From a bacterium (GTDB taxonomy: Bacteria > Bacteroidota > Ignavibacteria > SZUA-365), in assembly GCA_020444325.1 (NCBI GenBank), contig JAHLLD010000001.1, forward strand, positions 248,001 through 312,000: a stretch of DNA of 64,000 nt. The letters run 5' to 3'. Made by a program: the position numbers and the translations under genes. The notes under the pieces are model-generated. The model was given only the letters and a program-made list of their open reading frames with translations. It made no database searches and was not told the origin of the DNA. Numbering within the stretch: position 1 is the first letter of the stretch; every line of letters starts with the position of its first letter. Positions 1 to 64,000 of the stretch are shown one piece after another.

Positions 1-2117
1 TCCTCCCGGTTCTGCATCAGCAGCACACGGCAGACATTCGCGGCATCGCCAAAATGGCCGAGTACTTCGAGAATGGAATCTTCCCAGGCGGCGGACTGCA
101 GGAAACGTGCGGCGGCGAAACCGGCGGAGCGCAGCAGGGTGTCGCTGCGGCGCACTTCCTCCTCATGCGATTTGCGGGATGTCACATCACGCACCGTAAC
201 CAGAGCCGCGGGCTTACCCTCGTAGCGAATGATGGTCGCCGCGAATTCCCCCGCACGTATGGTTCCGTTTCGCGTCAGCACGCGTCCCTCATAAACGATG
301 GGACCCGAAATATCTTCGCGCCGCGCCGCCGAGATTTCCTGGATGCGTTTTCTGTCCTCGGGATGAATCAGCGACCAGGCATTCATCTCCGCCAGTTCTT
401 CACGGCGGTATCCCGTCAGTTCGCAGGTGCGCTCGTTGGCGAACATCAGCCTGTCGTCCTGATGAATAAAAATGGCGTCGTGACTTTTTTCGACCACGGC
501 ACGATACAGCAGTTCGCTGTCGCGAAGCGCTTCTTCCGTTGACAGCCTGCTCAGCACCCCGCCCACATACGATGCGATCGATTGCGCCGTACGCCGCACG
601 TCGGTCACAAAATCCTCATATGTCAGTGACACGATGTCGACAGCTGCCACCACCTTGCCCCCGTGCGTGATCGGCAGGATACCCATACAGCGCACACCCT
701 GATCCCGCAGAACGCCTGCGGCTGGCAATGTCGACAGCGAGGTGTCGTCGAAATAGCGCGTGACGCTCTCGCGAACGATCTGCGCATGCACGGAAGTGAA
801 TTCCTCATTCTCCTGCAGTTTGGTGATGGGATCCTGAACACCGCGACTGTGTACGAGTGTATACACACCGGCTTTCCCTTCACGCAGATACAGTCCGGCT
901 GCATCGATGCTTTCAATGCGCAGAAGTGCCCGGACGATGTGCTCGAACATCACTTCCATGTCGGCGGCATAGGCGAGGTCGACTGCCAGCTGATGCTGCA
1001 CCTGCATGAAATACGCATTGCGTCGTTTTTCGGAGATATCTTTCAGCGTCCCCATAACTGCCATCCTGTCACCCAGCGGGATGCGGCCCACGTTGATCTG
1101 CACCTTGCGCCGTGCGCCGGATTTCTGCAGCAGCGTGAATTCATATGCTTCAGGCATTTCCTCACCCGCCAGGCGTCCGCGGTAGTGCTCGAGCACATTG
1201 TTCCGGTCTTCCGGGGCGACGAAGCGCTCGATCGGCGTGTGCAGCATTTCATCGTGCGCATAGCCGCTGATGTCGGCCAGCATCTGGTTGGCGAACACAA
1301 TGTTCCCTTCCATCACGATGAATACCCCATCCTGGCTGTGCTCGACCAGGGCGCGATATTTCTCATCCGGATGTTCGTCCATTTGCAGTGATGGATGCGT
1401 CGGCAGAAATCCCCCCACGAGCATGCCTGGCAGCTCCCCTTCGAAGGGTGCCAGCATGAGCAGCATGCTCCCCGCGTGGGTATCTTCGCCCTGGCGCAGC
1501 GTTACCAGCATGGTCTCTGCGAGTCCCTGATTGAGCACTCTTGCGTGCATCGATTCGACCATGCTGCGCTGCTCCTCGGTCACCACGTTGAACAGGGAAC
1601 GGCTCTGCGTGGAAACGGATTCGAGCAGCATGTCGAGCTGTTCGGAATTATGTATGAGTCCATCACCGTCGACGAGGAAAGAGGCGCCTGGGGGAATGGG
1701 GCGGTCTGAGCTGAGCGGACTCCGCACGGCCACCTGCCTGCTGCGTGCCATCGCGTAGCGGACGACACGCGTCATGATTTCACTCGTGATATTCCCCTTG
1801 ACGAGGTAATCCTGCGCCCCGTGCCGGATGCAGCGCACGGCCAGTGCATCGTCGGCAACGGCGGAAATAATCACCACGGGAAGTGAAGGCGCGATCGCGT
1901 GGATGCGGTCAAAGGTCTCGATGCCGCGACTGTCGGGAAGATTCAGATCGAGCAGCAGCACATCAAAGCTCTGCTCCTGGAGAATCGTGACAGCTTCGTC
2001 GAGCGTCCGCGCTCCGGAAAAATGGAATTCGGTAGTGTGTGAGCGCTCGAGCAGCCGCTGATTCAGCCGAGCTTCCCCCTCATGATCTTCGAGCAGCAGT
2101 ACAGAAACGGTCTCCAT
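1..2117 (-). CDS. Multi-domain response-regulator/PAS/GAF sensor protein (partial, C-terminus outside window)
   Basis: Translating the minus strand from ATG 2117 gives about 705 codons without a stop, running off the left edge. The start is preceded by GCAGGAGCC, a good ribosome binding site. Order of domains: a CheY-like receiver (residues 1-120, phospho-acceptor D57 in LLLDLNLPDS, conserved Lys in DYLVKGN), a linker, a PAS domain (about 230-350, typical text VFANQMLADISGY), a GAF-like region (about 360-500), a second PAS (about 515-630, MFANERTCELTGYRREEL) and the start of another GAF at the edge. The usual continuation is a histidine kinase or further sensory domains, but none is visible, so the output is unknown. 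Two similar proteins lie in the window (3489-5735 and 16598-19285). Confidence 0.85.
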   Translation of the reverse strand, partial: METVSVLLLEDHEGEARLNQRLLERSHTTEFHFSGARTLDEAVTILQEQSFDVLLLDLNLPDSRGIETFDRIHAIAPSLPVVIISAVADDALAVRCIRHGAQDYLVKGNITSEIMTRVVRYAMARSRQVAVRSPLSSDRPIPPGASFLVDGDGLIHNSEQLDMLLESVSTQSRSLFNVVTEEQRSMVESMHARVLNQGLAETMLVTLRQGEDTHAGSMLLMLAPFEGELPGMLVGGFLPTHPSLQMDEHPDEKYRALVEHSQDGVFIVMEGNIVFANQMLADISGYAHDEMLHTPIERFVAPEDRNNVLEHYRGRLAGEEMPEAYEFTLLQKSGARRKVQINVGRIPLGDRMAVMGTLKDISEKRRNAYFMQVQHQLAVDLAYAADMEVMFEHIVRALLRIESIDAAGLYLREGKAGVYTLVHSRGVQDPITKLQENEEFTSVHAQIVRESVTRYFDDTSLSTLPAAGVLRDQGVRCMGILPITHGGKVVAAVDIVSLTYEDFVTDVRRTAQSIASYVGGVLSRLSTEEALRDSELLYRAVVEKSHDAIFIHQDDRLMFANERTCELTGYRREELAEMNAWSLIHPEDRKRIQEISAARREDISGPIVYEGRVLTRNGTIRAGEFAATIIRYEGKPAALVTVRDVTSRKSHEEEVRRSDTLLRSAGFAAARFLQSAAWEDSILEVLGHFGDAANVCRVLLMQNRE

Positions 2118-2260
2118 CAAGGCTCCTGCAAGAAATACCGTCATCGTGCCCCGAAACGCCGCCCTGAAGCGGTCGAACGAGACACGGAACACAGCATCAA
2201 GTATACGGGATTCAACATACGTTCACAAGGTGGAGTACGTCGCACGACTGCGCCTGCAGG

Positions 2261-2324
2261 GCTATTCGCCAGCTGGGCTATACGCCAGCTGCGCTATTCG
2301 CCAGCCGCGCTATTCGCCACCTGT
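2261..2324. repeat. Four tandem copies of a 16-bp repeat at the 3' end of alr
   Basis: Copies begin at 2261, 2277, 2293 and 2309; the best unit is GCTATTCGCCAGCTGG with one to four changes between copies. The copy at 2309 carries the last codons and stop of alr (minus strand GGCGAATAG), and the other three lie just downstream of the stop. The array therefore looks like repeated duplication of the gene tail. It resembles in style the 19-bp arrays at 15404-15684, which also begin at a stop codon. Confidence 0.85.
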
Positions 2325-3455
2325 GTAGCGACGGGGGACGCGGGTATTAATCGTGGTCAGGATTTCATACGGGATGGTGTCGCAGTGTTCGGCGAGCTCT
2401 TCGACAGTGATACGGGCGTCTCCCTGTTTTCCGATGAGCACCGCCTCATCGCCATTGTAGGCGGAATCCATGCCGATATCGACCATGCACTGGTCCATGG
2501 AAATGCGTCCCACGATCGGATAGCGCTTCCCGTTGATGAGCACAGCACCCTTGTTTGAAAGGCTGCGCGGAAATCCGTCGCCATACCCCACCGGAAGAGT
2601 CACGACGCGCGTGTCGCACGGCGCGGTCCACGTATGATCATAGCCGATGGAATGACCGGCGCGTACAACTTTGAAAAACACGACGCGCGTATGCATCGAG
2701 AGCACGGGTTCGAGCTTCACGCTGTGGCGGACCTCGGGACCGGGGTAGACGCCGTAGAGCATGATTCCCGGACGCACCATGTCGAGCCAGGCATCCTCAT
2801 GCTGCAGCACCGCTCCGGAATTCGCGATATGCCGCACGGGCATGGGGAGTCCATGTGCGGGGAAATACTCCAGCGTCTCCAGGAAACGCCCGAGCTGCAG
2901 GCGGGTAAAGGTCATATCGGGATCATGCGACGAGGCAAAATGCGAGTACACACCGCGGAGATCCGTGTGCTGCGCTTCCTGCACGGCATCGAACAGTTGA
3001 TGCGCGTTCTCATGCCGGATGCCGATACGGCCCATGCCTGTATCGACTTTCAGATGCACGCTGGCACGGCGGCCCATCTCACGTGCTGTCTCGTCGATCT
3101 GACGAAGTTTGAACACCGATGAGGCCGTGATCTGTAAATCGTATTCGATAAAGTGTGAAATCTGGTTCCCGATAATTCCCCCGAGCACCAGCACGGGCGC
3201 GGTAATCCCCGCGCGGCGCAATGCAATGCCTTCCTCCAGGAAGGCCACACCGAGTTCATCAACGCCGAACGCCAGCAACTCCTTCGCGGTGCGTATGAGT
3301 CCATGACCGTACGCATTCGCCTTCACCGTTCCCATGATGCGCGTTGCACCAACGTGCTGACGAACGCGTGCGACATTTCCGCGCAGCGCGTCAAGATCCA
3401 CGTCGATCACCGTGGGTCGCAGCGCAATGGAGCCGTCGTCGAAGAGACTATCCAT
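2310..3455 (-). CDS. alr: Alanine racemase
   Basis: This PLP enzyme interconverts L- and D-alanine for peptidoglycan synthesis in the cytoplasm. The 381-residue length is normal for the family. The PLP-binding lysine is K45 in VKANAYGHG, and the opposite catalytic base is Y272 in GHSIGYDHTW. The N-terminal TIM barrel (about 15-240) is followed by the beta domain (about 250-380) with GRISMDQ. It lies 33 bp downstream of the PAS/GAF protein starting at 5735 and could share its transcript. The stop codon sits inside a 16-bp tandem repeat. Confidence 0.97.
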   Translation of the reverse strand: MDSLFDDGSIALRPTVIDVDLDALRGNVARVRQHVGATRIMGTVKANAYGHGLIRTAKELLAFGVDELGVAFLEEGIALRRAGITAPVLVLGGIIGNQISHFIEYDLQITASSVFKLRQIDETAREMGRRASVHLKVDTGMGRIGIRHENAHQLFDAVQEAQHTDLRGVYSHFASSHDPDMTFTRLQLGRFLETLEYFPAHGLPMPVRHIANSGAVLQHEDAWLDMVRPGIMLYGVYPGPEVRHSVKLEPVLSMHTRVVFFKVVRAGHSIGYDHTWTAPCDTRVVTLPVGYGDGFPRSLSNKGAVLINGKRYPIVGRISMDQCMVDIGMDSAYNGDEAVLIGKQGDARITVEELAEHCDTIPYEILTTINTRVPRRYTGGE

Positions 3456-3488
3456 CGGTTATCTGTCTCCTGGACATGGGCATACGGA

Positions 3489-5735
3489 TCAGGCCTCCGC
3501 CAGCATGACCAGCTGTCGGACCTTCCCTTCCGTCGCAAAAAACGCGACACATTCACGCGCACTCCCGTCATCGCAGGGCAGCGAAAGACGCATCCCGCTC
3601 TCTTTGCCGGTGAGCACGGCGGTCAGGAATTCTTCGTACGCTTCGTCACCGAAATATGTGGAAACGCTGGAGACATCGTCATCGGGGTCCACGCCCAGGC
3701 ACTGCATGGCCGCGGCATTGGCGTTGAGTACGATACCTTCGTCGAAGAAGCGCTTGAGACGCGTTTCCATTTTGGCCCGCGGACCGATCACCGGGAATTC
3801 CAGCATGAGCATGAGACTGTCGTTGTCGATGTCCGCATCGGTGAATGTCTCCGCGGTCGAGGATGCCGCTGCCTGCGCAGCAGGAGTGACAGCAGGCGAA
3901 GCCGTATCCATAGCGGGATCCTGCGACGGGGCGGGATCCTGCGACGGGGCGGCTTCCTGATCATTGCGGACGGCGATGTACAGGAGCTTCTGTCCGCCAC
4001 CCGCGGCAGGGATTTTCTCCAGGCTCCAGGTCCAGCGCATTTCCTCGCCCTGCCAGTCCGTGAAAACGGCATCTTCCTCACCGATCGCCTCATCGGCGGA
4101 TACCGCTTCGTGCAGCTGCTGATACAGGTCGCGATGATAGATCGCGTACATGAAGTCTGTCATGTGATATCCCTCGATGCCGCTCGACTTGTAGGGCTCA
4201 TCCACCAGCTGGTCGATGGCGCCGCTGGCCGAGATACAGCGGAAGGGATCGCTTTCATCGAAGATGGCAACGGCAGCGGGCACCCTGTCGCGCACGGCGG
4301 CAAGCATTTTCTGTTCGAGTATGCGCTCCTCGGCCATTGCATCGGCTTCTTCCTGCTGTTTGCGCATGGCGATACCGTAGGAAAGCAGTCCGGCGGTAAT
4401 CGTAAGCGTATCGCGTTCGGGTCCGACAAAGTGGTTGCGATCCCGCGCGTATACGGTGAGCAGACCGTAGTTCTTTCCGTCGTACTTGAGGGGAATGGCA
4501 AACAGCGAATGCAGATTGCTTCGCTCCGCCTGTTTGCGCCAGGGCTCGTACGTGGGATCCACGAGCGTATCGGCAACCGCGACCGCTTCCCCGGTTTTCA
4601 TGGCCTGGCCGAGGGGACCCCGTCCGTGCTCCGAGTCGTCATAGCGGATTTTCACTTTCATCAGGTAATCGCTTTCGACACCGGCACTGGTTGAGAGATG
4701 CAGCCGTTCGTCCTTTTCCTCTGTCACGCTGCGCCAGACCAGCGGATAGTCGCCGTGTTTGACGAGAAGCTGACAGAAGCGCCGTTCGAGATCGGCTTCG
4801 GAACCGCCGTGCATGATCAGTTTCATCGCATCGCGCTCCATCGCCTGCAGCTTGCGCTGCCGCTGCAGCTGATCGCCCCGCTCGGCGCTGTCGTCAAAGG
4901 CACGAATGCAGCCGAGCGCGCCGACGAGTTCGCCCTCCGCGTCGTAAAGCGGAGCGGCGTTGACGAGCATGGAACGACGCGTCCCGTCGTGGTTCAGCAT
5001 GTCGACACGGCGATTGAACACCTGCTGCTCCTCCACCAGCGAGATCATGACGGGATGATCGGCAATGCCGAGCGGTGAACCGGCGGCGTCAACCAGGCGC
5101 CAGCGCGTATCCGTGCAGCTTCTGCCGATCACTTCGTTCTTGGATACGCCGAGCAGCCTGTCGGCCACGGCATTGGTCTGCGTGATATTGCCGCGTGTAT
5201 CGACAATCATGACACCATCCGACGTCATCTGCGTCAGTGTCTCTTCCCGCGACTTCACATCCTTGGGTACGATGTCTTCTTCTTCCTGCGCGAGTTCGCG
5301 TCCCACACACAGCACATATTTGCGTGAACGATACTGCAGATACCGGGCGGTGACTTCCCTGTAGGCAATGCTGCCGTCCTGCGCAACCAGTTCACTTTCA
5401 AACACGTCGGGATTATCCGATTGCTTGAGATTCGAGACCCTTCCGAGCCACTGTGCGCGGGAATTGAGCTGATCGATGCGCGGCAGGGAGTTGCCGAGCA
5501 GTTCCTCCCGGCTGTAGCCCAGCTGACCGAGCATGATGTCGTTGACGAAAACGAAACGACCGGTTTCCGATACCAGGAACAGTTCGTCGCCTTCGGCATC
5601 ACCCGCCAGTTCGAACAACTCATCCTCGTCGAACTTGCCGTTTCCGGCGGCGTCGCTGCACTGTTCGTACATCTCACGGAGGCGTTCGACCTCGGCAATC
5701 AGTTCCGCTTTTGTCAGTTTCGATATATCACTCAT
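3489..5735 (-). CDS. PAS/GAF sensory protein without recognisable output domain
   Basis: I chose ATG 5735 (MSDISKLTKAELIAEVERLRE) because AGAGG precedes it at suitable spacing; an upstream in-frame start at 5792 would add an unlikely 19-residue leader. After a short coiled coil come a PAS (about 45-150), a second PAS (about 165-285, MIVDTRGNITQTNAVADRLLG), a GAF (about 310-480) and two degenerate PAS-like segments (about 490-610 and 660-745). The Pro/Ala/Gln linker between the last two contains an 18-bp internal repeat (PSQDPA twice). I see no H-box, HATPase, GGDEF, EAL or DNA-binding domain, so it probably works by protein-protein contact or with a separate kinase. Exact domain borders are approximate. 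Confidence 0.85.
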   Translation of the reverse strand: MSDISKLTKAELIAEVERLREMYEQCSDAAGNGKFDEDELFELAGDAEGDELFLVSETGRFVFVNDIMLGQLGYSREELLGNSLPRIDQLNSRAQWLGRVSNLKQSDNPDVFESELVAQDGSIAYREVTARYLQYRSRKYVLCVGRELAQEEEDIVPKDVKSREETLTQMTSDGVMIVDTRGNITQTNAVADRLLGVSKNEVIGRSCTDTRWRLVDAAGSPLGIADHPVMISLVEEQQVFNRRVDMLNHDGTRRSMLVNAAPLYDAEGELVGALGCIRAFDDSAERGDQLQRQRKLQAMERDAMKLIMHGGSEADLERRFCQLLVKHGDYPLVWRSVTEEKDERLHLSTSAGVESDYLMKVKIRYDDSEHGRGPLGQAMKTGEAVAVADTLVDPTYEPWRKQAERSNLHSLFAIPLKYDGKNYGLLTVYARDRNHFVGPERDTLTITAGLLSYGIAMRKQQEEADAMAEERILEQKMLAAVRDRVPAAVAIFDESDPFRCISASGAIDQLVDEPYKSSGIEGYHMTDFMYAIYHRDLYQQLHEAVSADEAIGEEDAVFTDWQGEEMRWTWSLEKIPAAGGGQKLLYIAVRNDQEAAPSQDPAPSQDPAMDTASPAVTPAAQAAASSTAETFTDADIDNDSLMLMLEFPVIGPRAKMETRLKRFFDEGIVLNANAAAMQCLGVDPDDDVSSVSTYFGDEAYEEFLTAVLTGKESGMRLSLPCDDGSARECVAFFATEGKVRQLVMLAEA

Positions 5736-5808
5736 GGCAAACCTCTGGAAAGACCTCGTCATGGAACACAGCAGCTGCCGTACGAGGGACACGGACGGCT
5801 GTCAGGGA

Positions 5809-7410
5809 TTATCGCAGCACGGTCAGCATGGCTGTCGCACTGAACCCTTCACTCCCGTCGCCAAGCGCAGCCCGAAGCAGGTATACGCCGGGACGCAGGG
5901 CAGCAGCATTCCAGTGCACGGTATGTGCTCCTGGATTGGAAATTTCATCGTAAAGCTGTGCGCATTCTCTGCCCATCATATCGTAGAGGCGCAGCTGCAG
6001 CCTTCCGCGCACGGGAAGATCGCAGGAAACATGTATTTCGGTCCCGCTGGCCGCCGTCAACGGCTGCGGGAACATCCGCAGTTCGAGAGAGCTGACGCGC
6101 GCATGCGCATCCTGCACGGCGGAGGGCTCCGGATCGATCAGCGCGGTATGCACACTGAGCTGCCCCTGATCGAGCTTGGTCCATATGGGACGAATACGCC
6201 CATTGTATGCCGCGATGCCGTTGTAATCACCGAAGAACACGAACGGCGTCGGCAGAAACGCTGCCGTGCTGATCCGCTGATTCGTGAAGCTGCGGCCACC
6301 ATCAACAGATCGCGCCAGGTACACATCGGTGGAATCGCTTTCGTAGCGGCGGCGGTCATAGTAGACAACAGACAGCTCGCCGGTAACCGGATCCACCGTG
6401 GCCCAGGTGAAAAACTGTGACTTTCCGTTCCCGACCGCATCGTCGTTCACGCGCACGGGGTCGGACCATGTTTCACCTCCATCGGTGGAGTACATGATAA
6501 AGACGTCGGGATCGCCGTTGCGGATGTCAATCCAGTTGACATACACCGTCCCTCGTGTGGGCGCCTCGGAAACATCCGCCAGTGTTATCGGCAATCCGTT
6601 ACTGCGCGAGATACCCGAGATACCGAAATCCCAGCCTCCCGGCTGATCCGCAATGATACGGTCTTCGCCCCAGGTCTCACCCGCGTCCGTGGAGCGATCG
6701 AAGTAAATGCCCCGTGGACCGGCCCATGCGAGGTATACCGTGCCATCGGGTCCGACGGCGGGAACGGCGCCTTCCATGGTCTCATCGCTGTCGATGGCAT
6801 TCCCGGCGCTGTCGCTCACGCGCACATACGGCTCGAAACTCACGCCACGATCGGTCGACCGTGCGAACACGATAACGCTGCTGTCACGTGGATCCTGGCT
6901 GCCGTATTTCGTGAAGTCGGTCCACGCAGCATAGATGTATCCGCCGAAGGGACCATCACTGAGATCCGTAGCCAGCCATTCCTTGTCCTGCAGACTCGAT
7001 CGGTACAGGCTGCCTGCACGCGCGCTGTCGGAGCTCGGACCGAAAAGCTTGACGGGATCGGACCAGGTGGCGCCGCCGTCGTCACTGCGGCGAACGATGA
7101 TGGCATCCCAGCCATAGACCAGGTTTGCGATGTAGGCGCGGCCGGTCCGGTCGAACAGCACGCAGGGGTCACCCCAGGTGCCTGACGGCAGCGTCGACTG
7201 CGTCCAGTTTTCTCCACCATCCATGCTGTAGAAATAATACGCGAGGTTGGCGCCCGCGATGATATTATCCGGGTTGGTGGGATTGATGGCAATGGTCACT
7301 TCCTCCGGATCCGCACCTTCACGGTTGAGCCGGACGTTCTGCACCTGCGCAGTCACGGGAATTCCCGCGAGCACCATGCCGCAGATCAAAAGCAGCCTGG
7401 TCCACATCAT
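5809..7410 (-). CDS. Secreted Asp-box (BNR/sialidase-fold) protein with T9SS sorting domain
   Basis: The N-terminus is a signal peptide (LLLICGMVLAGIPVTAQ). The body carries several Asp-box motifs of the S-x-D-x-G-x-T-W type: SMDGGENW, SDDGGATW, STDRGVSF, STDAGETW, STDGGETW and SVDGGRSF. This indicates a beta-propeller as in sialidases and photosystem-assembly-like repeats. The last 90 residues form a T9SS type A sorting domain (FPQPL, LRLYDMMGRE, LRPGVYLLRA), so the protein should cross the outer membrane by T9SS. The Asp-box sets the fold only; no sialidase active-site arginine triad was identified, so enzymatic activity is not claimed. Confidence 0.9.
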   Translation of the reverse strand: MMWTRLLLICGMVLAGIPVTAQVQNVRLNREGADPEEVTIAINPTNPDNIIAGANLAYYFYSMDGGENWTQSTLPSGTWGDPCVLFDRTGRAYIANLVYGWDAIIVRRSDDGGATWSDPVKLFGPSSDSARAGSLYRSSLQDKEWLATDLSDGPFGGYIYAAWTDFTKYGSQDPRDSSVIVFARSTDRGVSFEPYVRVSDSAGNAIDSDETMEGAVPAVGPDGTVYLAWAGPRGIYFDRSTDAGETWGEDRIIADQPGGWDFGISGISRSNGLPITLADVSEAPTRGTVYVNWIDIRNGDPDVFIMYSTDGGETWSDPVRVNDDAVGNGKSQFFTWATVDPVTGELSVVYYDRRRYESDSTDVYLARSVDGGRSFTNQRISTAAFLPTPFVFFGDYNGIAAYNGRIRPIWTKLDQGQLSVHTALIDPEPSAVQDAHARVSSLELRMFPQPLTAASGTEIHVSCDLPVRGRLQLRLYDMMGRECAQLYDEISNPGAHTVHWNAAALRPGVYLLRAALGDGSEGFSATAMLTVLR

Positions 7411-7470
7411 ATGGGTATTCTACGAATAGGATCCGGCCTCGAGCAGCCGGAATCGGTGAAAAATGTAAGT

Positions 7471-7500
7471 ACAGTCTCCGGGAGGTGAAGGAGAGACTGT
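7471..7500 (-). terminator. Hairpin downstream of the LysE-family gene
   Basis: ACAGTCTC (7471-7478) pairs with GAGACTGT (7493-7500). It lies 45 bp past the stop of the exporter gene on the minus strand. The T-rich tract follows only after about 10 bases, so it is a weak intrinsic terminator at best. Confidence 0.4.
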
Positions 7501-7543
7501 CGTGCCTGTCAATGTCGTCGAGGAGAAATTCTTGTCGTGATTT

Positions 7544-8245
7544 TCAGGTAGTCCCGTTGAGTTGCTGAAAAATCACAACGGTAAAATACACTCCAAAGCC
7601 TATGATAACAAGGGCAGTAATAAGGGATGCCCGCTGGATGAAGCGTTCCGAAATGATATGCCTCCTGCTGCGTACGAAGAAGGCCAGAACGAGGAACCAC
7701 ATCATGCTGCCCAGTCCGACCGACAGCGAAAACAGCAGCTTGTGCACCGTGCTGTCAATCAGCAGGCCGTGGGCTGTCACGAAGCTCAGGAGGGCCACCC
7801 AGGAAAAGAACAGCGTGGGATTGGCCAGCGTCATCGAAATGCCGATCAGCACGCCGCCATAGTGCTTCTTCGAAAGCTTGAAACGCGACGCCTGCCGTTC
7901 GGCGACTTCCTCCACCTCGACGTCATCATCGTCATCATCGCTGTCGCCTTTGGTCGATCCCTTGCGGAACCAGATCATCTTCACGCCGTAGCCGACGAGA
8001 AACACCGAGAATATGCTCTGAACGACGGGATTCTGCAGATACGGATGTATCAGGGAAATGAGTCCCATCGTAATGATGAGACAGTAGAAAACGTCAACGA
8101 TAACCGCGCCCACGGCAACCAGGATTCCACGCCGGGTTTCACCTTCGAGTGTGCGATGTGCCACGTAAATGGAGGTGGGACCGAGAGGGACGGTTATAAG
8201 TATCCCGACGAAGATCCCGGAGAGCAGTGTAACAAGATATTCCAT
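7544..8245 (-). CDS. LysE/RhtB-family amino-acid exporter
   Basis: This inner-membrane protein has about six hydrophobic helices. Family signatures are PLGPTS near residue 22 and ANPTLFFSW near residue 145. Members export amino acids or similar small molecules; the substrate cannot be told from sequence. An unusual acidic cytoplasmic loop (DSDDDDDDVEVEEV, about residues 100-115) separates the two halves. It stands alone between a T9SS cargo gene and an AbgT transporter. Confidence 0.88.
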   Translation of the reverse strand: MEYLVTLLSGIFVGILITVPLGPTSIYVAHRTLEGETRRGILVAVGAVIVDVFYCLIITMGLISLIHPYLQNPVVQSIFSVFLVGYGVKMIWFRKGSTKGDSDDDDDDVEVEEVAERQASRFKLSKKHYGGVLIGISMTLANPTLFFSWVALLSFVTAHGLLIDSTVHKLLFSLSVGLGSMMWFLVLAFFVRSRRHIISERFIQRASLITALVIIGFGVYFTVVIFQQLNGTT

Positions 8246-8317
8246 GCAGAAAAGGTCAGTGGGCGATCTGTTGTGGCCGCGCGTAACGGAGGAAACTAAG
8301 AAAAAGCGTCACTCGAT

Positions 8318-8371
8318 CAAAAAGCTGCCCGGTGGCGTTATGTGCTGAACAGCGCACGCTACGCCACCGGG
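8318..8371 (-). terminator. Intrinsic terminator after the AbgT-family gene
   Basis: An 11-bp perfect inverted repeat pairs CCCGGTGGCGT (8328-8338) with ACGCCACCGGG (8361-8371), with a smaller inner stem. On the minus strand it is followed by GCAGCTTTTT. It lies 23 bp past the stop of the transporter. Confidence 0.75.
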
Positions 8372-8393
8372 GAACTGTGAAAGATACTGTTTT

Positions 8394-9917
8394 TTATCCT
8401 GCCGTGTAGTGCAGGGGACCGTCGGGACCCACGGGGAGGCCGAGCAGCATCCATGCGATCAGCAGCAGCGTCCAGAACAATCCGAACACGATGGAATACG
8501 GCAACATGGTGGAAATAATGGTGCCGATACCGTAGTCTTCGTCATATTTCTCGGCAAACGCTACGATGAGCGCAAAATATGACATCATCGGGGTGATGAC
8601 ATTGGTCAGGGAATCGCCGATGCGGAACACCATCTGCGTGAGCGCGGGATGGTAACCGAGCAGCATGAACATCGGGACGAATACCGGTGCCATGATGGCC
8701 CACTTCGCGGAGGCCGACCCCATGAACATGTTGATGAATGCACTGACCACAATAAATGCCAGCATGAGCGGGATACCGGTCAGTCCGATGTTTCCGAGGA
8801 AACTCGCTCCCTCGATCGCAATAATCAGTCCGAGATTACTGTAACCGAAGTAGTACACGAACTGCGCCGCGAAAAACACCAGCACGATATACGTCGCCAT
8901 GTGGCTCATCGAACTGATCATCTGCTTGATACCGTCCTTATCCGAACGAATCGAGCCCGTCACATACCCGTACACCATGCCCGGGATAAGGAAAAATATC
9001 ATGATGGCGGTAATCATTCCCTCGAAAAAGGAGGAATGGAGCATTTCGACGCCTGCGGCGCGCAGCAGCCCGTTTTCCGGAATCACGGTCACCGCGAACG
9101 CGGTAAGTACAAGCAGCACCGACAGCAGCGACCAGATGATGCCGCGGCGCTCTGTCGGTGTGAGCGTCTCCAGCTCCATCGATTGTTCCGTCCCGCTGTA
9201 GCTGCCGAGTCGTGGCTCGACGATCTTTTCGGTCACGAACGTACCCACGATCACGACCATGATGGCGGAAACGAACATGAAGTAGAAATTGACGGCCACG
9301 TTGATCTTGACGCTCGGATCGATGATATGTGCTGCCGTCTGTGTGAGTCCCGCCAGCACCGGATCGACACTGCCGATCAGGAAGTTTGCAGCGAAGCCCC
9401 CGCTCACACCGGCGAAAGCCGCGGCGAGTCCGGCCATGGGATGCCGTCCGAGGGCGAGGAAAATCACCGCACCGAGGGGAATCAACACTACGTATCCCGC
9501 TTCCGAGGCGAGGTGACTGAGCACCCCGGCGGCAACCAGCGCCATGGTGATCAGGCGCCGTGGCGCTTTGAGCACCAGTGCACGGATGAGGACGCTGATC
9601 AGTCCTGATCCCTCCGCGACGCCGATACCGATCATGGCGACCAGCACGAGTCCGAGTGGTGGAAAAGCGACGAAATTGTGTTCGACATTTTCGAACATCC
9701 AGCGGATGCCTTCACCGGTGAGAAGACTGCGCACACTGATGCTTTCCCCGGTACCGGGGTGCACGGCAGTCAGTCCGAGCGCCGCCGCAATGGCGGACGC
9801 AATGACGACCAGGAAAGCAAGAAGGGCAAAAATGGTGGCGGGGTGGGGAAGAGCGTTGCCTACTTTCTCGACGACATCGAGAGATCGGCTGAACAGGGAG
9901 CGTTTCTTTACAGACAT
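8394..9917 (-). CDS. AbgT-family transporter (p-aminobenzoyl-glutamate/drug transporter)
   Basis: This polytopic inner-membrane protein of about 507 residues has the AbgT family pattern: an N-terminal VGNALPHPATIFALLAF, an internal SEAGYVVLIPLGAVIF and a C-terminal SASAKWAIMAPVFVPMFM with a following GDSLTNVITPMMSYF. Characterised members import p-aminobenzoyl-glutamate or export sulfonamides; which applies here is not known. I used ATG 9917; an in-frame GTG at 9923 adds two residues and neither has a clear ribosome binding site. No abgA/abgB peptidase genes are nearby. Confidence 0.93.
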   Translation of the reverse strand: MSVKKRSLFSRSLDVVEKVGNALPHPATIFALLAFLVVIASAIAAALGLTAVHPGTGESISVRSLLTGEGIRWMFENVEHNFVAFPPLGLVLVAMIGIGVAEGSGLISVLIRALVLKAPRRLITMALVAAGVLSHLASEAGYVVLIPLGAVIFLALGRHPMAGLAAAFAGVSGGFAANFLIGSVDPVLAGLTQTAAHIIDPSVKINVAVNFYFMFVSAIMVVIVGTFVTEKIVEPRLGSYSGTEQSMELETLTPTERRGIIWSLLSVLLVLTAFAVTVIPENGLLRAAGVEMLHSSFFEGMITAIMIFFLIPGMVYGYVTGSIRSDKDGIKQMISSMSHMATYIVLVFFAAQFVYYFGYSNLGLIIAIEGASFLGNIGLTGIPLMLAFIVVSAFINMFMGSASAKWAIMAPVFVPMFMLLGYHPALTQMVFRIGDSLTNVITPMMSYFALIVAFAEKYDEDYGIGTIISTMLPYSIVFGLFWTLLLIAWMLLGLPVGPDGPLHYTAG

Positions 9918-9954
9918 CGGCACCGATGGTTATGGGAAATGAATCTGTGCGGTG

Positions 9955-10503
9955 TTATTCACCGAGCGCATGCTCGATGGCGGCGGTTACGGCTTCGTCG
10001 AGAGGATCGACTTTCGTCTCGAAGCGGGCAACGACCCTGCCCTCGCGGTCAACGAGGAACTTGGTGAAGTTCCACTTGATTTCGCCCGGGAAATCCGTGG
10101 CGCCGGTCAGGTATGCGTAGAGCGGATGCTTGTCTTCACCGGCAACGGAAATCTTGCTGAACATATCAAACGTGACATGATACGTGGTCGAACAGAATTC
10201 CTGGATCTGTGCATCGCTGCCAGGCTCCTGTCCCCCGAAATTATTCGCGGGAAATCCGAGCACATGCAGTCCCCTGTCGGCATAGCGTTCGTTGAGTTCC
10301 TGCAATCCTTCATACTGCGGCGTGAACCCGCATTTTGACGCGGTATTGACGATCAGCAGAACGTCGCCCCTGTAATCGGATAGGGCTTTTTCCTCACCGT
10401 CAATCGTCGTCATCGTAAAGTCGTAGACGTTTTGCGCATCCTGAGCATGCATGGCGGTCATGATGGTTATAAATAGAAAAAGGGTCGTAAGAATGGATCT
10501 CAT
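9955..10503 (-). CDS. Exported glutathione peroxidase-like thiol peroxidase
   Basis: The start at ATG 10503 gives a signal peptide (MRSILTTLFLFITIMTAMHA); the longer reading frame would bury it. The mature part is a standard glutathione peroxidase fold with peroxidatic C58 (NTASKCGF), Q92 (FGGQEPG) and W144-N145 (KWNFTKFL) of the catalytic tetrad. It uses cysteine, not selenocysteine. Such Cys enzymes usually take electrons from thioredoxin-like partners. Export suggests reduction of hydroperoxides in the periplasm. Confidence 0.93.
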   Translation of the reverse strand: MRSILTTLFLFITIMTAMHAQDAQNVYDFTMTTIDGEEKALSDYRGDVLLIVNTASKCGFTPQYEGLQELNERYADRGLHVLGFPANNFGGQEPGSDAQIQEFCSTTYHVTFDMFSKISVAGEDKHPLYAYLTGATDFPGEIKWNFTKFLVDREGRVVARFETKVDPLDEAVTAAIEHALGE

Positions 10504-10587
10504 TGCTGCGTCACCGTGTGATGAATTCTGTGTTTGCAATGCAGGAAAAACACATCGCGAGGGCCTCCCCGTTCCCACATCCGGGTT

Positions 10588-11154
10588 TTACGATCCGGAC
10601 TCCTCTGACAGCGGCATCATGCCGCTCCGCAATGCGGCGAGCGCAAGCCCGGTGACGGTTTTCCCATCACGGATGCGTCCGTCGGCACACATTGCCAGCG
10701 CCTCGCGCAGGGGAATGCGCAGAAGGGCAATACTCTCTTCCCCCTGTTCCAACTGCTGCGTTCCCTCGCTCAGCTGCTCCGCCAGGTAGATATGCAGCAC
10801 CTCGCTGCAGAACCCGGGTGTCGTCAGCATGGCAGTCAGCTTGCTGATGCTTCCGGCGCTGCAGCCGGTTTCTTCCCGCAGCTCGCGGGCGGCGCATACT
10901 GCAGGATCCTCTCCCTCATCAAGCTTGCCGGCGGGGAGTTCAATGATCTCTTCGTCGATGGGATACCGGTACTGGCGGATCAGCAGCACATCTCCGTTTG
11001 CATACAGCGGCACGACCACGGCGCCGCCGTTGTGCCGCACAACTTCGCGCACGCTTTCATATCCGCTGTGATGGCGTACCTCGTCACGTTCGATGGTAAA
11101 CACGCGTCCGTCATACATGACATCATGTTTCGTGACGGTAAAGGGTCCGTTCAT
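10588..11154 (-). CDS. Nudix hydrolase, ADP-ribose pyrophosphatase type
   Basis: The Nudix box is complete: G76 KLDEG E82, then R90 E91 L, R E94 E95 x G97, matching GX5EX7REUXEEXGU. The upstream PAG and the dimer-type N-terminal beta sheet resemble NudF/ADP-ribose pyrophosphatases of about 180-200 residues. The likely reaction is ADP-ribose to AMP and ribose-5-phosphate, although other nucleotide sugars are possible. The gene lies 12 bp upstream of the MscS gene on the other side of the stop, so the two may share a transcript. Confidence 0.92.
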   Translation of the reverse strand: MNGPFTVTKHDVMYDGRVFTIERDEVRHHSGYESVREVVRHNGGAVVVPLYANGDVLLIRQYRYPIDEEIIELPAGKLDEGEDPAVCAARELREETGCSAGSISKLTAMLTTPGFCSEVLHIYLAEQLSEGTQQLEQGEESIALLRIPLREALAMCADGRIRDGKTVTGLALAALRSGMMPLSEESGS

Positions 11155-11166
11155 GGAGTGCTTCCG

Positions 11167-12285
11167 TTAGTCCGACAGGCGTTTTTTCTCTTCCATCAGC
11201 TTCTGCAGAGCCGGGGCCAGGTGCAGGACACGCTGCGGGAAGGGGATTTCGATATTGTGCTCATAGAGCGTGTTGTAAATGATCAGCAGCAGGTCACTCT
11301 TCCTTCGCGGGATATCGTTCGGATTCCGGATTTTGCACAGAAGGATGGCGTTCATCGAAGAATCGCCCATTTCCATGATACGCACTTCCGTCGTGTCGGC
11401 TTCGACGATGTCCTCTTCCCTGTTGATGCGCTCGAGCACGATACGCCGCATCTCCATCAGATTCGTGCCATAGGCCACGCCGAAAGGGACCTCGAAGCGC
11501 ACGATGTCGTTGGGGTAGGAAAAGTTCATGATCTGACTTTTCACGATTTCCGCATTCGGCGTGATAATCATGACCTGGTAATCGTCGATCACACGTGTCG
11601 AGCGTATGCCGATTTCCTTCACGTTGCCGATGGTGCCGTCCGGCAGCCTGATGCGGTCGCCGATGCGAAAAGGACGATCGATCATGAGCACGAAGCCGGC
11701 AATCATGTTCGCCAGCGTTTCCTGCGCCGCGAGCGCGATGGCGAGGGAACCGACTCCGAGCGAGACAACGAGCGTGCTGATATCCTGCTTGAAATGGTTG
11801 AGAATAATGATCAGGGCAAGAAGGTAGACGAGCACTTTCAGGACGCGATTGGCCAGCGGCGCGAGCTCGTCATCGAGATGCGTCCGGGTTTTGCTTGCGA
11901 CCTCATGCAGATACCAGCGTACGACGGCATCGACGATTTTCGTCATGAAATAGGCGACATACAATGCCGCGACCACGTAGACGCCCTGATAGATCAGGAA
12001 CAGTCCCTTGCGCAGCAGCACATCCTCTTCCGGGAACATGCCGTGCGTCCATTTCAGCACCCAGTACGACGTCAGCAGTGCAAACAGCGGCACGCTGTTG
12101 TCGGTGAGGACGCCGACGAGCAGATCGTCGAGCGTGGAGCGTGTTTTTTTTGTTATTTTGCTGCTGAACAGTCCCAGCAGCAGCTTGAGCAGCTTCCCCG
12201 CCACCACACCGAGTACGATGATGAGCAGGGCCGAAAGCAGAATTGATAGTGCTGTATCTCCGAGAAGAAACTCGAGTATGTTCAT
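11167..12285 (-). CDS. MscS-family mechanosensitive channel
   Basis: I start at ATG 12285 (MNILEFLLGD); a longer frame to 12375 would run into the divergent gene. The 372 residues contain four to five N-terminal hydrophobic helices, the pore-lining TM3 region (SLGVGSLAIALAAQETLANMIAG in outline: Gly/Ala-rich) followed by the MscS beta domain (FRIGDRIRLPDGTIGNVKEIGIRSTRV). It should open as a tension valve in the inner membrane under hypo-osmotic shock. Confidence 0.94.
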   Translation of the reverse strand: MNILEFLLGDTALSILLSALLIIVLGVVAGKLLKLLLGLFSSKITKKTRSTLDDLLVGVLTDNSVPLFALLTSYWVLKWTHGMFPEEDVLLRKGLFLIYQGVYVVAALYVAYFMTKIVDAVVRWYLHEVASKTRTHLDDELAPLANRVLKVLVYLLALIIILNHFKQDISTLVVSLGVGSLAIALAAQETLANMIAGFVLMIDRPFRIGDRIRLPDGTIGNVKEIGIRSTRVIDDYQVMIITPNAEIVKSQIMNFSYPNDIVRFEVPFGVAYGTNLMEMRRIVLERINREEDIVEADTTEVRIMEMGDSSMNAILLCKIRNPNDIPRRKSDLLLIIYNTLYEHNIEIPFPQRVLHLAPALQKLMEEKKRLSD

Positions 12286-12335
12286 TAAGAGCAGCAGCTG
12301 GTTGTGACAGTTCCACCCGTAATATAGGAAATTCC

Positions 12336-13508
12336 GTGGGCACAATGCCGTACGACAGTATCCGTACACCGACACTGCTTCTCGATGAAGCAGTGTGCCG
12401 CCGGAATATCCGGCGCATGGCGGAAAAAGCCCGTGCCGGCCAGTGCCGTTTCCGTCCCCATTTCAAAACCCATCAATCCCTGCATGTCGGACGCCTGTTC
12501 CGCGCCGAAGGCGTGCGCAGCATTGCTGTTTCTTCGGTTCGGATGGCGGAGTATTTCGCCGGCGACGGCTGGGAGGATATCACGATCGCCTTCCCGGTAA
12601 ACCTGCGCGAGCTGCCGGCGATCAACCGTCTCGCCGCACGCGTGCGCCTGCAGCTGCTTGTGGAATCGGCGGAAAGCGTCCGCGCGCTCTGTTCGCAGCT
12701 CCGGCACCGGGTCGAGGTGGTGCTGAAAATCGACGCCGGGTATGGCAGGACGGGCATTGCGCACGGAAATATGCAGAAACTGCATAAGGTCGCCGGGGAA
12801 ATTGACCGCTGCGACTCGCTCGCGCTCGTTGGACTCCTCGCGCATGGCGGAGAAAATTACCATGCGCACAGCGTCACGGAGATGCGGGAAAATTTCACGC
12901 GTACCCGTGACCGCCTGCTTGACTGCGCACGCGCGCTGCGTGACAGGTATCCCGCCCTCTATGTCTCCGTCGGCGATACGCCGGGATGTTCGATCGCTGA
13001 GGATTTCGATGGCATTGACGAGATCCGTCCCGGCAACTTCGTGTTTTTCGACGTCATGCAGCAGCAGCTCGGCGTCTGCGAAGCAGCGGACATTGCGGTG
13101 GCGCTTGCGGTCCCCGTCGTGGCCCTGCACCCCGAACGCAATGAGATCGTGGTGTTTGGTGGCGCCGTCCATCTTTCGCGCGAGGCTGGCCACGATGAAG
13201 AGGGACAGCATTTCGGACAGGTCGTACTGCTGACGGACGATGGCTGGTCGCCTCCGCTGCCCGGAACGCGCGTCATACGGCTGTCACAGGAGCATGGTAT
13301 CATCCACAGTACAGGTGAGATACTCGATCTGCTGCATGTCGGAGCGCTGCTGGCGATTCTGCCCGTTCATTCCTGCCTCACCGCCGAGTGCATGCGGGGA
13401 TATCGCGCGCTGAGCGGCAACGCGGTGGATCATCTGGCCGGTCTTCCATTCCCCGCCAGCTTCCCTGCGGAGGATTCCGATACACCATCCGTTTCACAAA
13501 CCCGGTAG
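12336..13508 (+). CDS. D-threonine aldolase/D-serine dehydratase-like PLP enzyme
   Basis: The protein has the fold-type III PLP barrel with the lysine in RFRPHFKTH (K41 counted from ATG 12345) and a C-terminal beta domain with the zinc ligands His and Cys in LPVHSCLTAE. This pair is diagnostic of D-threonine aldolase/D-serine dehydratase rather than alanine racemase. GTG 12336 is preferred because AGGAA lies about 6 nt before it; ATG 12345 is the alternative. The M19 dipeptidase follows after 4 bp, so the pair probably degrades D-amino-acid-containing peptides. The choice between retro-aldol cleavage and dehydration cannot be settled from sequence. Confidence 0.88.
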   Translation: MGTMPYDSIRTPTLLLDEAVCRRNIRRMAEKARAGQCRFRPHFKTHQSLHVGRLFRAEGVRSIAVSSVRMAEYFAGDGWEDITIAFPVNLRELPAINRLAARVRLQLLVESAESVRALCSQLRHRVEVVLKIDAGYGRTGIAHGNMQKLHKVAGEIDRCDSLALVGLLAHGGENYHAHSVTEMRENFTRTRDRLLDCARALRDRYPALYVSVGDTPGCSIAEDFDGIDEIRPGNFVFFDVMQQQLGVCEAADIAVALAVPVVALHPERNEIVVFGGAVHLSREAGHDEEGQHFGQVVLLTDDGWSPPLPGTRVIRLSQEHGIIHSTGEILDLLHVGALLAILPVHSCLTAECMRGYRALSGNAVDHLAGLPFPASFPAEDSDTPSVSQTR

Positions 13509-13512
13509 CATC

Positions 13513-14559
13513 ATGACGCAGATATCCGATCGCGTCCTTTCGCTCATCTCCCGGCATCCCGTCATCGATATCCATTCCGACTACGCGATTGAACTGTTCC
13601 GCGCAGCAGAGGAGGGTCGGCGCGACGCACTGTTTGAAGAGCACCTGCCGCGTCTGCAGGCGGGAGGCGTCAGCATGGAAGTCCTCACCGTGGGCGGAGA
13701 TTTCGATATTGATGTACTCAAGCTCTGGGACGCACGCCTCGTCCGCGGCATTATCGATGAAACATGCCGACAGATCGCGGCGCATGACGATTTCCATCTC
13801 GTACTCGGCAGTGAAGACCTCCTTCGTGCAGAGAAGCGGGAGGGTTGGAGTTTCATGCTCGCATTCGAGGGCATCCGCTGCATCGAGGATATTGCAGCCC
13901 TGCGCCTGATGCACAGCGCCGGAGTCCGCGCCGTCATCCTCACGCACAATGAGCGCAATCTCGCGGCGGACGGCTGCAGCGAGCCCGCACCGGGTGGACT
14001 CTCGAATTTCGGCCGCTCCGTAGTTCGGGAAATGCAGAATCTGCATATGATACTCGACCTCGTGCACCTGTCGGACCCATCCTTCTTCGACGCGCTCGAA
14101 CATTACGGCCTGCCACCCCTCGTCTCGCACAGCAACGCCCGCGCACTCTGTCCCCATCGCCGGAATCTGACGGACGAGCAGATTCGTCTCATCGGTGCGC
14201 GTGAAGGGGTTATCGGACTCAACTTCCTCGGCATGTTCATCGATGAAGACCGCAGCCTGGCAACACCCGACCGCCTCGCCGATCATGCCGTGCATATCGC
14301 CGAACTTATCGGTCCGCAATGCCTCGCCCTCGGACCGGATTACGCCGATTATTACATGGACGCCATGAGCAAATGGCTGCGAAGGGACAATCTCCCCGAT
14401 GACCTGCTCACCTTTATCCATGGAGCGGAATCCGTCGACAGGCTCCCCGTGTTTATCGACGCACTCGCCCGCCGCGGCTTCAGTGACGATGAACTCACGG
14501 GTATTGTCGGGGGGAATGCGCTTCGGTTGTACGGGCGGATATTATCTGGTGGGCACTAA
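13513..14559 (+). CDS. Membrane dipeptidase (peptidase M19, renal dipeptidase family)
   Basis: This is a zinc-dependent amidohydrolase-fold dipeptidase. The metal motif HSD (H21, D23) begins the barrel; VILTHNERN, LVSHSNARAL and an ALGPDYAD-like motif near residue 275 complete the family pattern. Family members hydrolyse dipeptides, including those with a D-residue at the C-terminal position. No signal peptide is seen, so it should be cytoplasmic despite the family name. It is 4 bp behind the D-amino-acid enzyme, forming a likely two-gene operon for L,D-dipeptide use. Confidence 0.93.
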   Translation: MTQISDRVLSLISRHPVIDIHSDYAIELFRAAEEGRRDALFEEHLPRLQAGGVSMEVLTVGGDFDIDVLKLWDARLVRGIIDETCRQIAAHDDFHLVLGSEDLLRAEKREGWSFMLAFEGIRCIEDIAALRLMHSAGVRAVILTHNERNLAADGCSEPAPGGLSNFGRSVVREMQNLHMILDLVHLSDPSFFDALEHYGLPPLVSHSNARALCPHRRNLTDEQIRLIGAREGVIGLNFLGMFIDEDRSLATPDRLADHAVHIAELIGPQCLALGPDYADYYMDAMSKWLRRDNLPDDLLTFIHGAESVDRLPVFIDALARRGFSDDELTGIVGGNALRLYGRILSGGH

Positions 14560-14595
14560 AACACGAAGTCACCAGGACACAAAGGGAATTGACAA

Positions 14596-15405
14596 ATGAA
14601 ATCAAGAATGCTCCTGCTGTTTTCCACAATACTGTTTGTCTGCACCCTATCTCCTCAGCCTCTATTTGCTGCGGATAAGGCACAGGGAGATCCAGAAGAG
14701 GTGTTCAGGAAGTATGAGGTTGAGGGCTGCTTCGTTCTCTGTCCCATCGGCAGCGACGACTGCTTCCGCCTGAACGCCGAACGCTGCGGACAGCGGTTTA
14801 TTCCGGCATCCACCTTCAAAATCGTGAATTCGATGATTGCGCTGGAAACCGGCGCAGTCGAGAGTACGGAAGAAATTCTACCGTGGGACGGCACCGAGCA
14901 CTGGATCAAGTCGTGGAACCAGGACCAGGATATGGAGCATGCCTTTCAGCGCTCCTGCGTCTGGTTTTACCAGGAGCTTGCACGCCGCATCGGACAGGAG
15001 CGCATGGATCAATACCTCGCGAAAAGCAATTACGGGAATATGAGCACCGCCGGCGGTATTGATCGCTTCTGGCTGGATGGTGGACTGCTCATCTCTGCCG
15101 AAGAACAGATTGCGATGCTGCGCAGGCTCGATGCCGAAACGCTGCCCTTCGCAGCCGACGTACAGCGCACCGTCAAGCGGCTCATGGTACTCGAACGCGG
15201 CGATAACTACATCCTGTCCGGGAAAACCGGACTCGGGAAAAACGGCGAGGCCTGGGTGGGCTGGCTGGTCGGCTTCATCGAAAGCGGCGGCACGAAATAC
15301 TGCTACGCACTGAACATCGAATCCCCCGACATCACACTCAAGCAAATCGCCAGCCTCCGCCATACCGTCCTCCGCGACATCCTCACCGCCCGCGGACTAA
15401 TGTAG
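14596..15405 (+). CDS. Class D (OXA-type) beta-lactamase
   Basis: A signal peptide (LLFSTILFVCTLSPQPLFA) is followed by the complete class D motif set: serine nucleophile S72 and carbamylated-type K75 in STFK, S120-C-V122 (SxV), Y146-G-N148, and K210-T-G212, with WLDGGLLIS matching the family text between YGN and KTG. Length (269) is typical of OXA enzymes. It should hydrolyse penicillins in the periplasm; carbapenem activity cannot be predicted. It is probably intrinsic to the lineage: no integron, IS or other resistance gene is adjacent. The stop codon abuts a 19-bp tandem repeat array. Confidence 0.95.
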   Translation: MKSRMLLLFSTILFVCTLSPQPLFAADKAQGDPEEVFRKYEVEGCFVLCPIGSDDCFRLNAERCGQRFIPASTFKIVNSMIALETGAVESTEEILPWDGTEHWIKSWNQDQDMEHAFQRSCVWFYQELARRIGQERMDQYLAKSNYGNMSTAGGIDRFWLDGGLLISAEEQIAMLRRLDAETLPFAADVQRTVKRLMVLERGDNYILSGKTGLGKNGEAWVGWLVGFIESGGTKYCYALNIESPDITLKQIASLRHTVLRDILTARGLM

Positions 15406-15517
15406 GTGTTTCGCCTGCGGCGAGGTGTTTCGCCTGCGGCGAGGTGTTTCGCCTGCGGCGAGGTGTTTGCGCTGCGCGCAGGTGTTTCGCCTGCGGCGAG
15501 GTGTTTCGCCTGCGGCG
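15404..15517. repeat. Six 19-bp tandem repeats, block A
   Basis: Unit AGGTGTTTCGCCTGCGGCG, with copies starting at 15404, 15423, 15442, 15461 (variant), 15480 and 15499. Each copy holds a small palindrome CGCC-TGC-GGCG. The first copy overlaps the TAG stop of the beta-lactamase gene. There are no spacers, so it is not a CRISPR. All frames are open across it, which creates spurious repetitive reading frames. Confidence 0.92.
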
Positions 15518-15532
15518 AGTTCTTTGCGCTAC

Positions 15533-15549
15533 GTCCCGCTCCGCGGGAC
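15533..15549. repeat. Central hairpin between the two 19-bp repeat blocks
   Basis: GTCCCGC (15533-15539) and GCGGGAC (15543-15549) form a perfect 7-bp stem with a TCC loop. The flanking GCGC and GCGC can extend it. It lies midway between repeat blocks A and B. Confidence 0.7.
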
Positions 15550-15570
15550 TTCGCGCAGGTGTATCGATAA

Positions 15571-15684
15571 TACGCCGCGAAGCGGCAAGAACGCCGCGAA
15601 GCGGCAAGAACGCCGCGAAGCGGCAAGAACGTCGCGAAGCGGCAAGAACGCCGCGAAGCGGCAAAAACGCCGCGAAGCGGCACA
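15571..15684. repeat. Six 19-bp tandem repeats, block B (inverted relative of block A)
   Basis: Unit AACGCCGCGAAGCGGCAAG, with copies starting at 15571, 15590, 15609, 15628, 15647 and 15666 and few changes. Each copy is a hairpin GCCGC-GAA-GCGGC. The reverse complement of block A begins CGCCGCAGGCGAAACACCT, which resembles this unit, and the period is the same, so A and B form a large imperfect inverted repeat. Bases 15685-15758 up to the next gene hold nothing else I recognise. Confidence 0.92.
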
Positions 15685-15758
15685 ATGAACCTTCGGGGGC
15701 GGTTTCATGTTTGTATACGGTATCGAAGTACATTAGAAACTGACTTCCGGAGTATACA

Positions 15759-16148
15759 ATGGTTCTGTTTTCCATCACGCTTGGCGTGGTACTTACTGCT
15801 CTTGGCGTTCTGGGGTATGGACTCTCAGGCGGCGAGAGCGTCACCGCCCTGATTCCCGCATTTTTCGGCATTCCCATTTTTGTGCTGGGACTGCTGGCAC
15901 GCAAGGAAAATCTGCGTAAACACATGATGCATGCCATTACGCTGCTGGCGTTGATCGGTTTTGCGGGGTCTGCCCGCGGACTCGGTTCCCTTATTGACAT
16001 GCTGGGCGGGAATGACGTTGCGCGTCCCCTGGCCACGGCCATGCAGAGTATCATGGCGCTGCTGACGCTCGCATTCGTCATTTTTGCGATCAAATCGTTC
16101 ATCGACGCACGCAGGCAGCGTGAGGTCGTGGCGGACCCGGGTAACTAA
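15759..16148 (+). CDS. Conserved hypothetical small membrane protein
   Basis: The 129 residues contain four predicted hydrophobic helices (about 4-25, 30-47, 57-76, 88-110) and a basic C-terminal tail. The second helix carries TALIPAFFGIPIFVLGLLAR and the third a glycine-rich GFAGSARGLG segment. I recognise it as a conserved bacterial hypothetical type but know no function. The DUF309 gene begins 1 bp after its stop, suggesting co-transcription. Confidence 0.75.
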   Translation: MVLFSITLGVVLTALGVLGYGLSGGESVTALIPAFFGIPIFVLGLLARKENLRKHMMHAITLLALIGFAGSARGLGSLIDMLGGNDVARPLATAMQSIMALLTLAFVIFAIKSFIDARRQREVVADPGN

Positions 16149-16149
16149 G

Positions 16150-16572
16150 GTGCCGCCGAGAAAACGTGACGTTGAAGAAATCACGTCCCTGCGCGATCCG
16201 CAATTCAGCGATGCGCAGCGACGTGATTTTCTTCATGGCGTCGCGCTGTTCAATGAGGGACTCTACTGGCATGCGCATGAGGCCTGGGAGGCGGCCTGGC
16301 TGCCGATGGGTGACGGAGCGGAAGACGATGCAGAAATTTTTCTGCGTGCGCTGATTCAGCTGGCCTCTGCACTGCATCTCAAACGCATCGGCCGGTACAA
16401 GGGCGCAAGAAATCAGTTCACCAAGGCCGCAAGCAAATTCGCCGTCATGCCCCCATGGCTGATGCAGATGGATATCGCCGCATTGCGACTGTTCGCCGTG
16501 CATCAGCGTGAACGATTTTCGGAAGATCTGATCTGCCTGCTCAGGATGCGGTCCGACAACCCCTCGGTCTGA
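16150..16572 (+). CDS. DUF309 domain protein
   Basis: The signature is FNEGLYWHAHEAWEAAWLP (about residues 33-51), the H-E-x-W-E core of DUF309, followed by a second helix pair (LRALIQLASALHLKR). GTG 16150 is chosen because it begins right after the previous stop and gives a normal-length protein (140 residues); ATG 16084 would overlap the upstream gene by 65 bp. DUF309 proteins are small helical cytoplasmic proteins of unknown function. Confidence 0.85.
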   Translation: MPPRKRDVEEITSLRDPQFSDAQRRDFLHGVALFNEGLYWHAHEAWEAAWLPMGDGAEDDAEIFLRALIQLASALHLKRIGRYKGARNQFTKAASKFAVMPPWLMQMDIAALRLFAVHQRERFSEDLICLLRMRSDNPSV

Positions 16573-16597
16573 CCACGCGAGCCGTAATCCCCACGTA

Positions 16598-19285
16598 CTA
16601 TTGCTCCGCCGGGAAATCCCCAGGCAGTGTAAATGAAAACGTGCTCCCCACCCCGAGCTTGGATGACACATCCACGACGCCGCCAAGCTTTTCCACGATA
16701 CGCCGCACGATGGAGAGACCGAGTCCGTGTCCCTCCGTTTTCGCCTGGGAGAGCCGGGTGAAGGGAAGGAAAAGATCGTTGAAATGCTCTTCTGCAATTC
16801 CCTGGCCATTGTCCCGCACGAAATACCGGACCATGGAGCCTTCCCTTTCCATGCCGATTTCCACAGTCACACCTTTTCCGCCATGCTTGATGGCGTTCCC
16901 GATGTAGTTAACCCACACTTCCTCAATCCATGCCGGGAAACCGACCGCATTGATCCAGGTATCGGGGAGGATCAGGCTGACGTCTGACTCGTTGGCGAGT
17001 TTCTGCATGCGCCGTATCGCATCATCCACGATCTGCCGCATATCAAGAAATTCCGTGGCGATCTCCTCTTTGCGAACACTGGCGAGCAGCAGCAGCGCGT
17101 TGATGATGGAAATCATCTTGCGTCCATTGAAGAGGATATTCCCCATGTACTCGCGAATCTCCTCCACGTCGAGTTCCTCACCTTCCGTCTGCACCATCTC
17201 CGCATAGCCCAGGATGAGGCTGAGCGGGTTTTTCAGATCATGCGCGACGGAATGCGTGTAGGTATCGAGTTCCTGGTTCCTTTCCTTGAGTTCCCTGTTC
17301 TGCTCTTCGAGCAGCAGTTCCGCAACCTTGCGTTCGGTGATGTCGCGGCTGACGCCGACGAGCCCTGAGGCCTTCCCGTCAGCGTTTTTCAAGGGGACGC
17401 GAACAGTGTCGAAATACTGTATGCCGCCGTCCTTGCTGCTTCGGGAAACTTCCTCCCTGCGTCGGGGACGACCGCTTTCGAGCACGTGCCGGTCGTTTTC
17501 TTCACGTGACACGGCGAGTTCATCCGGGAGCAGATCACTGTCCTGTTTCCCCACGACCTGCCCGATGCTCTTCCCGAGCCAGCTGGCGAATGCCTCGTTT
17601 GCGATGATGTTGTGCAGATGATCGTCCTTGAAATACACCATGTCGGGAATGGCCTGAATCAGGGTCTGCAGCTGGCGGTTCTTCTCCGCAAGATCCATCT
17701 CTGCGAGTTTGACCTCGGTGATATCGCGCGTGACACTGCCGGTGAGCAGTCCCTGTGAACTCCGCACCGGGAAAGATGCCATTTCAATGTAGCGGCGTTC
17801 GCCATCCGATCGCAGGATCCAGCGGTCCGAGAGCTTGTTGATCCAGTTCGATTGTTCTGTCACAAGATATTCCTCGATGAGCTGCCGCGTCTGTTCGCGC
17901 ACATCGTAGGCGGCATGGTCTTCGGGCAGCGCCAGCCGGGCCTGGATATCCCAGTAGTAGCTGCCGATGGCCTCATCGCGCGGGATGCCGGTGATGCGTA
18001 CCATTGCCGGACTCCATTCAATCACGCGCGCATTTTCGTCCATCAGCATGATGCCGTCGGCGGCGTTCTCGATGATACCGCGCAGTTTTTCCTGCTCTTT
18101 CAGCAGGGATTCTTCCGCATCGCGCTGCTGCGATATATCCTGCACCGCACCGTGCATGCCGACAATTTTCCCGCCACTGTCCCATACCGCGGAGACATGA
18201 TCGCGCAGCCATACCGTTCGTCCGTGCTTCGATCGTATGCGGTACTCGAAGGTAACAGGTTCACCGACGCGCAACCGGTCGAGAAACGTTTCCATCTGTT
18301 TCCTGTCGCCCGGGTGCAGAAGATCATGCCAGATCCCCGGGAGCCCGATGATTTCCTCCGGCTCAAATCCCGTAATCTGCTGGAACGCACCTTCCACCCA
18401 CTCCGTAATGATATCCCCCGCCTCGTTGACGCCGGAAGAATAGACATAGTCACTGGTGAGATCCGCCAGGATGCGGAAACGGTCTTCGCTGCGGGAAATC
18501 TGCTGTTCGGACGCCCGGCGCTCGGTCACATCGTTCCCCACGAACATGCAGCCGACCGTCTGCCCTTTCTGTCCCCTGATGATATTCGAATTCCATGAAA
18601 CAATACGGCGCTCGCCTGCCGCCGTCTGAATCTCGGTTTCCATGTCGGAAAGATTCTGATCCTCGGCGATCAGCAGCTGAAACTGCTCGAGCATGTGCTC
18701 GCGCACGGCGGGATCAGGATACAGCAGTTCCCAGCGTCTGCGGTTCCGCAACAGCTTACCTGCGGCATACCCGGTAATACGTTCCGCGCCGCGGTTCCAG
18801 AGAATGACATTTCCCTTCCTGTCGAGCGCCTCGACCCACACGTTCGCATCGTGCAGAAGGTTTTCATAAAACTCCTTCTGCCGCTGCAGCTCGAGTTCAT
18901 GCCGTTTGCGCTCAATGGCGTGCGTGAGCGTTTTCCCAAGGATAGCCGGACTTATCTCATCCTTGTGCAGCAGATCTTCCGCACCTTTTTTTGCAGCCTC
19001 CGCCGTCATCTCAATGCCGTCAGCATCCGCCAGCAGTATCATGGGCACTTCAGGTGCGTTGCTGCGCATTGCGACGAAGGTGTCGAGCCCCTGGCTGTCG
19101 CTGAGGAAAAGGTCCATCATCACGACATCGAACACTGTTGTCTGCGACTGCGCGAGCGCGTCCGAGAGCCGACGCGTATGCGTCACGACACAGGGGAGGG
19201 AACACTGCAGCAGTGCTTCCTCGATGAGCTGGGCATCAGCATCGCGCTCTTCGACAAGAAGTATCTGGTACTGGTCTGTTTCCAT
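16598..19285 (-). CDS. Receiver-PAS(x4)-histidine kinase
   Basis: An N-terminal receiver (7-122, D58 in VVMMDLFLSDS; the acid pocket reads VEERD instead of the usual DD) is followed by four PAS/PAC segments (about 140-262, 270-390, 405-525 and 545-665), a short coiled coil (ERKVAELLLEEQNRELKERNQEL), a dimerisation domain with the H-box SVAHDLKNPL, and a HATPase with NAIKHGG, DNGQGI and GHGLGLSIVRR. There is no membrane segment, so it senses cytoplasmic cues. No partner regulator adjoins it, so its receiver may be controlled by another kinase. Confidence 0.94.
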   Translation of the reverse strand: METDQYQILLVEERDADAQLIEEALLQCSLPCVVTHTRRLSDALAQSQTTVFDVVMMDLFLSDSQGLDTFVAMRSNAPEVPMILLADADGIEMTAEAAKKGAEDLLHKDEISPAILGKTLTHAIERKRHELELQRQKEFYENLLHDANVWVEALDRKGNVILWNRGAERITGYAAGKLLRNRRRWELLYPDPAVREHMLEQFQLLIAEDQNLSDMETEIQTAAGERRIVSWNSNIIRGQKGQTVGCMFVGNDVTERRASEQQISRSEDRFRILADLTSDYVYSSGVNEAGDIITEWVEGAFQQITGFEPEEIIGLPGIWHDLLHPGDRKQMETFLDRLRVGEPVTFEYRIRSKHGRTVWLRDHVSAVWDSGGKIVGMHGAVQDISQQRDAEESLLKEQEKLRGIIENAADGIMLMDENARVIEWSPAMVRITGIPRDEAIGSYYWDIQARLALPEDHAAYDVREQTRQLIEEYLVTEQSNWINKLSDRWILRSDGERRYIEMASFPVRSSQGLLTGSVTRDITEVKLAEMDLAEKNRQLQTLIQAIPDMVYFKDDHLHNIIANEAFASWLGKSIGQVVGKQDSDLLPDELAVSREENDRHVLESGRPRRREEVSRSSKDGGIQYFDTVRVPLKNADGKASGLVGVSRDITERKVAELLLEEQNRELKERNQELDTYTHSVAHDLKNPLSLILGYAEMVQTEGEELDVEEIREYMGNILFNGRKMISIINALLLLASVRKEEIATEFLDMRQIVDDAIRRMQKLANESDVSLILPDTWINAVGFPAWIEEVWVNYIGNAIKHGGKGVTVEIGMEREGSMVRYFVRDNGQGIAEEHFNDLFLPFTRLSQAKTEGHGLGLSIVRRIVEKLGGVVDVSSKLGVGSTFSFTLPGDFPAEQ

Positions 19286-19385
19286 ACCGGGCTATTTATC
19301 CATTGACTTGGAAAATACTACAGCGCTGTGTGGAATGAAACGGCAGTTTCCGCAATTCTATGGAATATAATATGGTATTCCCCAG

Positions 19386-19422
19386 AAACACTGGAACACC
19401 GTCGTACTCGACGGCAGTGTTT
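19386..19422. other. Hairpin in the 19286-19458 intergenic region
   Basis: AAACACTG (19386-19393) pairs with CAGTGTTT (19415-19422) and CCGTCG (19399-19404) with CGACGG (19409-19414), leaving a 5-nt bulge and a TACT loop. It follows the Sel1-repeat gene on the minus strand and precedes the kinase promoter region. No T-run follows, so termination is uncertain. Confidence 0.45.
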
Positions 19423-19458
19423 CCCGGCGGGAAGTGCAGGAAACGACTGAACGGTCAG

Positions 19459-21018
19459 TCAGAGATCGCTGCGCCGGAAAAGAGGGTCGTCGGGACGACG
19501 TTCTTCATGCAGGCGGCGGAGTGCAGCGAAGGCGGTGCGCGACCCGCGAATGGCACCGTCACGATACATGTGCACGGCGATGCCGGTGTTCGCACTGCGC
19601 CCTATTCCCCGCTCATAGCTGGCGGCAAGTGTCACCTCCGCAACGATGCTGCCCAGACGGACCGCTTGATCACAGATGTCCAATGCTTCATGCAGCGTCA
19701 TTGCTTCACTCTTCCCCAGGATAACCGCTGAGGCGAGACGTACGCGCGCTCCCATGTCGTCGAGCGCGGACGCTTCCTCGTAATACCGGATGGCTGCCCG
19801 CCCATCGCGATCCACCCATCGTCCCGACGCATAACAGAGGCCGAGCTGCACAAGTGCTTTCTGATGTCCTGAGGCTGCGGCGCGCCTCAGCATGTCGAGT
19901 GCCTGCGAAGGAGCCAGTCGCATATCCAGTTCAAGCGCCCGCAGCGTCGCCCACACGTACTGCGCTTCGGGATCGTCGCCATAGGCCAGCTGCGGGAGCT
20001 GCTGCTGCAGCGTGGAAGTACGAAGCAGATCGACGAGCACGGCACCAGCGCGTCCCGACTCGAGGTACAACGCCGTCACAAGCATGCCAGCCGCCTGCAG
20101 CGTGCTGCCGGTAAGCTGCCGGTTTTCGGTGAGCAGACGCGCGAGCAGCACCATCGCTTCCGGATTGCCATAGCGGGCCATGCGGTTGAGCTGCGCTACG
20201 GTGGAGGGAGCCGCGTCGCCGTTGAGCAGCGCCGTGAAACGCACCGAATCCTGCGCAGACATTGGAATGGACGCAAGAAATTCTCCCAGCAGCTGCGATG
20301 TGGGGATGATGGAAGCAGTGCGTTCCTGGCTGAAATCGAGCAGCACCGGGGCCCAGTCCTCTTGAGGCGCATCGTCCTGCTGCTGCTTTTCAGTCGCCGC
20401 CAGGTCCACGGTTGAATCCGGCTGCAGGTGGATATGTCCCCGTCGCAATATCTCTGCCTTCGCGCGCACCGCGGGTTCATATCCCGCTTCTTCCGCCAGC
20501 ACAATCCAGTGGTACGCGCGTTCCCAGTCCCTCTTCAGCACGAGATCGTCGGTGTGAAAAATACCGACGACATACTGCGCTTCCGGCATGCCCGCTTCCG
20601 CCGCGGCGAGGAACATGCGGTAGGCGTCGAATGGATTCCACTCGACGCCCCAGCCATTATTCCGCAGCAGGGCATAGTTGTACATGGAGGATATCAGTCC
20701 CTGCGACGCGGCGAGCCGCAACCATTCGCCACTTTTCACGGTATCGGCATCCACCCCCCTGCCTGTCAGATAGCGTACACCGAGTTCCTGCTGCGCCAGG
20801 GGATCGCCGTTCGCCGCATCACGCTCGAGCAGGAAAATGTTGATCTGCTGACGGAGTCCCTCGCCGCGATCATCCCGTTGCTCCTTCCGCGGATTGTAAT
20901 TGCGGAATACGGGTGACTGCGGATACGTGCGATCCCTCTGCGCATGCAGCGGCTGCACGCGCAGGGGCAAAACCACGATGCAGAGCAGGAGCATTTTGGC
21001 AGCGCTGCGCATATTCAT
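19459..21018 (-). CDS. Exported Sel1-like/TPR repeat protein
   Basis: A signal peptide (MLLLCIVVLPLRVQPLHAQ) is followed by Sel1-type helical repeats: AQQELGVRYLTGRGVDADTV, AQYVVGIF, ALVQLGLCYASGRWVDRD and VTLAASYERGIGRS, spread over about 70-500 with a less regular centre. Such solenoids act as protein-protein scaffolds, often in the periplasm or at the envelope. No partner is indicated by the divergent neighbour (UPF0182). Confidence 0.85.
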   Translation of the reverse strand: MNMRSAAKMLLLCIVVLPLRVQPLHAQRDRTYPQSPVFRNYNPRKEQRDDRGEGLRQQINIFLLERDAANGDPLAQQELGVRYLTGRGVDADTVKSGEWLRLAASQGLISSMYNYALLRNNGWGVEWNPFDAYRMFLAAAEAGMPEAQYVVGIFHTDDLVLKRDWERAYHWIVLAEEAGYEPAVRAKAEILRRGHIHLQPDSTVDLAATEKQQQDDAPQEDWAPVLLDFSQERTASIIPTSQLLGEFLASIPMSAQDSVRFTALLNGDAAPSTVAQLNRMARYGNPEAMVLLARLLTENRQLTGSTLQAAGMLVTALYLESGRAGAVLVDLLRTSTLQQQLPQLAYGDDPEAQYVWATLRALELDMRLAPSQALDMLRRAAASGHQKALVQLGLCYASGRWVDRDGRAAIRYYEEASALDDMGARVRLASAVILGKSEAMTLHEALDICDQAVRLGSIVAEVTLAASYERGIGRSANTGIAVHMYRDGAIRGSRTAFAALRRLHEERRPDDPLFRRSDL

Positions 21019-21055
21019 GTGGGCATGTTAGCGCTGCAGGTGCAATTATCCAATC

Positions 21056-21105
21056 CCAAAGGCTTGCTGCGGCGCGGACCACTTCTGCTGCCGCATTGCC
21101 TTTGG
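21056..21105. other. Inverted repeat between the divergent Sel1 and UPF0182 genes
   Basis: CCAAAGGC (21056-21063) pairs with GCCTTTGG (21098-21105), with GCGGC/GCCGC inside it. It sits between two divergent starts, so it could be a shared operator or leader structure. Nothing identifies a regulator. Confidence 0.4.
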
Positions 21106-21157
21106 ACGCCACAAACGCTAGATTTCGGCATATGTTTCTCCATCAATCCTTTTTGAC

Positions 21158-23875
21158 ATGAAAGCCAGACGAACACTCGGGATCGCCGCTGCACTTTTCA
21201 TCGGCATCATTATCATTCTCGGACTTTTCTCCAGCTTCATCACAGACATGTGGTGGTTCGACAGTCTCGGTTATATCGAGGTGTTCTGGAAAACCTACAG
21301 TGCACAGTATTCGCTCTGGCTGGCGGGTTTCACCTTCTTCCTTTTCGTGATGAATCTCAATCTCAGCATTGCGCTGCGATCGGAATCCAATCTCACGTTG
21401 GACCCGCGAATACAGAAATTCGTTGAAGGCTTCGGGAAAGCAATCAAATGGCTGGCGTACGGCGGCAGCCTGTTCCTGGCCTTCATCATGGCGAGCATGC
21501 TCAGCGGGAACTGGATGGAGATGCTCTCGTTTTTCAACAGCGAGGGCTTTGCCGTCGCTGACCCGATTTTCGGACATGATGTTTCCTTCTATATGTTCGA
21601 GCTTCCTTTCATCAACGCCGTGAAATCCTGGCTCATCGGCAGCGTGGTATTGATGATTATCGCGACCGTTGTCGTATACGTTGTGCGGCAGGGTGTGTCC
21701 TTCGCCGTTGGTCGCATCTCCATTTCCGCCGGCGCGCGCAAACATCTCGCCGTGCTCATCGGCATTCTCATGCTGCTGATCGGCCTGAATTTCTGGCTGT
21801 CACGTTTCGACATCCTCTTTTCCTCCCGCTCTTCCAGTTTTTTCGGTGCCGGGTATTCCGATGTCAACGCGCAGCTGCCCGCGGCATGGATCATGACCAT
21901 TCTTTCCGTGCTCACCGGCGTCATCGTGATTTACACGCTGTTCAAACGCAACTTCAAACTGCTCGGGAAGTTCGCCATCGGTTACATCGTGGCCGCCATC
22001 GTGGTGGGGTCGGTCTTTCCCGGACTGATACAGAAATTTGTCGTCGACCCGAACGAACAGAGCAAGGAACTGCCGTTCATTGAGAACAACATCGAGTACA
22101 CGCGCGCGGCATACGATCTAAACAGCATTGAAGAGAAGCGCATTGACCCGAACTATCAGCTCGGGTATGAAGACATCCTCGCCGACAGCGCCACCGTGCG
22201 CAATATCATGCTGTGGGACTATCGTCCCCTCGCCAGCACCCTCGATCAGCTGCAGGTGATTCGACTGTATTACACCTTCCCGGATGTTGATATCGACCGC
22301 TACCGCCTGCCCGATGGCAGCTACCGCCAGGTCATGCTCAGTGCACGCGAACTTGATCAGAACAAGCTGCCCACGAATGCGCAGACCTGGGTGAACAAAA
22401 ACCTGGTATTCACGCACGGGTACGGACTGGGGATGAGTCCGGTCAATGTCGTCACCGAGGAGGGACTCCCGGAATTCTTCATCAAGGATATCCCTCCGAT
22501 CTCAGAGCATGGGCTCCAGGTAGACCGCCCCGAGATTTATTACGGCGAAAAAACCGACAACCCCGTCATCGTCAAGGGAAACATTGAGGAATTCGATTAC
22601 CCGGTGGGCGACAACAACCAGATGACCACATACCAGGAAAAGAGCGGCGTCTCGATCGGATCGCTTTTCCGGCGTCTGCTGTTCGCCATGCATTTCGGTG
22701 ATCTCAACATGCTGATCTCCGGCTACATATCCAGCGAAAGCCGTATCCTGTATGGACGTAACATCAGCGAGCGCATACGCAAGCTGGCGCCTTTCCTCTA
22801 CTTTGATGAAGACCCGTACCTGGTCGTGGCCAACAAACGGCTTTACTGGATCTGCGACGCCTATACGTACAGCAGCGAGTACCCGTATTCCAAGCGGATG
22901 GGCGGATTCAACTACATCCGTAATTCCGTCAAGGCGGTCGTGGATGCCTACACCGGGGATACCCGTTTCTACATGTACAATGAAGACAGCGATCCGATGA
23001 TTCGCGTCTACAGCAACATCTTTCCTGATCTGTTCCAGAGTCAGGACAAGATGCCGCAATATCTGCGCGCGCATGTGCGTTATCCGCAGGACCTCTTCGA
23101 CATCCAGTCGGAAATCTACGCGACATATCACATGACCGACCCACAGGTATTCTACAACAAGGAGGACCTCTGGAACATCGCGAATGAAAAGCTGGAGCAG
23201 TCCGTCGTGAAAATGGAAAGCTACTACGCCATCATGCGGCTGCCGGGAGAGGAAAAGGAAGAATTCATACAGATGATTCCTTACACGCCCAACAAGCGCG
23301 AGAACATGATCGCGTGGCTGTGTGTGCGCAGTGACGGCGAGAATTACGGGAAACGGCTGGTGTACAAGTTCACCAAACAGGAGCTGATCTACGGTCCCAT
23401 GCAGATCGCTGCGCGTATCGATCAGGACCCGCTCATCTCGCAGCAGCTGACGTTGTGGAACCAGCAGGGCTCGAGCGTATATCGCGGCAACCTGCTGGTG
23501 ATCCCGATCAAGAAAGAAGTGCTGTACGTGCAGCCCGTCTACCTGCAGGCGACATCCGGAAAACTGCCGGAGCTCAAGCGCGTCATCGTCGCATATCACA
23601 ATCGCCTGGCCATGGAACCCACTCTCGAACAGAGTCTCAGGCGTGTCTTCCGCAGCCGCGGTGAGGAGGTTACGGAAGTTTCTGCGGATGGTACAGAACA
23701 CACCGTCACGCAGGAGGGTCCCGCCCTGACCGTGGGTGAGCTTTCCCGCGAAGCGATGCAGTATTATGAGAACGCTATCAGTGCGCAGCGCGACGGCGAC
23801 TGGGCGCGCTATGGTGAGGAAATTGAGAAACTGAAATCGGCACTGGAAGAGCTGGTGAAGGAAAGCGGACAGTAG
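21158..23875 (+). CDS. UPF0182 family membrane protein
   Basis: The 905 residues match the COG1615/UPF0182 layout: about seven hydrophobic segments in the first 300 residues (beginning LGIAAALFIGIIIILGLFSSF, then DMWWFDSLGYIEVFWKTY), then a large soluble domain with many conserved aromatic stretches (NIMLWDYRPLASTLDQLQVIRLYYTF; YPYSKRMGGFNYIRNSVKAVVDAYTG) and an acidic C-terminal helix. Function is unknown in the whole family. The start is supported by an in-frame ATG directly before a typical membrane N-terminus. Confidence 0.95.
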   Translation: MKARRTLGIAAALFIGIIIILGLFSSFITDMWWFDSLGYIEVFWKTYSAQYSLWLAGFTFFLFVMNLNLSIALRSESNLTLDPRIQKFVEGFGKAIKWLAYGGSLFLAFIMASMLSGNWMEMLSFFNSEGFAVADPIFGHDVSFYMFELPFINAVKSWLIGSVVLMIIATVVVYVVRQGVSFAVGRISISAGARKHLAVLIGILMLLIGLNFWLSRFDILFSSRSSSFFGAGYSDVNAQLPAAWIMTILSVLTGVIVIYTLFKRNFKLLGKFAIGYIVAAIVVGSVFPGLIQKFVVDPNEQSKELPFIENNIEYTRAAYDLNSIEEKRIDPNYQLGYEDILADSATVRNIMLWDYRPLASTLDQLQVIRLYYTFPDVDIDRYRLPDGSYRQVMLSARELDQNKLPTNAQTWVNKNLVFTHGYGLGMSPVNVVTEEGLPEFFIKDIPPISEHGLQVDRPEIYYGEKTDNPVIVKGNIEEFDYPVGDNNQMTTYQEKSGVSIGSLFRRLLFAMHFGDLNMLISGYISSESRILYGRNISERIRKLAPFLYFDEDPYLVVANKRLYWICDAYTYSSEYPYSKRMGGFNYIRNSVKAVVDAYTGDTRFYMYNEDSDPMIRVYSNIFPDLFQSQDKMPQYLRAHVRYPQDLFDIQSEIYATYHMTDPQVFYNKEDLWNIANEKLEQSVVKMESYYAIMRLPGEEKEEFIQMIPYTPNKRENMIAWLCVRSDGENYGKRLVYKFTKQELIYGPMQIAARIDQDPLISQQLTLWNQQGSSVYRGNLLVIPIKKEVLYVQPVYLQATSGKLPELKRVIVAYHNRLAMEPTLEQSLRRVFRSRGEEVTEVSADGTEHTVTQEGPALTVGELSREAMQYYENAISAQRDGDWARYGEEIEKLKSALEELVKESGQ

Positions 23876-23896
23876 TCTGCCACCCGGTGCGCCGGA

Positions 23897-24715
23897 TCAG
23901 CCCTCCCTGGCGATGGGGTTTTCCGGCCAGGTGATCCAGTCACTCCAGCCCCCGGCATAGAGGCGGGGCAGTCCGAGAGAGGATTGCTCCGCCGCCAGTA
24001 CATTCACACAGGCGGTGACCCCCGAACCGCAGTACATGATGCTGCGCTCGTCCACCCCGATCAGCAGTTCCGAAAGTTCACCGAGGGGACGCAGGGAGCC
24101 ATCCTCACCGACGAGTTCCATCCACGGCATATTGAACGCTCCCGGGATATGTCCCGCCACGCGGTCAATCGGTTCATGCTTCCCGGCAAAACGCTCTGCC
24201 GCCCGGCAGTCAATGAGCAGTTCCGGCGCCGGTTTTTCCACCACGTCTTTCAGGGAAGCCAGCATTTCCTGCTGCACATCCGCCTCGAAGGCGGCCGGGA
24301 CGCGGTCCGGAACCTCTTTCGTCACCTCGCCCCCGTTCGTCTGCCAGGCGCTGAAACCCCCATCGAGCACCTGCACGCGCTCATGTCCCATATACCGCAG
24401 CATCCACCAGAGTCGCGCAGCATAACAGCCGCCCTCATCGTCATACACCACGACATGCGTCCCGTTTCGTTCGACACCCAGGCGCGAAAACAGAACGGTC
24501 ATGGCCTCGATGGACGGCAGTGGATGCCTGCCGCCATGCTCATGCAGCGGAGCGCAGAGATCGTCATCCAGCGACACATACGAAGCGCCCGGCAAATGTC
24601 CCCTCCCGTAGCGCACGCGTCCATCACCCGGATCTGCCAGGTCATACCGGCAGTCCAACCGCAGGACGGGGGTCTGCAGCTTCATCAGGTTGTCGACTGT
24701 AATCAACGGACGCAT
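23897..24715 (-). CDS. sseA: 3-mercaptopyruvate/thiosulfate sulfurtransferase (tandem rhodanese)
   Basis: Two rhodanese domains (about 1-130 inactive, 150-272 active) are present. The catalytic loop is C229-G-S-G-V-T, the form typical of mercaptopyruvate sulfurtransferases (thiosulfate enzymes usually have CRKGVT). The start at ATG 24715 is preceded by AGAGGTG at good spacing; the longer frame to 24784 runs through an AT-rich hairpin repeat and is rejected. The enzyme transfers sulfur to thiols or cyanide in the cytoplasm. Confidence 0.92.
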   Translation of the reverse strand: MRPLITVDNLMKLQTPVLRLDCRYDLADPGDGRVRYGRGHLPGASYVSLDDDLCAPLHEHGGRHPLPSIEAMTVLFSRLGVERNGTHVVVYDDEGGCYAARLWWMLRYMGHERVQVLDGGFSAWQTNGGEVTKEVPDRVPAAFEADVQQEMLASLKDVVEKPAPELLIDCRAAERFAGKHEPIDRVAGHIPGAFNMPWMELVGEDGSLRPLGELSELLIGVDERSIMYCGSGVTACVNVLAAEQSSLGLPRLYAGGWSDWITWPENPIAREG

Positions 24716-24741
24716 ACGGGCACCTCTGGTGATGGATGAAG

Positions 24742-24822
24742 TATGGAAAGATAAAAAAATAGAACAATGGACATATGACCTCACGCGGTCATGTTTCCAT
24801 CTTTCGATTTTTCCATTTTTTT
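24742..24822. repeat. AT-rich inverted repeat, copy 1 of 3
   Basis: A purine-rich arm (ATGGAAAGATAAAAAAATAG...) faces a pyrimidine-rich arm ending in TTTCGATTTTTCCATTTTT, with ATGACC/GGTCAT closing the centre. Copies 2 and 3 are at 28023-28094 and 29609-29680. It lies directly upstream of the sulfurtransferase start. Confidence 0.75.
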
Positions 24823-24965
24823 ATTGCCTGCCGCCTGCGGATGAACCATGCAAATCAGCCTGAATTCCGCAAATCCACCCCGAAATTATCCACTCCCCGA
24901 TGCATGGATGGATTTGTGACCTTAAATCGCGGTAACATTTCAGGTGGTTAAAGCGTTTAGAAACA

Positions 24966-25123
24966 AGAAGTGCGATGTGAAGGACCCCTTCTTTCAATGA
25001 TGGATAGACTCAACCTTCCTATCGAACAGGCTCAAGTAACGGCACCTCACAAAACGTCCTTCACGAATTGTCGCATTTCTGATGTAAGATCCCGGTCCCC
25101 CTCCTCTGGCCGGGATCTTTTTT
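24966..25123 (+). ncRNA. Candidate structured small RNA with intrinsic terminator
   Basis: Outer strands pair over a long distance: 24966-24975 (AGAAGTGCGA) with 25071-25080 (TCGCATTTCT, one G-U), and 24977-24984 (GTGAAGGA) with 25057-25064 (TCCTTCAC), with a 6-nt bulge on one side. Inside, GATAG and CTATC can form a further hairpin. A terminator follows seven bases later. It lies in a 584-bp gap between a minus-strand and a plus-strand gene and contains no convincing reading frame. It matches no RNA family I can name (not tRNA, SRP, 6S or tmRNA by eye). Confidence 0.45.
25087..25123 (+). terminator. Intrinsic terminator of the candidate RNA
   Basis: AGATCCCGG (25087-25095) pairs with CCGGGATCT (25110-25118), followed by TTTTTT to 25123. 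No protein gene lies upstream on this strand for over 1 kb, which supports an independent short transcript. Confidence 0.85.
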
Positions 25124-25299
25124 GTTGCACGCCCGAGGATGCTGTTCTCCCCTGGGGTCTTCCTCACCCGAGGATGTTGTTCCCCACTTCCTGTTTTTAC
25201 TGCGTTTAGCCTCTAATCGGTGATTTAAGACACTTTTTGTGGCAGTATCGTGTTATTTCACTGTCCATCACTTTCGCCCAGCCGTTCAGGTGCACAAGC

Positions 25300-27963
25300 A
25301 TGCAGAAGCCTTACGCATTCTTTCTTTTCCCCCTGTTTTTTCTTCTCTCATTCACAGTCGCTGAGGCGCAGCAATTGCTGTGGGATACGACCGGTGTCGC
25401 CATCTGTACGGCAGACGGCTGGCAGCGTTATCCGCGCATGGTGACCGATGGCAGCCGTGGCGCCATCATCGTGTGGGAAGACATCCGCGAGGGTTCCGAT
25501 GTCGGCATATACGCCGCGCGTGTGACGGAAAGCGGCGCAACCCCGTGGCAGCAGGATGGTGTGCAGCTGAGTGCTCCGACTGCGGGACAGCGCCTCGCCG
25601 GTATCGTCTCTGACGGCAGCGGCGGTGCGTTCATCGCGTGGTGGAACCGCGGCGGCGGAGACAGTGATATTTTCATGCAGCGCATCGACAGCAGTGGGAG
25701 TGCGCGCTGGCAGAGCGGCGGTATCACGATCTGCGATGCGGAGGGCAGGCAGGAATGGGCGGAAATGATCAGTGACGGTCGCGGGGGCGTGATTATCACC
25801 TGGCATGACACGCGAGGTGGAAACAACGACATCTACGCGCAACGCGTCAGTCGCGCGGGTGCGGCACGGTGGGATGCCAACGGTGTGGTGGTCAGCGCCG
25901 CGGATGGTGATCAGTCCTACCCCCAGCTTGCGACGGATCAGAACGGCGGGGCTTACGTGGCGTGGATGGATCGCCGGACGGAGGACGACATTTATGCACA
26001 GCATGTCCGCTCAAATGGAACAACCGGATGGGAAGAAGATCTTCCGGTCTGCGTCGAACCCAACCGACAGGTCGCGCCGAAAGTCGTTCCGTACGGTGCG
26101 GCATCCGTCGCCTTTTTCTGGCAGGACTACCGTCTCGGTCCGACCACCTCTTCCCTGTATCTCCAGGTCATCGACTCGCTCGGTGGGCGGTTGTACCAGT
26201 CCGACTACGAAGTCTCACAATCGGAAAACGCCCAGAGCGGCATGTTCCTGACCGATGACGGGGAACAGGGCGCGCTGGCGGTGTGGACCGACTACCGGCA
26301 GGGCGTCAGCGAAGGCAACGTATACATGCGCCGCATTGCGGCGGATGGCACGGTGATCGGGGATTTCGGCAATGCGCTCTGCGACGTCGGCGACACACAG
26401 GAGCGCGCCACGATGATATCGGACGGCAACGGCGGCGGTTTCGCTGTGTGGCAGGACAGGCGCAACACCTTCGATTATGATATTTACATGAACCGGATTT
26501 CCGCGCAGGGGCTGACAAATTACCCCGCCTGGAACAATCACGGCGGCGTGCTCGTCGTCAAGCACGACAACAACCAGCTCGGCCCACAGGTCATCGAAAG
26601 CGGTCCGGGCTACGCACTCATCTGCTGGTATGACGGAAGGACGCTCGATGGACAGGCAGATATTTACGCGCAGCGCGTGGCATGGGCTCCGAGCATGGCC
26701 TTCCCCGATACCGTGGATTTCGGCATTCAGAAACTCGGACTGACCGCATACGACACCGTGCGCGTTTTCAATGAAGGTGCCACGCCGATGATCATCAGCA
26801 ACGTGCGCCGGGCAAGTGATCCGGGAAATACGCATCCGCGGGATTTCACGCTGTACCCCGATTTCCCCATTCCCGATACACTGCTGCACGGTGAGTACAT
26901 GGATATCCCGCTTTCCTTCACCCCCGAGGGCACAGGCGACCGCTACTCCGAACTGCGCATCTCAAGCAACGCACCGCAGGATCCTGTCGTCATCCCGCTG
27001 ATCGGCGTCGGCACCAATCCTGAACTCCGCGCGAAGAATGTGCATCAGTTCAACGTCACCAAGGTGGGCGCGGTCAATGAGGAAACGGTGCAGGACATGT
27101 TCACCAACACCGGCAGCGGCGTGCTGTTGATTACGGAAATCACGTTTGAAGGAAAAGACGCGGCGCGTTTCAGCCTGGGTCCAAACACCAGCCTCCCGCT
27201 GCGCGTCGAAGAAGGAAGCTCCATTCCTCTCACCCTCCGTTTCGCACCGGATGCCATTGCGACCTACGAAGCATCCATGGTTGTCAGCAGCAACGAAGGG
27301 CCGCAAAAGGAGACCGTGCGCCTCACCGGCTTTGGTGCCATGCCGTCGCTGAGCTTCATTCCCGTCGGACTCCATTTCGACAGCACCATGGAGACCCGTT
27401 CCGCAAAGGCCGATGTGCAGATTCGCAATACTTCGGGTGTCGTTCTCGTTGTGACGAACATTGAAATTACGGGAGAGGACGCGGATCAATTCTCTGTCGA
27501 GGCCACGCTGCCGATGCAGATCGCCGGTGAAGCGAACAAGCCGTTCACCGTTCATTTCTCCCCGACCAGCGTCGGCTTCAAGCGCGCGAAAATTGTGGTG
27601 ACCTCCGACGCGACTTCCTCGCCCGACGATATGGTCGTCGACGGCGCGGCAACTGTGCTTGCGGCACCCGGCGCTCCATCCCCCTCGTCATTCGCCGTCG
27701 AATCCCTCTTCCCGCAGCCCCTGCGCGCAGGTCAGACCCTGCAGGTCCGTCTCGCGACCCCTTCGCCGCATAAGACACATCGTATCGAGCTCTACAATGT
27801 TCTCGGACGACAGCTCGCCACACTATACCGGGGAAGCCTCCCCGCTGAGAACGCAACACTGCAGCTGTCCCTGGCCGACGTCGATCTCGTCCCGGGCATC
27901 TATATCCTCCGCTTCCACAGCGGCAAGCAGACGCTCACCCGGCGCTTCAGCCTGATTCGCTGA
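25300..27963 (+). CDS. Secreted beta-propeller-like protein with choice-of-anchor-D domains and T9SS sorting domain
   Basis: The start at ATG 25300 gives a signal peptide (FFLFPLFFLLSFTVAEAQ). Residues about 25-470 are repeats of the form S-DG-GG-xxx-W-D-R-xxx-DIYAQ-R, a propeller-like series. About 475-790 holds three Ig-like choice-of-anchor-D (ASPM/SPD-2/Hydin-type) modules, marked by VDFG, LSFTPEGTG, LRFAPDAIATY and VHFSPTSVG. The last 90 residues are a T9SS type A sorting domain (FPQPLRAG, IELYNVLGRQ, LVPGIYILRF). It is expected on the cell surface or secreted; the ligand is unknown. Confidence 0.9.
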   Translation: MQKPYAFFLFPLFFLLSFTVAEAQQLLWDTTGVAICTADGWQRYPRMVTDGSRGAIIVWEDIREGSDVGIYAARVTESGATPWQQDGVQLSAPTAGQRLAGIVSDGSGGAFIAWWNRGGGDSDIFMQRIDSSGSARWQSGGITICDAEGRQEWAEMISDGRGGVIITWHDTRGGNNDIYAQRVSRAGAARWDANGVVVSAADGDQSYPQLATDQNGGAYVAWMDRRTEDDIYAQHVRSNGTTGWEEDLPVCVEPNRQVAPKVVPYGAASVAFFWQDYRLGPTTSSLYLQVIDSLGGRLYQSDYEVSQSENAQSGMFLTDDGEQGALAVWTDYRQGVSEGNVYMRRIAADGTVIGDFGNALCDVGDTQERATMISDGNGGGFAVWQDRRNTFDYDIYMNRISAQGLTNYPAWNNHGGVLVVKHDNNQLGPQVIESGPGYALICWYDGRTLDGQADIYAQRVAWAPSMAFPDTVDFGIQKLGLTAYDTVRVFNEGATPMIISNVRRASDPGNTHPRDFTLYPDFPIPDTLLHGEYMDIPLSFTPEGTGDRYSELRISSNAPQDPVVIPLIGVGTNPELRAKNVHQFNVTKVGAVNEETVQDMFTNTGSGVLLITEITFEGKDAARFSLGPNTSLPLRVEEGSSIPLTLRFAPDAIATYEASMVVSSNEGPQKETVRLTGFGAMPSLSFIPVGLHFDSTMETRSAKADVQIRNTSGVVLVVTNIEITGEDADQFSVEATLPMQIAGEANKPFTVHFSPTSVGFKRAKIVVTSDATSSPDDMVVDGAATVLAAPGAPSPSSFAVESLFPQPLRAGQTLQVRLATPSPHKTHRIELYNVLGRQLATLYRGSLPAENATLQLSLADVDLVPGIYILRFHSGKQTLTRRFSLIR

Positions 27964-28022
27964 CAGTCGGCCTGAACCGAGGACGCGCGGGTATCGTCGA
28001 AATATCCCGGTTGCGGCTGAGT

Positions 28023-28094
28023 ATGGAAAGATTGAAAAATGGAAACATGACGTAGAGGCTATGTTTCCATTTTTTCATCTTTTCATTTTTCCAT
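28023..28094. repeat. AT-rich inverted repeat, copy 2 of 3
   Basis: The left arm (ATGGAAAGATTGAAAAATGG... to ACAT) and the right arm (ATGTTTCCATTTTTTCATC... to CCAT) form a long imperfect hairpin around a 12-bp centre; ATGGAAACAT/ATGTTTCCAT is perfect. It lies between convergent genes (25300-27963 and 28152-28919) and may act as a bidirectional terminator. Confidence 0.85.
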
Positions 28095-28151
28095 GGCTCC
28101 CAGACCCGTACGACGTCCGCATTCCGTAGGCCGTCTGCATCCTCCAACCCG

Positions 28152-28919
28152 CTACTTCTTCCAGTAAAAGCCGCGGGCTTCGCGGTCGTGGCGGAAGCGG
28201 TCGAGTGCGGCAAAATCGGGGGTGATGCTGCGCACGGATTCCGATCCGATTGGCATGTAGAAACCGTCGGGATCGACCTGCGTAGTATCGGCAAAGCCGC
28301 CAACGCCGCTGGTACGGAGCTTCGGCAGTTCTGAATCGTGCGCCCAGTCGCTGATGCCGACGAAAAGTCCGAACTCATATGCGCGGCTGATGGCGAGATG
28401 CCGCCAGAGCCGGCGCGAGTAATCGGGTTCGGGTTTGCGCGTGACCGAAAGGGCAGGGACCAGCACGAGATCCGGCAGCGTTTCCGCCTGCAGAAAGAGG
28501 TCGCTGAACCAGAAATCCGCACACACCAGCACCATCACGCGCCTGCCGTTCACATCGAATTCCCCGAGCCGCGTGCCGGGATCGACACGGGTACGCTCAT
28601 CGGCATAGGGCCGCAGCTTGTCATACCATCCCATCACCCTGCCATCCGGAGCGAACAGCGCGCCACTGTTCCGTTTCACCTCCCCGTCGAATTCATGAAA
28701 AGAACCGCCTAGCACATGGCAGCCCGCTTCGCGGGTCAGCATGCCGAGCACTTCCTCGTACTGCGCGCGCTCGTGCACAAACAGCGCATGCTCGGGCAGC
28801 ACGAGAATATCCTCCGCATCGAATCCCCCTTCCACCGCATCCATCGACCGGCGAATCGCCTCCATCGAATGCGCAGTGTCAAAGGCCTTGAGTGTGGGTT
28901 GGGTGAGATGTATACGCAT
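28152..28919 (-). CDS. Carbon-nitrogen hydrolase (nitrilase superfamily)
   Basis: The Glu-Lys-Cys catalytic triad is visible: E43 in LPEHALF, K101 in YDKLRPYADE and C133 in VLVCADFWF. The 255-residue length fits single-domain amidases of the omega-amidase/YafV/NitFhit type. It should hydrolyse a small amide or nitrile in the cytoplasm; the substrate cannot be assigned. The start ATG at 28919 follows immediately after an AT-rich short-period repeat block on the upstream side. Confidence 0.92.
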   Translation of the reverse strand: MRIHLTQPTLKAFDTAHSMEAIRRSMDAVEGGFDAEDILVLPEHALFVHERAQYEEVLGMLTREAGCHVLGGSFHEFDGEVKRNSGALFAPDGRVMGWYDKLRPYADERTRVDPGTRLGEFDVNGRRVMVLVCADFWFSDLFLQAETLPDLVLVPALSVTRKPEPDYSRRLWRHLAISRAYEFGLFVGISDWAHDSELPKLRTSGVGGFADTTQVDPDGFYMPIGSESVRSITPDFAALDRFRHDREARGFYWKK

Positions 28920-28928
28920 GGGGGAAAT

Positions 28929-29128
28929 TACAGATTACAGATTACAGATTACAAATTTCAGATTTCAGATTTCAGATTTCAGATTTCAAACCCGGGAGGA
29001 GCAGGGATTGCTTCCCACGGTGTGTCCCCGGATGCTTGTCGGCGTCGTGGAAGCAATCCCTGGTGTGACAGAGTGTGGACTACGAATCTGCAATCTGCAA
29101 TTTGCAATTTGAAATTTGAAATCAGCTG
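28929..29128. repeat. Composite short-period repeat element with internal hairpin
   Basis: The left flank has 7-bp repeats (GATTACA x3, then ATTTCAG x5, 28929-28988) and the right flank the opposite-strand type (AATCTGC x2, AATTTGC, AAATTTG x2, 29091-29122). In the centre CAGGGATTGCTTCC (29002-29015) pairs exactly with GGAAGCAATCCCTG (29049-29062). The whole fills the gap between two minus-strand genes and has no reading frame of its own. Confidence 0.88.
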
Positions 29129-29554
29129 TCAGCCATCTACGGAAGTCAGTATGGTGACGACGATGTTCCGGCTTCCGCCATGCTCGCGGTGTTCACCGAG
29201 GTAGATGCCCTGCCAGGTGCCGAGGAGGAAGCGTCCGTCGCGGACGGGGACAAGCAGGCCGCTGCCGAGAAGTGATGCCTTGATATGCGCGGGCATGTCA
29301 TCGGGTCCCTCCATCGTGTGACGGTAGTACGGGGCGTTTTCTGGAACGCTTTCGTTGAACCAGCGCTCGAAATCTCCGCGCACGGTGGGATCGGCGTTCT
29401 CGTTGAGTGTGAGTGAGGCGGACGTATGCAGAATGTGCATATGCGCGAGTCCCGCCTTCACCTCGCGCAGTTCCGGCAGCTGCTCGAGTATCTCGCCGGT
29501 CACGAGGTGGAAGCCGCGCGTCCTTGGGTGGAGGGTAAGGAGTTTCTGTATCAT
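29129..29554 (-). CDS. YjbQ/UPF0047 family protein (secondary thiamine-phosphate synthase-like)
   Basis: The start at ATG 29554 gives a protein of 141 residues, normal for the family. Signature segments are [28 protein letters not shown] and GSRNIVVTI; the histidines are the proposed active-site residues. Family members complement thiamine-phosphate synthase mutants weakly in E. coli, and their true role is unclear. An upstream extension of the frame to 29722 passes through a hairpin repeat and is rejected. A TATGCA-N5-TGCATA palindrome lies within the gene. Confidence 0.93.
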
Positions 29555-29608
29555 GTTGATGTGACTGTTCGTCGATGCAGTGTGGTGGTGTTTGGAAGCA
29601 ATGGAAAG

Positions 29609-29680
29609 ATAAAAAGATGGAAGGATGGAAACATTCCCGGCTGTGATATTTCCATTTTTCGATTGTTCCATCTTTCCATG
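29609..29680. repeat. AT-rich inverted repeat, copy 3 of 3
   Basis: The left arm begins ATGGAAAGATAAAAAGATGG and the right arm ends GTTCCATCTTTCCAT; they pair imperfectly around CATTCCCGGCTGTGATAT. The spacing and base bias match the copies at 24742 and 28023. It lies between the toxin gene and the YjbQ start. Confidence 0.8.
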
Positions 29681-29699
29681 CCGTCGCTGGCTACTACCG

Positions 29700-29951
29700 T
29701 TATACGTCCTTCCGGTGCGCAATCCTGACGACGACGATCACCACGCGGGCGTCCTCGATCTCGTACAGGATGCGGTACTGGCCGTTGCGGAGGCGGTATT
29801 GTTCGCGTGCGGTAAGTTTCTGGGACTGGGGAGGACGCGGATCGGTGCTAAGCCGTTCTATGGCTCGCAGGAGCATGGATACATCTTTCGATGGTATGCT
29901 GCGCAAATCCTTCAGGACGGACTTGCGAAAACGCAGCTCATAATTTGCCAT
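29700..29951 (-). CDS. RelE/ParE-superfamily toxin
   Basis: An 83-residue protein starting at ATG 29951 ([17 protein letters not shown]). The C-terminal strand pair [30 protein letters not shown] is the RelE/ParE hallmark, and basic residues (R, K, H) expected for mRNA cleavage are present. Its start overlaps the antitoxin end by 14 bp, indicating translational coupling. RelE members cut mRNA on the ribosome and ParE members poison gyrase; the His-Arg-Lys tail favours the RelE side but does not prove it. Confidence 0.9.
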
Positions 29952-30171
29952 GACGCCTGAGTTCCTTGAGCACGGCCTCGTATTCCATTGCAGGTTCTGC
30001 CGCGCGATCCCGGAACGACTGCAGATCCTCCTCATCCTCCGCGAGAAGAGTTCTTACGGCTTCGTTGACCAGCTCAGTCATGCTCTGCTGCGTTTCAATG
30101 GACTTCAGCTTCAGTGCCCGATGCAGTGCGGGATCGAGATATATGGTGGTACGCTTCACCGTCTGCTCCAT
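29938..30171 (-). CDS. Ribbon-helix-helix antitoxin
   Basis: The 77 residues open with KRTTIYLDPALHRALKLKSIETQQSMTELVNEAVRTLL, a complete ribbon-helix-helix DNA-binding fold, followed by a disordered toxin-binding tail rich in Glu. It precedes and overlaps the RelE/ParE-like toxin. A palindrome-covered promoter lies 24-50 bp upstream, consistent with autoregulation. Confidence 0.92.
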   Translation of the reverse strand: MEQTVKRTTIYLDPALHRALKLKSIETQQSMTELVNEAVRTLLAEDEEDLQSFRDRAAEPAMEYEAVLKELRRHGKL

Positions 30172-30194
30172 CAGTAATTAAACTGCATGCAAAC

Positions 30195-30223
30195 ATACTA
30201 GCATTATGACATCATTATGTCAA
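30195..30223 (-). promoter_or_regulatory. Sigma-70 promoter of the toxin-antitoxin operon
   Basis: On the minus strand TTGACA (30223-30218), a 17-bp spacer and TAGTAT (30200-30195) make a near-consensus promoter, 24 bp before the antitoxin start. The spacer and -35 box are covered by palindromes. Confidence 0.75.
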
Positions 30224-30239
30224 AGTCCATTCATAATGC
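30201..30239. promoter_or_regulatory. Nested palindromic operator of the toxin-antitoxin operon
   Basis: TGACAT-CATT-ATGTCA (30207-30222) lies inside a wider perfect pair GCATTATGA (30201-30209) and TCATAATGC (30231-30239). The overlap with the promoter spacer and -35 box fits binding by the ribbon-helix-helix antitoxin. Confidence 0.7.
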
Positions 30240-30380
30240 AGATTTTTTTGTTGCCGCCGTGATGCGTAATTTTGGAGTCCGTGGTGCGCTGTAATGCCAT
30301 GGACGGGGAAATACATACAAGCAGAGAATGTCTGAAGACGAAAACCGTTATTTCGATAACAGTAATTCAGGAGTTATTCC

Positions 30381-32012
30381 ATGTCGAACGCATATTTCAA
30401 AGTGCCGGAACCGGTGAACGAGCCGATCAAGGCCTATGCGCCCGGGAGCGCGGAAAAAGCCGAACTGAAAGCGAAAATGGCCGAGATGAAGGCCACACAG
30501 ATTGACGTCCCTCTCATCATTGGCGGCGAGGAAATCCGCACCGGCGACACCGCCGAAATGCGTATTCCGCATGAGCACGGTCACGTGCTCGGTACCTACC
30601 ACCGCGCCGGAGAGAAGGAAGTCGCGATGGCCGTCGAAGCGGCACTCGAAGCACAGAAAGCCTGGGCGGTGATGCCCTGGGAGCAGCGCGTTGCGATTTT
30701 CCTGAAGGCAGCGGATCTGCTGGCGGGACCCTGGCGTGCGACGATCAACGCCGCGACGATGCTCGGACAGTCCAAAACCGCCTTTCAGGCAGAAATTGAC
30801 TCAGCCTGCGAATTGATCGACTTCTGGCGCTTCAATGCCTATTACATGGCTGAACTGATGAAGGATCAGCCGTATTCGCCCGCGGGCATGTGGAATCGCG
30901 TCGAATATCGCCCCCTCGAAGGCTTCGTCTTCGCCGTGACGCCGTTCAACTTCACGTCCATCGCCGGTAACCTGCCGACCTCCCCCGCCATCGTCGGCGG
31001 CGTCGCGCTGTGGAAGCCCGCATCGAGCGCAGTGTACTCGGCGTACTACCTGATGAAACTGCTCGAGGAAGCCGGACTGCCGAAGGGCGTGGTCAACTTC
31101 ATCCCCGGCAGCGGCAGCAAGGTCGGCAACCCGGTACTCGCCAACCCCAACCTCGCCGGCATTCACTTCACCGGCTCCACCGCCGTGTTCCAGGGCATGT
31201 GGAAAACCGTCGGCGAAAACATTGCGAAGTACAAGTATTACCCGCGCATCGTCGGTGAAACGGGCGGGAAGGACTTCATCTTCGCGCACAACAGCGCCGA
31301 TGTCGACGCGCTTGCCATCGCAGCCATTCGCGGCGCGTTCGAGTACCAGGGACAAAAATGCTCGGCCGCCTCGCGCATGTACATTCCGAAATCCATCTGG
31401 CCGGCATTCAAGGAGAAGTACGTCGCCGAAGTGGCACAGGTTAAAATGGGCGATCCCGAAAACTTCACGAATTTCATGAGCGCCGTTATCGACAAGGCCG
31501 CGTTCACCAGCATCACGTCGTATATCGATTACGCGAAGAATGCTGCGGATGCGGAAATCATCACCGGCGGCAGCTACGACGACAGCAAAGGCTACTTCAT
31601 CGAGCCGACCACCATCGTGACCACCGACCCGAAGTTCAAGTCCATGGAGGAAGAAATCTTCGGTCCCGTACTGACGATTTACGTCTACGACGACGAGAAG
31701 TTCGAGGAGACGCTGGACCTCTGCGACAACACCTCGATGTACGCGCTCACCGGCGCCATCTGGGCGCAGGACCGCTACGCGCTTATTCAGATGGCTGACC
31801 GCCTGCGCAACGCCGCGGGGAACTTCTATATGAACGACAAGCCGACCGCGGCAGTCGTGGGTCAGCAGCCCTTCGGCGGCGGCCGCGCTTCGGGTACCAA
31901 CGACAAGGCCGGCAGCGCCATGAACCTGTTGCGCTGGATGTCCGTCCGCACCCTGAAGGAAACCTTCGATCCCCCGAAAGACTGGCGCTATCCTTTCCTC
32001 GGTGAGGAATAA
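30381..32012 (+). CDS. pruA: L-glutamate gamma-semialdehyde (1-pyrroline-5-carboxylate) dehydrogenase
   Basis: This 543-residue aldehyde dehydrogenase resembles the mitochondrial-type ALDH4 enzymes. Catalytic C327 is in EYQGQKCSAASRM and the general base E293 in VGETGGKDF; NFTGST-like HFTGSTAVFQG binds NAD. It oxidises glutamate semialdehyde from proline or ornithine breakdown to glutamate. No proline dehydrogenase gene is adjacent. A good terminator follows 27 bp after the stop, so it is probably monocistronic. Confidence 0.95.
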   Translation: MSNAYFKVPEPVNEPIKAYAPGSAEKAELKAKMAEMKATQIDVPLIIGGEEIRTGDTAEMRIPHEHGHVLGTYHRAGEKEVAMAVEAALEAQKAWAVMPWEQRVAIFLKAADLLAGPWRATINAATMLGQSKTAFQAEIDSACELIDFWRFNAYYMAELMKDQPYSPAGMWNRVEYRPLEGFVFAVTPFNFTSIAGNLPTSPAIVGGVALWKPASSAVYSAYYLMKLLEEAGLPKGVVNFIPGSGSKVGNPVLANPNLAGIHFTGSTAVFQGMWKTVGENIAKYKYYPRIVGETGGKDFIFAHNSADVDALAIAAIRGAFEYQGQKCSAASRMYIPKSIWPAFKEKYVAEVAQVKMGDPENFTNFMSAVIDKAAFTSITSYIDYAKNAADAEIITGGSYDDSKGYFIEPTTIVTTDPKFKSMEEEIFGPVLTIYVYDDEKFEETLDLCDNTSMYALTGAIWAQDRYALIQMADRLRNAAGNFYMNDKPTAAVVGQQPFGGGRASGTNDKAGSAMNLLRWMSVRTLKETFDPPKDWRYPFLGEE

Positions 32013-32038
32013 GCCAGAGCGCTTCTTCACCTGACCTT

Positions 32039-32090
32039 CCGGGCATCCCAACTTCGCTGACAGGCGACGTGCGGGGTGCCCGGTTTTTTT
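32039..32090 (+). terminator. Intrinsic terminator after pruA
   Basis: CCGGGCATCCC (32039-32049) pairs with GGGGTGCCCGG (32073-32083), with one G-T pair, followed by TTTTTTT. Confidence 0.88.
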
Positions 32091-32157
32091 GTAACCGTCC
32101 CGTACAGATGGTGTTATATTACTGTATCCGATGAATACGCACTATCCGGAGGTTGGC

Positions 32158-34236
32158 ATGCGCCTTCGTGTCATATTGATTTTCTCACTGCTGTTTTTCC
32201 CGGCCGTCTCCTCGGCACAATGGGAAGCACTGCCGGGACCCAACGGCGGCGTCCTGCAGTCCCTCACCACAACCTCGCAGGGCATGTTCCTCGCCGCCCA
32301 GTACGCGGGTCCCATCCTCTATTCGACGGACCAGGGACAGAACTGGACCGAGGCCTGGCGGGATTTCTGGACGTCGAATGTCGTCGAACTCGCCACTGCT
32401 CCTTCAGGACACGTGTTCGCGGCAAGCTATAACGGCATGTACCGTTCCATGGACGGCATGGCATGGGAGAAAACCGCCTTTTCCGATATCCCGACATCCA
32501 TCGCCTTCGTCGGTGATGACGCATTGCTGGTCGGGGCCAGGGGACATGTGGAAATTTCCACGAACGACGGCGACAGCTGGGAGCTGAGCTACCCCTTCGC
32601 CAGTAACACGCGCAGTTTCAAAGTCGCCGTGGCCGATAATGGCAGCTGGTTCGCGGGCGCCTACCAGGTCGGTGTCGCGCGCAGCACGGACCAGGGACAG
32701 AGCTGGCAGCCGGTGGATGCCGCGCTGCCCAGCATTATCGTGTATTCCCTCAGCATGATCGACGGCAGCAGGCTGTTCGTCGGTCTTGCGAATGCCACGT
32801 ACTACAGTCTCGACGGTGGCGATTCGTGGACGGCAGCCGACGGACTGCTCGGCACGAACGTATACCGCATACAACGCGTTTCTCCTTCCCTGCTCTTCGC
32901 GGAAAGCAGCAACGGTCTCTACGCCTCACAGGATGATGGGGCGACCTGGGAGCGCCACGCCGTGCAGGATATCAGCAATGTTTCCTCCGTACTGGTGTAC
33001 GACGGCGGCCACGTGCTCGCCGCGGCGGACGGCCGTCTGCTGCGCTCAAGCGATCAGGGCTCAAGCTGGATACGCAGTGATGCCGGAATCCACGTGCCTG
33101 TCATCCAGGCGCTCCTGGTGGAAGAACAGGATCTCTGGGTGGGTTCGCTCGTCAGCGGGGTCTACCACTCCGCCGATCTCGGACAGAACTGGAATTATGC
33201 AGATTCTGCATATTCACCGTTTGCTGCGACGCAGATCAGCCGCATTTCCGACGGCACACTGTTTGCGATCACCCAGGATGCGGGACTCCGTCGCTCATTC
33301 GATAACGGCATACACTGGAGCAGAACTTCGGAACCACCGAGCGGCTACGATGTCAGTACCGTCGCGGAGTACGAGGCGGAGTTGCGCATGGTGGATTACA
33401 GCGGCACGGTCTATCGCTCTTCCGATCATGGCGATACGTGGATTCAGGTTGGCGTCCTGGAACCGGTGAGCGGACGCGTCAGCCGCGCGCAGCTGCTCGT
33501 CAGCACATTTGCGGATGCGGGAAGCATTTTTGCCGCTACGGACAGGGGACTGTTCCACAGCAGTAATGGCGGCGAGGACTGGACGCTGCTGCCTGTGTCC
33601 GGTATCAATCGTGACCTGACGCTGCTCGCCGAATCACGGCAGGGCAACCTGTATACTGCAACCTACCGCAGTCTTTTTCGATCTGACGACGGTGGTGCAA
33701 CCTGGACCGAGGTGTATGCCTCTTCCGGACAGGCGCTGGCTTCCACCATCGCGATCAACCGGGAGGGACGCGTGTTCATCATCGATGATGGCATGATGTA
33801 CAACAGTACCAATCTCGGACTGACATGGAATGTCGATCCCCCGCCCGCCGGCGTCACCGTACTCGCCATGCATGCATCCGGCGTGCTGTATGCCGGCAGT
33901 GAATATTCGGGCGTCTTCCGCTTCAGCCAGAACACCTCTACGGCCTCACCAGTCCCTGCAGCCCCTCGCTCGCCCGCCATCACCGACCTGTATCCGCAGC
34001 CCCTGCAAGCAGGCGCATCGCTGCATGTTTCGCTGCGCACCGAGGTGGAATCCGCACTGCAGCTGCGCGTGTACGACGCGGCGGGACGCCTGCGCCTCAC
34101 CCGCAACAGGGAGTCCGGCACTGCAGGATCCCACATGCTGACCGTTGACACGCAGACTCTCCCTTCCGGTGCCTACGTGCTGGAACTGCAGTCCGTGCAC
34201 GGGCGCAGTCAGCGCTCATTCATCATTACGCATTGA
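32158..34236 (+). CDS. Secreted multi-Asp-box propeller protein with T9SS sorting domain
   Basis: ATG 32158 follows CCGGAGG at ideal spacing and opens a signal peptide (LRVILIFSLLFFPAVSSAQ). About twelve Asp-box motifs are spread over the body, for example STDQGQNW, STNDGDSW, SLDGGDSW, SQDDGATW, SSDQGSSW, SADLGQNW and SDDGGATW, indicating one or two sortilin/VPS10-like or photosystem-assembly-factor-like propellers. The C-terminal 85 residues are a T9SS type A domain (LYPQPLQAG, LRVYDAAGRLR, LPSGAYVLEL). Function is unknown; surface exposure is inferred. Confidence 0.92.
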   Translation: MRLRVILIFSLLFFPAVSSAQWEALPGPNGGVLQSLTTTSQGMFLAAQYAGPILYSTDQGQNWTEAWRDFWTSNVVELATAPSGHVFAASYNGMYRSMDGMAWEKTAFSDIPTSIAFVGDDALLVGARGHVEISTNDGDSWELSYPFASNTRSFKVAVADNGSWFAGAYQVGVARSTDQGQSWQPVDAALPSIIVYSLSMIDGSRLFVGLANATYYSLDGGDSWTAADGLLGTNVYRIQRVSPSLLFAESSNGLYASQDDGATWERHAVQDISNVSSVLVYDGGHVLAAADGRLLRSSDQGSSWIRSDAGIHVPVIQALLVEEQDLWVGSLVSGVYHSADLGQNWNYADSAYSPFAATQISRISDGTLFAITQDAGLRRSFDNGIHWSRTSEPPSGYDVSTVAEYEAELRMVDYSGTVYRSSDHGDTWIQVGVLEPVSGRVSRAQLLVSTFADAGSIFAATDRGLFHSSNGGEDWTLLPVSGINRDLTLLAESRQGNLYTATYRSLFRSDDGGATWTEVYASSGQALASTIAINREGRVFIIDDGMMYNSTNLGLTWNVDPPPAGVTVLAMHASGVLYAGSEYSGVFRFSQNTSTASPVPAAPRSPAITDLYPQPLQAGASLHVSLRTEVESALQLRVYDAAGRLRLTRNRESGTAGSHMLTVDTQTLPSGAYVLELQSVHGRSQRSFIITH

Positions 34237-34412
34237 GCTCCGGTCGCCTTGCATTGAATACCGAAGTCGCGAAATCCTTCAATCATGCGTATACCGTCAA
34301 TCACGCATGGCATCCCGGAAGCGTGTAGAAAAATATCGTATATTCAGTACCGATTAATCCGGTTCGTTCCCGGTATTCCACTCCATTCGCCATGAGTTCG
34401 GAGGCTGTTTTC

Positions 34413-36341
34413 ATGCGCCTGATCGTTACCCTCTTCCTTCTCGCCTTTATCTCTACACAGACCTTTGCACAGGACAGTACCTGGTTCCGCATCATTTCGC
34501 AGGATGTCGGTTTCGGAAATGACACCAAGGCCCTGCGTATCAATGCCGCGGATTTCAACGGTGATCATTATCCGGACATCGCCGTCGTTCGCAGCACCTA
34601 CAAACGGGGAGATATTCGCATTTATCTCAATGAACCCAATACGACGATGCCACCGGGTCCGACGCCGCCGCGCCGTTTTACGGACTGGACGCAGCAGAGC
34701 GGCATCAACCAGCATCCTTCACTCGACACCACGAAGAAATCAGAATGTATTTCGTTCGGTGACATGGACAATGACGGCGACCTCGACGTCATCAACGGTG
34801 TCTGGATGTACAACACGAACATCCCCTTTCGAGAGGACCGTTGCGAGGTCATGCTCAATGACGGCAACGCGGTATTCTCGCATGTGGCAAACGATGGTTT
34901 CGAAGATCTCGTCGATCCGCAAGACCCGCAGTGGGCAATCAGCGCTTCGGGTTTCTCCTACCTTGATTACGATTTTGACGGCATCCTTGATGTGTATGTC
35001 GCCGCATACTGGCGCACCCCAAATGGACCCTTCCATCCCGATCGCCTGATGAAAGGCAACGGCGACGGCACATTCACCAACGTCTCGCAAGATGCCCGCA
35101 TCACCCTGTCCTGGCCCATGCAGGGAGCATCGGTGACGGACTGGAACAACGACGGCTGGCCCGATGTGATGACGTCGCCCTACTGCCGCAGTAACGGCAG
35201 CCTCATGCGCAACGAGCAGAACGGCAAGTTCCGCGAGGTGGGTCCCATGGTCGGCTACAACGCCCGCACGCTGCAGGGCGACAACGGACAGAACCTCTGC
35301 CAGTGGGGCGCCTACCCGTACGACTACGACAACGACGGGGATATGGACGTGCTGCAGGTGCTGGTGCACGGCGGACTCGATTCCGGTGAAGGACGCACGA
35401 CGATCTCGCGCAACCTGGGTCCCGAAAACGACTACAAGCTCGTGCAGGAACTGGTGCGCCTGCATCGCAAAGACCCGCAGTCCTACCACCTCGGCAACAT
35501 GGACGCCCAGTGGATTGACATGAACAATGACATGCTCGCCGACATCATCATCACCGAGTGTGAATATCTCGATGCGACGGACAGGCCATACTTCTATCTG
35601 CAGGCGCAGGACAACCAGTTCTATGACATTACGCCGGATCTCGGACTCATCGGGAAGATCCGCAGTCCCCACTCGCTCGAAGCCCTCGACTATGACCGCG
35701 ATGGCGACTACGATATCGTCATGAACTCCAACCACTTCTCTGCGCAGGGTAACACCGACCGTGCCGACATGGTCTTCCTCGAGAACCGTATCGGAAATCA
35801 GAATAACTGGATCGGCGTGCAGTTGACGGGTCCTGCAGGCGTGAACCGCACTGCCGTCGGTGCGCGCGTGTACGTGTATGCCGGTGGTGTGCGGCAGATG
35901 CGCGAGGTACAGGCGGGACGCGGACATTTTTCCGGCCAGCAGCCACTGGAACTGCTTTTCGGTCTCGCACAGAACACCGTAGTCGACAGTATCGTCGTGC
36001 GCTGGCCGCGGCAGCCTTTCGCTCACACAACATTGACCGCCGTACCGGTCAACCAGTATATTGACATCGATGGCAGTGTGCTCTCCGCGGGTGATCCTCC
36101 CGCAGCCGGAAATCTGACGCTCGACATCTTCCCGCAGCCCGTCAGCGACCTGCTTCAGCTGCGCAGCAATGCCGGTGTGGGTGCCACTGTTCAGCTCTTC
36201 AACGCACTCGGACAGCAGGTGTACACCGGTCCCGCCTCCGCAGCATGGATCGATGTCTCCCGGCTGCGTCCCGGCATGTACCTGCTGCGCCTGGAAAACG
36301 GCAGCGAGGTTCGGAGCCAGCGCGTCTGCATCGTCCGCTGA
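34413..36341 (+). CDS. Secreted FG-GAP/ASPIC-UnbV (CRTAC1-type) protein with T9SS sorting domain
   Basis: ATG 34413 follows CGGAGG and begins a signal peptide (IVTLFLLAFISTQTFAQ). FG-GAP/VCBS-type repeats with calcium-binding aspartates are plain: DFNGDHYPD, DMDNDGDLD, DYDFDGILD, DWNNDGWPD, DYDNDGDMD and DYDRDGDYD. A UnbV/ASPIC domain (about 460-550, NRTAVGARVYVYAGG) and a T9SS C-terminal domain (IFPQPVSD, VQLFNALGQQ, LRPGMYLLRL) follow. The architecture matches CRTAC1-like integrin-type propellers; the ligand is unknown. Confidence 0.94.
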   Translation: MRLIVTLFLLAFISTQTFAQDSTWFRIISQDVGFGNDTKALRINAADFNGDHYPDIAVVRSTYKRGDIRIYLNEPNTTMPPGPTPPRRFTDWTQQSGINQHPSLDTTKKSECISFGDMDNDGDLDVINGVWMYNTNIPFREDRCEVMLNDGNAVFSHVANDGFEDLVDPQDPQWAISASGFSYLDYDFDGILDVYVAAYWRTPNGPFHPDRLMKGNGDGTFTNVSQDARITLSWPMQGASVTDWNNDGWPDVMTSPYCRSNGSLMRNEQNGKFREVGPMVGYNARTLQGDNGQNLCQWGAYPYDYDNDGDMDVLQVLVHGGLDSGEGRTTISRNLGPENDYKLVQELVRLHRKDPQSYHLGNMDAQWIDMNNDMLADIIITECEYLDATDRPYFYLQAQDNQFYDITPDLGLIGKIRSPHSLEALDYDRDGDYDIVMNSNHFSAQGNTDRADMVFLENRIGNQNNWIGVQLTGPAGVNRTAVGARVYVYAGGVRQMREVQAGRGHFSGQQPLELLFGLAQNTVVDSIVVRWPRQPFAHTTLTAVPVNQYIDIDGSVLSAGDPPAAGNLTLDIFPQPVSDLLQLRSNAGVGATVQLFNALGQQVYTGPASAAWIDVSRLRPGMYLLRLENGSEVRSQRVCIVR

Positions 36342-36359
36342 TTTTTGAGCGAGAACATG

Positions 36360-36391
36360 AAGGACCGTCTTAAAAGGACGGTCCTTCTTCT
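36360..36391 (+). terminator. Intrinsic terminator overlapping the end of the convergent gene
   Basis: AAGGACCGTC (36360-36369) pairs with GACGGTCCTT (36377-36386), followed by CTTCTTT. The right arm also encodes the last codons of the minus-strand gene at 36370-36762, so one sequence serves as terminator and coding end. Confidence 0.8.
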
Positions 36392-36762
36392 TTGCGCACA
36401 AACCATCTTCGCGCCACAATGGCGCGAAGCAGCAGCCAGAGTAGCGCGGAGAAAAGCAGGATATACAATCCGAAAAGTGTGCTGTTGAAGGAAATCAGTA
36501 TGCCCTGCGCAATGATGGCCGGTGAAATATCGGTGGCCTGCAGAATTGCCGTTGCCGCCTGATACAGTCCCGTCAACTGCGCCGCAACACCGATCAGCAC
36601 TGCGGCGAAACCCAGGTACAGCACGGTGTTGATCTGCGAACGTTCGACGGGCAATCCGCGCAAGCTTCGTGCAGCGCGCATTAGCGTAAGCAGCAATGCG
36701 GCGCAGCCGAACAGCAGTATCAGGTACATGAACGGTCCCCCGTTCGCGATAAATGTATTCAT
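36370..36762 (-). CDS. Small MotA/TolQ/ExbB-like membrane protein
   Basis: ATG 36762 is preceded by AAGGAG at good spacing; the longer frame to 36975 lacks support. The 130 residues contain three hydrophobic helices (about 9-27, 45-65, 85-115). The arrangement (one short N-terminal helix, then two long helices with NTVLYLGFAAVLIGVAAQLTG and a serine/asparagine-containing last helix) resembles MotA/TolQ/ExbB proton-channel subunits, but no partner ExbD/MotB gene is nearby. The family call is tentative. Confidence 0.7.
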   Translation of the reverse strand: MNTFIANGGPFMYLILLFGCAALLLTLMRAARSLRGLPVERSQINTVLYLGFAAVLIGVAAQLTGLYQAATAILQATDISPAIIAQGILISFNSTLFGLYILLFSALLWLLLRAIVARRWFVRKEEGPSF

Positions 36763-37044
36763 GATGAGCTCCTTGAGAGATGGTGCATGAAAAGGTGTGT
36801 CGATGAGTGTTCGTGTGCTCAGTGACATGACATTGTCGTCCGTCTTGTTGCCGACCTGGAGGAAACATACCATCGTGGAAACACCTGTTGTGGGAAATGC
36901 GCCGGATGTCTGCCGTCGCGCGCAATACGTGAGCCGAATCGCGACAGACGCCGTTTGACGTCGGCATTGCGCCACTCATCCCTCGTCCGCATACACTGAT
37001 CGCATTTCTTACCTTCGCAATGAGCTACAGTGTAGATTGTTGCC

Positions 37045-38169
37045 ATGCACGTATACGATGAACATACCGGTAACGGTGAGATCCCGGAGGCGTCCCTCCC
37101 TCTTCGCCTTCTCTTCCACCTTCTTTTCTGGCTGCTCGCCATGGGAATCATGTACCTGCTGTACGCGCGCCTGCTAGACAGCGGAAGCGCCGCGGCGTTC
37201 GTCCTTCTCTACACCCTGCCCGTGTACATCACGACAGTCTATGTCACGACTGGAATAACCATCCCCCGCACACTGCTTCGCCGCCGTTATGCGCGTTTCC
37301 TGCTGTACAGTGCATACACGGTACTGGGTGTGTTTTTCCTTCTCATTGTCGAATTCTTCCTGCTCGTACTCGGCGTGCTGCCGCTTCCTCCCCTGCAGGG
37401 ATACACACCCCCACGCAACGCGGTCGACATTGTCGTGCTCTCGGCCGGCATCTTCGTGGTCACGCTGATGGCATCGGTGATCACGCTGCTCAGGCACTGG
37501 TATGCGGCCGACCGGCGGACGCAGAGACTGCGGCAGGAACGGCTCACTGCCGAGCTGGCCATGCTGCGCTCACAAGTGCATCCGCATTTCCTTTTCAATA
37601 CGCTGAACAATCTGTATGCACTCACGCTGCAGAAATCGGACCGTGCATCCGAGGTCGTCCTCAAGCTTTCGGAATTGCTGGATTACATGCTCTATGAGAG
37701 CCGCAACGAATTCGTCTCCGTCGAGCGTGAAGTCCGTCTGCTGGAACATTACCTCGACCTCGAGCGCATGCGTCATGGTCCCCGGGTACGCATCAGCTGG
37801 GAGAACGATCTCCGCGCAGCACTGCCCGTCGCTCCGCTGCTTTTCCTTCCCATTGTGGAAAACTGTTTCAAGCACGGAGTGAGCAGGGACAGTGGCGATG
37901 CCTGGGTGGAAGTTGCACTTCGCGCAGGCAGTTCGGACATTCACTTCGAGGCGCGTAACAGTCTGCCTGCGGAACGCGAAGCATCAAAGCAGCAAGCGCC
38001 GGGAAGCGATGCGACGGAAAACGACGCGGCGGGTAGTGGCGGTATCGGACTGCGCAATGTGCGTGAGCGGCTGAACCTGCTGTATCCCGGACGCCATGAT
38101 TTTTCCTTGACGACAACCGGCAATGTGTTTGAGGTCCGCCTCGATCTCTATCGTCTTTCAGAACAGTGA
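37045..38169 (+). CDS. LytS/YehU-family sensor histidine kinase
   Basis: Four N-terminal membrane helices (about 21-41, 49-69, 86-110, 128-150) precede a His_kinase domain with QVHPHFLFNTLNNL (H181 is the phospho-acceptor) and a HATPase (PIVENCFKHG, GIGLRNVRERL). It lacks a separate sensor domain, so the membrane part is the likely sensor. It is 10 bp upstream of its LytTR response regulator and lies divergently to the MotA-like gene. Confidence 0.93.
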   Translation: MHVYDEHTGNGEIPEASLPLRLLFHLLFWLLAMGIMYLLYARLLDSGSAAAFVLLYTLPVYITTVYVTTGITIPRTLLRRRYARFLLYSAYTVLGVFFLLIVEFFLLVLGVLPLPPLQGYTPPRNAVDIVVLSAGIFVVTLMASVITLLRHWYAADRRTQRLRQERLTAELAMLRSQVHPHFLFNTLNNLYALTLQKSDRASEVVLKLSELLDYMLYESRNEFVSVEREVRLLEHYLDLERMRHGPRVRISWENDLRAALPVAPLLFLPIVENCFKHGVSRDSGDAWVEVALRAGSSDIHFEARNSLPAEREASKQQAPGSDATENDAAGSGGIGLRNVRERLNLLYPGRHDFSLTTTGNVFEVRLDLYRLSEQ

Positions 38170-38179
38170 AGGTACCAGC

Positions 38180-38893
38180 GTGCCCGTTTCCTGCATGGTC
38201 GTTGATGACGAACCGCTGGCGAGAGAAGTGCTCGCCGCACATATCGCGCGCGTCGACACCCTTGCGCTGCAGGCGCAGTGCGAATCGGCTGACGAAGCCT
38301 TTTCCCGGCTGCAGAAGTCGCGCATCGATCTGCTGTTTCTCGATATCGAGATGCCGGGACTGAGCGGACTCGGACTGCTGCGATCCCTGCGCAATCCCCC
38401 TTCCGTCATCATCACGACGGCACACCGTGATTACGCGGTGGAAGGCTTCGACCTCGACGTCACCGATTACCTGCTGAAACCGATTTCCTTCGAGCGCTTT
38501 CTGCGCGCGGTGGAAAAGTACTTCGCGACTAAGGAGCAGCGCGACCGCGTGGATGCGGCGCCGCAGGCGGAAGAGGATGTGATCATGCTCAGGGCGGACC
38601 GCAAAATGCATCGCGTGCCGCTCAGCGACATCCTCTACCTCGAGAGCATGAAAGACTACGTGCGTGTGCGCACAACGCAGGGAAGTATCACCGTGCGCAG
38701 TACCATTGCGGCGCTTGAGCAGGAGCTTCCCGAAGGACGTTTCCTGCGCATTCATCGCGGCATCATCGTTGCCATCGCGCGCATCGACGCCTTCACGACG
38801 CACAGTGTGGAGATCGGTACGCATGAGCTGACTATCGGACGCAATTACCGGGCAGCGGCATTGCAGGTTCTTCAAAACACAAAGGAAATCTGA
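38180..38893 (+). CDS. LytTR-family response regulator
   Basis: GTG 38180 is preceded by GAAGGT and gives MPVSCMVVDDEPLAREVL. The receiver has D55 (LLFLDIEMPG) and a Lys in DYLLKPI; the C-terminal LytTR DNA-binding domain (about 130-235) has YLESMKDYVRVRT, FLRIHRGIIVAI and a GRNY end. It follows the LytS kinase with 10-bp spacing, a standard pair. Targets are unknown. Confidence 0.94.
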   Translation: MPVSCMVVDDEPLAREVLAAHIARVDTLALQAQCESADEAFSRLQKSRIDLLFLDIEMPGLSGLGLLRSLRNPPSVIITTAHRDYAVEGFDLDVTDYLLKPISFERFLRAVEKYFATKEQRDRVDAAPQAEEDVIMLRADRKMHRVPLSDILYLESMKDYVRVRTTQGSITVRSTIAALEQELPEGRFLRIHRGIIVAIARIDAFTTHSVEIGTHELTIGRNYRAAALQVLQNTKEI

Positions 38894-38900
38894 GCAGCTG

Positions 38901-39638
38901 ATGTCCCTCACCCGCGCAGCACAGCTGATACGCAATGCCGGACACCTGACTGCCTTCACGGGCGCGGGCATTTCCGTGGAAAGCGGCATCCCGCCCTTCC
39001 GGGGGAATGACGGACTCTGGAGCCGCTACGACCCGCGCAGCCTGGACATCGAGTATTTCCATGCGCACACGGAAGCAGCCTGGCGCGTCATCCGGGAAAT
39101 TTTCTACGATTTCTTCGGGGAAGCGCGTCCCAACGATGCCCATATCGTGCTTGCGGAACTCGAGCGGCAGGGGATGCTAAGGGCGGTGATCACACAGAAC
39201 ATCGACAACCTGCATCAGGAAGCCGGGAGCGAAAAGGTGATCGAGTTTCACGGGAATTCACAGGTGCTGCTCTGCCTCGATTGCGGTGTGCGGACTCCCG
39301 CCAGCAATGTGGACCTCCGGCAGCTGCCTCCGCACTGCAGCTGCGGGGGACTTTTCAAACCTGATTTCGTGTTTTTCGGGGAAATGATACCGGATGAGGC
39401 CCGGAGGGCGGCGTTCCGGCAGGCGGAGCTGTCAGATGTATTTTTACTGATTGGAACGACGGGTGAGGTGATGCCGGCGAATCTCGTGCCGGAGGAAGCA
39501 AAGCGCCGCGGAGCCGCTATCATCGAAGTGAATACCGAGCCATCCCTTTACACCCACCGCATAACGGATATTTTTCTCGAGGGAAAAGCGGCCGCGGTCA
39601 TGCGCGGCCTGGCTGATGAGGTGAAGCGCACGGGATAA
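38901..39638 (+). CDS. cobB: Sirtuin NAD-dependent protein deacylase
   Basis: The Rossmann motif GAGIS (res 21-25), FRG, the QNIDNLH loop and catalytic H117 (EFHGN) are present. Four zinc cysteines C125, C128, C146 and C148 are in place although the last two are closely spaced (CSC). The protein removes acyl groups from lysines using NAD. It begins 7 bp after the LytTR regulator, which may place it in the same transcript. Acyl preference cannot be decided; a clear Y-x-x-R class III signature is not obvious. Confidence 0.94.
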   Translation: MSLTRAAQLIRNAGHLTAFTGAGISVESGIPPFRGNDGLWSRYDPRSLDIEYFHAHTEAAWRVIREIFYDFFGEARPNDAHIVLAELERQGMLRAVITQNIDNLHQEAGSEKVIEFHGNSQVLLCLDCGVRTPASNVDLRQLPPHCSCGGLFKPDFVFFGEMIPDEARRAAFRQAELSDVFLLIGTTGEVMPANLVPEEAKRRGAAIIEVNTEPSLYTHRITDIFLEGKAAAVMRGLADEVKRTG

Positions 39639-39647
39639 TGGCGTGCA

Positions 39648-39962
39648 TCAGCGCAGGAAATACACCGCGACGATAATTCCGAAGAGAACGATGCCTGCAA
39701 CCACCGAGATAATAACATACTTCCTGCGCTCAGGAGGAATGATATCGACCGGTCCGGCATCGGGAAGATGCTTCTTCACCCAGATCTGTCCCAGCGCGAT
39801 GCCATAGGTGACACCGGTTCCCGCCCCGATTGCGATACCGATCGCGAGATTCTTGAGAGCGAGACCAAGTGGAATCCCGATCGCCACACCGTACAGCATC
39901 CCCATGATCAGTCCCCTCTGCTGCCAGTACTCCACGGTTTTTTTCTTTTCGTCGTTACTCAT
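39648..39962 (-). CDS. Conserved hypothetical small membrane protein
   Basis: A 104-residue protein with a charged N-terminus (MSNDEKKKTVEYWQQRG), two adjoining glycine-rich helices (about 18-58, GxxxG-type packing), a basic loop and a final helix (IISVVAGIVLFGIIVAVYFL). I do not recognise a family. It is convergent with the sirtuin gene, 9 bp apart. Confidence 0.7.
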   Translation of the reverse strand: MSNDEKKKTVEYWQQRGLIMGMLYGVAIGIPLGLALKNLAIGIAIGAGTGVTYGIALGQIWVKKHLPDAGPVDIIPPERRKYVIISVVAGIVLFGIIVAVYFLR

Positions 39963-40080
39963 GCTTTTATCTCATTAATAAACAGGCCTTCCCTCTAAAC
40001 GGGGAAATTCCTGATTTGTTGCAACGGTTGCTGGATTGCACGTCATCCAGTATCCGTTTCAGAATCTGCAATAACCGATA

Positions 40081-40503
40081 TCAGGTCGTTGCGGCAGCGG
40101 CATCCTCAGGCTTCTTCACGATGATTCCGAGAAGCACACCGGCGAGGAGTCCCTGGACGGTGGAGCCGAGGAACCAGCCGAAGGCCATCCAGTACGGGAT
40201 GGGCATGTACGCGTAGGTGCCGTAGCCCATTGCCGTACCGACACCGAGACCGAAGAGCAGTCCGTAGATGACAGCATTCTTCATGTTCTTCGGCTTGATC
40301 AGCCATCCGTAGACGGCAACGAAGAAGAACGCGGAAATGAAGCTCGCAAGGTAGCCCGAGGCGAATTTCACTTCGGCCATCGGACGCCACAGCTCTTTCG
40401 TCTGTTCGTACATGGCGCCGAGTAGCAGTCCGTGAATCACGAAATCGAGACCTGCCCAGAGAATGAAAACGGCGAGAGCGGCAAGCAGGATGCGCAGGAA
40501 CAT
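40081..40503 (-). CDS. Conserved hypothetical four-helix membrane protein
   Basis: The 140 residues carry four hydrophobic segments. An N-terminal FILWAGLDFVIHGLLL is followed by the polar stretch MYEQTKELWRPMAEVK between the first two helices, a pattern I associate with a conserved but uncharacterised bacterial family. The second half is glycine-rich (YGLLFGLGVGTAMGYGTYAYMPIPYW). The gene stands alone. Confidence 0.75.
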   Translation of the reverse strand: MFLRILLAALAVFILWAGLDFVIHGLLLGAMYEQTKELWRPMAEVKFASGYLASFISAFFFVAVYGWLIKPKNMKNAVIYGLLFGLGVGTAMGYGTYAYMPIPYWMAFGWFLGSTVQGLLAGVLLGIIVKKPEDAAAATT

Positions 40504-40589
40504 GGGGACTCCTGTGAAATGATGGATCGGTGGGGGATGCAGGGAATATATCCTTCCATATCCCTGCGATCAAGCGTTCGAGCACCAGG

Positions 40590-40633
40590 GAGCAAACAGA
40601 ACGCCCCGCGCTGCGTGGGGAGCAGGCGGGGCG
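40590..40633 (-). terminator. Intrinsic terminator after ilvE
   Basis: CGCCCCGC (40602-40609) pairs with GCGGGGCG (40626-40633). On the minus strand the stem is followed by TTCTGTTTG. It lies 25 bp past the ilvE stop. Confidence 0.6.
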
Positions 40634-40658
40634 CTGGAAAACCTGGTTGGCGAAAGGG

Positions 40659-41750
40659 TCAGGCGGGGATTTCCTCACCAATGTCGATATGCTCGACCCA
40701 GCCGAAGGGATCCTCGAGTTCGCCGTACTGAATACCCGTGATGGTATCGTAGAATTTCTGGGCGACGGGACCGATTGTGCCGCCATTAATCTTGATCGCC
40801 TCGTCGCGGTAGACAAGTTCGCCGACCGGGGAAATCACTGCGGCGGTGCCGGTACCAAAGGCTTCCTTGAGCGTACCGTCGCGGTGGGCGGACATGATTT
40901 CCTCGATGGAAATGCCGCGCTCGGAAACCTTCATGCCCCAGTGGCGGGCCAGTTGCAGGACGGAGTCGCGGGTGATGCCCGGCAGAATGGAACCCTGATC
41001 GAGCGGCGGTGTGATCAGTTCGTCACCGATCAGGAACATGATATTCATGGCACCGATTTCATCGACCAGCTCGCGGGAAACGGCTTCGAGGAAAAGTACC
41101 TGCGCGAAGCCTTCCGCTTTCGCTTCCATACCCGCACGCAGACTGGCGGCGTAATTCGCTGCGGTTTTCGCCTGTCCCACACCACCACGCACTGCGCGCA
41201 CATGCTGCTCGTCCACTTTGATACGCACCGGGTTGATGCCCTCCGCGTAGTACGAAGCCACCGGCGAAGTGATGACGAGGAAGCGATACTTGTCCGACGC
41301 ATGCACGCCGAGGAAGTTGCCCGTACCGAAGGAAAGGGGACGGATGTAGAGCGAGTGTCCGCGTTCGCGGGGAATGAAATCCTGATCGAGCTTGACCAGC
41401 TCACGGATACCGTCCACGAACAGCTCTTCGTCCAGCGTCGGAATGCACACCGCCGTGGCGGAATTGTTCATACGCTTCGCGTTCATGTAGGGACGGAAGA
41501 GATTGAGTCCGCCCTTGGCGGAGCGATAGGCCTTCATGCCCTCGAAAATGGTCTGCCCGTAATGCAGCGTGCAGTTGGCGGGATCGATGGACATCGGGGC
41601 ATACGGCTCGATGCGTGGTTCCCCCCAGGCTCCGTCGGCATAGTCGACCACGAACATGTGGTCAGACATGTACCGGCCGAAACCGAGATTATCGTAGGGA
41701 ATGTCGTGAATACGCGTACGTTCTGCCCGGGTAATCTTCAGGTTTTCCAT
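40659..41750 (-). CDS. ilvE: Branched-chain amino-acid aminotransferase (fold-type IV)
   Basis: The 363 residues match the longer, eukaryote-like BCAT group. PLP lysine is K195 in GGVGQAKTAANY. YIRPLSFGTG, the GTGTAAVISPVG motif and the EAVSRELVDEIGAMNI stretch are conserved. It performs the last step of valine, leucine and isoleucine synthesis or the first step of their breakdown. A GlsB/YeaQ-type gene precedes it by 15 bp on the same strand. Confidence 0.96.
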   Translation of the reverse strand: MENLKITRAERTRIHDIPYDNLGFGRYMSDHMFVVDYADGAWGEPRIEPYAPMSIDPANCTLHYGQTIFEGMKAYRSAKGGLNLFRPYMNAKRMNNSATAVCIPTLDEELFVDGIRELVKLDQDFIPRERGHSLYIRPLSFGTGNFLGVHASDKYRFLVITSPVASYYAEGINPVRIKVDEQHVRAVRGGVGQAKTAANYAASLRAGMEAKAEGFAQVLFLEAVSRELVDEIGAMNIMFLIGDELITPPLDQGSILPGITRDSVLQLARHWGMKVSERGISIEEIMSAHRDGTLKEAFGTGTAAVISPVGELVYRDEAIKINGGTIGPVAQKFYDTITGIQYGELEDPFGWVEHIDIGEEIPA

Positions 41751-41765
41751 AACAACTCCTTAAAG

Positions 41766-42023
41766 CTATTTTTTTGACCCACCGAAAAAGGAGGCGATCC
41801 AGAGAAAGACCACAGCTCCCGCAGTTGCCACAAACAGGCTCCATGCATTGAAACCCGTCACGGACTCCTCACCGAGATAGGAGAAAATCAGTCCCCCGAC
41901 GACGCTACCGATCACGCCGACAAAAACATTGAACAGGCAGCCTTTCTGCACGCCCACGCCCGTGACGTTTTTGGCGATCCAGCCTGCCAGTCCACCGAGA
42001 ATAATCCATCCCAGGATACCCAT
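41766..42023 (-). CDS. GlsB/YeaQ/YmgE-family stress-response membrane protein
   Basis: An 85-residue protein of three glycine-rich helices with the family text GWIILGGLAGWIAKN, FNVFVGVIGSVVGG and a C-terminal helix. The family is linked to stress responses but its action is unknown. It lies directly upstream of ilvE, probably co-transcribed. Confidence 0.92.
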   Translation of the reverse strand: MGILGWIILGGLAGWIAKNVTGVGVQKGCLFNVFVGVIGSVVGGLIFSYLGEESVTGFNAWSLFVATAGAVVFLWIASFFGGSKK

Positions 42024-42196
42024 TTCTTTACTCCTGTCCGGTTACAACGGGTGGGATATGAAATATAGCGCTCAGCGCCCGTGGAAGCAACGTTTCGCCC
42101 AACGCGCGAAGCGGAAAAGGACAACATCCAACCAGGTGGGAACTTTCAACACAAACATACATGTTGAGTATCTGTCTAGCATATAGAGCCATTTAC

Positions 42197-42225
42197 TTAG
42201 ACGCTTATTATACGGACGGTATGTT
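42197..42225 (+). promoter_or_regulatory. Possible sigma-70 promoter of the DUF4397 gene
   Basis: TTAGAC (42197-42202), 17-bp spacer and TATGTT (42220-42225), about 25 bp before the start codon. The region is AT-rich compared with its surroundings. Boxes are only partial matches. Confidence 0.35.
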
Positions 42226-42250
42226 TTACACTATCAAGAAAGAGTCCATC

Positions 42251-43984
42251 ATGAAATACAACATTTTTCTATTCGCTATCGCGATGTTGCTGACTGCAAG
42301 CTCGCTACAGGCCCAGACAGCCCGTCTTCAGGTGATTCACAATGCCGCCGATCCGGCAGCCGCTTCCGTTGATATCTATGTCAACGGCGCGCTCTTCCAG
42401 GATGATTTTGCCTTCCGCACGGCAACGCCGTACGTGGATGTCCCTGCCGAAGTGCAGCTCTCGATCGGCGTTGCGCCGGGCAGCAGCACCGGTGCGCAGG
42501 ATATCATTGCATCCTTCGACGTCACGCTCGATGATGGAAAAACTTATATCGCCGTCGCCAACGGCGTGCTCGATCCGATGACTTTCGCCGCAAACCCGGA
42601 CATGAAGGATATTGGCTTCACGCTCTTCACCTCTGACGCGGGACGCGAGAGCGCCGTCAACTCCGGTGAGGTCGATCTCAAGGTTCTGCACGGAGCCACC
42701 GATGCTCCTGCCGTGGACGTGATCGCTCGCGGCGTGGGCACGCTCGTCGATGACGCCGCCTATGGCGACATGACCCCGTACTTCTCCGTCCCTGCCGCCA
42801 GCTATACGCTTGACATCACGCCGGCGATGGACAACAACACCGTCGTCGCCAGCTTCACCGCTGACCTTTCCGGACTCGCGGGCGGCGCTGCCGTCGTCTT
42901 CGCCTCCGGCTTCCTCGCACCCGAAGGCAATCAGAGCGGTCCCGCTTTCGGACTCTTCGCCGCCCTGCCAGATGGTAACGTCGTCGCACTTCCGGTCGCC
43001 AGGGAATCGTCCGCCCGTCTTCAGGTGATTCACAATGCCGCCGATCCGGCTGCCGCTTCCGTTGATATCTATGTCAACGGCGCGCTCTTCCAGGATGATT
43101 TTGCCTTCCGCACGGCAACGCCGTACGTGGATGTCCCTGCCGAAGTGCAGCTCTCGATCGGCGTTGCGCCGGGCAGCAGCACCGGTGCGCAGGATATCAT
43201 TGCATCCTTCGACGTCACGCTCGATGATGGAAAAACTTATATCGCCGTCGCCAACGGCGTGCTCGATCCGATGACTTTCGCCGCAAACCCGGACATGAAG
43301 GATATTGGCTTCACGCTCTTCACCTCTGACGCGGGACGCGAGAGCGCCGTCAACTCCGGTGAGGTCGATCTCAAGGTTCTGCACGGAGCCACCGATGCTC
43401 CTGCCGTGGACGTGATCGCTCGCGGCGTGGGCACGCTCGTCGATGACGCCGCCTATGGCGACATGACCCCGTACTTCTCCGTCCCTGCCGCCAGCTATAC
43501 GCTTGACATCACGCCGGCGATGGACAACAACACCGTCGTCGCCAGCTTCACCGCTGACCTTTCCGGACTCGCGGGCGGCGCTGCCGTCGTCTTCGCCTCC
43601 GGCTTCCTCGCACCCGAAGGCAATCAGAACGGTCCCGCTTTCGGACTCTTCGCCGCATTGCCGGATGGTAACGTGCTGAATCTTTCCTCCGTCACTTCGG
43701 TGGAAAACAATGCACCGCCTACCCCGGTGAAAGCCATGAGCATTTTCCCGAATCCTGCGCGTGAGCAGACGACACTGCGATTCTCCCTCGAGACTAATGC
43801 CGCGGTAACGATGCGCGTGTACGATTTGAGCGGACGCGAAGTATTCATGGTCGACAAGGGACAGCTCTCCCCGGGCAGCTACAATGCGACCTTGAACACC
43901 GCGTCTCTTTCCCCCGGTGTGTACCGCGCACTTCTCTCCACTCCGACCGGCGTTTCATCCACGATGGTCTCCGTTATTCGATAA
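42251..43984 (+). CDS. Secreted protein with two near-identical DUF4397 units and T9SS sorting domain
   Basis: ATG 42251 begins a signal peptide (FLFAIAMLLTASSLQAQ). Two units of 231 residues follow, each starting ARLQVIHNAADPAAASVDIYV and holding two DUF4397-like halves. The units differ by one residue in about 220 (EGNQS/EGNQN), and the DNA is almost identical. The C-terminal domain is T9SS type A (IFPNPAREQTTL, MRVYDLSGREV, LSPGVYRALL). The protein is expected on the cell surface; DUF4397 function is unknown. Confidence 0.95.
   Translation: MKYNIFLFAIAMLLTASSLQAQTARLQVIHNAADPAAASVDIYVNGALFQDDFAFRTATPYVDVPAEVQLSIGVAPGSSTGAQDIIASFDVTLDDGKTYIAVANGVLDPMTFAANPDMKDIGFTLFTSDAGRESAVNSGEVDLKVLHGATDAPAVDVIARGVGTLVDDAAYGDMTPYFSVPAASYTLDITPAMDNNTVVASFTADLSGLAGGAAVVFASGFLAPEGNQSGPAFGLFAALPDGNVVALPVARESSARLQVIHNAADPAAASVDIYVNGALFQDDFAFRTATPYVDVPAEVQLSIGVAPGSSTGAQDIIASFDVTLDDGKTYIAVANGVLDPMTFAANPDMKDIGFTLFTSDAGRESAVNSGEVDLKVLHGATDAPAVDVIARGVGTLVDDAAYGDMTPYFSVPAASYTLDITPAMDNNTVVASFTADLSGLAGGAAVVFASGFLAPEGNQNGPAFGLFAALPDGNVLNLSSVTSVENNAPPTPVKAMSIFPNPAREQTTLRFSLETNAAVTMRVYDLSGREVFMVDKGQLSPGSYNATLNTASLSPGVYRALLSTPTGVSSTMVSVIR
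42321..43690 (+). repeat. Recent 693-bp internal tandem duplication
   Basis: The sequence from 42321 recurs from 43014 with period 693 bp (231 codons). Reading both copies side by side I see about five substitutions over some 660 bp, one of them changing an amino acid. The identity extends to synonymous positions, so it reflects recent duplication or gene conversion rather than protein-level selection. Confidence 0.95.
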
Positions 43985-44004
43985 CAGGTGAATGCCGGTG
44001 CGCA

Positions 44005-44036
44005 GAAAAGCCCTCACCTTCGGGTGGGGGCTTTTC
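44005..44036 (+). terminator. Intrinsic terminator after the DUF4397 gene
   Basis: AAAAGCCCTCACC and GGTGGGGGCTTTT form a stem with a TTCG loop and end in TTTT, 20 bp past the stop. Confidence 0.88.
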
Positions 44037-44075
44037 AATTTCAGCCGTGGAATGGGGAAAACGCGGCCCGGAAGC

Positions 44076-44120
44076 AATTTTAGGGCACGTTAAAATATTA
44101 TTTTAACATACCCTAAAATT
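44076..44120. repeat. 45-bp near-perfect palindrome
   Basis: Arms 44076-44097 and 44099-44120 are reverse complements except at two positions, separated by one base; the core is GTTAAAATA-T-TATTTTAAC and the ends AATTTTAGGG/CCCTAAAATT. It is very AT-rich and lies between the DUF4397 terminator and the left direct repeat. It could be a cruciform, an operator or the footprint of a mobile element. Confidence 0.85.
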
Positions 44121-44188
44121 CAGAATTTGACGTTCTCCGGCTTTCAGAGCGCGCGGTACACATAAAACCACGTCAATCGACGAGGTTT

Positions 44189-44265
44189 TATGCACTTTCT
44201 GCATATTTCTACGACTGCAGGGGTTTCACCGGAATACAGATGTCGACGATATGCACCCGCCCCAG
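44189..44265 (+). repeat. 77-bp direct repeat, left copy
   Basis: It matches 48270-48346 in the same orientation over its whole length with about ten mismatches; ATACAGATGTCGACGATATG and neighbouring bases (26 bp) are identical. The left end is the palindrome TATGCACTTTCTGCATA. It brackets, with the right copy, a 4-kb gene group. The rest of the 43985-44384 gap holds only the terminator and palindrome listed separately. Confidence 0.85.
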
Positions 44266-44384
44266 CCGAAAATTCTGTGCGAGGTGCTTTTCTGCTTTCG
44301 ATTTCGTAGATTTCGGTCAAATGAACATTTGATTCCGCACGACCATCTCTTATGGTCGCCACCCATTCCACACGAAGAAAATGC

Positions 44385-45038
44385 ATGGATAATGTGCGCA
44401 TATTGCTGATTGAAGATAACCGTCTGCTCCAGGAAGGGATTGCGGCGATGCTGGACAGTGTCGAGGGGTTTGGCGTCATCGCACGTTCGGAAGATGGTGA
44501 TGCCATCGAGCAGCTGAAGAAGCTGAGCACGCTGCCCGATATCGTGCTCCTCGACCTCGGACTGGAGAAAATGGATAGTTTGGATCTCATGGCCATTATC
44601 CAGAAGGAAATTCCAAAGTGCAGGATCATCGCGATGGAAATTCTCGCTGAGAATGTGGACATCGTGGAATTCGTGCGGGCCGGCGGCCACGGGTTCATCC
44701 TGAAAAATGCACCCACGAGTGAATGGATCCGTACGATACGCGCCGTCGCCTCGGGAGAGAAGGTCCTTCCACCCGCGATGACACACTCCCTCTTCATGCA
44801 GATCGCTCTCAACACGGTGGAGAAGGTTCATGCCTTGCCAAAGGATGCGGTCCGGCTTACGCCGAGGGAACTGGAAGTGGTGAAGCTGATTTCAGAAGGT
44901 CTGAGCAACAAGGAAATCGCAGAAACCCTTCACATCGCGACCTATACCGTCAAGAGTCACGTCCACAACATCCTGGAAAAATTGGCCCTGAGTACCCGCC
45001 TGCAGATCGCGGCCTATACGCACAGTCGAAATTCCTGA
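44385..45038 (+). CDS. LuxR/NarL-type response regulator
   Basis: ATG 44385 gives MDNVRILLIEDNRLL. The receiver has D57 (IVLLDLGLE) and the switch lysine in GFILKN, but the usual Thr/Ser at the end of strand 4 is replaced by Met (CRIIAMEIL). The LuxR helix-turn-helix (about 150-215: LTPRELEVVKLISEGLSNKEIAETL, then TYTVKSHVHNILEKL) is complete. No kinase is adjacent. It is the first gene inside the direct-repeat-bracketed segment and may regulate the genes behind it. Confidence 0.92.
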   Translation: MDNVRILLIEDNRLLQEGIAAMLDSVEGFGVIARSEDGDAIEQLKKLSTLPDIVLLDLGLEKMDSLDLMAIIQKEIPKCRIIAMEILAENVDIVEFVRAGGHGFILKNAPTSEWIRTIRAVASGEKVLPPAMTHSLFMQIALNTVEKVHALPKDAVRLTPRELEVVKLISEGLSNKEIAETLHIATYTVKSHVHNILEKLALSTRLQIAAYTHSRNS

Positions 45039-45508
45039 TTCCTGCCTTCCGCAGCCACCCCCCCCTCACGCCTCCAACCCATTCTTGACCGCAGTGGAAG
45101 CACCGTGATCACTCGAAGGATCTACGTCAGGATCCATTCGTTTGGGCGATTGCGCCTACGGTGGTTTATGTCTACTATAGAAGTGCAACAGCAACACTCC
45201 TAGCAGAGGCTGCCGGAAGGTGTGATCGCCCTGAGAAAAGGGCGGAAGACAGGTCCCGACGTCACCTCCCGGTCAGGCAAAACGAATATTACTCCTGTGT
45301 CAACGCATGGTGGACCGGTGGGTGAAGCGGCCCGCAGTTTTCATGGTGTGGACCGAGTGTCGTCGTCACGAACACACAGCCGCGTCATGCTCGACCGAAG
45401 CACCGTCCATGCGCCATGCCACCAGCGACGCAAGAACGCTTCCCACTCGGAAGACCTGATGCGGATATCGTACCCACGGACCATTCATCAATACTTGAAG
45501 GCCCCCCA
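45039..45508 (+). other. 470-bp intergenic region with possible promoter
   Basis: No convincing gene is seen; small frames here have no ribosome binding site or family text. A promoter-like pair lies at 45150-45155 (TTGCGC) and 45173-45178 (TACTAT) with a 17-bp spacer, about 330 bp before the next start, which would leave a long untranslated leader. Confidence 0.4.
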
Positions 45509-45943
45509 ATGGCTGCACGCAGAATACTCGGAATACTCATCTTTTTTCTTGCTTTCGGCCAGGCAGTGTATGCCGGAGAAGGCGGAGAGATCAGCAAGTA
45601 TTTCAACGACGCCTCTCGCGAGGTGAAAGCGACGGACGATCCTGTTCAAAAACGCGATATTCTCATGAACTCGCTGCAGAAGATGAACAGTGCGCTTGAG
45701 ATGATCGAGAACACCGGTCTCGCCGGCAACAATGATCGTACCGCGGCAATGCGTCTGCGGACGACGCTTCAGGAGAAACAGGACGAATTGATGGGCGAGA
45801 ATTCTTTCGAAAGGGTTTCGGACGCCCAGCTCAATGCATTTTCCGACTATGTCGTTCAGGATATGCAGCAGGCTGATCAATACGTCACGCTCAGTCTCGT
45901 GACAATCCTGCTCATCGTCATCCTCCTGGTGCTCATTCTTTAG
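45509..45943 (+). CDS. Small exported protein with C-terminal membrane anchor
   Basis: ATG 45509 is preceded by GAAGG. The 144 residues comprise a signal peptide (RILGILIFFLAFGQAVYA), a helical middle (about 25-120, ISKYFNDASREVKATDD, MNSLQKMNSALEMIEN) and a C-terminal hydrophobic helix (VTLSLVTILLIVILLVLIL) that ends the protein. The topology is a periplasmic helical domain tethered at its C-terminus. I recognise no family. It lies 22 bp before the C11 peptidase gene, so the two are likely co-expressed. Confidence 0.8.
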   Translation: MAARRILGILIFFLAFGQAVYAGEGGEISKYFNDASREVKATDDPVQKRDILMNSLQKMNSALEMIENTGLAGNNDRTAAMRLRTTLQEKQDELMGENSFERVSDAQLNAFSDYVVQDMQQADQYVTLSLVTILLIVILLVLIL

Positions 45944-45965
45944 GAATCCCGTTCAGGGTATCGCG

Positions 45966-47135
45966 ATGAAACATGCGCAGAAACGAACAATCACGAGTGT
46001 CACGCGCCGATTTCAGACTCAAGCAGGGATTATTGCGTGCGTGGCGCTCGGGGTTGCTCTTTCCGCGTGCAGTGGTATGCCAACGGATTTCATCACGGCT
46101 GCCGACAAGAACCTGAAGGCAGCGCCGCCGCGCTCCTCGATGGTATTCATCATCCATGGCGACGCCGACTATACGTATCACACCCCGGACGGACAGGAGC
46201 GGCAAGCAGATAGACGAACACTGCAGGGCGCACGCAACGTGGCTCGCCAGAACAAGGAAGCCGAAGTGTACATTTTCCATCAGCGTCCTGCGCAGTACCG
46301 GTTTTTCGTTGTTCCCATCCCCGACGGCGAGTTCCTGCTGTACCGCAACGGTGCGATCGTCCAACGGGATACCTACTGGCGTGGTGACGGATCCTCCCGC
46401 TTCGATGCGGAGGTGGAACTCTACCGGCAATTTCCCACGGAATGCCAGACGAATCCTGCGCGTTTCTTTTTCTACTTCGGTCACGAAATTTCCGAATTCG
46501 ACGGCGCGGGATATGATGAATCGCACCCTGAACGCACTTGCAATGTCCGTGAATTCTCCGAAGGTCTGAGAAAATTCACGGGAGATTCGCTGAAATTCGA
46601 TCTCCTCGTCCTCTCCACATGCTTTGGTGGAACGCCCTACACCATCGGTGCGCTCGGACCCTACACACGCACCGTGGTGGCATCGCCGGATAATCTTCAC
46701 CTGTCCTACTTCGATCTTCAGGCGTTCGCGCGCCTCGGTGAATTGGCACCGGACAATGATATCCCGCGATTTGCAGCTTCGTACGCGCGACACACGTTCA
46801 ACCGACTGGCACAGGAAGTACAAACGGCGGTGACCGTCGCCGTGTACGACATGCATCGCAGCAGGGACTACCTGAGCACAGTCGAACGTCTGTATGCGAG
46901 GCGGCTTTCCGAATTGCAGGACTCCCCTCCGGGTTCCGTCGAGTACGTCGACTGCAGCGAAGAGAAGGCATTTGTGCTTCCGGGCATGCGCGACGGAGTC
47001 ACTATCCTGTTCCGCCCCGCCATCTTCGGCCGATCCAAAAGCACACGCATCCATTCCGGCTGGCAGTGCTGCCGGGCGGTACAACCTCCAGACACGATTT
47101 GCAGCGACTCCAGTGAAAAGCGAGATATGAAATGA
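45966..47135 (+). CDS. Clostripain-like (C11) cysteine peptidase lipoprotein
   Basis: A lipoprotein signal ends in LSAC (C35). The caspase-fold core shows FFFYFGHEISEF (H173 candidate) and FDLLVLSTCFGG (C219 candidate), the His-Cys dyad arrangement of clostripain-type CD-clan peptidases; the preceding strand MVFIIHGDADYTY matches the first beta strand of the fold. The 389 residues are normal for a single-domain member. It should sit on a membrane facing the periplasm or outside. Clan CD enzymes often cut after Arg or Lys. It overlaps the baeRF-like gene by 4 bp. Activity is inferred only. Confidence 0.78.
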   Translation: MKHAQKRTITSVTRRFQTQAGIIACVALGVALSACSGMPTDFITAADKNLKAAPPRSSMVFIIHGDADYTYHTPDGQERQADRRTLQGARNVARQNKEAEVYIFHQRPAQYRFFVVPIPDGEFLLYRNGAIVQRDTYWRGDGSSRFDAEVELYRQFPTECQTNPARFFFYFGHEISEFDGAGYDESHPERTCNVREFSEGLRKFTGDSLKFDLLVLSTCFGGTPYTIGALGPYTRTVVASPDNLHLSYFDLQAFARLGELAPDNDIPRFAASYARHTFNRLAQEVQTAVTVAVYDMHRSRDYLSTVERLYARRLSELQDSPPGSVEYVDCSEEKAFVLPGMRDGVTILFRPAIFGRSKSTRIHSGWQCCRAVQPPDTICSDSSEKRDMK

Positions 47136-47845
47136 TGAACCTGAGCATACACTATTACATCCTCTCACTCAGCAGTGCCAAAACCAGGCTGTACGAGGGA
47201 TTCCGGGACGAACTCATCGATATTCAGAACACGGAATTCCCGATATACGCATTGAACGGGGGTGTGCCCAAATTCGCGCTCGAGATGACGGATCTGCAGC
47301 TGCACGATTTTCTGCATGAGACGGATAACCATTTTGCGCACTATTTCAAGCAGGACCCCCTCCGCATGATGCTCGTGGGTCCGACACGCCATCTCGAGAT
47401 TTTCAAGTCGCTGACGGCCCACAATGAAAACCTCATCGGTACGGTGAAGGGGGATTACACCACGACCTCGCCGCACGACCTCGGGAAAATCGTCTGGCCC
47501 ATCGTGAAGCTGGCACTCGCCGGCACAACCAACAACGCATTACATGCGCTCGCCGTCGCGGAGAAAACAAATGACGTCATCTCCGGCATCGATGATATAT
47601 GGGATTCTGACCTGAGCTATCCGGGAGCCACGTTGTTCGTGGAGGACGATTATCGCAGGAAGGCGGAGGGAAAGCTGGGACAAAACGGAAACCAGCTCAT
47701 CACCTCCGAGGGAATCTGGGAGATATTCAACGATGTGGTGGATATCATTATCGAAAAAGTTCTCATCGCCGGCGGCTCAATCGTTTTCATGGACAGCAAC
47801 TCCCTGATCAATCTCCAGCGCATCGCATTGATTCAGCGCCCCTGA
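47132..47845 (+). CDS. baeRF-like protein (bacterial archaeo-eukaryotic release-factor superfamily)
   Basis: ATG 47132 overlaps the peptidase stop (ATGATGA). The opening strand HYYILSLSSAKTRLYEG, the middle MMLVGPTRHLEIFKSLTAHNENLIGTVKGDY and the ending GGSIVFMDSNSLINLQRIALIQRP follow the pattern of baeRF domains, which descend from eRF1/Pelota. It lacks the GGQ loop of true release factors. Known proposals tie this family to ribosome-associated stress or conflict roles. The assignment rests on pattern memory, so it is moderate. Confidence 0.65.
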   Translation: MMNLSIHYYILSLSSAKTRLYEGFRDELIDIQNTEFPIYALNGGVPKFALEMTDLQLHDFLHETDNHFAHYFKQDPLRMMLVGPTRHLEIFKSLTAHNENLIGTVKGDYTTTSPHDLGKIVWPIVKLALAGTTNNALHALAVAEKTNDVISGIDDIWDSDLSYPGATLFVEDDYRRKAEGKLGQNGNQLITSEGIWEIFNDVVDIIIEKVLIAGGSIVFMDSNSLINLQRIALIQRP

Positions 47846-47927
47846 TCGTTCCTGCTCCACGATCGTCTCTGCATCCCACAGATCCACCGCCCTCTGAAGA
47901 TTGAGTCAGAACTCCGCGGAGTTTCCG

Positions 47928-48132
47928 AAGAGGCGTGACAGGCGTAATGCCATTGAGGGACTGACTGCCCGCCGCTCCCGCAGCAGTTCGTTCACCGTCT
48001 GTCGCGCAACACCGATAGCGGCAGCGTGCTGCGCCACAGAGAGGTGGTATTCCGGGAGGACGTCCTCACGAAGAATTGCACCGGGATGGGTAGGACGTCG
48101 TGCACGCCGGGGGGGGGTTCTATCCTAGCCAT
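47928..48132 (-). pseudogene. Broken HigA-type antitoxin (frameshift plus in-frame stop)
   Basis: The minus strand encodes the HigA helix-turn-helix pattern (HPGAILREDVL, then AIGVARQTVNELLRERRAVS, then MALRLSRLFGNSAEF). A TGA then stands where Trp is expected, and the reading continues LNLQRAVDLWDAE, the normal next part of HigA. At the other end ATG 48132 is one base out of frame because of a run of nine G (48109-48117); ten would restore it. No intact higB toxin is recognisable upstream of it (48133-48270), only a doubtful trace. Confidence 0.8.
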
Positions 48133-48269
48133 GATTCACCTAATGATAATCCGTGATTTAAGCATTCTTAAAAATATGAGAAATCCCCGACACATGTGTA
48201 CGAGCATCACCGCCCCGGGAGAATCCGGGGAGCTGTACGTGAGATGTTCGCTGGTAACAGATTTGATAG

Positions 48270-48346
48270 TATGCACGTTTTGTATATTTCTATGACTAAA
48301 GGGGTTTCACCGGGATACAGATGTCGACGATATGCACCCGTCCCCG
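48270..48346 (+). repeat. 77-bp direct repeat, right copy
   Basis: Same orientation as 44189-44265, about ten differences, including three in the terminal palindrome (TATGCACGTTTTGTATA). It lies between the broken antitoxin and the OsmC terminator. Apart from these features the 47846-48430 gap shows nothing else. Confidence 0.85.
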
Positions 48347-48363
48347 TAACGGTGACCATATCG

Positions 48364-48402
48364 AAAAAACGCCCCGCAACAACTTCGCGTTGCTGCGGGG
48401 CG
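48364..48402 (-). terminator. Intrinsic terminator after the OsmC gene
   Basis: CGCCCCGCAACAAC and GTTGCTGCGGGGCG pair with one mismatch around TTCGC; the minus strand continues GTTTTTT. Confidence 0.88.
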
Positions 48403-48430
48403 GGATAACCGGGTGGAAACGTGGGCGGGG

Positions 48431-48841
48431 TCAGGCCTGCTCGGTTTCCTTGACGGCGGTGTAGATGTCGAACTCGGGCGGTGTTTCCATGTGCTTCTTG
48501 ACGGCGCAGAGGGAAGCAGACTTGATCAGTGCGTCGTGATATTTTTCGGGGAATTCGGGGGGAACGCTGATTTCCAGGTGCACTTTCGAGACCATGCGGC
48601 GCACGGGATCGAATTCGAGGCGCTGCGTCAGCTCGATGCCCTCGGTGGGGAGTCCACGCTGCTGGCAGAAGCCGAGCACGTAGATGCCCGCGCAGGTGCC
48701 CAGCGAGGCCAGGAAGAGGTCGAACGGGGCCGGCGCCGTGCCATCACCACCGCCGAAGGCGGGCTGATCGGTGCTGATGCGGAAGCCGTTGTACAGCGCG
48801 TCCACTTTTTTGTTGCCGGGAAATACTATTTTCATGTCCAT
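48431..48841 (-). CDS. OsmC-family peroxiredoxin-like protein
   Basis: The OsmC/YhfA pattern is present: FDLFLASLGTCAGIYVLGFC (first Cys) and ALIKSASLCAVKKH (second Cys near residue 113), with the central EFDPVRRMVSKVHLEI strand. Family members reduce organic hydroperoxides or act as related thiol proteins. The ATG at 48841 and a second at 48835 are both possible. It lies just outside the right direct repeat. Confidence 0.93.
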   Translation of the reverse strand: MDMKIVFPGNKKVDALYNGFRISTDQPAFGGGDGTAPAPFDLFLASLGTCAGIYVLGFCQQRGLPTEGIELTQRLEFDPVRRMVSKVHLEISVPPEFPEKYHDALIKSASLCAVKKHMETPPEFDIYTAVKETEQA

Positions 48842-49011
48842 GACGATTTCAATGCTGTTGATGGCACATACAATGTTCTGTCATATATGATGAATGCAGC
48901 CGGAGAAAGATTCAAGGACCACGGTGTCTGGATTCTTTTCTCCCAGCAATGTAGGTTTACAGTCGGAAGTGGCAAATCGCCGCGATTTTCCCATCAGATG
49001 CATCCCACCGC

Positions 49012-51057
49012 ATGCCCACGGCCAAACTGAAGACAAAACTGCAGATTTCCTTCCTGCTGATCGGATTTATCTCCATCGTGATCACGGGATGGCAGGCCTA
49101 TGTCAGTGCGCGCACGGCGCTCGAAGAGGTGACCTTTCAGCGGCTGACGGCCATACGGGAATCCAAGCGCCGTCAGATCGAATATTATTTCGAACGCGTG
49201 CGAAGCGACGTCATCAACCGGTCGAGCGATCCGGAAGCGCTGGCGATGTCGCGGAAGCTGATCGCCGCCTTTCGTCCCCTCGCCTCCTCCCCCGCCCTCC
49301 GCAGTGCCGTCTACCGTCATGCGCGGAAAAGCGGGGAAACGGAGTCCGTCCCGCAGAACCTGCGCCGCTACCTGCGCAGCATGCACGATGCCGACGCGAT
49401 GTTCCTTCCCTACCTCGAGCAGGAAGGATATTACGATGTCTTCATTGTAGACGCCGAGAGCGGGGATATCGTCTATACGGTCAAGCGGGAGGCGGATTTC
49501 GCCACCAATCTGCACAGCGGACCCTATCGCGCCACGAATTTCGCGCAGGTGTTCCGGGATGCGGCGGCGGCGAATGACAGGCAGTATGCACGGTTTGTGG
49601 ATTTCGAGCCGTATGCGCCCTCGGCCGACGCCCCGGCTTCTTTCGTTGCCTCACCGGTGATGCATGAGGGACGCGCGGTGGCAGTGATGATTTTCCAGCT
49701 GTCCATCGACGACATCAACGCGGTGATGACAGAGCACGGAAACTGGGAGCGGGAAGGACTCGGTGAAAGCGGGGAAACCTATATCGTGGGGACGGACTAC
49801 CGCATGCGCAATGACAGCCGTTTCTTCATCGAACAGCCGAAGGCCTATCTCGCCATGCTGCGCGACCTGGGCACGGACGAGGATGTGCTGCAGTCCATTC
49901 GCACGCATCGCACCTCCGTTCTGCTGCAGGACGTCCATACCGAGGCCACGCAGGCCGCACTGCGCGGAAAAACCGATACGCGCATCGTACGCGATTACCG
50001 CGGCATGCGTGTACTCAGTTCTTTCACTCCCCTGCATATCGCCGACCTGCACTGGGTGCTGCTTTCCGAGATCGATGAAAAAGAAGCGTTTCGCTCTGTC
50101 TATGAGCTGCGCGAGCAGCTGATACTGAGCGGACTCATCATCCTGCTCTTCGCCGTCAGCCTGGGCTTTATCATCTCGCAGACAATCTCGCGTCCCATTC
50201 GCGGACTCACCCACGTTGCCGAACAGTTCGGACGCGGAGAACTCAGCAGCCGCGCCGATGTGAGGACGCAGGACGAAATCGGCATCCTTGCGTCCACCTT
50301 CAACACCATGGCCGATAAAATCAAATTCCACACCGACAGACTGGAGGATGAAATCGGAGAACGCCGTCGTGCGGAGGAGCGCCTGCAGCGTTCGCAGGAG
50401 CAGTTCCGCAATCTCTCGCGCCATCTGCAGAGCGTGCGCGAGGAAGAACGCAAGGGCGTGGCAAGGGAAATCCATGATGAACTCGGCCAGCGGCTGACTT
50501 CCCTCAAACTGCATCTTGCGCTGCTGCAGGAAGACGTGCCCGAAGGGGAGGGCGTGATGCGGGGACGCTTCTCAGCCATGCTTGATGATATCGACGCGAC
50601 AATTCAATCCGTCAAGCGCATCATTTCGCAGCTGCGTCCCGGACTGCTCGATGATCTCGGACTCTCGGCTGCCATCGAATGGCAGACCGAAGAATTCCAG
50701 CGGCACAGCGGCATACGCTGTCAGCTGCAGATCACTCCGCCCGAGCTTTCCCTCGACCCCGACCGTGCAACTGCGGTTTTTCGTATTTTCCAGGAGACGC
50801 TCACCAACGTCGCGCGGCACAGCGGCGCCGGCACGGTGCAGATCGACCTCGTGGCGGAAGAGGATGAAGTGCATCTGCAGATTCGCGACGACGGACGCGG
50901 GATCAGTCCCGCCGAACTCGAGAACCCCTCTTCCTTCGGCCTGATCGGTATCCGCGAACGCGCCCACTACTTCGGCGGTGAGGTCACCATCACCGGTTCG
51001 CCGGAAAAGGGCACCGTCGTTTCGGTGCACATTCCCCTGGCAGCACAGGAGTCGTAG
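49012..51057 (+). CDS. Membrane sensor histidine kinase, NarX/DegS type with Cache domain
   Basis: Two membrane helices (about 10-30 and 370-390) enclose a large periplasmic double-Cache-like domain (YYDVFIVDAESGDIVYTVKRE, GETYIVGTDYRMRNDSRF). HAMP (about 392-445), a coiled coil and HisKA_3 with REIHDELGQRL (H488) follow, then HATPase (QETLTNVARHS, DDGRGISPAE, GLIGIRERA). The partner regulator follows after 3 bp. The downstream amtB-porin genes suggest, but do not prove, a nitrogen-related signal. Confidence 0.94.
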   Translation: MPTAKLKTKLQISFLLIGFISIVITGWQAYVSARTALEEVTFQRLTAIRESKRRQIEYYFERVRSDVINRSSDPEALAMSRKLIAAFRPLASSPALRSAVYRHARKSGETESVPQNLRRYLRSMHDADAMFLPYLEQEGYYDVFIVDAESGDIVYTVKREADFATNLHSGPYRATNFAQVFRDAAAANDRQYARFVDFEPYAPSADAPASFVASPVMHEGRAVAVMIFQLSIDDINAVMTEHGNWEREGLGESGETYIVGTDYRMRNDSRFFIEQPKAYLAMLRDLGTDEDVLQSIRTHRTSVLLQDVHTEATQAALRGKTDTRIVRDYRGMRVLSSFTPLHIADLHWVLLSEIDEKEAFRSVYELREQLILSGLIILLFAVSLGFIISQTISRPIRGLTHVAEQFGRGELSSRADVRTQDEIGILASTFNTMADKIKFHTDRLEDEIGERRRAEERLQRSQEQFRNLSRHLQSVREEERKGVAREIHDELGQRLTSLKLHLALLQEDVPEGEGVMRGRFSAMLDDIDATIQSVKRIISQLRPGLLDDLGLSAAIEWQTEEFQRHSGIRCQLQITPPELSLDPDRATAVFRIFQETLTNVARHSGAGTVQIDLVAEEDEVHLQIRDDGRGISPAELENPSSFGLIGIRERAHYFGGEVTITGSPEKGTVVSVHIPLAAQES

Positions 51058-51060
51058 CAA

Positions 51061-51693
51061 ATGATCAAGATTCTCATCGCTGACGATCATGTACTTTTTC
51101 GTGAGGGACTCAAGCAGATTCTCGGCAAGCATCGCGAGTTGCGCGTCATTGACGAAGCAGGCAGCGGCACCGAAGCCACGCAGAAAATCCTCCACAGCAG
51201 CTGCGATGTGGTCATCCTCGACATCTCCATGCCCGGGCGCAGCGGACTCGACATCCTCGCCGAAATCCGCAAGGTCAAACCCGATCTGCCCGTACTCATC
51301 GTCAGCATGCATCCAGAAGACCAGTACGCCGTGCGCGTGCTCCGTGCCGGGGCATCGGGCTACCTGACCAAGGAAAGCGCCGCGTCCGAACTGATCACCG
51401 CCATTCACAAAATCGCCTCGGGGGGACGCTACATCAGCGCCAGCGTGGCAGAGCGCCTGGCAGACGCCATCGAAAACGACCGTGACGAAGCACCCCACCA
51501 CACCCTCTCCAACCGTGAATTCCAGGTTATGCGCATGCTGGCCGCGGGCAAGACGCTGAAGGAAATCGCCGAAGACCTCATCCTCAGCGAAAAAACCATC
51601 ACCACCTACCGCGCACGCATCCTCGAAAAAATGGACCTCCGCAACAACGTCGAACTCTCCCATTACGCCATCAAGCACGATCTGCTGGATTGA
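51061..51693 (+). CDS. NarL/FixJ-type response regulator
   Basis: The receiver has D54 (VVILDISMPGRSG), the Ser of IVSMH and K in GYLTKES. A LuxR helix-turn-helix (about 145-205, LSNREFQVMRMLAAGKTLKEIAEDL, then SEKTITTYRARILEKM) follows. It is 3 bp behind its kinase. Inverted-repeat sites right behind the gene and before amtB are candidate targets. Confidence 0.95.
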   Translation: MIKILIADDHVLFREGLKQILGKHRELRVIDEAGSGTEATQKILHSSCDVVILDISMPGRSGLDILAEIRKVKPDLPVLIVSMHPEDQYAVRVLRAGASGYLTKESAASELITAIHKIASGGRYISASVAERLADAIENDRDEAPHHTLSNREFQVMRMLAAGKTLKEIAEDLILSEKTITTYRARILEKMDLRNNVELSHYAIKHDLLD

Positions 51694-51700
51694 CATCCCG

Positions 51701-51745
51701 GTAGGGATTTCCCTACATGGGTGCGTGAAAAGTCCCTACGGGAGA
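51701..51745 (+). promoter_or_regulatory. Inverted-repeat sites upstream of amtB
   Basis: GTAGGGATTTCCCTAC (51701-51716) has perfect 7-bp arms around TT. A second half-similar site, GTCCCTACGGGA, follows at about 51732-51743. They lie between the response-regulator stop and amtB. Symmetry and half-site repetition (TCCCTAC twice) suit a NarL-type dimer; a role as terminator is also possible. Confidence 0.5.
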
Positions 51746-51866
51746 ATCGGACGGCGACTATTTTTCCCCTCCCCCGAACATCCTAGTTTCAGAGCAACTA
51801 CTCTTCTGTGTCCGCCCCCCCTCGCTCGCGGATGCAGTTTCCCACACCATTATTCTGGAGCTTGCC

Positions 51867-53084
51867 ATGTTTGATACGGGGAATACCGGCTTCATGCTGG
51901 TCGCTACGAGCCTCGTCATGCTCATGACTCCGGGTCTTGCCTTTTTCTATGGCGGACTCGTCGGACGCAAAAATGTCCTTTCCATCATGATTCAAAGTTT
52001 CGTGTCCATGGGCATCACGACGGTGCTGTGGTTCGCGGTCGGGTACTCGCTGTGTTTCAGCGGTGACATCGGCGGCATCATCGGGAATCTCGACCATGCT
52101 TTCCTCGCCGGCATTTCTGTCGACGAAGTGTTCGGCAGCGGTACGAACAACATTCCCCTCATGGTTTTCATCGCCTATCAGATGATGTTCGCCATCATCA
52201 CCCCGGCGCTGATCACTGGTGCCTTCACCAACCGCGTGACCTTCAAGGCCTACATCATTTTCCTCGTCGTCTGGCTGCTCTTCGTGTACTTCCCGTTCGT
52301 ACACATGGTCTGGGGCGGTGGAATGCTCGCGCAATGGGGCGTGCTTGATTTCGCAGGCGGTATTGTCGTGCACGCCATCGCAGGTATGGCCGCGCTCGCC
52401 TCGGTATTCTTCGTCGGGAAACGCAAGGTCGCGGAAAGCGGTCCCCACAGTATCCCGCTCGTCGCGCTGGGTACCGGACTGCTGTGGTTCGGCTGGTACG
52501 GTTTCAACGCCGGAAGTGAGCTGCAGGTCGATCAGATCACCGCGCTTGCTTTCCTGAACACGGACGTCGCCGCATCCTTCGCCGGTGTGACCTGGCTCAT
52601 CCTGGCATGGACCATCGAGAAAAAGCCCAAATTCGTCGGACTGCTCACCGGCGCCGTGGCCGGACTCGCCACCATTACTCCCGCGGCCGGCTTCGTTTCC
52701 ACCAGCAGCGCCGTCATCATCGGTATCGCATCCGGCTTCGTCTGCTACTTCGCGGTTGCGCTGAAAAATAAACTGAAATGGGATGACGCGCTCGACGTCT
52801 GGGGCGTCCACGGTGTCGGCGGTATTCTCGGGACCATCGCACTCGGACTCTTCGGCAGCACGGCTGTCAACGCAGCGGGTGCGGACGGATTGCTTTTCGG
52901 TGGCGCAGACTTTTTCTTCAAGGAAGTCGTTGCCGTGGTCGGCGCTTCCATCTACGCATTTGCCTTTACCTGGGTCGCACTGAAAGTGATCAACCTGATT
53001 ACACCGGTTCGCACCTCCGACCTGGAAGAAGCGAGCCTGGATGAGTCCCTTCATGGTGAAACAGCATATATCGAGGGTATTTAA
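51867..53084 (+). CDS. amtB: Ammonium transporter
   Basis: A full-length (405-residue) Amt protein with eleven expected helices, the twin histidines H169 (GGIVVHAIAGM) and H315 (VWGVHGVGGILG), and the FYGGLVGRKNVLS signature. It conducts ammonium/ammonia through the inner membrane. No PII (glnK) gene adjoins it, which is unusual; instead the porin gene starts inside its stop (TAATG). A NarL-type pair lies upstream. Confidence 0.97.
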   Translation: MFDTGNTGFMLVATSLVMLMTPGLAFFYGGLVGRKNVLSIMIQSFVSMGITTVLWFAVGYSLCFSGDIGGIIGNLDHAFLAGISVDEVFGSGTNNIPLMVFIAYQMMFAIITPALITGAFTNRVTFKAYIIFLVVWLLFVYFPFVHMVWGGGMLAQWGVLDFAGGIVVHAIAGMAALASVFFVGKRKVAESGPHSIPLVALGTGLLWFGWYGFNAGSELQVDQITALAFLNTDVAASFAGVTWLILAWTIEKKPKFVGLLTGAVAGLATITPAAGFVSTSSAVIIGIASGFVCYFAVALKNKLKWDDALDVWGVHGVGGILGTIALGLFGSTAVNAAGADGLLFGGADFFFKEVVAVVGASIYAFAFTWVALKVINLITPVRTSDLEEASLDESLHGETAYIEGI

Positions 53085-54175
53085 TGAAGAACATTCTCTT
53101 TTCCTCCCTGCTCGCTCTGTTGATACTCGGCGGCGCCACACAGCTGTCGGCGCAGGATACGCCCTGGTATCAGAACGTGGACATGCACGGCTACGTGTCC
53201 TCCTCGTTCAACTACAACATGAACAAGCCGCACTCGGGCATGAACGCGTTTCGCATCTTTGATCAGACGCACAATACGTTCAACTTCGATGTGTTTCAGC
53301 TCAGGCTGCAGCACGACGCCGAGAAAGCCGGCGACGCGGGCTTCCGCTTCGACCTGATCACCGGCGCCCTGCCGCAGTACACCGCGTCAAGCGGACTGTT
53401 CGGCGGTCAGAACATCGACGTGCTTCAGGCCTATGCCACGTATATCGTGCCGCTGGGTGACGGACTGACCATCGACGCAGGTAAGTTCCTGACGCACATG
53501 GGCTATGAGCTGATCGAAGGCTACGACGGCTATAACGACAACATGAGCCGCTCGTTCTGCTTCGGTTATGCCATTCCCTTCGCCCACACGGGCGTGCGCG
53601 CAAGCTACGGTTTCAGTGACATGGTCTCGGCCATGGTCATGGTTGCCAACGGCTGGGACAATGCCGTGGAGAACAACAAGAACAAGACTGTGGGCGCGCA
53701 GCTGGCGCTCACACCGAATGATGATATCTTCTTCGCCGTCAATGGCATTTACGGTGCGGAAGGCGACAGCGACAACAGCAACAATACCTCCGTCATCGAT
53801 ATCGTGGGTACGTGGTCGATCACCGACATGATCAGCCTCGGCGTGAATGTCGATCTCGGCAGCATGGACGCCCCGGCACTCGAGGATGAGAGCGCATCGT
53901 GGACCGGTTTCGCCGGCTACCTGCGTTTTGATCTCGCCGACAAGTTCGCAATCGCACTTCGCGGCGAGCAGTTCGACGATGCCGACGGCATGCGCACCGG
54001 CGTGAAGCAGAAGCTCACCGAGTTTACCATCACACCGGAATATCGTCCCACCGACAATTTCGTTTTCCGTATGGACTTCCGTATGGACAGCTCCGATCAG
54101 AACGTCTTTGAAGACGGTGAGGAAATGACGGACAGTCAGACCACCATCGGATTCAACGTGATTTATCTCTTCTGA
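53084..54175 (+). CDS. Outer-membrane beta-barrel porin (BBP2-like)
   Basis: A signal peptide (ILFSSLLALLILGGATQLSAQ) is followed by amphipathic strands, with aromatic girdles and a terminal Phe (GFNVIYLF) as in outer-membrane barrels. The text VDMHGYVSSSFNYNMNKP, NFDVFQLRLQHDAEKAGDAGFRFD and GKFLTHMGYELIEGYDNYN-like stretches match the putative beta-barrel porin-2 family. It is translationally coupled to amtB, so it may pass ammonium or nitrogenous solutes across the outer membrane. Confidence 0.88.
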   Translation: MKNILFSSLLALLILGGATQLSAQDTPWYQNVDMHGYVSSSFNYNMNKPHSGMNAFRIFDQTHNTFNFDVFQLRLQHDAEKAGDAGFRFDLITGALPQYTASSGLFGGQNIDVLQAYATYIVPLGDGLTIDAGKFLTHMGYELIEGYDGYNDNMSRSFCFGYAIPFAHTGVRASYGFSDMVSAMVMVANGWDNAVENNKNKTVGAQLALTPNDDIFFAVNGIYGAEGDSDNSNNTSVIDIVGTWSITDMISLGVNVDLGSMDAPALEDESASWTGFAGYLRFDLADKFAIALRGEQFDDADGMRTGVKQKLTEFTITPEYRPTDNFVFRMDFRMDSSDQNVFEDGEEMTDSQTTIGFNVIYLF

Positions 54176-54203
54176 TATCCTCCTTCCTTCAGAGAGAAAT
54201 CGG

Positions 54204-54239
54204 GCGTCCATCCCTGCATGCGGGATGGACGCTTTTTAT
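54204..54239 (+). terminator. Intrinsic terminator after the amtB-porin operon
   Basis: GCGTCCATCCC pairs with GGGATGGACGC around TGCATGC, followed by TTTTTA. Confidence 0.92.
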
Positions 54240-54298
54240 TTACCGCCGGAAAAGCCGATTTTTTACTTTCCCGCATTCACACCAGCGCTCTCGATACC

Positions 54299-56362
54299 AT
54301 GCGTACTTTTCTCCTGACTTTCTTCCTTCTGACCACAACCGTCTCCCTGCACGCGCAGGAAAACCTGCTGCAAAGCGCGCTCGACGGATTCGGACTCGAT
54401 TCCTCCACCGTCGGGTATCGTCCCCTCTCGACCTGGAACGCCGCCACGCGCAGCGATCCCTTCCGGCTGCATTACTTTGACGATCTGCTGGCGCGTCCCC
54501 TGAAAATCCCGTCCTTCACGCAGGACATCCTCTGGCGCTACCGCATCTGGGCAACGGGCGACAGCAGTAATTTCCCACGCGCAACACTCGCGCGGATACG
54601 TCCCCTCTCGGCCATGGTCATGAATTCGGCGCGCAATCTCGGACTCGACGTCGGCAAATACGGCTACGATTACGAACCGAAGATCCATGGCGAGCAGCCC
54701 CTCGTCGAAGCCATAGCCGGGATGTATGCCGATATGGGACGCGACATGGGTGACAACATTGTGTACGCTCTGCCGACGCAGCATTGGACGGACATCCGCG
54801 GACGCGTGGAGAAAGCTGTCGCACCTCTGCCCCGGCCGCTGCGCGCATCCCTCGCGCGCATCCTGGAAGCGATACGCGAGGCGCGGCGCTGGCGCGAGAA
54901 TTCCCTCCGCGCAATTCCACGGGATCAGTGGCAGCACATTTTCTTCAGCACTACGCTGGAAGAATCGCAGTGCGACGCGCACACCTTCGACCAGGTCGTG
55001 TACGACGCGGCCGTGGCGTTCGACACGAAATCCGCCGCCTGGGGCGGCATGCTGCTCGCGCAGGCGGTGGAGAAGGAAGTCCCGGTGCTGCTCGCGTATG
55101 CAGAAAGTGCATATGCACTGGATATTCCCACGCCCATGGGACGCATACTGCTTGCGGGCAGCGGAGACGATACCCATGCGGCGCAGGACTGTGCGCTGCT
55201 CGTTGATCTGGGCGGGAGCGACCGGTACTTCGGCAGTGTCGGTGCCAGCAGCGACCGCCTGCCGGTTTCCGTCGCGCTGGATCTCGCGGGCGATGATGAG
55301 TATCTGAGTCCACACGAGAAAAATCCCTCACAGGGCGCGGGCGTTCTGGGCATCGGCATGCTGCTCGATCTCGCGGGCAACGACCGCTATGAAGCACATT
55401 CCTTCACCCAGGGCTGTGGCCGCTTCGGTATCGGCGTGCAGTACGACGCCGAAGGGGACGACGAGTATTTCAGCCAGGGCTTCAGCCAGGGCGCGGGCCT
55501 GTACGGCATCGGTGTGCTGCTCGATCGCGCGGGAAACGACGATTATCACACCGTCTATTATGCGCAGGGGTACGGCTTCGCCGGTGGCTGCGGACTGCTG
55601 CTCGATGTGACGGGCGACGACAGCTACATCGCCGATGATACGGATCTGACGCATGTGGGCGATGAGACACCGAAGCACAACGAGAGCGACGCGCAGGGAT
55701 ATGGCGCGGGAAGGCGTGGAGATCATACCGACGGACACAATATGTCGGGTGGACTCGGCATCCTCGACGATCTCGACGGCAACGACACATACTCCGCCGG
55801 GGTGTTCGCGCAGGGTTCGGGCTACTGGTTCGGTTATGGTATACTCAACGACGAGCGTGGCGACGACAGCTATCGGGGCGTGTTTTTCAATCTCGGCGCA
55901 GCGGCGCATTTTGCCATCGGCGTGCTCTTTGACAATGAAGGAAATGATCGGTCGGATCTCGTGATGACACTGGGCTTCGGTACCGCGCATGACGGTTCGG
56001 CGGCGTTTTATGTCGACGGCAACGGTGATGACGAGTACACGATGTCCAACGGCGACGACCGCGCCGTCAGCCTGGGCAGTTCACTGAATAATTCCTTCTC
56101 GCTGTTCGCGAACATCCGCGGCAACGACCGCTACGCGCCCGTCGGCAATACCATGGGATATGCCATGGCACGTCGTCCGGGTGAGCAGGCGCAGTACGGT
56201 CCCACTACCGGACTCTTTTTCGACATCGGCGGAGACGACGAGTATCTCGCGGGTCCGGGCAAGGAAGACAGCCGCTGGGTGAAGCACAATGACCGCGGAC
56301 TCGGTCTCTACGGCTTCGGTGTGGATATCGATGCCGGGCTCATCCGCTTCGAGCGGGAATAA
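54299..56362 (+). CDS. Exported repeat protein of unknown function
   Basis: ATG 54299 gives a signal peptide (FLLTFFLLTTTVSLHAQ). Residues about 30-270 form a helical domain. From about 280 on, the protein is a series of 25-30-residue repeats of the type D-x-x-G-N/D-D-x-Y-x(6)-QG-x-G-x-x-G-x-G-x-L-x-D (for example DRAGNDDYHTVYYAQGYG). The acidic Gly-Asn-Asp runs suggest calcium binding and a beta-solenoid. No T9SS domain is visible at the end (DIDAGLIRFERE). I do not recognise the family. Confidence 0.85.
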   Translation: MRTFLLTFFLLTTTVSLHAQENLLQSALDGFGLDSSTVGYRPLSTWNAATRSDPFRLHYFDDLLARPLKIPSFTQDILWRYRIWATGDSSNFPRATLARIRPLSAMVMNSARNLGLDVGKYGYDYEPKIHGEQPLVEAIAGMYADMGRDMGDNIVYALPTQHWTDIRGRVEKAVAPLPRPLRASLARILEAIREARRWRENSLRAIPRDQWQHIFFSTTLEESQCDAHTFDQVVYDAAVAFDTKSAAWGGMLLAQAVEKEVPVLLAYAESAYALDIPTPMGRILLAGSGDDTHAAQDCALLVDLGGSDRYFGSVGASSDRLPVSVALDLAGDDEYLSPHEKNPSQGAGVLGIGMLLDLAGNDRYEAHSFTQGCGRFGIGVQYDAEGDDEYFSQGFSQGAGLYGIGVLLDRAGNDDYHTVYYAQGYGFAGGCGLLLDVTGDDSYIADDTDLTHVGDETPKHNESDAQGYGAGRRGDHTDGHNMSGGLGILDDLDGNDTYSAGVFAQGSGYWFGYGILNDERGDDSYRGVFFNLGAAAHFAIGVLFDNEGNDRSDLVMTLGFGTAHDGSAAFYVDGNGDDEYTMSNGDDRAVSLGSSLNNSFSLFANIRGNDRYAPVGNTMGYAMARRPGEQAQYGPTTGLFFDIGGDDEYLAGPGKEDSRWVKHNDRGLGLYGFGVDIDAGLIRFERE

Positions 56363-56492
56363 ATCTCGTTATGCGGGTACCACCGCGATGCTGCCGCGGC
56401 GCTGCCGCGTGCAGGTTTTCCCGGCGTGCCGGATTTTCGTAAACTTGAAGATTGCAATTGTTGAATACTTATAGTGTGGCGGACCGCAGGAC

Positions 56493-57983
56493 ATGGCAAA
56501 GAATCAGCAGAATACCCTGGAAAAAATCGTTTCCCTCGCCAAGCGGCGCGGCTTCATCTTTCAGTCGTCAGAGATTTATGGCGGACTGAATGGCTGCTGG
56601 GACTACGGTCCACTCGGCGTCGAACTGCTCCGCAACGTGAAGGATGCATGGTGGAAGTTCATGACGTACCGCGATGACGTGGTGGGACTGGACGCGTCCA
56701 TTCTCATGCACCCGCGCGTGTGGGAAGCTTCGGGACATGTCGAGAACTTCACCGATCCGATGGTCGACTGCAAGCAGTGCAAGAGCCGCTACCGCCTCGA
56801 CGTGCTGTATGAGGGATACAATGAAAAGCGCCGCAAGAAGATCGCGGACGCATACGCCGAGCTGCTCGCCGCGAAGGGTGAGGATGCCGAGGCGTTCAAA
56901 TCCACTCCGCGCGAAGAGCAGATGCAGGTCTCGGGCGACGCCCTGGTTGACGATGCGGCTGTGTTCGAGCACATGAACGAGAAGCAGCTGCTGGTCTGCG
57001 CCAGCTGCGGCGGCACGGGCACCTTCACGCTGCCCCGTAAATTCAACCTCATGTTCAAGACTTTCGTGGGTCCGGTCGAAGACAGCAACAACGTCGTCTT
57101 CATCCGTCCCGAAACAGCCCAGGGCATTTTCGTGAACTTCCCGAACGTTTCACAGTCCGTGCGCCAGAAACTCCCCTTCGGCATCGCGCAGATCGGCAAA
57201 GCCTTCCGCAACGAGATCAACACCAAGAACTTCCTCTTCCGCACCCGCGAGTTCGAGCAGATGGAAATGCAGTTCTTCGTCAAGCCGGGTGCCGACGACC
57301 AGTGGTTCGATACCTGGCGCGACCTGCGCATGCAGTGGTACATGGATCTCGGGATGTCGCCTGACAAGCTGCGCCTGAAGCCGCATGCAGACGACAAGCT
57401 AGCGCATTACGCCAAGGCCGCGGTGGACGTGGAGTACGCCTTCCCCTTCGGCTGGGGTGAAATCGAAGGGATTCACAACCGCACCAACTATGACCTCAGT
57501 CGTCACCAGGAGTATTCCGGCAAGAGCATGGAATACTACGACCAGGAAGCCGACGAGAAATACGTGCCGTTCGTGATTGAAACCTCGGCAGGCGCCAGCC
57601 GCTCGCTGATGGCTTTCCTCGTCGACGCCTACCAGGAAGAAGAACTCGAGAAGGAAACACGCACCGTGTTGCGTTTCCATCCCCGCCTCGCACCGTTCAA
57701 GGCCGCCGTGCTGCCGCTGGTCAACCGCGACGGCATGGATGAAATCGGCACGAAGCTCTACCACGACCTGCAGAAGCAGTTCAAGGTGTTCTACGATGAC
57801 AGCGGTTCGGTGGGACGACGCTATCGCCGCCAGGACGAAATCGGTACGCCGTACTGCATCACTGTCGATTCCCAGACGCTGGAGGACCAGACGGTCACCG
57901 TACGCGACCGCGACTCAATGGAGCAGGAACGCGTAGCGATGGATGGCCTGCAGGCATACCTCGCCGCCAAGCTCGCCGAATGA
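56493..57983 (+). CDS. glyQS: Glycine-tRNA ligase, single-chain alpha2 type
   Basis: The 496 residues fit the dimeric class II enzyme. Typical segments are [25 protein letters not shown] (motif 1 area), [28 protein letters not shown] (motif 2), [17 protein letters not shown] and the anticodon-binding domain from about residue 395 ([12 protein letters not shown]-like). A Zn-type CKQCK...CASCGGTG insertion lies at about 90-175. It charges tRNA-Gly. Confidence 0.97.
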
Positions 57984-58010
57984 ACGCACATTGAAGATTG
58001 GTGATTGTAT

Positions 58011-58041
58011 GCAAGAAGGGTCCCTCTCAGGGACCCTTCTT
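58011..58041. terminator. Terminator-like hairpin after glyQS
   Basis: AGAAGGGTCCCT pairs perfectly with AGGGACCCTTCT around CTC. The following bases are TCAATGTAATT, so the T-run is weak. It precedes two TATGCA-N5-TGCATA palindromes. Confidence 0.7.
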
Positions 58042-58050
58042 CAATGTAAT

Positions 58051-58100
58051 TATGCATAAACTGCATATTTTCTCGCGCAGGAATATGCAGTTTCTGCATA
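58051..58100. repeat. Two TATGCA-N5-TGCATA palindromes in tandem
   Basis: TATGCATAAACTGCATA (58051-58067) and TATGCAGTTTCTGCATA (58084-58100) are spaced 33 bp apart and flank TTTCTCGCGCAGGAA. Similar palindromes are at 44189, 29425, 33196 and 55097. The pair is 8 bp past the 3' end of the convergent gene at 58108. Confidence 0.85.
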
Positions 58101-58107
58101 TTTCAAC

Positions 58108-58419
58108 TTATTCCATCTTCGCTTCACGCTCTAATCGTGCGCGCAATGTATCCGCGGTTTCGCGTGCGAGCGAGGCGAGCTCGGGGTGCTCGTTTACATA
58201 GGCTTCTGCTTTTTCGAGCCGCCGTTCGGCGAGGATGCGCGAGAGTTTCACGCCATAATCCATCTTGTCGTTCATGAACATCTGCAGTTCCGCTTCCGGC
58301 GGCAGCTGATCCGCCTGGAAATCGTCGGATTCGGGAGCAGGGCGGAGAAAAATAACAGCACCGAGAATGAGGACGGAAGCGACGCTGACTATGAGAAAGA
58401 GATTTTTGGATATACGCAT
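58108..58419 (-). CDS. Small membrane-anchored protein of unknown function
   Basis: Starting at ATG 58419 the 103 residues comprise an N-terminal helix (NLFLIVSVASVLILGAVIFL) and a charged helical tail (about 35-103, with AELQMFMNDKMDYGVKLSRILAERR). Topology suggests an inner-membrane anchor with a periplasmic coil. No family recognised. It is divergent from fetA, 55 bp away. Confidence 0.7.
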   Translation of the reverse strand: MRISKNLFLIVSVASVLILGAVIFLRPAPESDDFQADQLPPEAELQMFMNDKMDYGVKLSRILAERRLEKAEAYVNEHPELASLARETADTLRARLEREAKME

Positions 58420-58474
58420 GACTGAAACTCGCACCGTGTTCTGAATTCTTCTTAAACTACGGAAAAACCATCGA

Positions 58475-59170
58475 ATGGCGGAACACGAGGCATACAGAGC
58501 AGAGACAGATGGGCAGGCCGTGCTCGAGGCGCGGGACCTGGAAGTCGCCTATGGCGACAAAGTACTGTTCTCCAGGCTGCATTTGAAGCTTCAGGTTGGA
58601 GAACTCCTTCTGCTCACGGGTCCGTCCGGTGGAGGCAAAAGCTCACTGCTGCGCGTACTCGCCCGTCTGCAGTCCCCTGCCAGCGGCACGCTCCTTCTGC
58701 ACGGCAAGGCTGCGACACAGCTCGCGGCCCCGGCCTACCGCCGACGGGTGGCGTATCTGCAGCAGCAGCCGGTCATGGCGGAGGCAACGGTGCGTGAAAA
58801 TCTGACGCTTTCGTTCCGATATGGCGAAGGGGATGAGATAGGAGATGATGAACTGCACGCACAGATGGCAAGGCTCGGACTCGGTGACATCAACCTCATG
58901 CAGGACGCTGCGGAGCTGTCGGTCGGACAGCAGCAGCGCGTCGCCTTGTTGCGCCTGCTGCTGATGCGTCCCTCCGTACTGCTTCTCGACGAACCCACCG
59001 CGTCGCTCGACGCAGAGTCGGCTCACGCGCTGATCGCCCTCATCTGCCGGCTGCACGAGACGCAGCAGCTGAGCACCGTGTTCGTTTCGCATACCCTGCC
59101 TGACCTTCCTTCCGATCTGCGCAGCCATCACCTTTCGCTGCGCGATGGCAGACTGGAGGAAACAGCATGA
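58475..59170 (+). CDS. fetA: ABC transporter ATP-binding protein, FetA-like
   Basis: Walker A GPSGGGKSS, signature LSVGQQQRVALLR and Walker B VLLLDEPTAS are intact; the D-loop and H (VSHTLPD) follow. The 231-residue length fits a single nucleotide-binding subunit. The following gene is the FetB-type permease and overlaps by 4 bp (ATGA). FetAB is reported to export iron and protect against oxidative stress. Confidence 0.92.
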   Translation: MAEHEAYRAETDGQAVLEARDLEVAYGDKVLFSRLHLKLQVGELLLLTGPSGGGKSSLLRVLARLQSPASGTLLLHGKAATQLAAPAYRRRVAYLQQQPVMAEATVRENLTLSFRYGEGDEIGDDELHAQMARLGLGDINLMQDAAELSVGQQQRVALLRLLLMRPSVLLLDEPTASLDAESAHALIALICRLHETQQLSTVFVSHTLPDLPSDLRSHHLSLRDGRLEETA

Positions 59171-59961
59171 CCGGTGCCATGGATATCGGACTGCTGCGGC
59201 TCAGCCTGGTCCTTCTCTTCGTCCTTCTCGCGGGCATAGCTTCGATGAAACTCCGCCTCGGCGTGGAGCGCGACCTGCTCTGGGGCACGCTGCGCACCAT
59301 CGCCCAGCTGGTGCTCATGGGTTTCGTGCTCACGTGGATTTTCCGGATCCGCGAGTGGTACCTCGTCCTCGCCGTCTACACGGCCATGATTTTCTTTGCC
59401 GCGCGCATCATACGCGGCCGGGTGAAGAGCGGCAATGTGCGCTTCTTCCTTCCCGTGTTTGTCAGCATGCTTCTCAGCTACATGCTCGTTTCCATTTTCG
59501 TCGTCGGTGGCGTGGTCGGTGCCGATCCGTGGTATCGTCCCGAATATTTTCTTCCACTCGGCGGCATGGTGATCGGCAATTCCATGAATGCCATTGCCAT
59601 ATCACTCGACAGACTGTTCACCGACCTGCGTCGCAGGAGGAGTGAAGTGGAATTGCGTCTGATCTGCGGTGCAACCGCACGGGAGGCATCGGCCGATATC
59701 ATGCGTGAGGCCGTGCGCGCAGGTATGATACCGAGCATCAATGCGATGATGGGGGTGGGACTCGTGTTCATTCCCGGTATGATGACGGGACAGATACTCG
59801 CCGGCAGCGATCCGATGATTGCCGTCAAATACCAGATCATGGTCATGCTTATGCTGGTGGCGTCAACGTCCCTGGGAAGCTGGCTGGTCGTGGCTGTCGT
59901 TCGCTCCCGTTGTTTCAACCGGGAACATCAGCTCGTGCTGCAGAAGAAATCCGTCTCCTGA
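59167..59961 (+). CDS. fetB: FetB-type ABC permease (UPF0014)
   Basis: A protein with about seven membrane helices and the family motifs IAQLVLMGFVLTWIF, PLGGMVIGNSMNAIAISLDRL (UPF0014 signature), LICGATAREA and GVGLVFIPGMMTGQILAG. It forms the membrane part of the complex with the preceding ATPase and is translationally coupled to it. Iron export is inferred from the E. coli homologue. Confidence 0.94.
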   Translation: MTGAMDIGLLRLSLVLLFVLLAGIASMKLRLGVERDLLWGTLRTIAQLVLMGFVLTWIFRIREWYLVLAVYTAMIFFAARIIRGRVKSGNVRFFLPVFVSMLLSYMLVSIFVVGGVVGADPWYRPEYFLPLGGMVIGNSMNAIAISLDRLFTDLRRRRSEVELRLICGATAREASADIMREAVRAGMIPSINAMMGVGLVFIPGMMTGQILAGSDPMIAVKYQIMVMLMLVASTSLGSWLVVAVVRSRCFNREHQLVLQKKSVS

Positions 59962-60042
59962 TTTCTTTCTGTTTTGTTTTCCATTTCGTTTTTTTTGTTA
60001 GTTTTTACTGAACAATCCGCCTGAATTGTCACCGGCATAGCC

Positions 60043-61416
60043 ATGCAGAAACCTCTGATTTACATCGTCGATGATGACCACTCCCTGCGTCGTCTGCTCG
60101 AATTCACCATGCAGTCATGGGGATACGACACCCGTTCGTTTTCTTCCGGGGAAGCGCTGATCAAGAATCTCGACGAGAACCCGAACGTCGTGCTTCTCGA
60201 TCACATGATGCCCGGGTTGTCAGGACTCGAAGCGCTCAAGGCCGTCAAGGAAAAAACACCGGATCTGCCGGTCATCATGCTATCCGCCCAGGGTAAGATT
60301 GACGTGGCTGTGGAGATCATGCGTGCCGGGGCGGCGGACTACTTCACCAAGCCGGTGGATCTCAAGCGGCTACAGTTTGCCATCAACAATGCCATCAGTC
60401 TCCACGACCTGCGCGACCGCGTCAAGCAGCTGCAGGATACGCTCGAGACCTCCGTCCGTTTCGAAAACATCATTTCGAATTCCGGGGCGATGCAGAATGT
60501 ACTCAAGCTGGTGGACAAGGCGCGCAACAGCGAGATCAATGTGCTGATCGAGGGTGAGAGTGGAACGGGAAAAGAGCTCATTGCCCGCGCCATCCACTTC
60601 AATGGCAACCGCAAAGACAGACCTTTTGTCGTCATAAACTGCGCGGCCATCCCACGCGAGCTACTGGAGAGCGAACTGTTCGGACATGAGCGCGGCGCCT
60701 TCACCGGAGCGGTGGAACGAAAGATCGGCAAGTTCGAAGCGGCGCACACGGGCACGATTTTCCTCGACGAAATCGGCGAACTCGACATGAGTCTGCAGGC
60801 CAAGCTGCTGCGCGTCATCCAGACCAAGCAGTTCGAGCGCGTCGGAGGCATCGAAACACTCTCGAGTGACGCCCGCGTGATCAGCGCTACGAACCGGGAT
60901 CTGCTTTCCATGGCGGAACAGCGGGAGTTCCGCGAGGATTTATACTACCGCCTCTCGACTTTCCCCATCAAGCTGCCGCCGCTGCGTGAGCGTCCCTCGG
61001 AAATCCCCCTGCTGGCTGAGCATTTTCTGGGGGTGTTCGCCGAGCGCGAAAAACGTCCTGGCATGGAACTCCATGCAGATGCAATGTCTCTCCTCCAGCG
61101 CTACACCTGGCCCGGGAACGTGCGTGAGTTGCAAAGCATCATCGAGCGCTCCGTCCTTCTTGCCGAAGGAGAGGTTATTCGTCCCCAGGACCTTCCACAG
61201 GCACTCCGCTTCATCGGAGCGGAGGAAAAGGGCGCGATTTCCGCGCAGGTCTTTTCTTCACGTGATGACGTCCTCCCGCTCGAGAAGATCAAGGAAATGG
61301 CGGTGCGTCGTGCGCTGGAATTGTATGAGGGGAATATCACCGAAACCGCGAAGGCGCTGGAAATCGGCCGCACCACCCTGTACGACCTGATCAGGAAATT
61401 TGATATCACAATCTGA
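60043..61416 (+). CDS. NtrC-type sigma-54-dependent response regulator
   Basis: The receiver has D53 (VVLLDHMMPG) and K in YFTKPVD. The AAA+ domain has Walker A GESGTGKELIARAIH, the sigma-54 contact loop GAFTGAVE, Walker B TIFLDEIGEL and a GNVRELQ motif. A Fis-type helix-turn-helix (GNITETAKALEIGRTTLYDLI) ends the protein. It activates sigma-54 promoters. It is convergent with the receiver-kinase at 61429-62547 (12 bp apart), which could be its partner. Confidence 0.96.
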   Translation: MQKPLIYIVDDDHSLRRLLEFTMQSWGYDTRSFSSGEALIKNLDENPNVVLLDHMMPGLSGLEALKAVKEKTPDLPVIMLSAQGKIDVAVEIMRAGAADYFTKPVDLKRLQFAINNAISLHDLRDRVKQLQDTLETSVRFENIISNSGAMQNVLKLVDKARNSEINVLIEGESGTGKELIARAIHFNGNRKDRPFVVINCAAIPRELLESELFGHERGAFTGAVERKIGKFEAAHTGTIFLDEIGELDMSLQAKLLRVIQTKQFERVGGIETLSSDARVISATNRDLLSMAEQREFREDLYYRLSTFPIKLPPLRERPSEIPLLAEHFLGVFAEREKRPGMELHADAMSLLQRYTWPGNVRELQSIIERSVLLAEGEVIRPQDLPQALRFIGAEEKGAISAQVFSSRDDVLPLEKIKEMAVRRALELYEGNITETAKALEIGRTTLYDLIRKFDITI

Positions 61417-61428
61417 GCCTCGGGAAGG

Positions 61429-62547
61429 TTACTCTTCCGCATCCTCTGGAGCACCTTCCGCGGCGGGAATGAGTACCGTGGCTGCGGTGTATTTTCCCGA
61501 TTCGCTGTCGATACGAAGGATGCCCCCGTGCAGGTCCACGATGGAATGCACGATGGCCAGTCCGAGTCCCACCCCGCGCTGCTCATGCTGCAGGCGATCG
61601 AACTGCTGGTAGGCGCCGATGGACTGCACCTGCTGCTGCGACATTCCCCGCCCCCTGTCCATCACCGTCAGCTCATAGTACCCGTCGATACGCTGCCCGG
61701 TAATTTCAATGCGTGAGCCGTCGAGACTGAATTTGCAGGCATTGTCGGTCAGCTCCTCGACGACCTTCTCGAAATTCTGCACGCCCATCTGAATTTCCGT
61801 CGCTTCGGCACGGATGATAATATCCTTCCCGCGCTGTGCCCTGCCCGCGACCTGGTTCACCATGTCCTTGAGTGCGTTGTCAGGGAAACCAAAATGTTCG
61901 CTGAGCAAATGCGCCTTTTTTTCATCGTCATAGCGGATGCTTTCCAGCTCGGCATAGCGCAGGTAATTGTGCACGAGACGCAGCAAACGTTCTCCCGCAT
62001 CGTGAATACTGCCGAGCATTTCCTGCGCTTCTTCCTTCTGAATATCCTCGAGGTGTTCGCGCAGTAAATGGGAGAGCCCGAGAATGGAATTCAGGGGTGT
62101 GAGGAATTCATGGGGGAGGGAAAGACTGATGGAATCCCGCATCTGGTCCATCACACCACGCAGCGAACTCTCCACAGATTGCCGCTTGTCCAGCCGCACT
62201 TCCACAGCATTGAGCAGTTCCTCTTTCGTAAACGGCTTGGTCAAATAGTCGTCAGCACCGGACAGCATTCCCTTGCGCAGATCCGTTTTGTCCGACAGCG
62301 CGGAAAGAAAAATGAATGGGATGAGGGAAATCTGCGGATCCTTGCGCACGTATTCCAGCACGCCGAAACCACCGAGATTCGGCATCATGATGTCACAGAG
62401 TACCAGATCCGGCTGCTGATCACGGATGAGCTCAATCCCCAGCATGCCATTTTCCGCGGAAACCACCTGGTGTCCGGCCTCGGAAAGTCGCTCGATGATG
62501 GTCTCCCGCACGATCGCTTCATCTTCGATAACCGCAATCTTTGCCAT
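61429..62547 (-). CDS. Receiver-histidine kinase (soluble)
   Basis: An N-terminal receiver (1-120, D52 in LVLCDIMMPN) is followed by HisKA with SLPHEFLTPLN (H146) and a HATPase (ELTDNACKFSLDG, DRGRGMS, GVGLGLAIVHS). No membrane helix or sensor domain is seen, so it probably receives a phosphoryl group or protein signal. Its receiver-first layout allows feedback control. It is convergent with the NtrC-type gene. Confidence 0.94.
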   Translation of the reverse strand: MAKIAVIEDEAIVRETIIERLSEAGHQVVSAENGMLGIELIRDQQPDLVLCDIMMPNLGGFGVLEYVRKDPQISLIPFIFLSALSDKTDLRKGMLSGADDYLTKPFTKEELLNAVEVRLDKRQSVESSLRGVMDQMRDSISLSLPHEFLTPLNSILGLSHLLREHLEDIQKEEAQEMLGSIHDAGERLLRLVHNYLRYAELESIRYDDEKKAHLLSEHFGFPDNALKDMVNQVAGRAQRGKDIIIRAEATEIQMGVQNFEKVVEELTDNACKFSLDGSRIEITGQRIDGYYELTVMDRGRGMSQQQVQSIGAYQQFDRLQHEQRGVGLGLAIVHSIVDLHGGILRIDSESGKYTAATVLIPAAEGAPEDAEE

Positions 62548-62632
62548 GCATCCTCCATTACTCAGTGACGCAACAATGTATCAATCTCCCCCAAACAGTA
62601 CAACATGAGCACACCCATCCCCACATTTCTCC

Positions 62633-62661
62633 TTGCACATTAATGAGCATATGCCTATAAT
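62633..62661 (+). promoter_or_regulatory. Sigma-70 promoter giving an apparently leaderless mRNA
   Basis: TTGCAC (62633-62638), 17-bp spacer and a perfect TATAAT (62656-62661). The start codon of the next gene is at 62668, where transcription should begin, so little or no 5' leader would exist. Confidence 0.7.
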
Positions 62662-62667
62662 TGAATC

Positions 62668-63150
62668 ATGAACAAGCGCCGAGGAAGACCACATCGTTGC
62701 CGCCATATCGGACTGGAAGCAGAGTTCCGTCATTTTCGTCCCGCGGATGCAGAGACGGGAGAGGCGGAGCAGCTCGTCCTGTCACTCGATGAGCTTGAAG
62801 CCCTGCGGCTCGCGGATTATGAAGGGTTGTATCACTGCGATGCGGCCCGGCACATGCAGGTGAGCAGGCAGACGTTTGGCCGCATACTCGCATCCGCTCA
62901 TCGCACGGTCGCGGCGGCGCTGCTCGGTGGCAAGGAAATCCTCGTACAAGGAGGCAGTGTCATGCAGACATCACAGAACATGGGCCACGACGGGAATTGC
63001 ATTTGCGTTTCCTGCGGCCACAAAAAAGCACATGAGGCCGGGCACCCCTGCAGGGAAGAACGTTGTCCTTCCTGCGGCAAGGCAATGCTGCGCGAGGGGT
63101 CGGCCCATCACAAGGCATTTCTCGAAAAACAACAAGGAAAACAAAAATGA
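62668..63150 (+). CDS. UPF0251 (DUF134) DNA-binding protein with zinc-type cysteines
   Basis: The family text RRGRPHRCRHI, then LSLDELEALRLADYEGLYHCDAARHMQVSRQTFGRILASA shows a helix-turn-helix typical of UPF0251. A C-terminal cysteine cluster (CICVSCGHKKAHEAGHPC, CPSCGKAML) probably binds a metal. It overlaps by 3 bp (ATGA) with the NifX-like gene, a common pairing, and may regulate it in response to metal or redox state. Confidence 0.93.
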   Translation: MNKRRGRPHRCRHIGLEAEFRHFRPADAETGEAEQLVLSLDELEALRLADYEGLYHCDAARHMQVSRQTFGRILASAHRTVAAALLGGKEILVQGGSVMQTSQNMGHDGNCICVSCGHKKAHEAGHPCREERCPSCGKAMLREGSAHHKAFLEKQQGKQK

Positions 63151-63575
63151 ACATCGCCATCGCATCAGACGACGGCACGTATGTGTCTCAGCATTTCGGC
63201 AGGACACGAGGTTTCGTCATTTTCACGCAGGACGACAGCGGAGAAAAACAGCGCTACGTGCGCAACGATTTCACACAGCACGCCCGCGGCGAACATCAAC
63301 ACCATGAAGGCGCACATCAACACCATGAAGGCGCACATCAGCAGCACGACCATCATCAGCATGGGGGACATCAGCACAGCCATGAAGGCATACTCGCTGC
63401 GCTCGAGGGCTGCGATATCGTCGTTGCAGGTGGAATGGGGAGACGTCTCCGTGAGGATTTGCATCACGCAGGTATTGAAGCCATCGTGACGGATCAGCAG
63501 ACGGTGGAGGGTGTGATAGAGGAAGCGCGCGGCGGCATGCTGGTGCATCAGGCCGACAGGCACTGCGCACATTAG
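63147..63575 (+). CDS. NifX/NifB-type dinitrogenase cofactor-family protein with His-rich loop
   Basis: The start (ATG 63147) follows AAGGAAA and overlaps the UPF0251 stop. The fold motif MNIAIASDDGTYVSQHFG, the GILAALEGCDIVVAGGMGRRL segment and a terminal helix identify the NifX/NafY-type family. Between strands lies a His-rich insert (about 48-80) with HQHHEGA repeated (a 21-bp DNA repeat) and HQQHDHHQHGGHQHSH. The loop should bind divalent metal. No nif gene is nearby, so a role in nitrogenase is not implied. Confidence 0.93.
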   Translation: MNIAIASDDGTYVSQHFGRTRGFVIFTQDDSGEKQRYVRNDFTQHARGEHQHHEGAHQHHEGAHQQHDHHQHGGHQHSHEGILAALEGCDIVVAGGMGRRLREDLHHAGIEAIVTDQQTVEGVIEEARGGMLVHQADRHCAH

Positions 63576-63635
63576 ATGTAAGCGCAGACACGGGCAATCG
63601 CAGCGAGCCTTGATGATTGCGATCACCTTTGTGAA

Positions 63636-64000
63636 TTACAGCGAGCCGGCTGAACCCAGATACGTTTCGCGAAGTGCGGGGATCGTTTCGGTGAACACGC
63701 GGCGGGCCTGTTCCAGATGCGCAGGCACTTCAGCAAGCGTATCCTGATCCGCCGCCAGTTCGATGCGATACCAGGCATGGGCAAGTCCCTGTGCACCGAG
63801 ATTCAGCGCTGAACCTTTGAGCGTATGCGCCGCGCGTCTGACGACCGCGGCGTCGCCTTTTTCCAGTGCCGCGGCGATTTCATCGAGCAGATCGCCACTC
63901 TGGGATTCGAGAATATCAATCAGTTCTTTCAGCAGTTCCTCGCCGTCAGATTGCACGAGCATCTGCAGTGACTCCACGGTGTTTTCATCGAGCAGCGGCA
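63636..64000 (-). CDS. Hpt-domain protein (partial, N-terminus outside window)
   Basis: The frame is open to the right edge (PLLDENTVESLQML), so the GTG at 63977 is probably internal. The Hpt signature AAHTLKGSALNLGA with the phosphorylated His is complete. The fragment is the C-terminal end of a phosphorelay protein, most likely a hybrid sensor kinase, although a stand-alone Hpt protein is possible. The family transfers phosphate between receivers. Confidence 0.85.
   Translation of the reverse strand, partial: PLLDENTVESLQMLVQSDGEELLKELIDILESQSGDLLDEIAAALEKGDAAVVRRAAHTLKGSALNLGAQGLAHAWYRIELAADQDTLAEVPAHLEQARRVFTETIPALRETYLGSAGSL

Follow-up and report, generated by a model that had tools for sequence, protein, structure and literature searches.

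Tandem hairpin arrays behind a class D beta-lactamase gene and a lineage-specific family of intergenic C-GNA-G mini-hairpins

Described hairpin repeats and the present array

The REP, BIME and REPIN elements with their RAYT transposases (PMC3116915, PMC3733652, PMC2817692) are short intergenic palindromes that show an inverted arrangement, tandem clusters and a lineage-specific distribution. The array described here, which lies behind a class D beta-lactamase gene in a stretch of 64,000 nucleotides that was analysed as a whole (the window), is alike in all of these respects. However, its stems are not conserved between hairpins and a fixed loop rule takes their place, the GTAG/CGTC format is absent, and no hairpins lie beside the sole Y1 transposase gene of the genome.

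In their way of working, the repeats would be closest, by analogy, to the GC clusters of yeast mitochondria (PMC4478555), which are likewise GC-rich intergenic hairpins with merging and shuffling of modules and short direct repeats beside the insert. The 13-nt core of the yeast clusters, ACTCCTTCGGGGT, has a TTC triloop closed by a C-G pair, as in this family. The repetitive hairpin-forming elements of sponge mitochondria (PMC2800124) can be grouped with the GC clusters as a parallel of the same GC-rich, intergenic type. These elements belong to organelle genomes and have conserved stems and varying loops, whereas the loops are constrained and the stems vary here; nor do the parts of these sources considered here describe 19-bp tandem arrays with such a polarity.

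The loop itself has a separate precedent. Very stable DNA mini-hairpins follow the C-GNA-G loop rule, GCGAAGC having a Tm of 78 C (PMC4686876), and the same loop is required for hairpin extrusion at phage N4 early promoters under physiological supercoiling (PMC4496689). The stem, the C-G closing pair and the GNA loop are shared with the present hairpins. In contrast, d(GCGAAGC) and the N4 hairpins are single synthetic or regulatory hairpins and not genomic arrays, and the likeness does not imply an RNA polymerase of the N4 type. No description of such arrays was found in the literature accessible without subscription.

Architecture and surroundings of the array

The array consists of two blocks of six 19-bp units each, as the sequence-only reading had proposed and as tandem-repeat search and copy listing bear out. 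On the plus strand, the left block (AGGTGTTTCGCCTGCGGCG) covers 15404-15517 and the right block (AACGCCGCGAAGCGGCAAG) covers 15571-15684; TRF delimits them as 15404-15519 (6.1 copies) and 15572-15682 (5.8 copies), both with a period of 19. In both blocks the unit comprises a 13-bp hairpin (stem 5, loop 3) and a 6-bp linker. The left block carries TCGCC-TGC-GGCGA at 15411, 15430, 15449, 15487 and 15506 and TGCGC-TGC-GCGCA at 15468, with the linker GGTGTT and TNC loops on the plus strand throughout. Copies 1-3, 5 and 6 are identical, and copy 4 departs from them by two changes that turn the stem TCGCC/GGCGA into TGCGC/GCGCA, each compensated on the opposite side. The right block carries GCCGC-GAA-GCGGC at 15574, 15593, 15612, 15631 (with one T-G pair), 15650 and 15669, with the linker AAGAAC and GNA loops on the plus strand throughout; none of its copies departs from the consensus in more than two bases, and each unit contains GCGAAGC. 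GCCGCGAAGCGGC has six matches in the window against 0.45 expected, a number reached in 0 of 100 shuffles, and CGCCTGCGGCGAGGTG has nine against 1.7 expected, a number reached in no shuffle. Judged by its bases, every focal hairpin of both blocks is a C-GNA-G mini-hairpin on one of its strands, with putative extrusion. A search against Rfam 15 gave no match above the gathering score in the window, and a peptide repeat in one frame was excluded since the period of 19 bp is not a multiple of three.

Between the blocks, the perfect hairpin GTCCCGC-TCC-GCGGGAC that had been proposed to separate them was found at 15533-15549, but a larger nested hairpin around it and an adjoining palindrome had been overlooked. 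The linker GTTCTT at 15519-15524 (plus strand) is the right-block AAGAAC on the other strand. It leads into the nested hairpin at 15525-15557 (plus strand), TGCGC-[TAC]-(GTCCCGC-TCC-GCGGGAC)-[TTC]-GCGCA, in which a loop-type triplet flanks the inner hairpin on both sides. Its outer stem is that of left copy 4, i.e. the uninterrupted form is present in the same array. The palindrome GGTGTAT-CGATA-ATACGCC at 15558-15576 (seven pairs, one of them T-G) adjoins the nested hairpin and marks the axis at which the hairpin orientation flips. The claim that the blocks are related by inversion holds for the pattern, as TNC loops with GT-rich linkers on the left face GNA loops with A-rich linkers on the right. 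It does not extend to the sequence: in its best rotation, the reverse-complemented left unit agrees with the right unit in 10 of 19 bases, against a shuffle mean of 9.9 (p = 0.62). As a whole, the array is an imperfect palindrome of opposed units.

The beta-lactamase gene (14596-15405, plus strand), a neighbour and not a part of the repeat, was assigned by NCBIfam NF012161 (260.5 bits, cut-off 250) and a Pfam Transpeptidase match. The first copy overlaps its stop, as noted earlier, beginning on the AG of TAG. On the right, the array is flanked by the gene of a conserved 129-aa protein (15759-16148, plus strand) with 73-79% identity to its syntenic counterparts and no Pfam or NCBIfam match. In relatives, this gene follows directly after the beta-lactamase gene, and the order M19 peptidase, beta-lactamase, 129-aa protein and DUF309 protein is kept. 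The gap between the two genes measures 353 bp here versus 74-130 bp in six syntenic relatives, none of which has a hairpin array between them. Together with the near-identical copies, this empty site bears out the suggestion that the array is young or homogenised. The stop context ATGTAG is common to a relative of the same genus (L077), and the left array edge is accordingly placed at the stop codon. The beta-lactamase proteins are only about 50-65% identical to those of the relatives, and therefore the empty site fits a one-step insertion and gradual growth alike. The flanks are too diverged to fix the exact array ends for a target-site duplication, and a possible 3-nt duplication is seen only at the nested hairpin. 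As a separate observation, the alignment of the beta-lactamase orthologue of the L077 genome (G001) is confined to residues 149-269, and its gene lies directly next to that of the M19 peptidase, which suggests a deletion there.

A dispersed family with loop, polarity and nesting rules

The family was surveyed in stretches totalling about 1.55 Mb of the 4.65-Mb genome (about a third), using home-made gene calls. In these stretches, at least 34 intergenic gaps contain two or more GC-rich hairpins with TNC/GNA triloops, and the hairpins are enriched in intergenic gaps. The hairpin of the focal array is also arranged in tandem at three or four other sites (C1:1-74, C5:126706-126861, C12:95420 and the end of contig C21), with linkers that differ (GGAGTT, GTGGTT) and are mostly uniform within one array. 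The same units were thus found elsewhere, as the sequence-only reading had proposed to check, and a genome devoid of related arrays is ruled out by these further sites. Two linker types occur, one resembling GGNGTT/GTTCTT as in the focal array and one of the form GCNNGAG.

Of 395 genomes of the phylum, only this one contains the exact tandem CGCCTGCGGCG-N8-CGCCTGCGGCG (0/394 others). A generic pattern for the first linker type gave 24 matches here versus 4 for the reversed control; in 148 other genomes of the class, its counts were close to background. For the second linker type there were 54 matches versus 3, and two genomes from another genus of the family hold a few true arrays; one of these genomes (L247) shows the 19-bp period and the TNC-then-GNA order of the focal array. 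These hairpins are a real, lineage-specific repeat family, in a variant that is defined by loop and linker while the stems vary. Other candidates were rejected: the matches of G026 to the generic pattern are repeated GGGGTTGGG..ACTTCGTCAC..GGGGGTT strings without a hairpin, two plasmid matches at 74% lie inside a Streptomyces pentapeptide-repeat gene and were taken as chance composition, and the composite GCGAGCGNAGCGAGC is not specific to this genome. A search of phages and viral contigs gave no match to the focal array.

Of the intergenic triloop hairpins, 112 of 294 in the surveyed stretches (84 of 192 on contig C1) have a TNC/GNA loop, compared with 20 of 131 from two relatives (Fisher, 1.5e-6). 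Since copies within arrays are not independent, this p-value and the one below for the polarity serve as guides only. The C-G pair closes the loop in 95 of 109 array hairpins versus 18 of 36 single hairpins. Of 14 informative arrays, 13 have the same polarity, with TNC on the left and GNA on the right (p = 0.0018). The stems are diverse, with 102 distinct stem-loops among 145 oriented hairpins, and the most common, TCGCC-TGC, occurs 14 times. A 2x2 internal mismatch is of the GA/GA type in 9 of 36 cases under a GNA apex versus 5 of 192 under other apices. Among 10 nested hairpins with gaps of 3 nt, 7 carry two gaps of one type, either GNA or TNC (6 of 9 after removal of a duplicate), and in all seven the inner hairpin is a GTYC...GRAC module of 17 nt with a stem of 7. 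GA/GA and GNA/GNA internal loops both fit sheared G-A pairing. A bias of wobble pairs towards either strand, meant to tell RNA from DNA, showed no clear enrichment in 24 near-perfect hairpins.

Several further repeats were observed alongside this family. A longer word, TCCGCC-GAA-...-GAA-GGCGGA, recurs with a variable interior as another nested, GNA-flanked hairpin (L008, L009; C1:135175, C1:492461). A second 19-bp hairpin array, GCGGGAGTGCCTGCGGCAC, lies at C2:1-236 (at least 12 copies), C18:6-108, C22:6-50 and the end of C9, and probably stems from a single long array, or a few of them, at which the assembly broke. The window also contains heptamer arrays at 28927-28988 and 29085-29123 (ATTTCAG in 8.9 copies, AATTTGCAATCTGA), and about 8 of the 48 contigs examined in this genome terminate in related heptamer arrays, AATCTGC/AGATTGC. 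Finally, a repeat of about 84 bp with a period of 33 shares the palindrome TATGCAGTTTCTGCATA and has otherwise differing spacers at C1:368057, C1:384483, C2:22284, C5:38517, C5:194349 and C12:59366; it may mark a binding site for a protein or constitute a separate repeat family.

Origin of the array

The array is probably a recently expanded member of this lineage-specific, intergenic, non-coding family of C-GNA-G mini-hairpins, REP-like in character and growing at the DNA level. Since the loops follow the rule of stable DNA hairpins and the GA/GA and GNA/GNA internal loops fit sheared pairing, the repeats are taken to act as DNA. A GC-rich module would accumulate between genes, as REP/BIME repeats or yeast mitochondrial GC clusters do, and hairpins or cruciforms would form in the cell on single-stranded or supercoiled DNA, on the strand with GNA. 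Hairpin formation on this strand may help the 19-bp units to slip or to exchange unequally, by which the array would grow and be homogenised. The TNC-left/GNA-right polarity is not predicted from slippage alone and counts against this explanation. The array may have arrived by insertion, and insertion into hairpin loops might add to its growth. A bolder reading of this last step would make the element a mobile bacterial hairpin of a new kind that travels in single-stranded form, inserts into GNA loops with duplication of the triplet, and builds polar arrays and nested trees between genes, which we regard as a rather unlikely conjecture.

On our preferred reading, the array looks like self-expanding DNA and not like a device of the beta-lactamase gene. 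The sequence-only reading had suggested that its stem-loops might affect mRNA stability or termination, and a functional 3' element, with RNA stem-loops that terminate transcription or block 3' exonucleases in both directions, would suit the start of the array at the stop codon, the opposed polarity of its halves and its strong folding (z-scores from -3.7 to -5.6, with -5.6 for the sense-strand RNA). One GTTCTTT linker also creates a terminator-like site at 15505. However, terminator-like sites with a stem and a following U tract are at background (4 versus 2.0 in shuffles, one of the four being in the array), in the GGTGTTT linker the three T come only four bases past the stem, and T runs are lacking in the second linker family, GCNNGAG. 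Moreover, arrays were found in all gene orientations, the orthologous beta-lactamase genes are without one, and the triloops belong to the DNA-stable type, whereas a 4-nt spacer is preferred among bacterial inverted repeats generally (PMC13155455). This role has no specific support and appears unlikely; termination or mRNA protection may be a side effect, and the position behind the beta-lactamase gene is probably incidental.

About equally unlikely is a spread of the family through the 17-bp module (GTYC...GRAC) inserting into the loop of an existing C-GNA-G hairpin with duplication of the 3-nt loop, driven by some machinery that would act on single-stranded DNA. The matched gaps of the nested hairpins and the uninterrupted outer form in the focal array would agree with this. 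Nevertheless, such cases are few, no enzyme for loop insertion was found, and matching GNA/GNA gaps could equally have been kept as sheared G-A internal loops, which would make insertion unnecessary.

A REP/REPIN family mobilised by a REP-associated tyrosine transposase is improbable as well. Intergenic palindromes and inverted doublets of the REP/REPIN kind are present, REPINs also form tandem clusters (PMC3116915), and the genome has a single-copy Y1 (HUH) transposase-like gene (Y1_Tnp) at C4:174891-175436 (L045, L060; about 181 aa). However, no hairpins of the TNC/GNA family lie within about 0.5-0.9 kb on either side of this gene, and the diverse stems contrast with the conserved palindrome of REP families. 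There is no GTAG tag, nor does the CGTC format with stems of 8-9 bp and loops of 4-5 nt (PMC3733652) apply, as the hairpin feet here are GGNGTT, GTTCTT or GCNNGAG linkers and the focal stems and loops measure 5-7 and 3. An artefact of metagenome-type assembly is highly improbable: with 10 of 48 contig ends in such arrays, the assembly seems unable to resolve them, so that copy numbers would be lower bounds, but the focal array lies inside a 711-kb contig between unique flanks with matches in relatives, its unit variants are ordered, and related arrays occur at several sites and in another genome of the family.

Bacterial palindromic repeats are usually grouped by their stems, whereas loop and linker define this family, and its loops follow the rule that the most stable known DNA hairpins obey. 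If the DNA-level reading is confirmed, the family would provide a natural test set for whether intergenic palindromes arise, nest and expand through DNA hairpins or through RNA stem-loops, and it might shed light on why a high load of inverted repeats is reported in the related Chlorobiota (PMC13155455).
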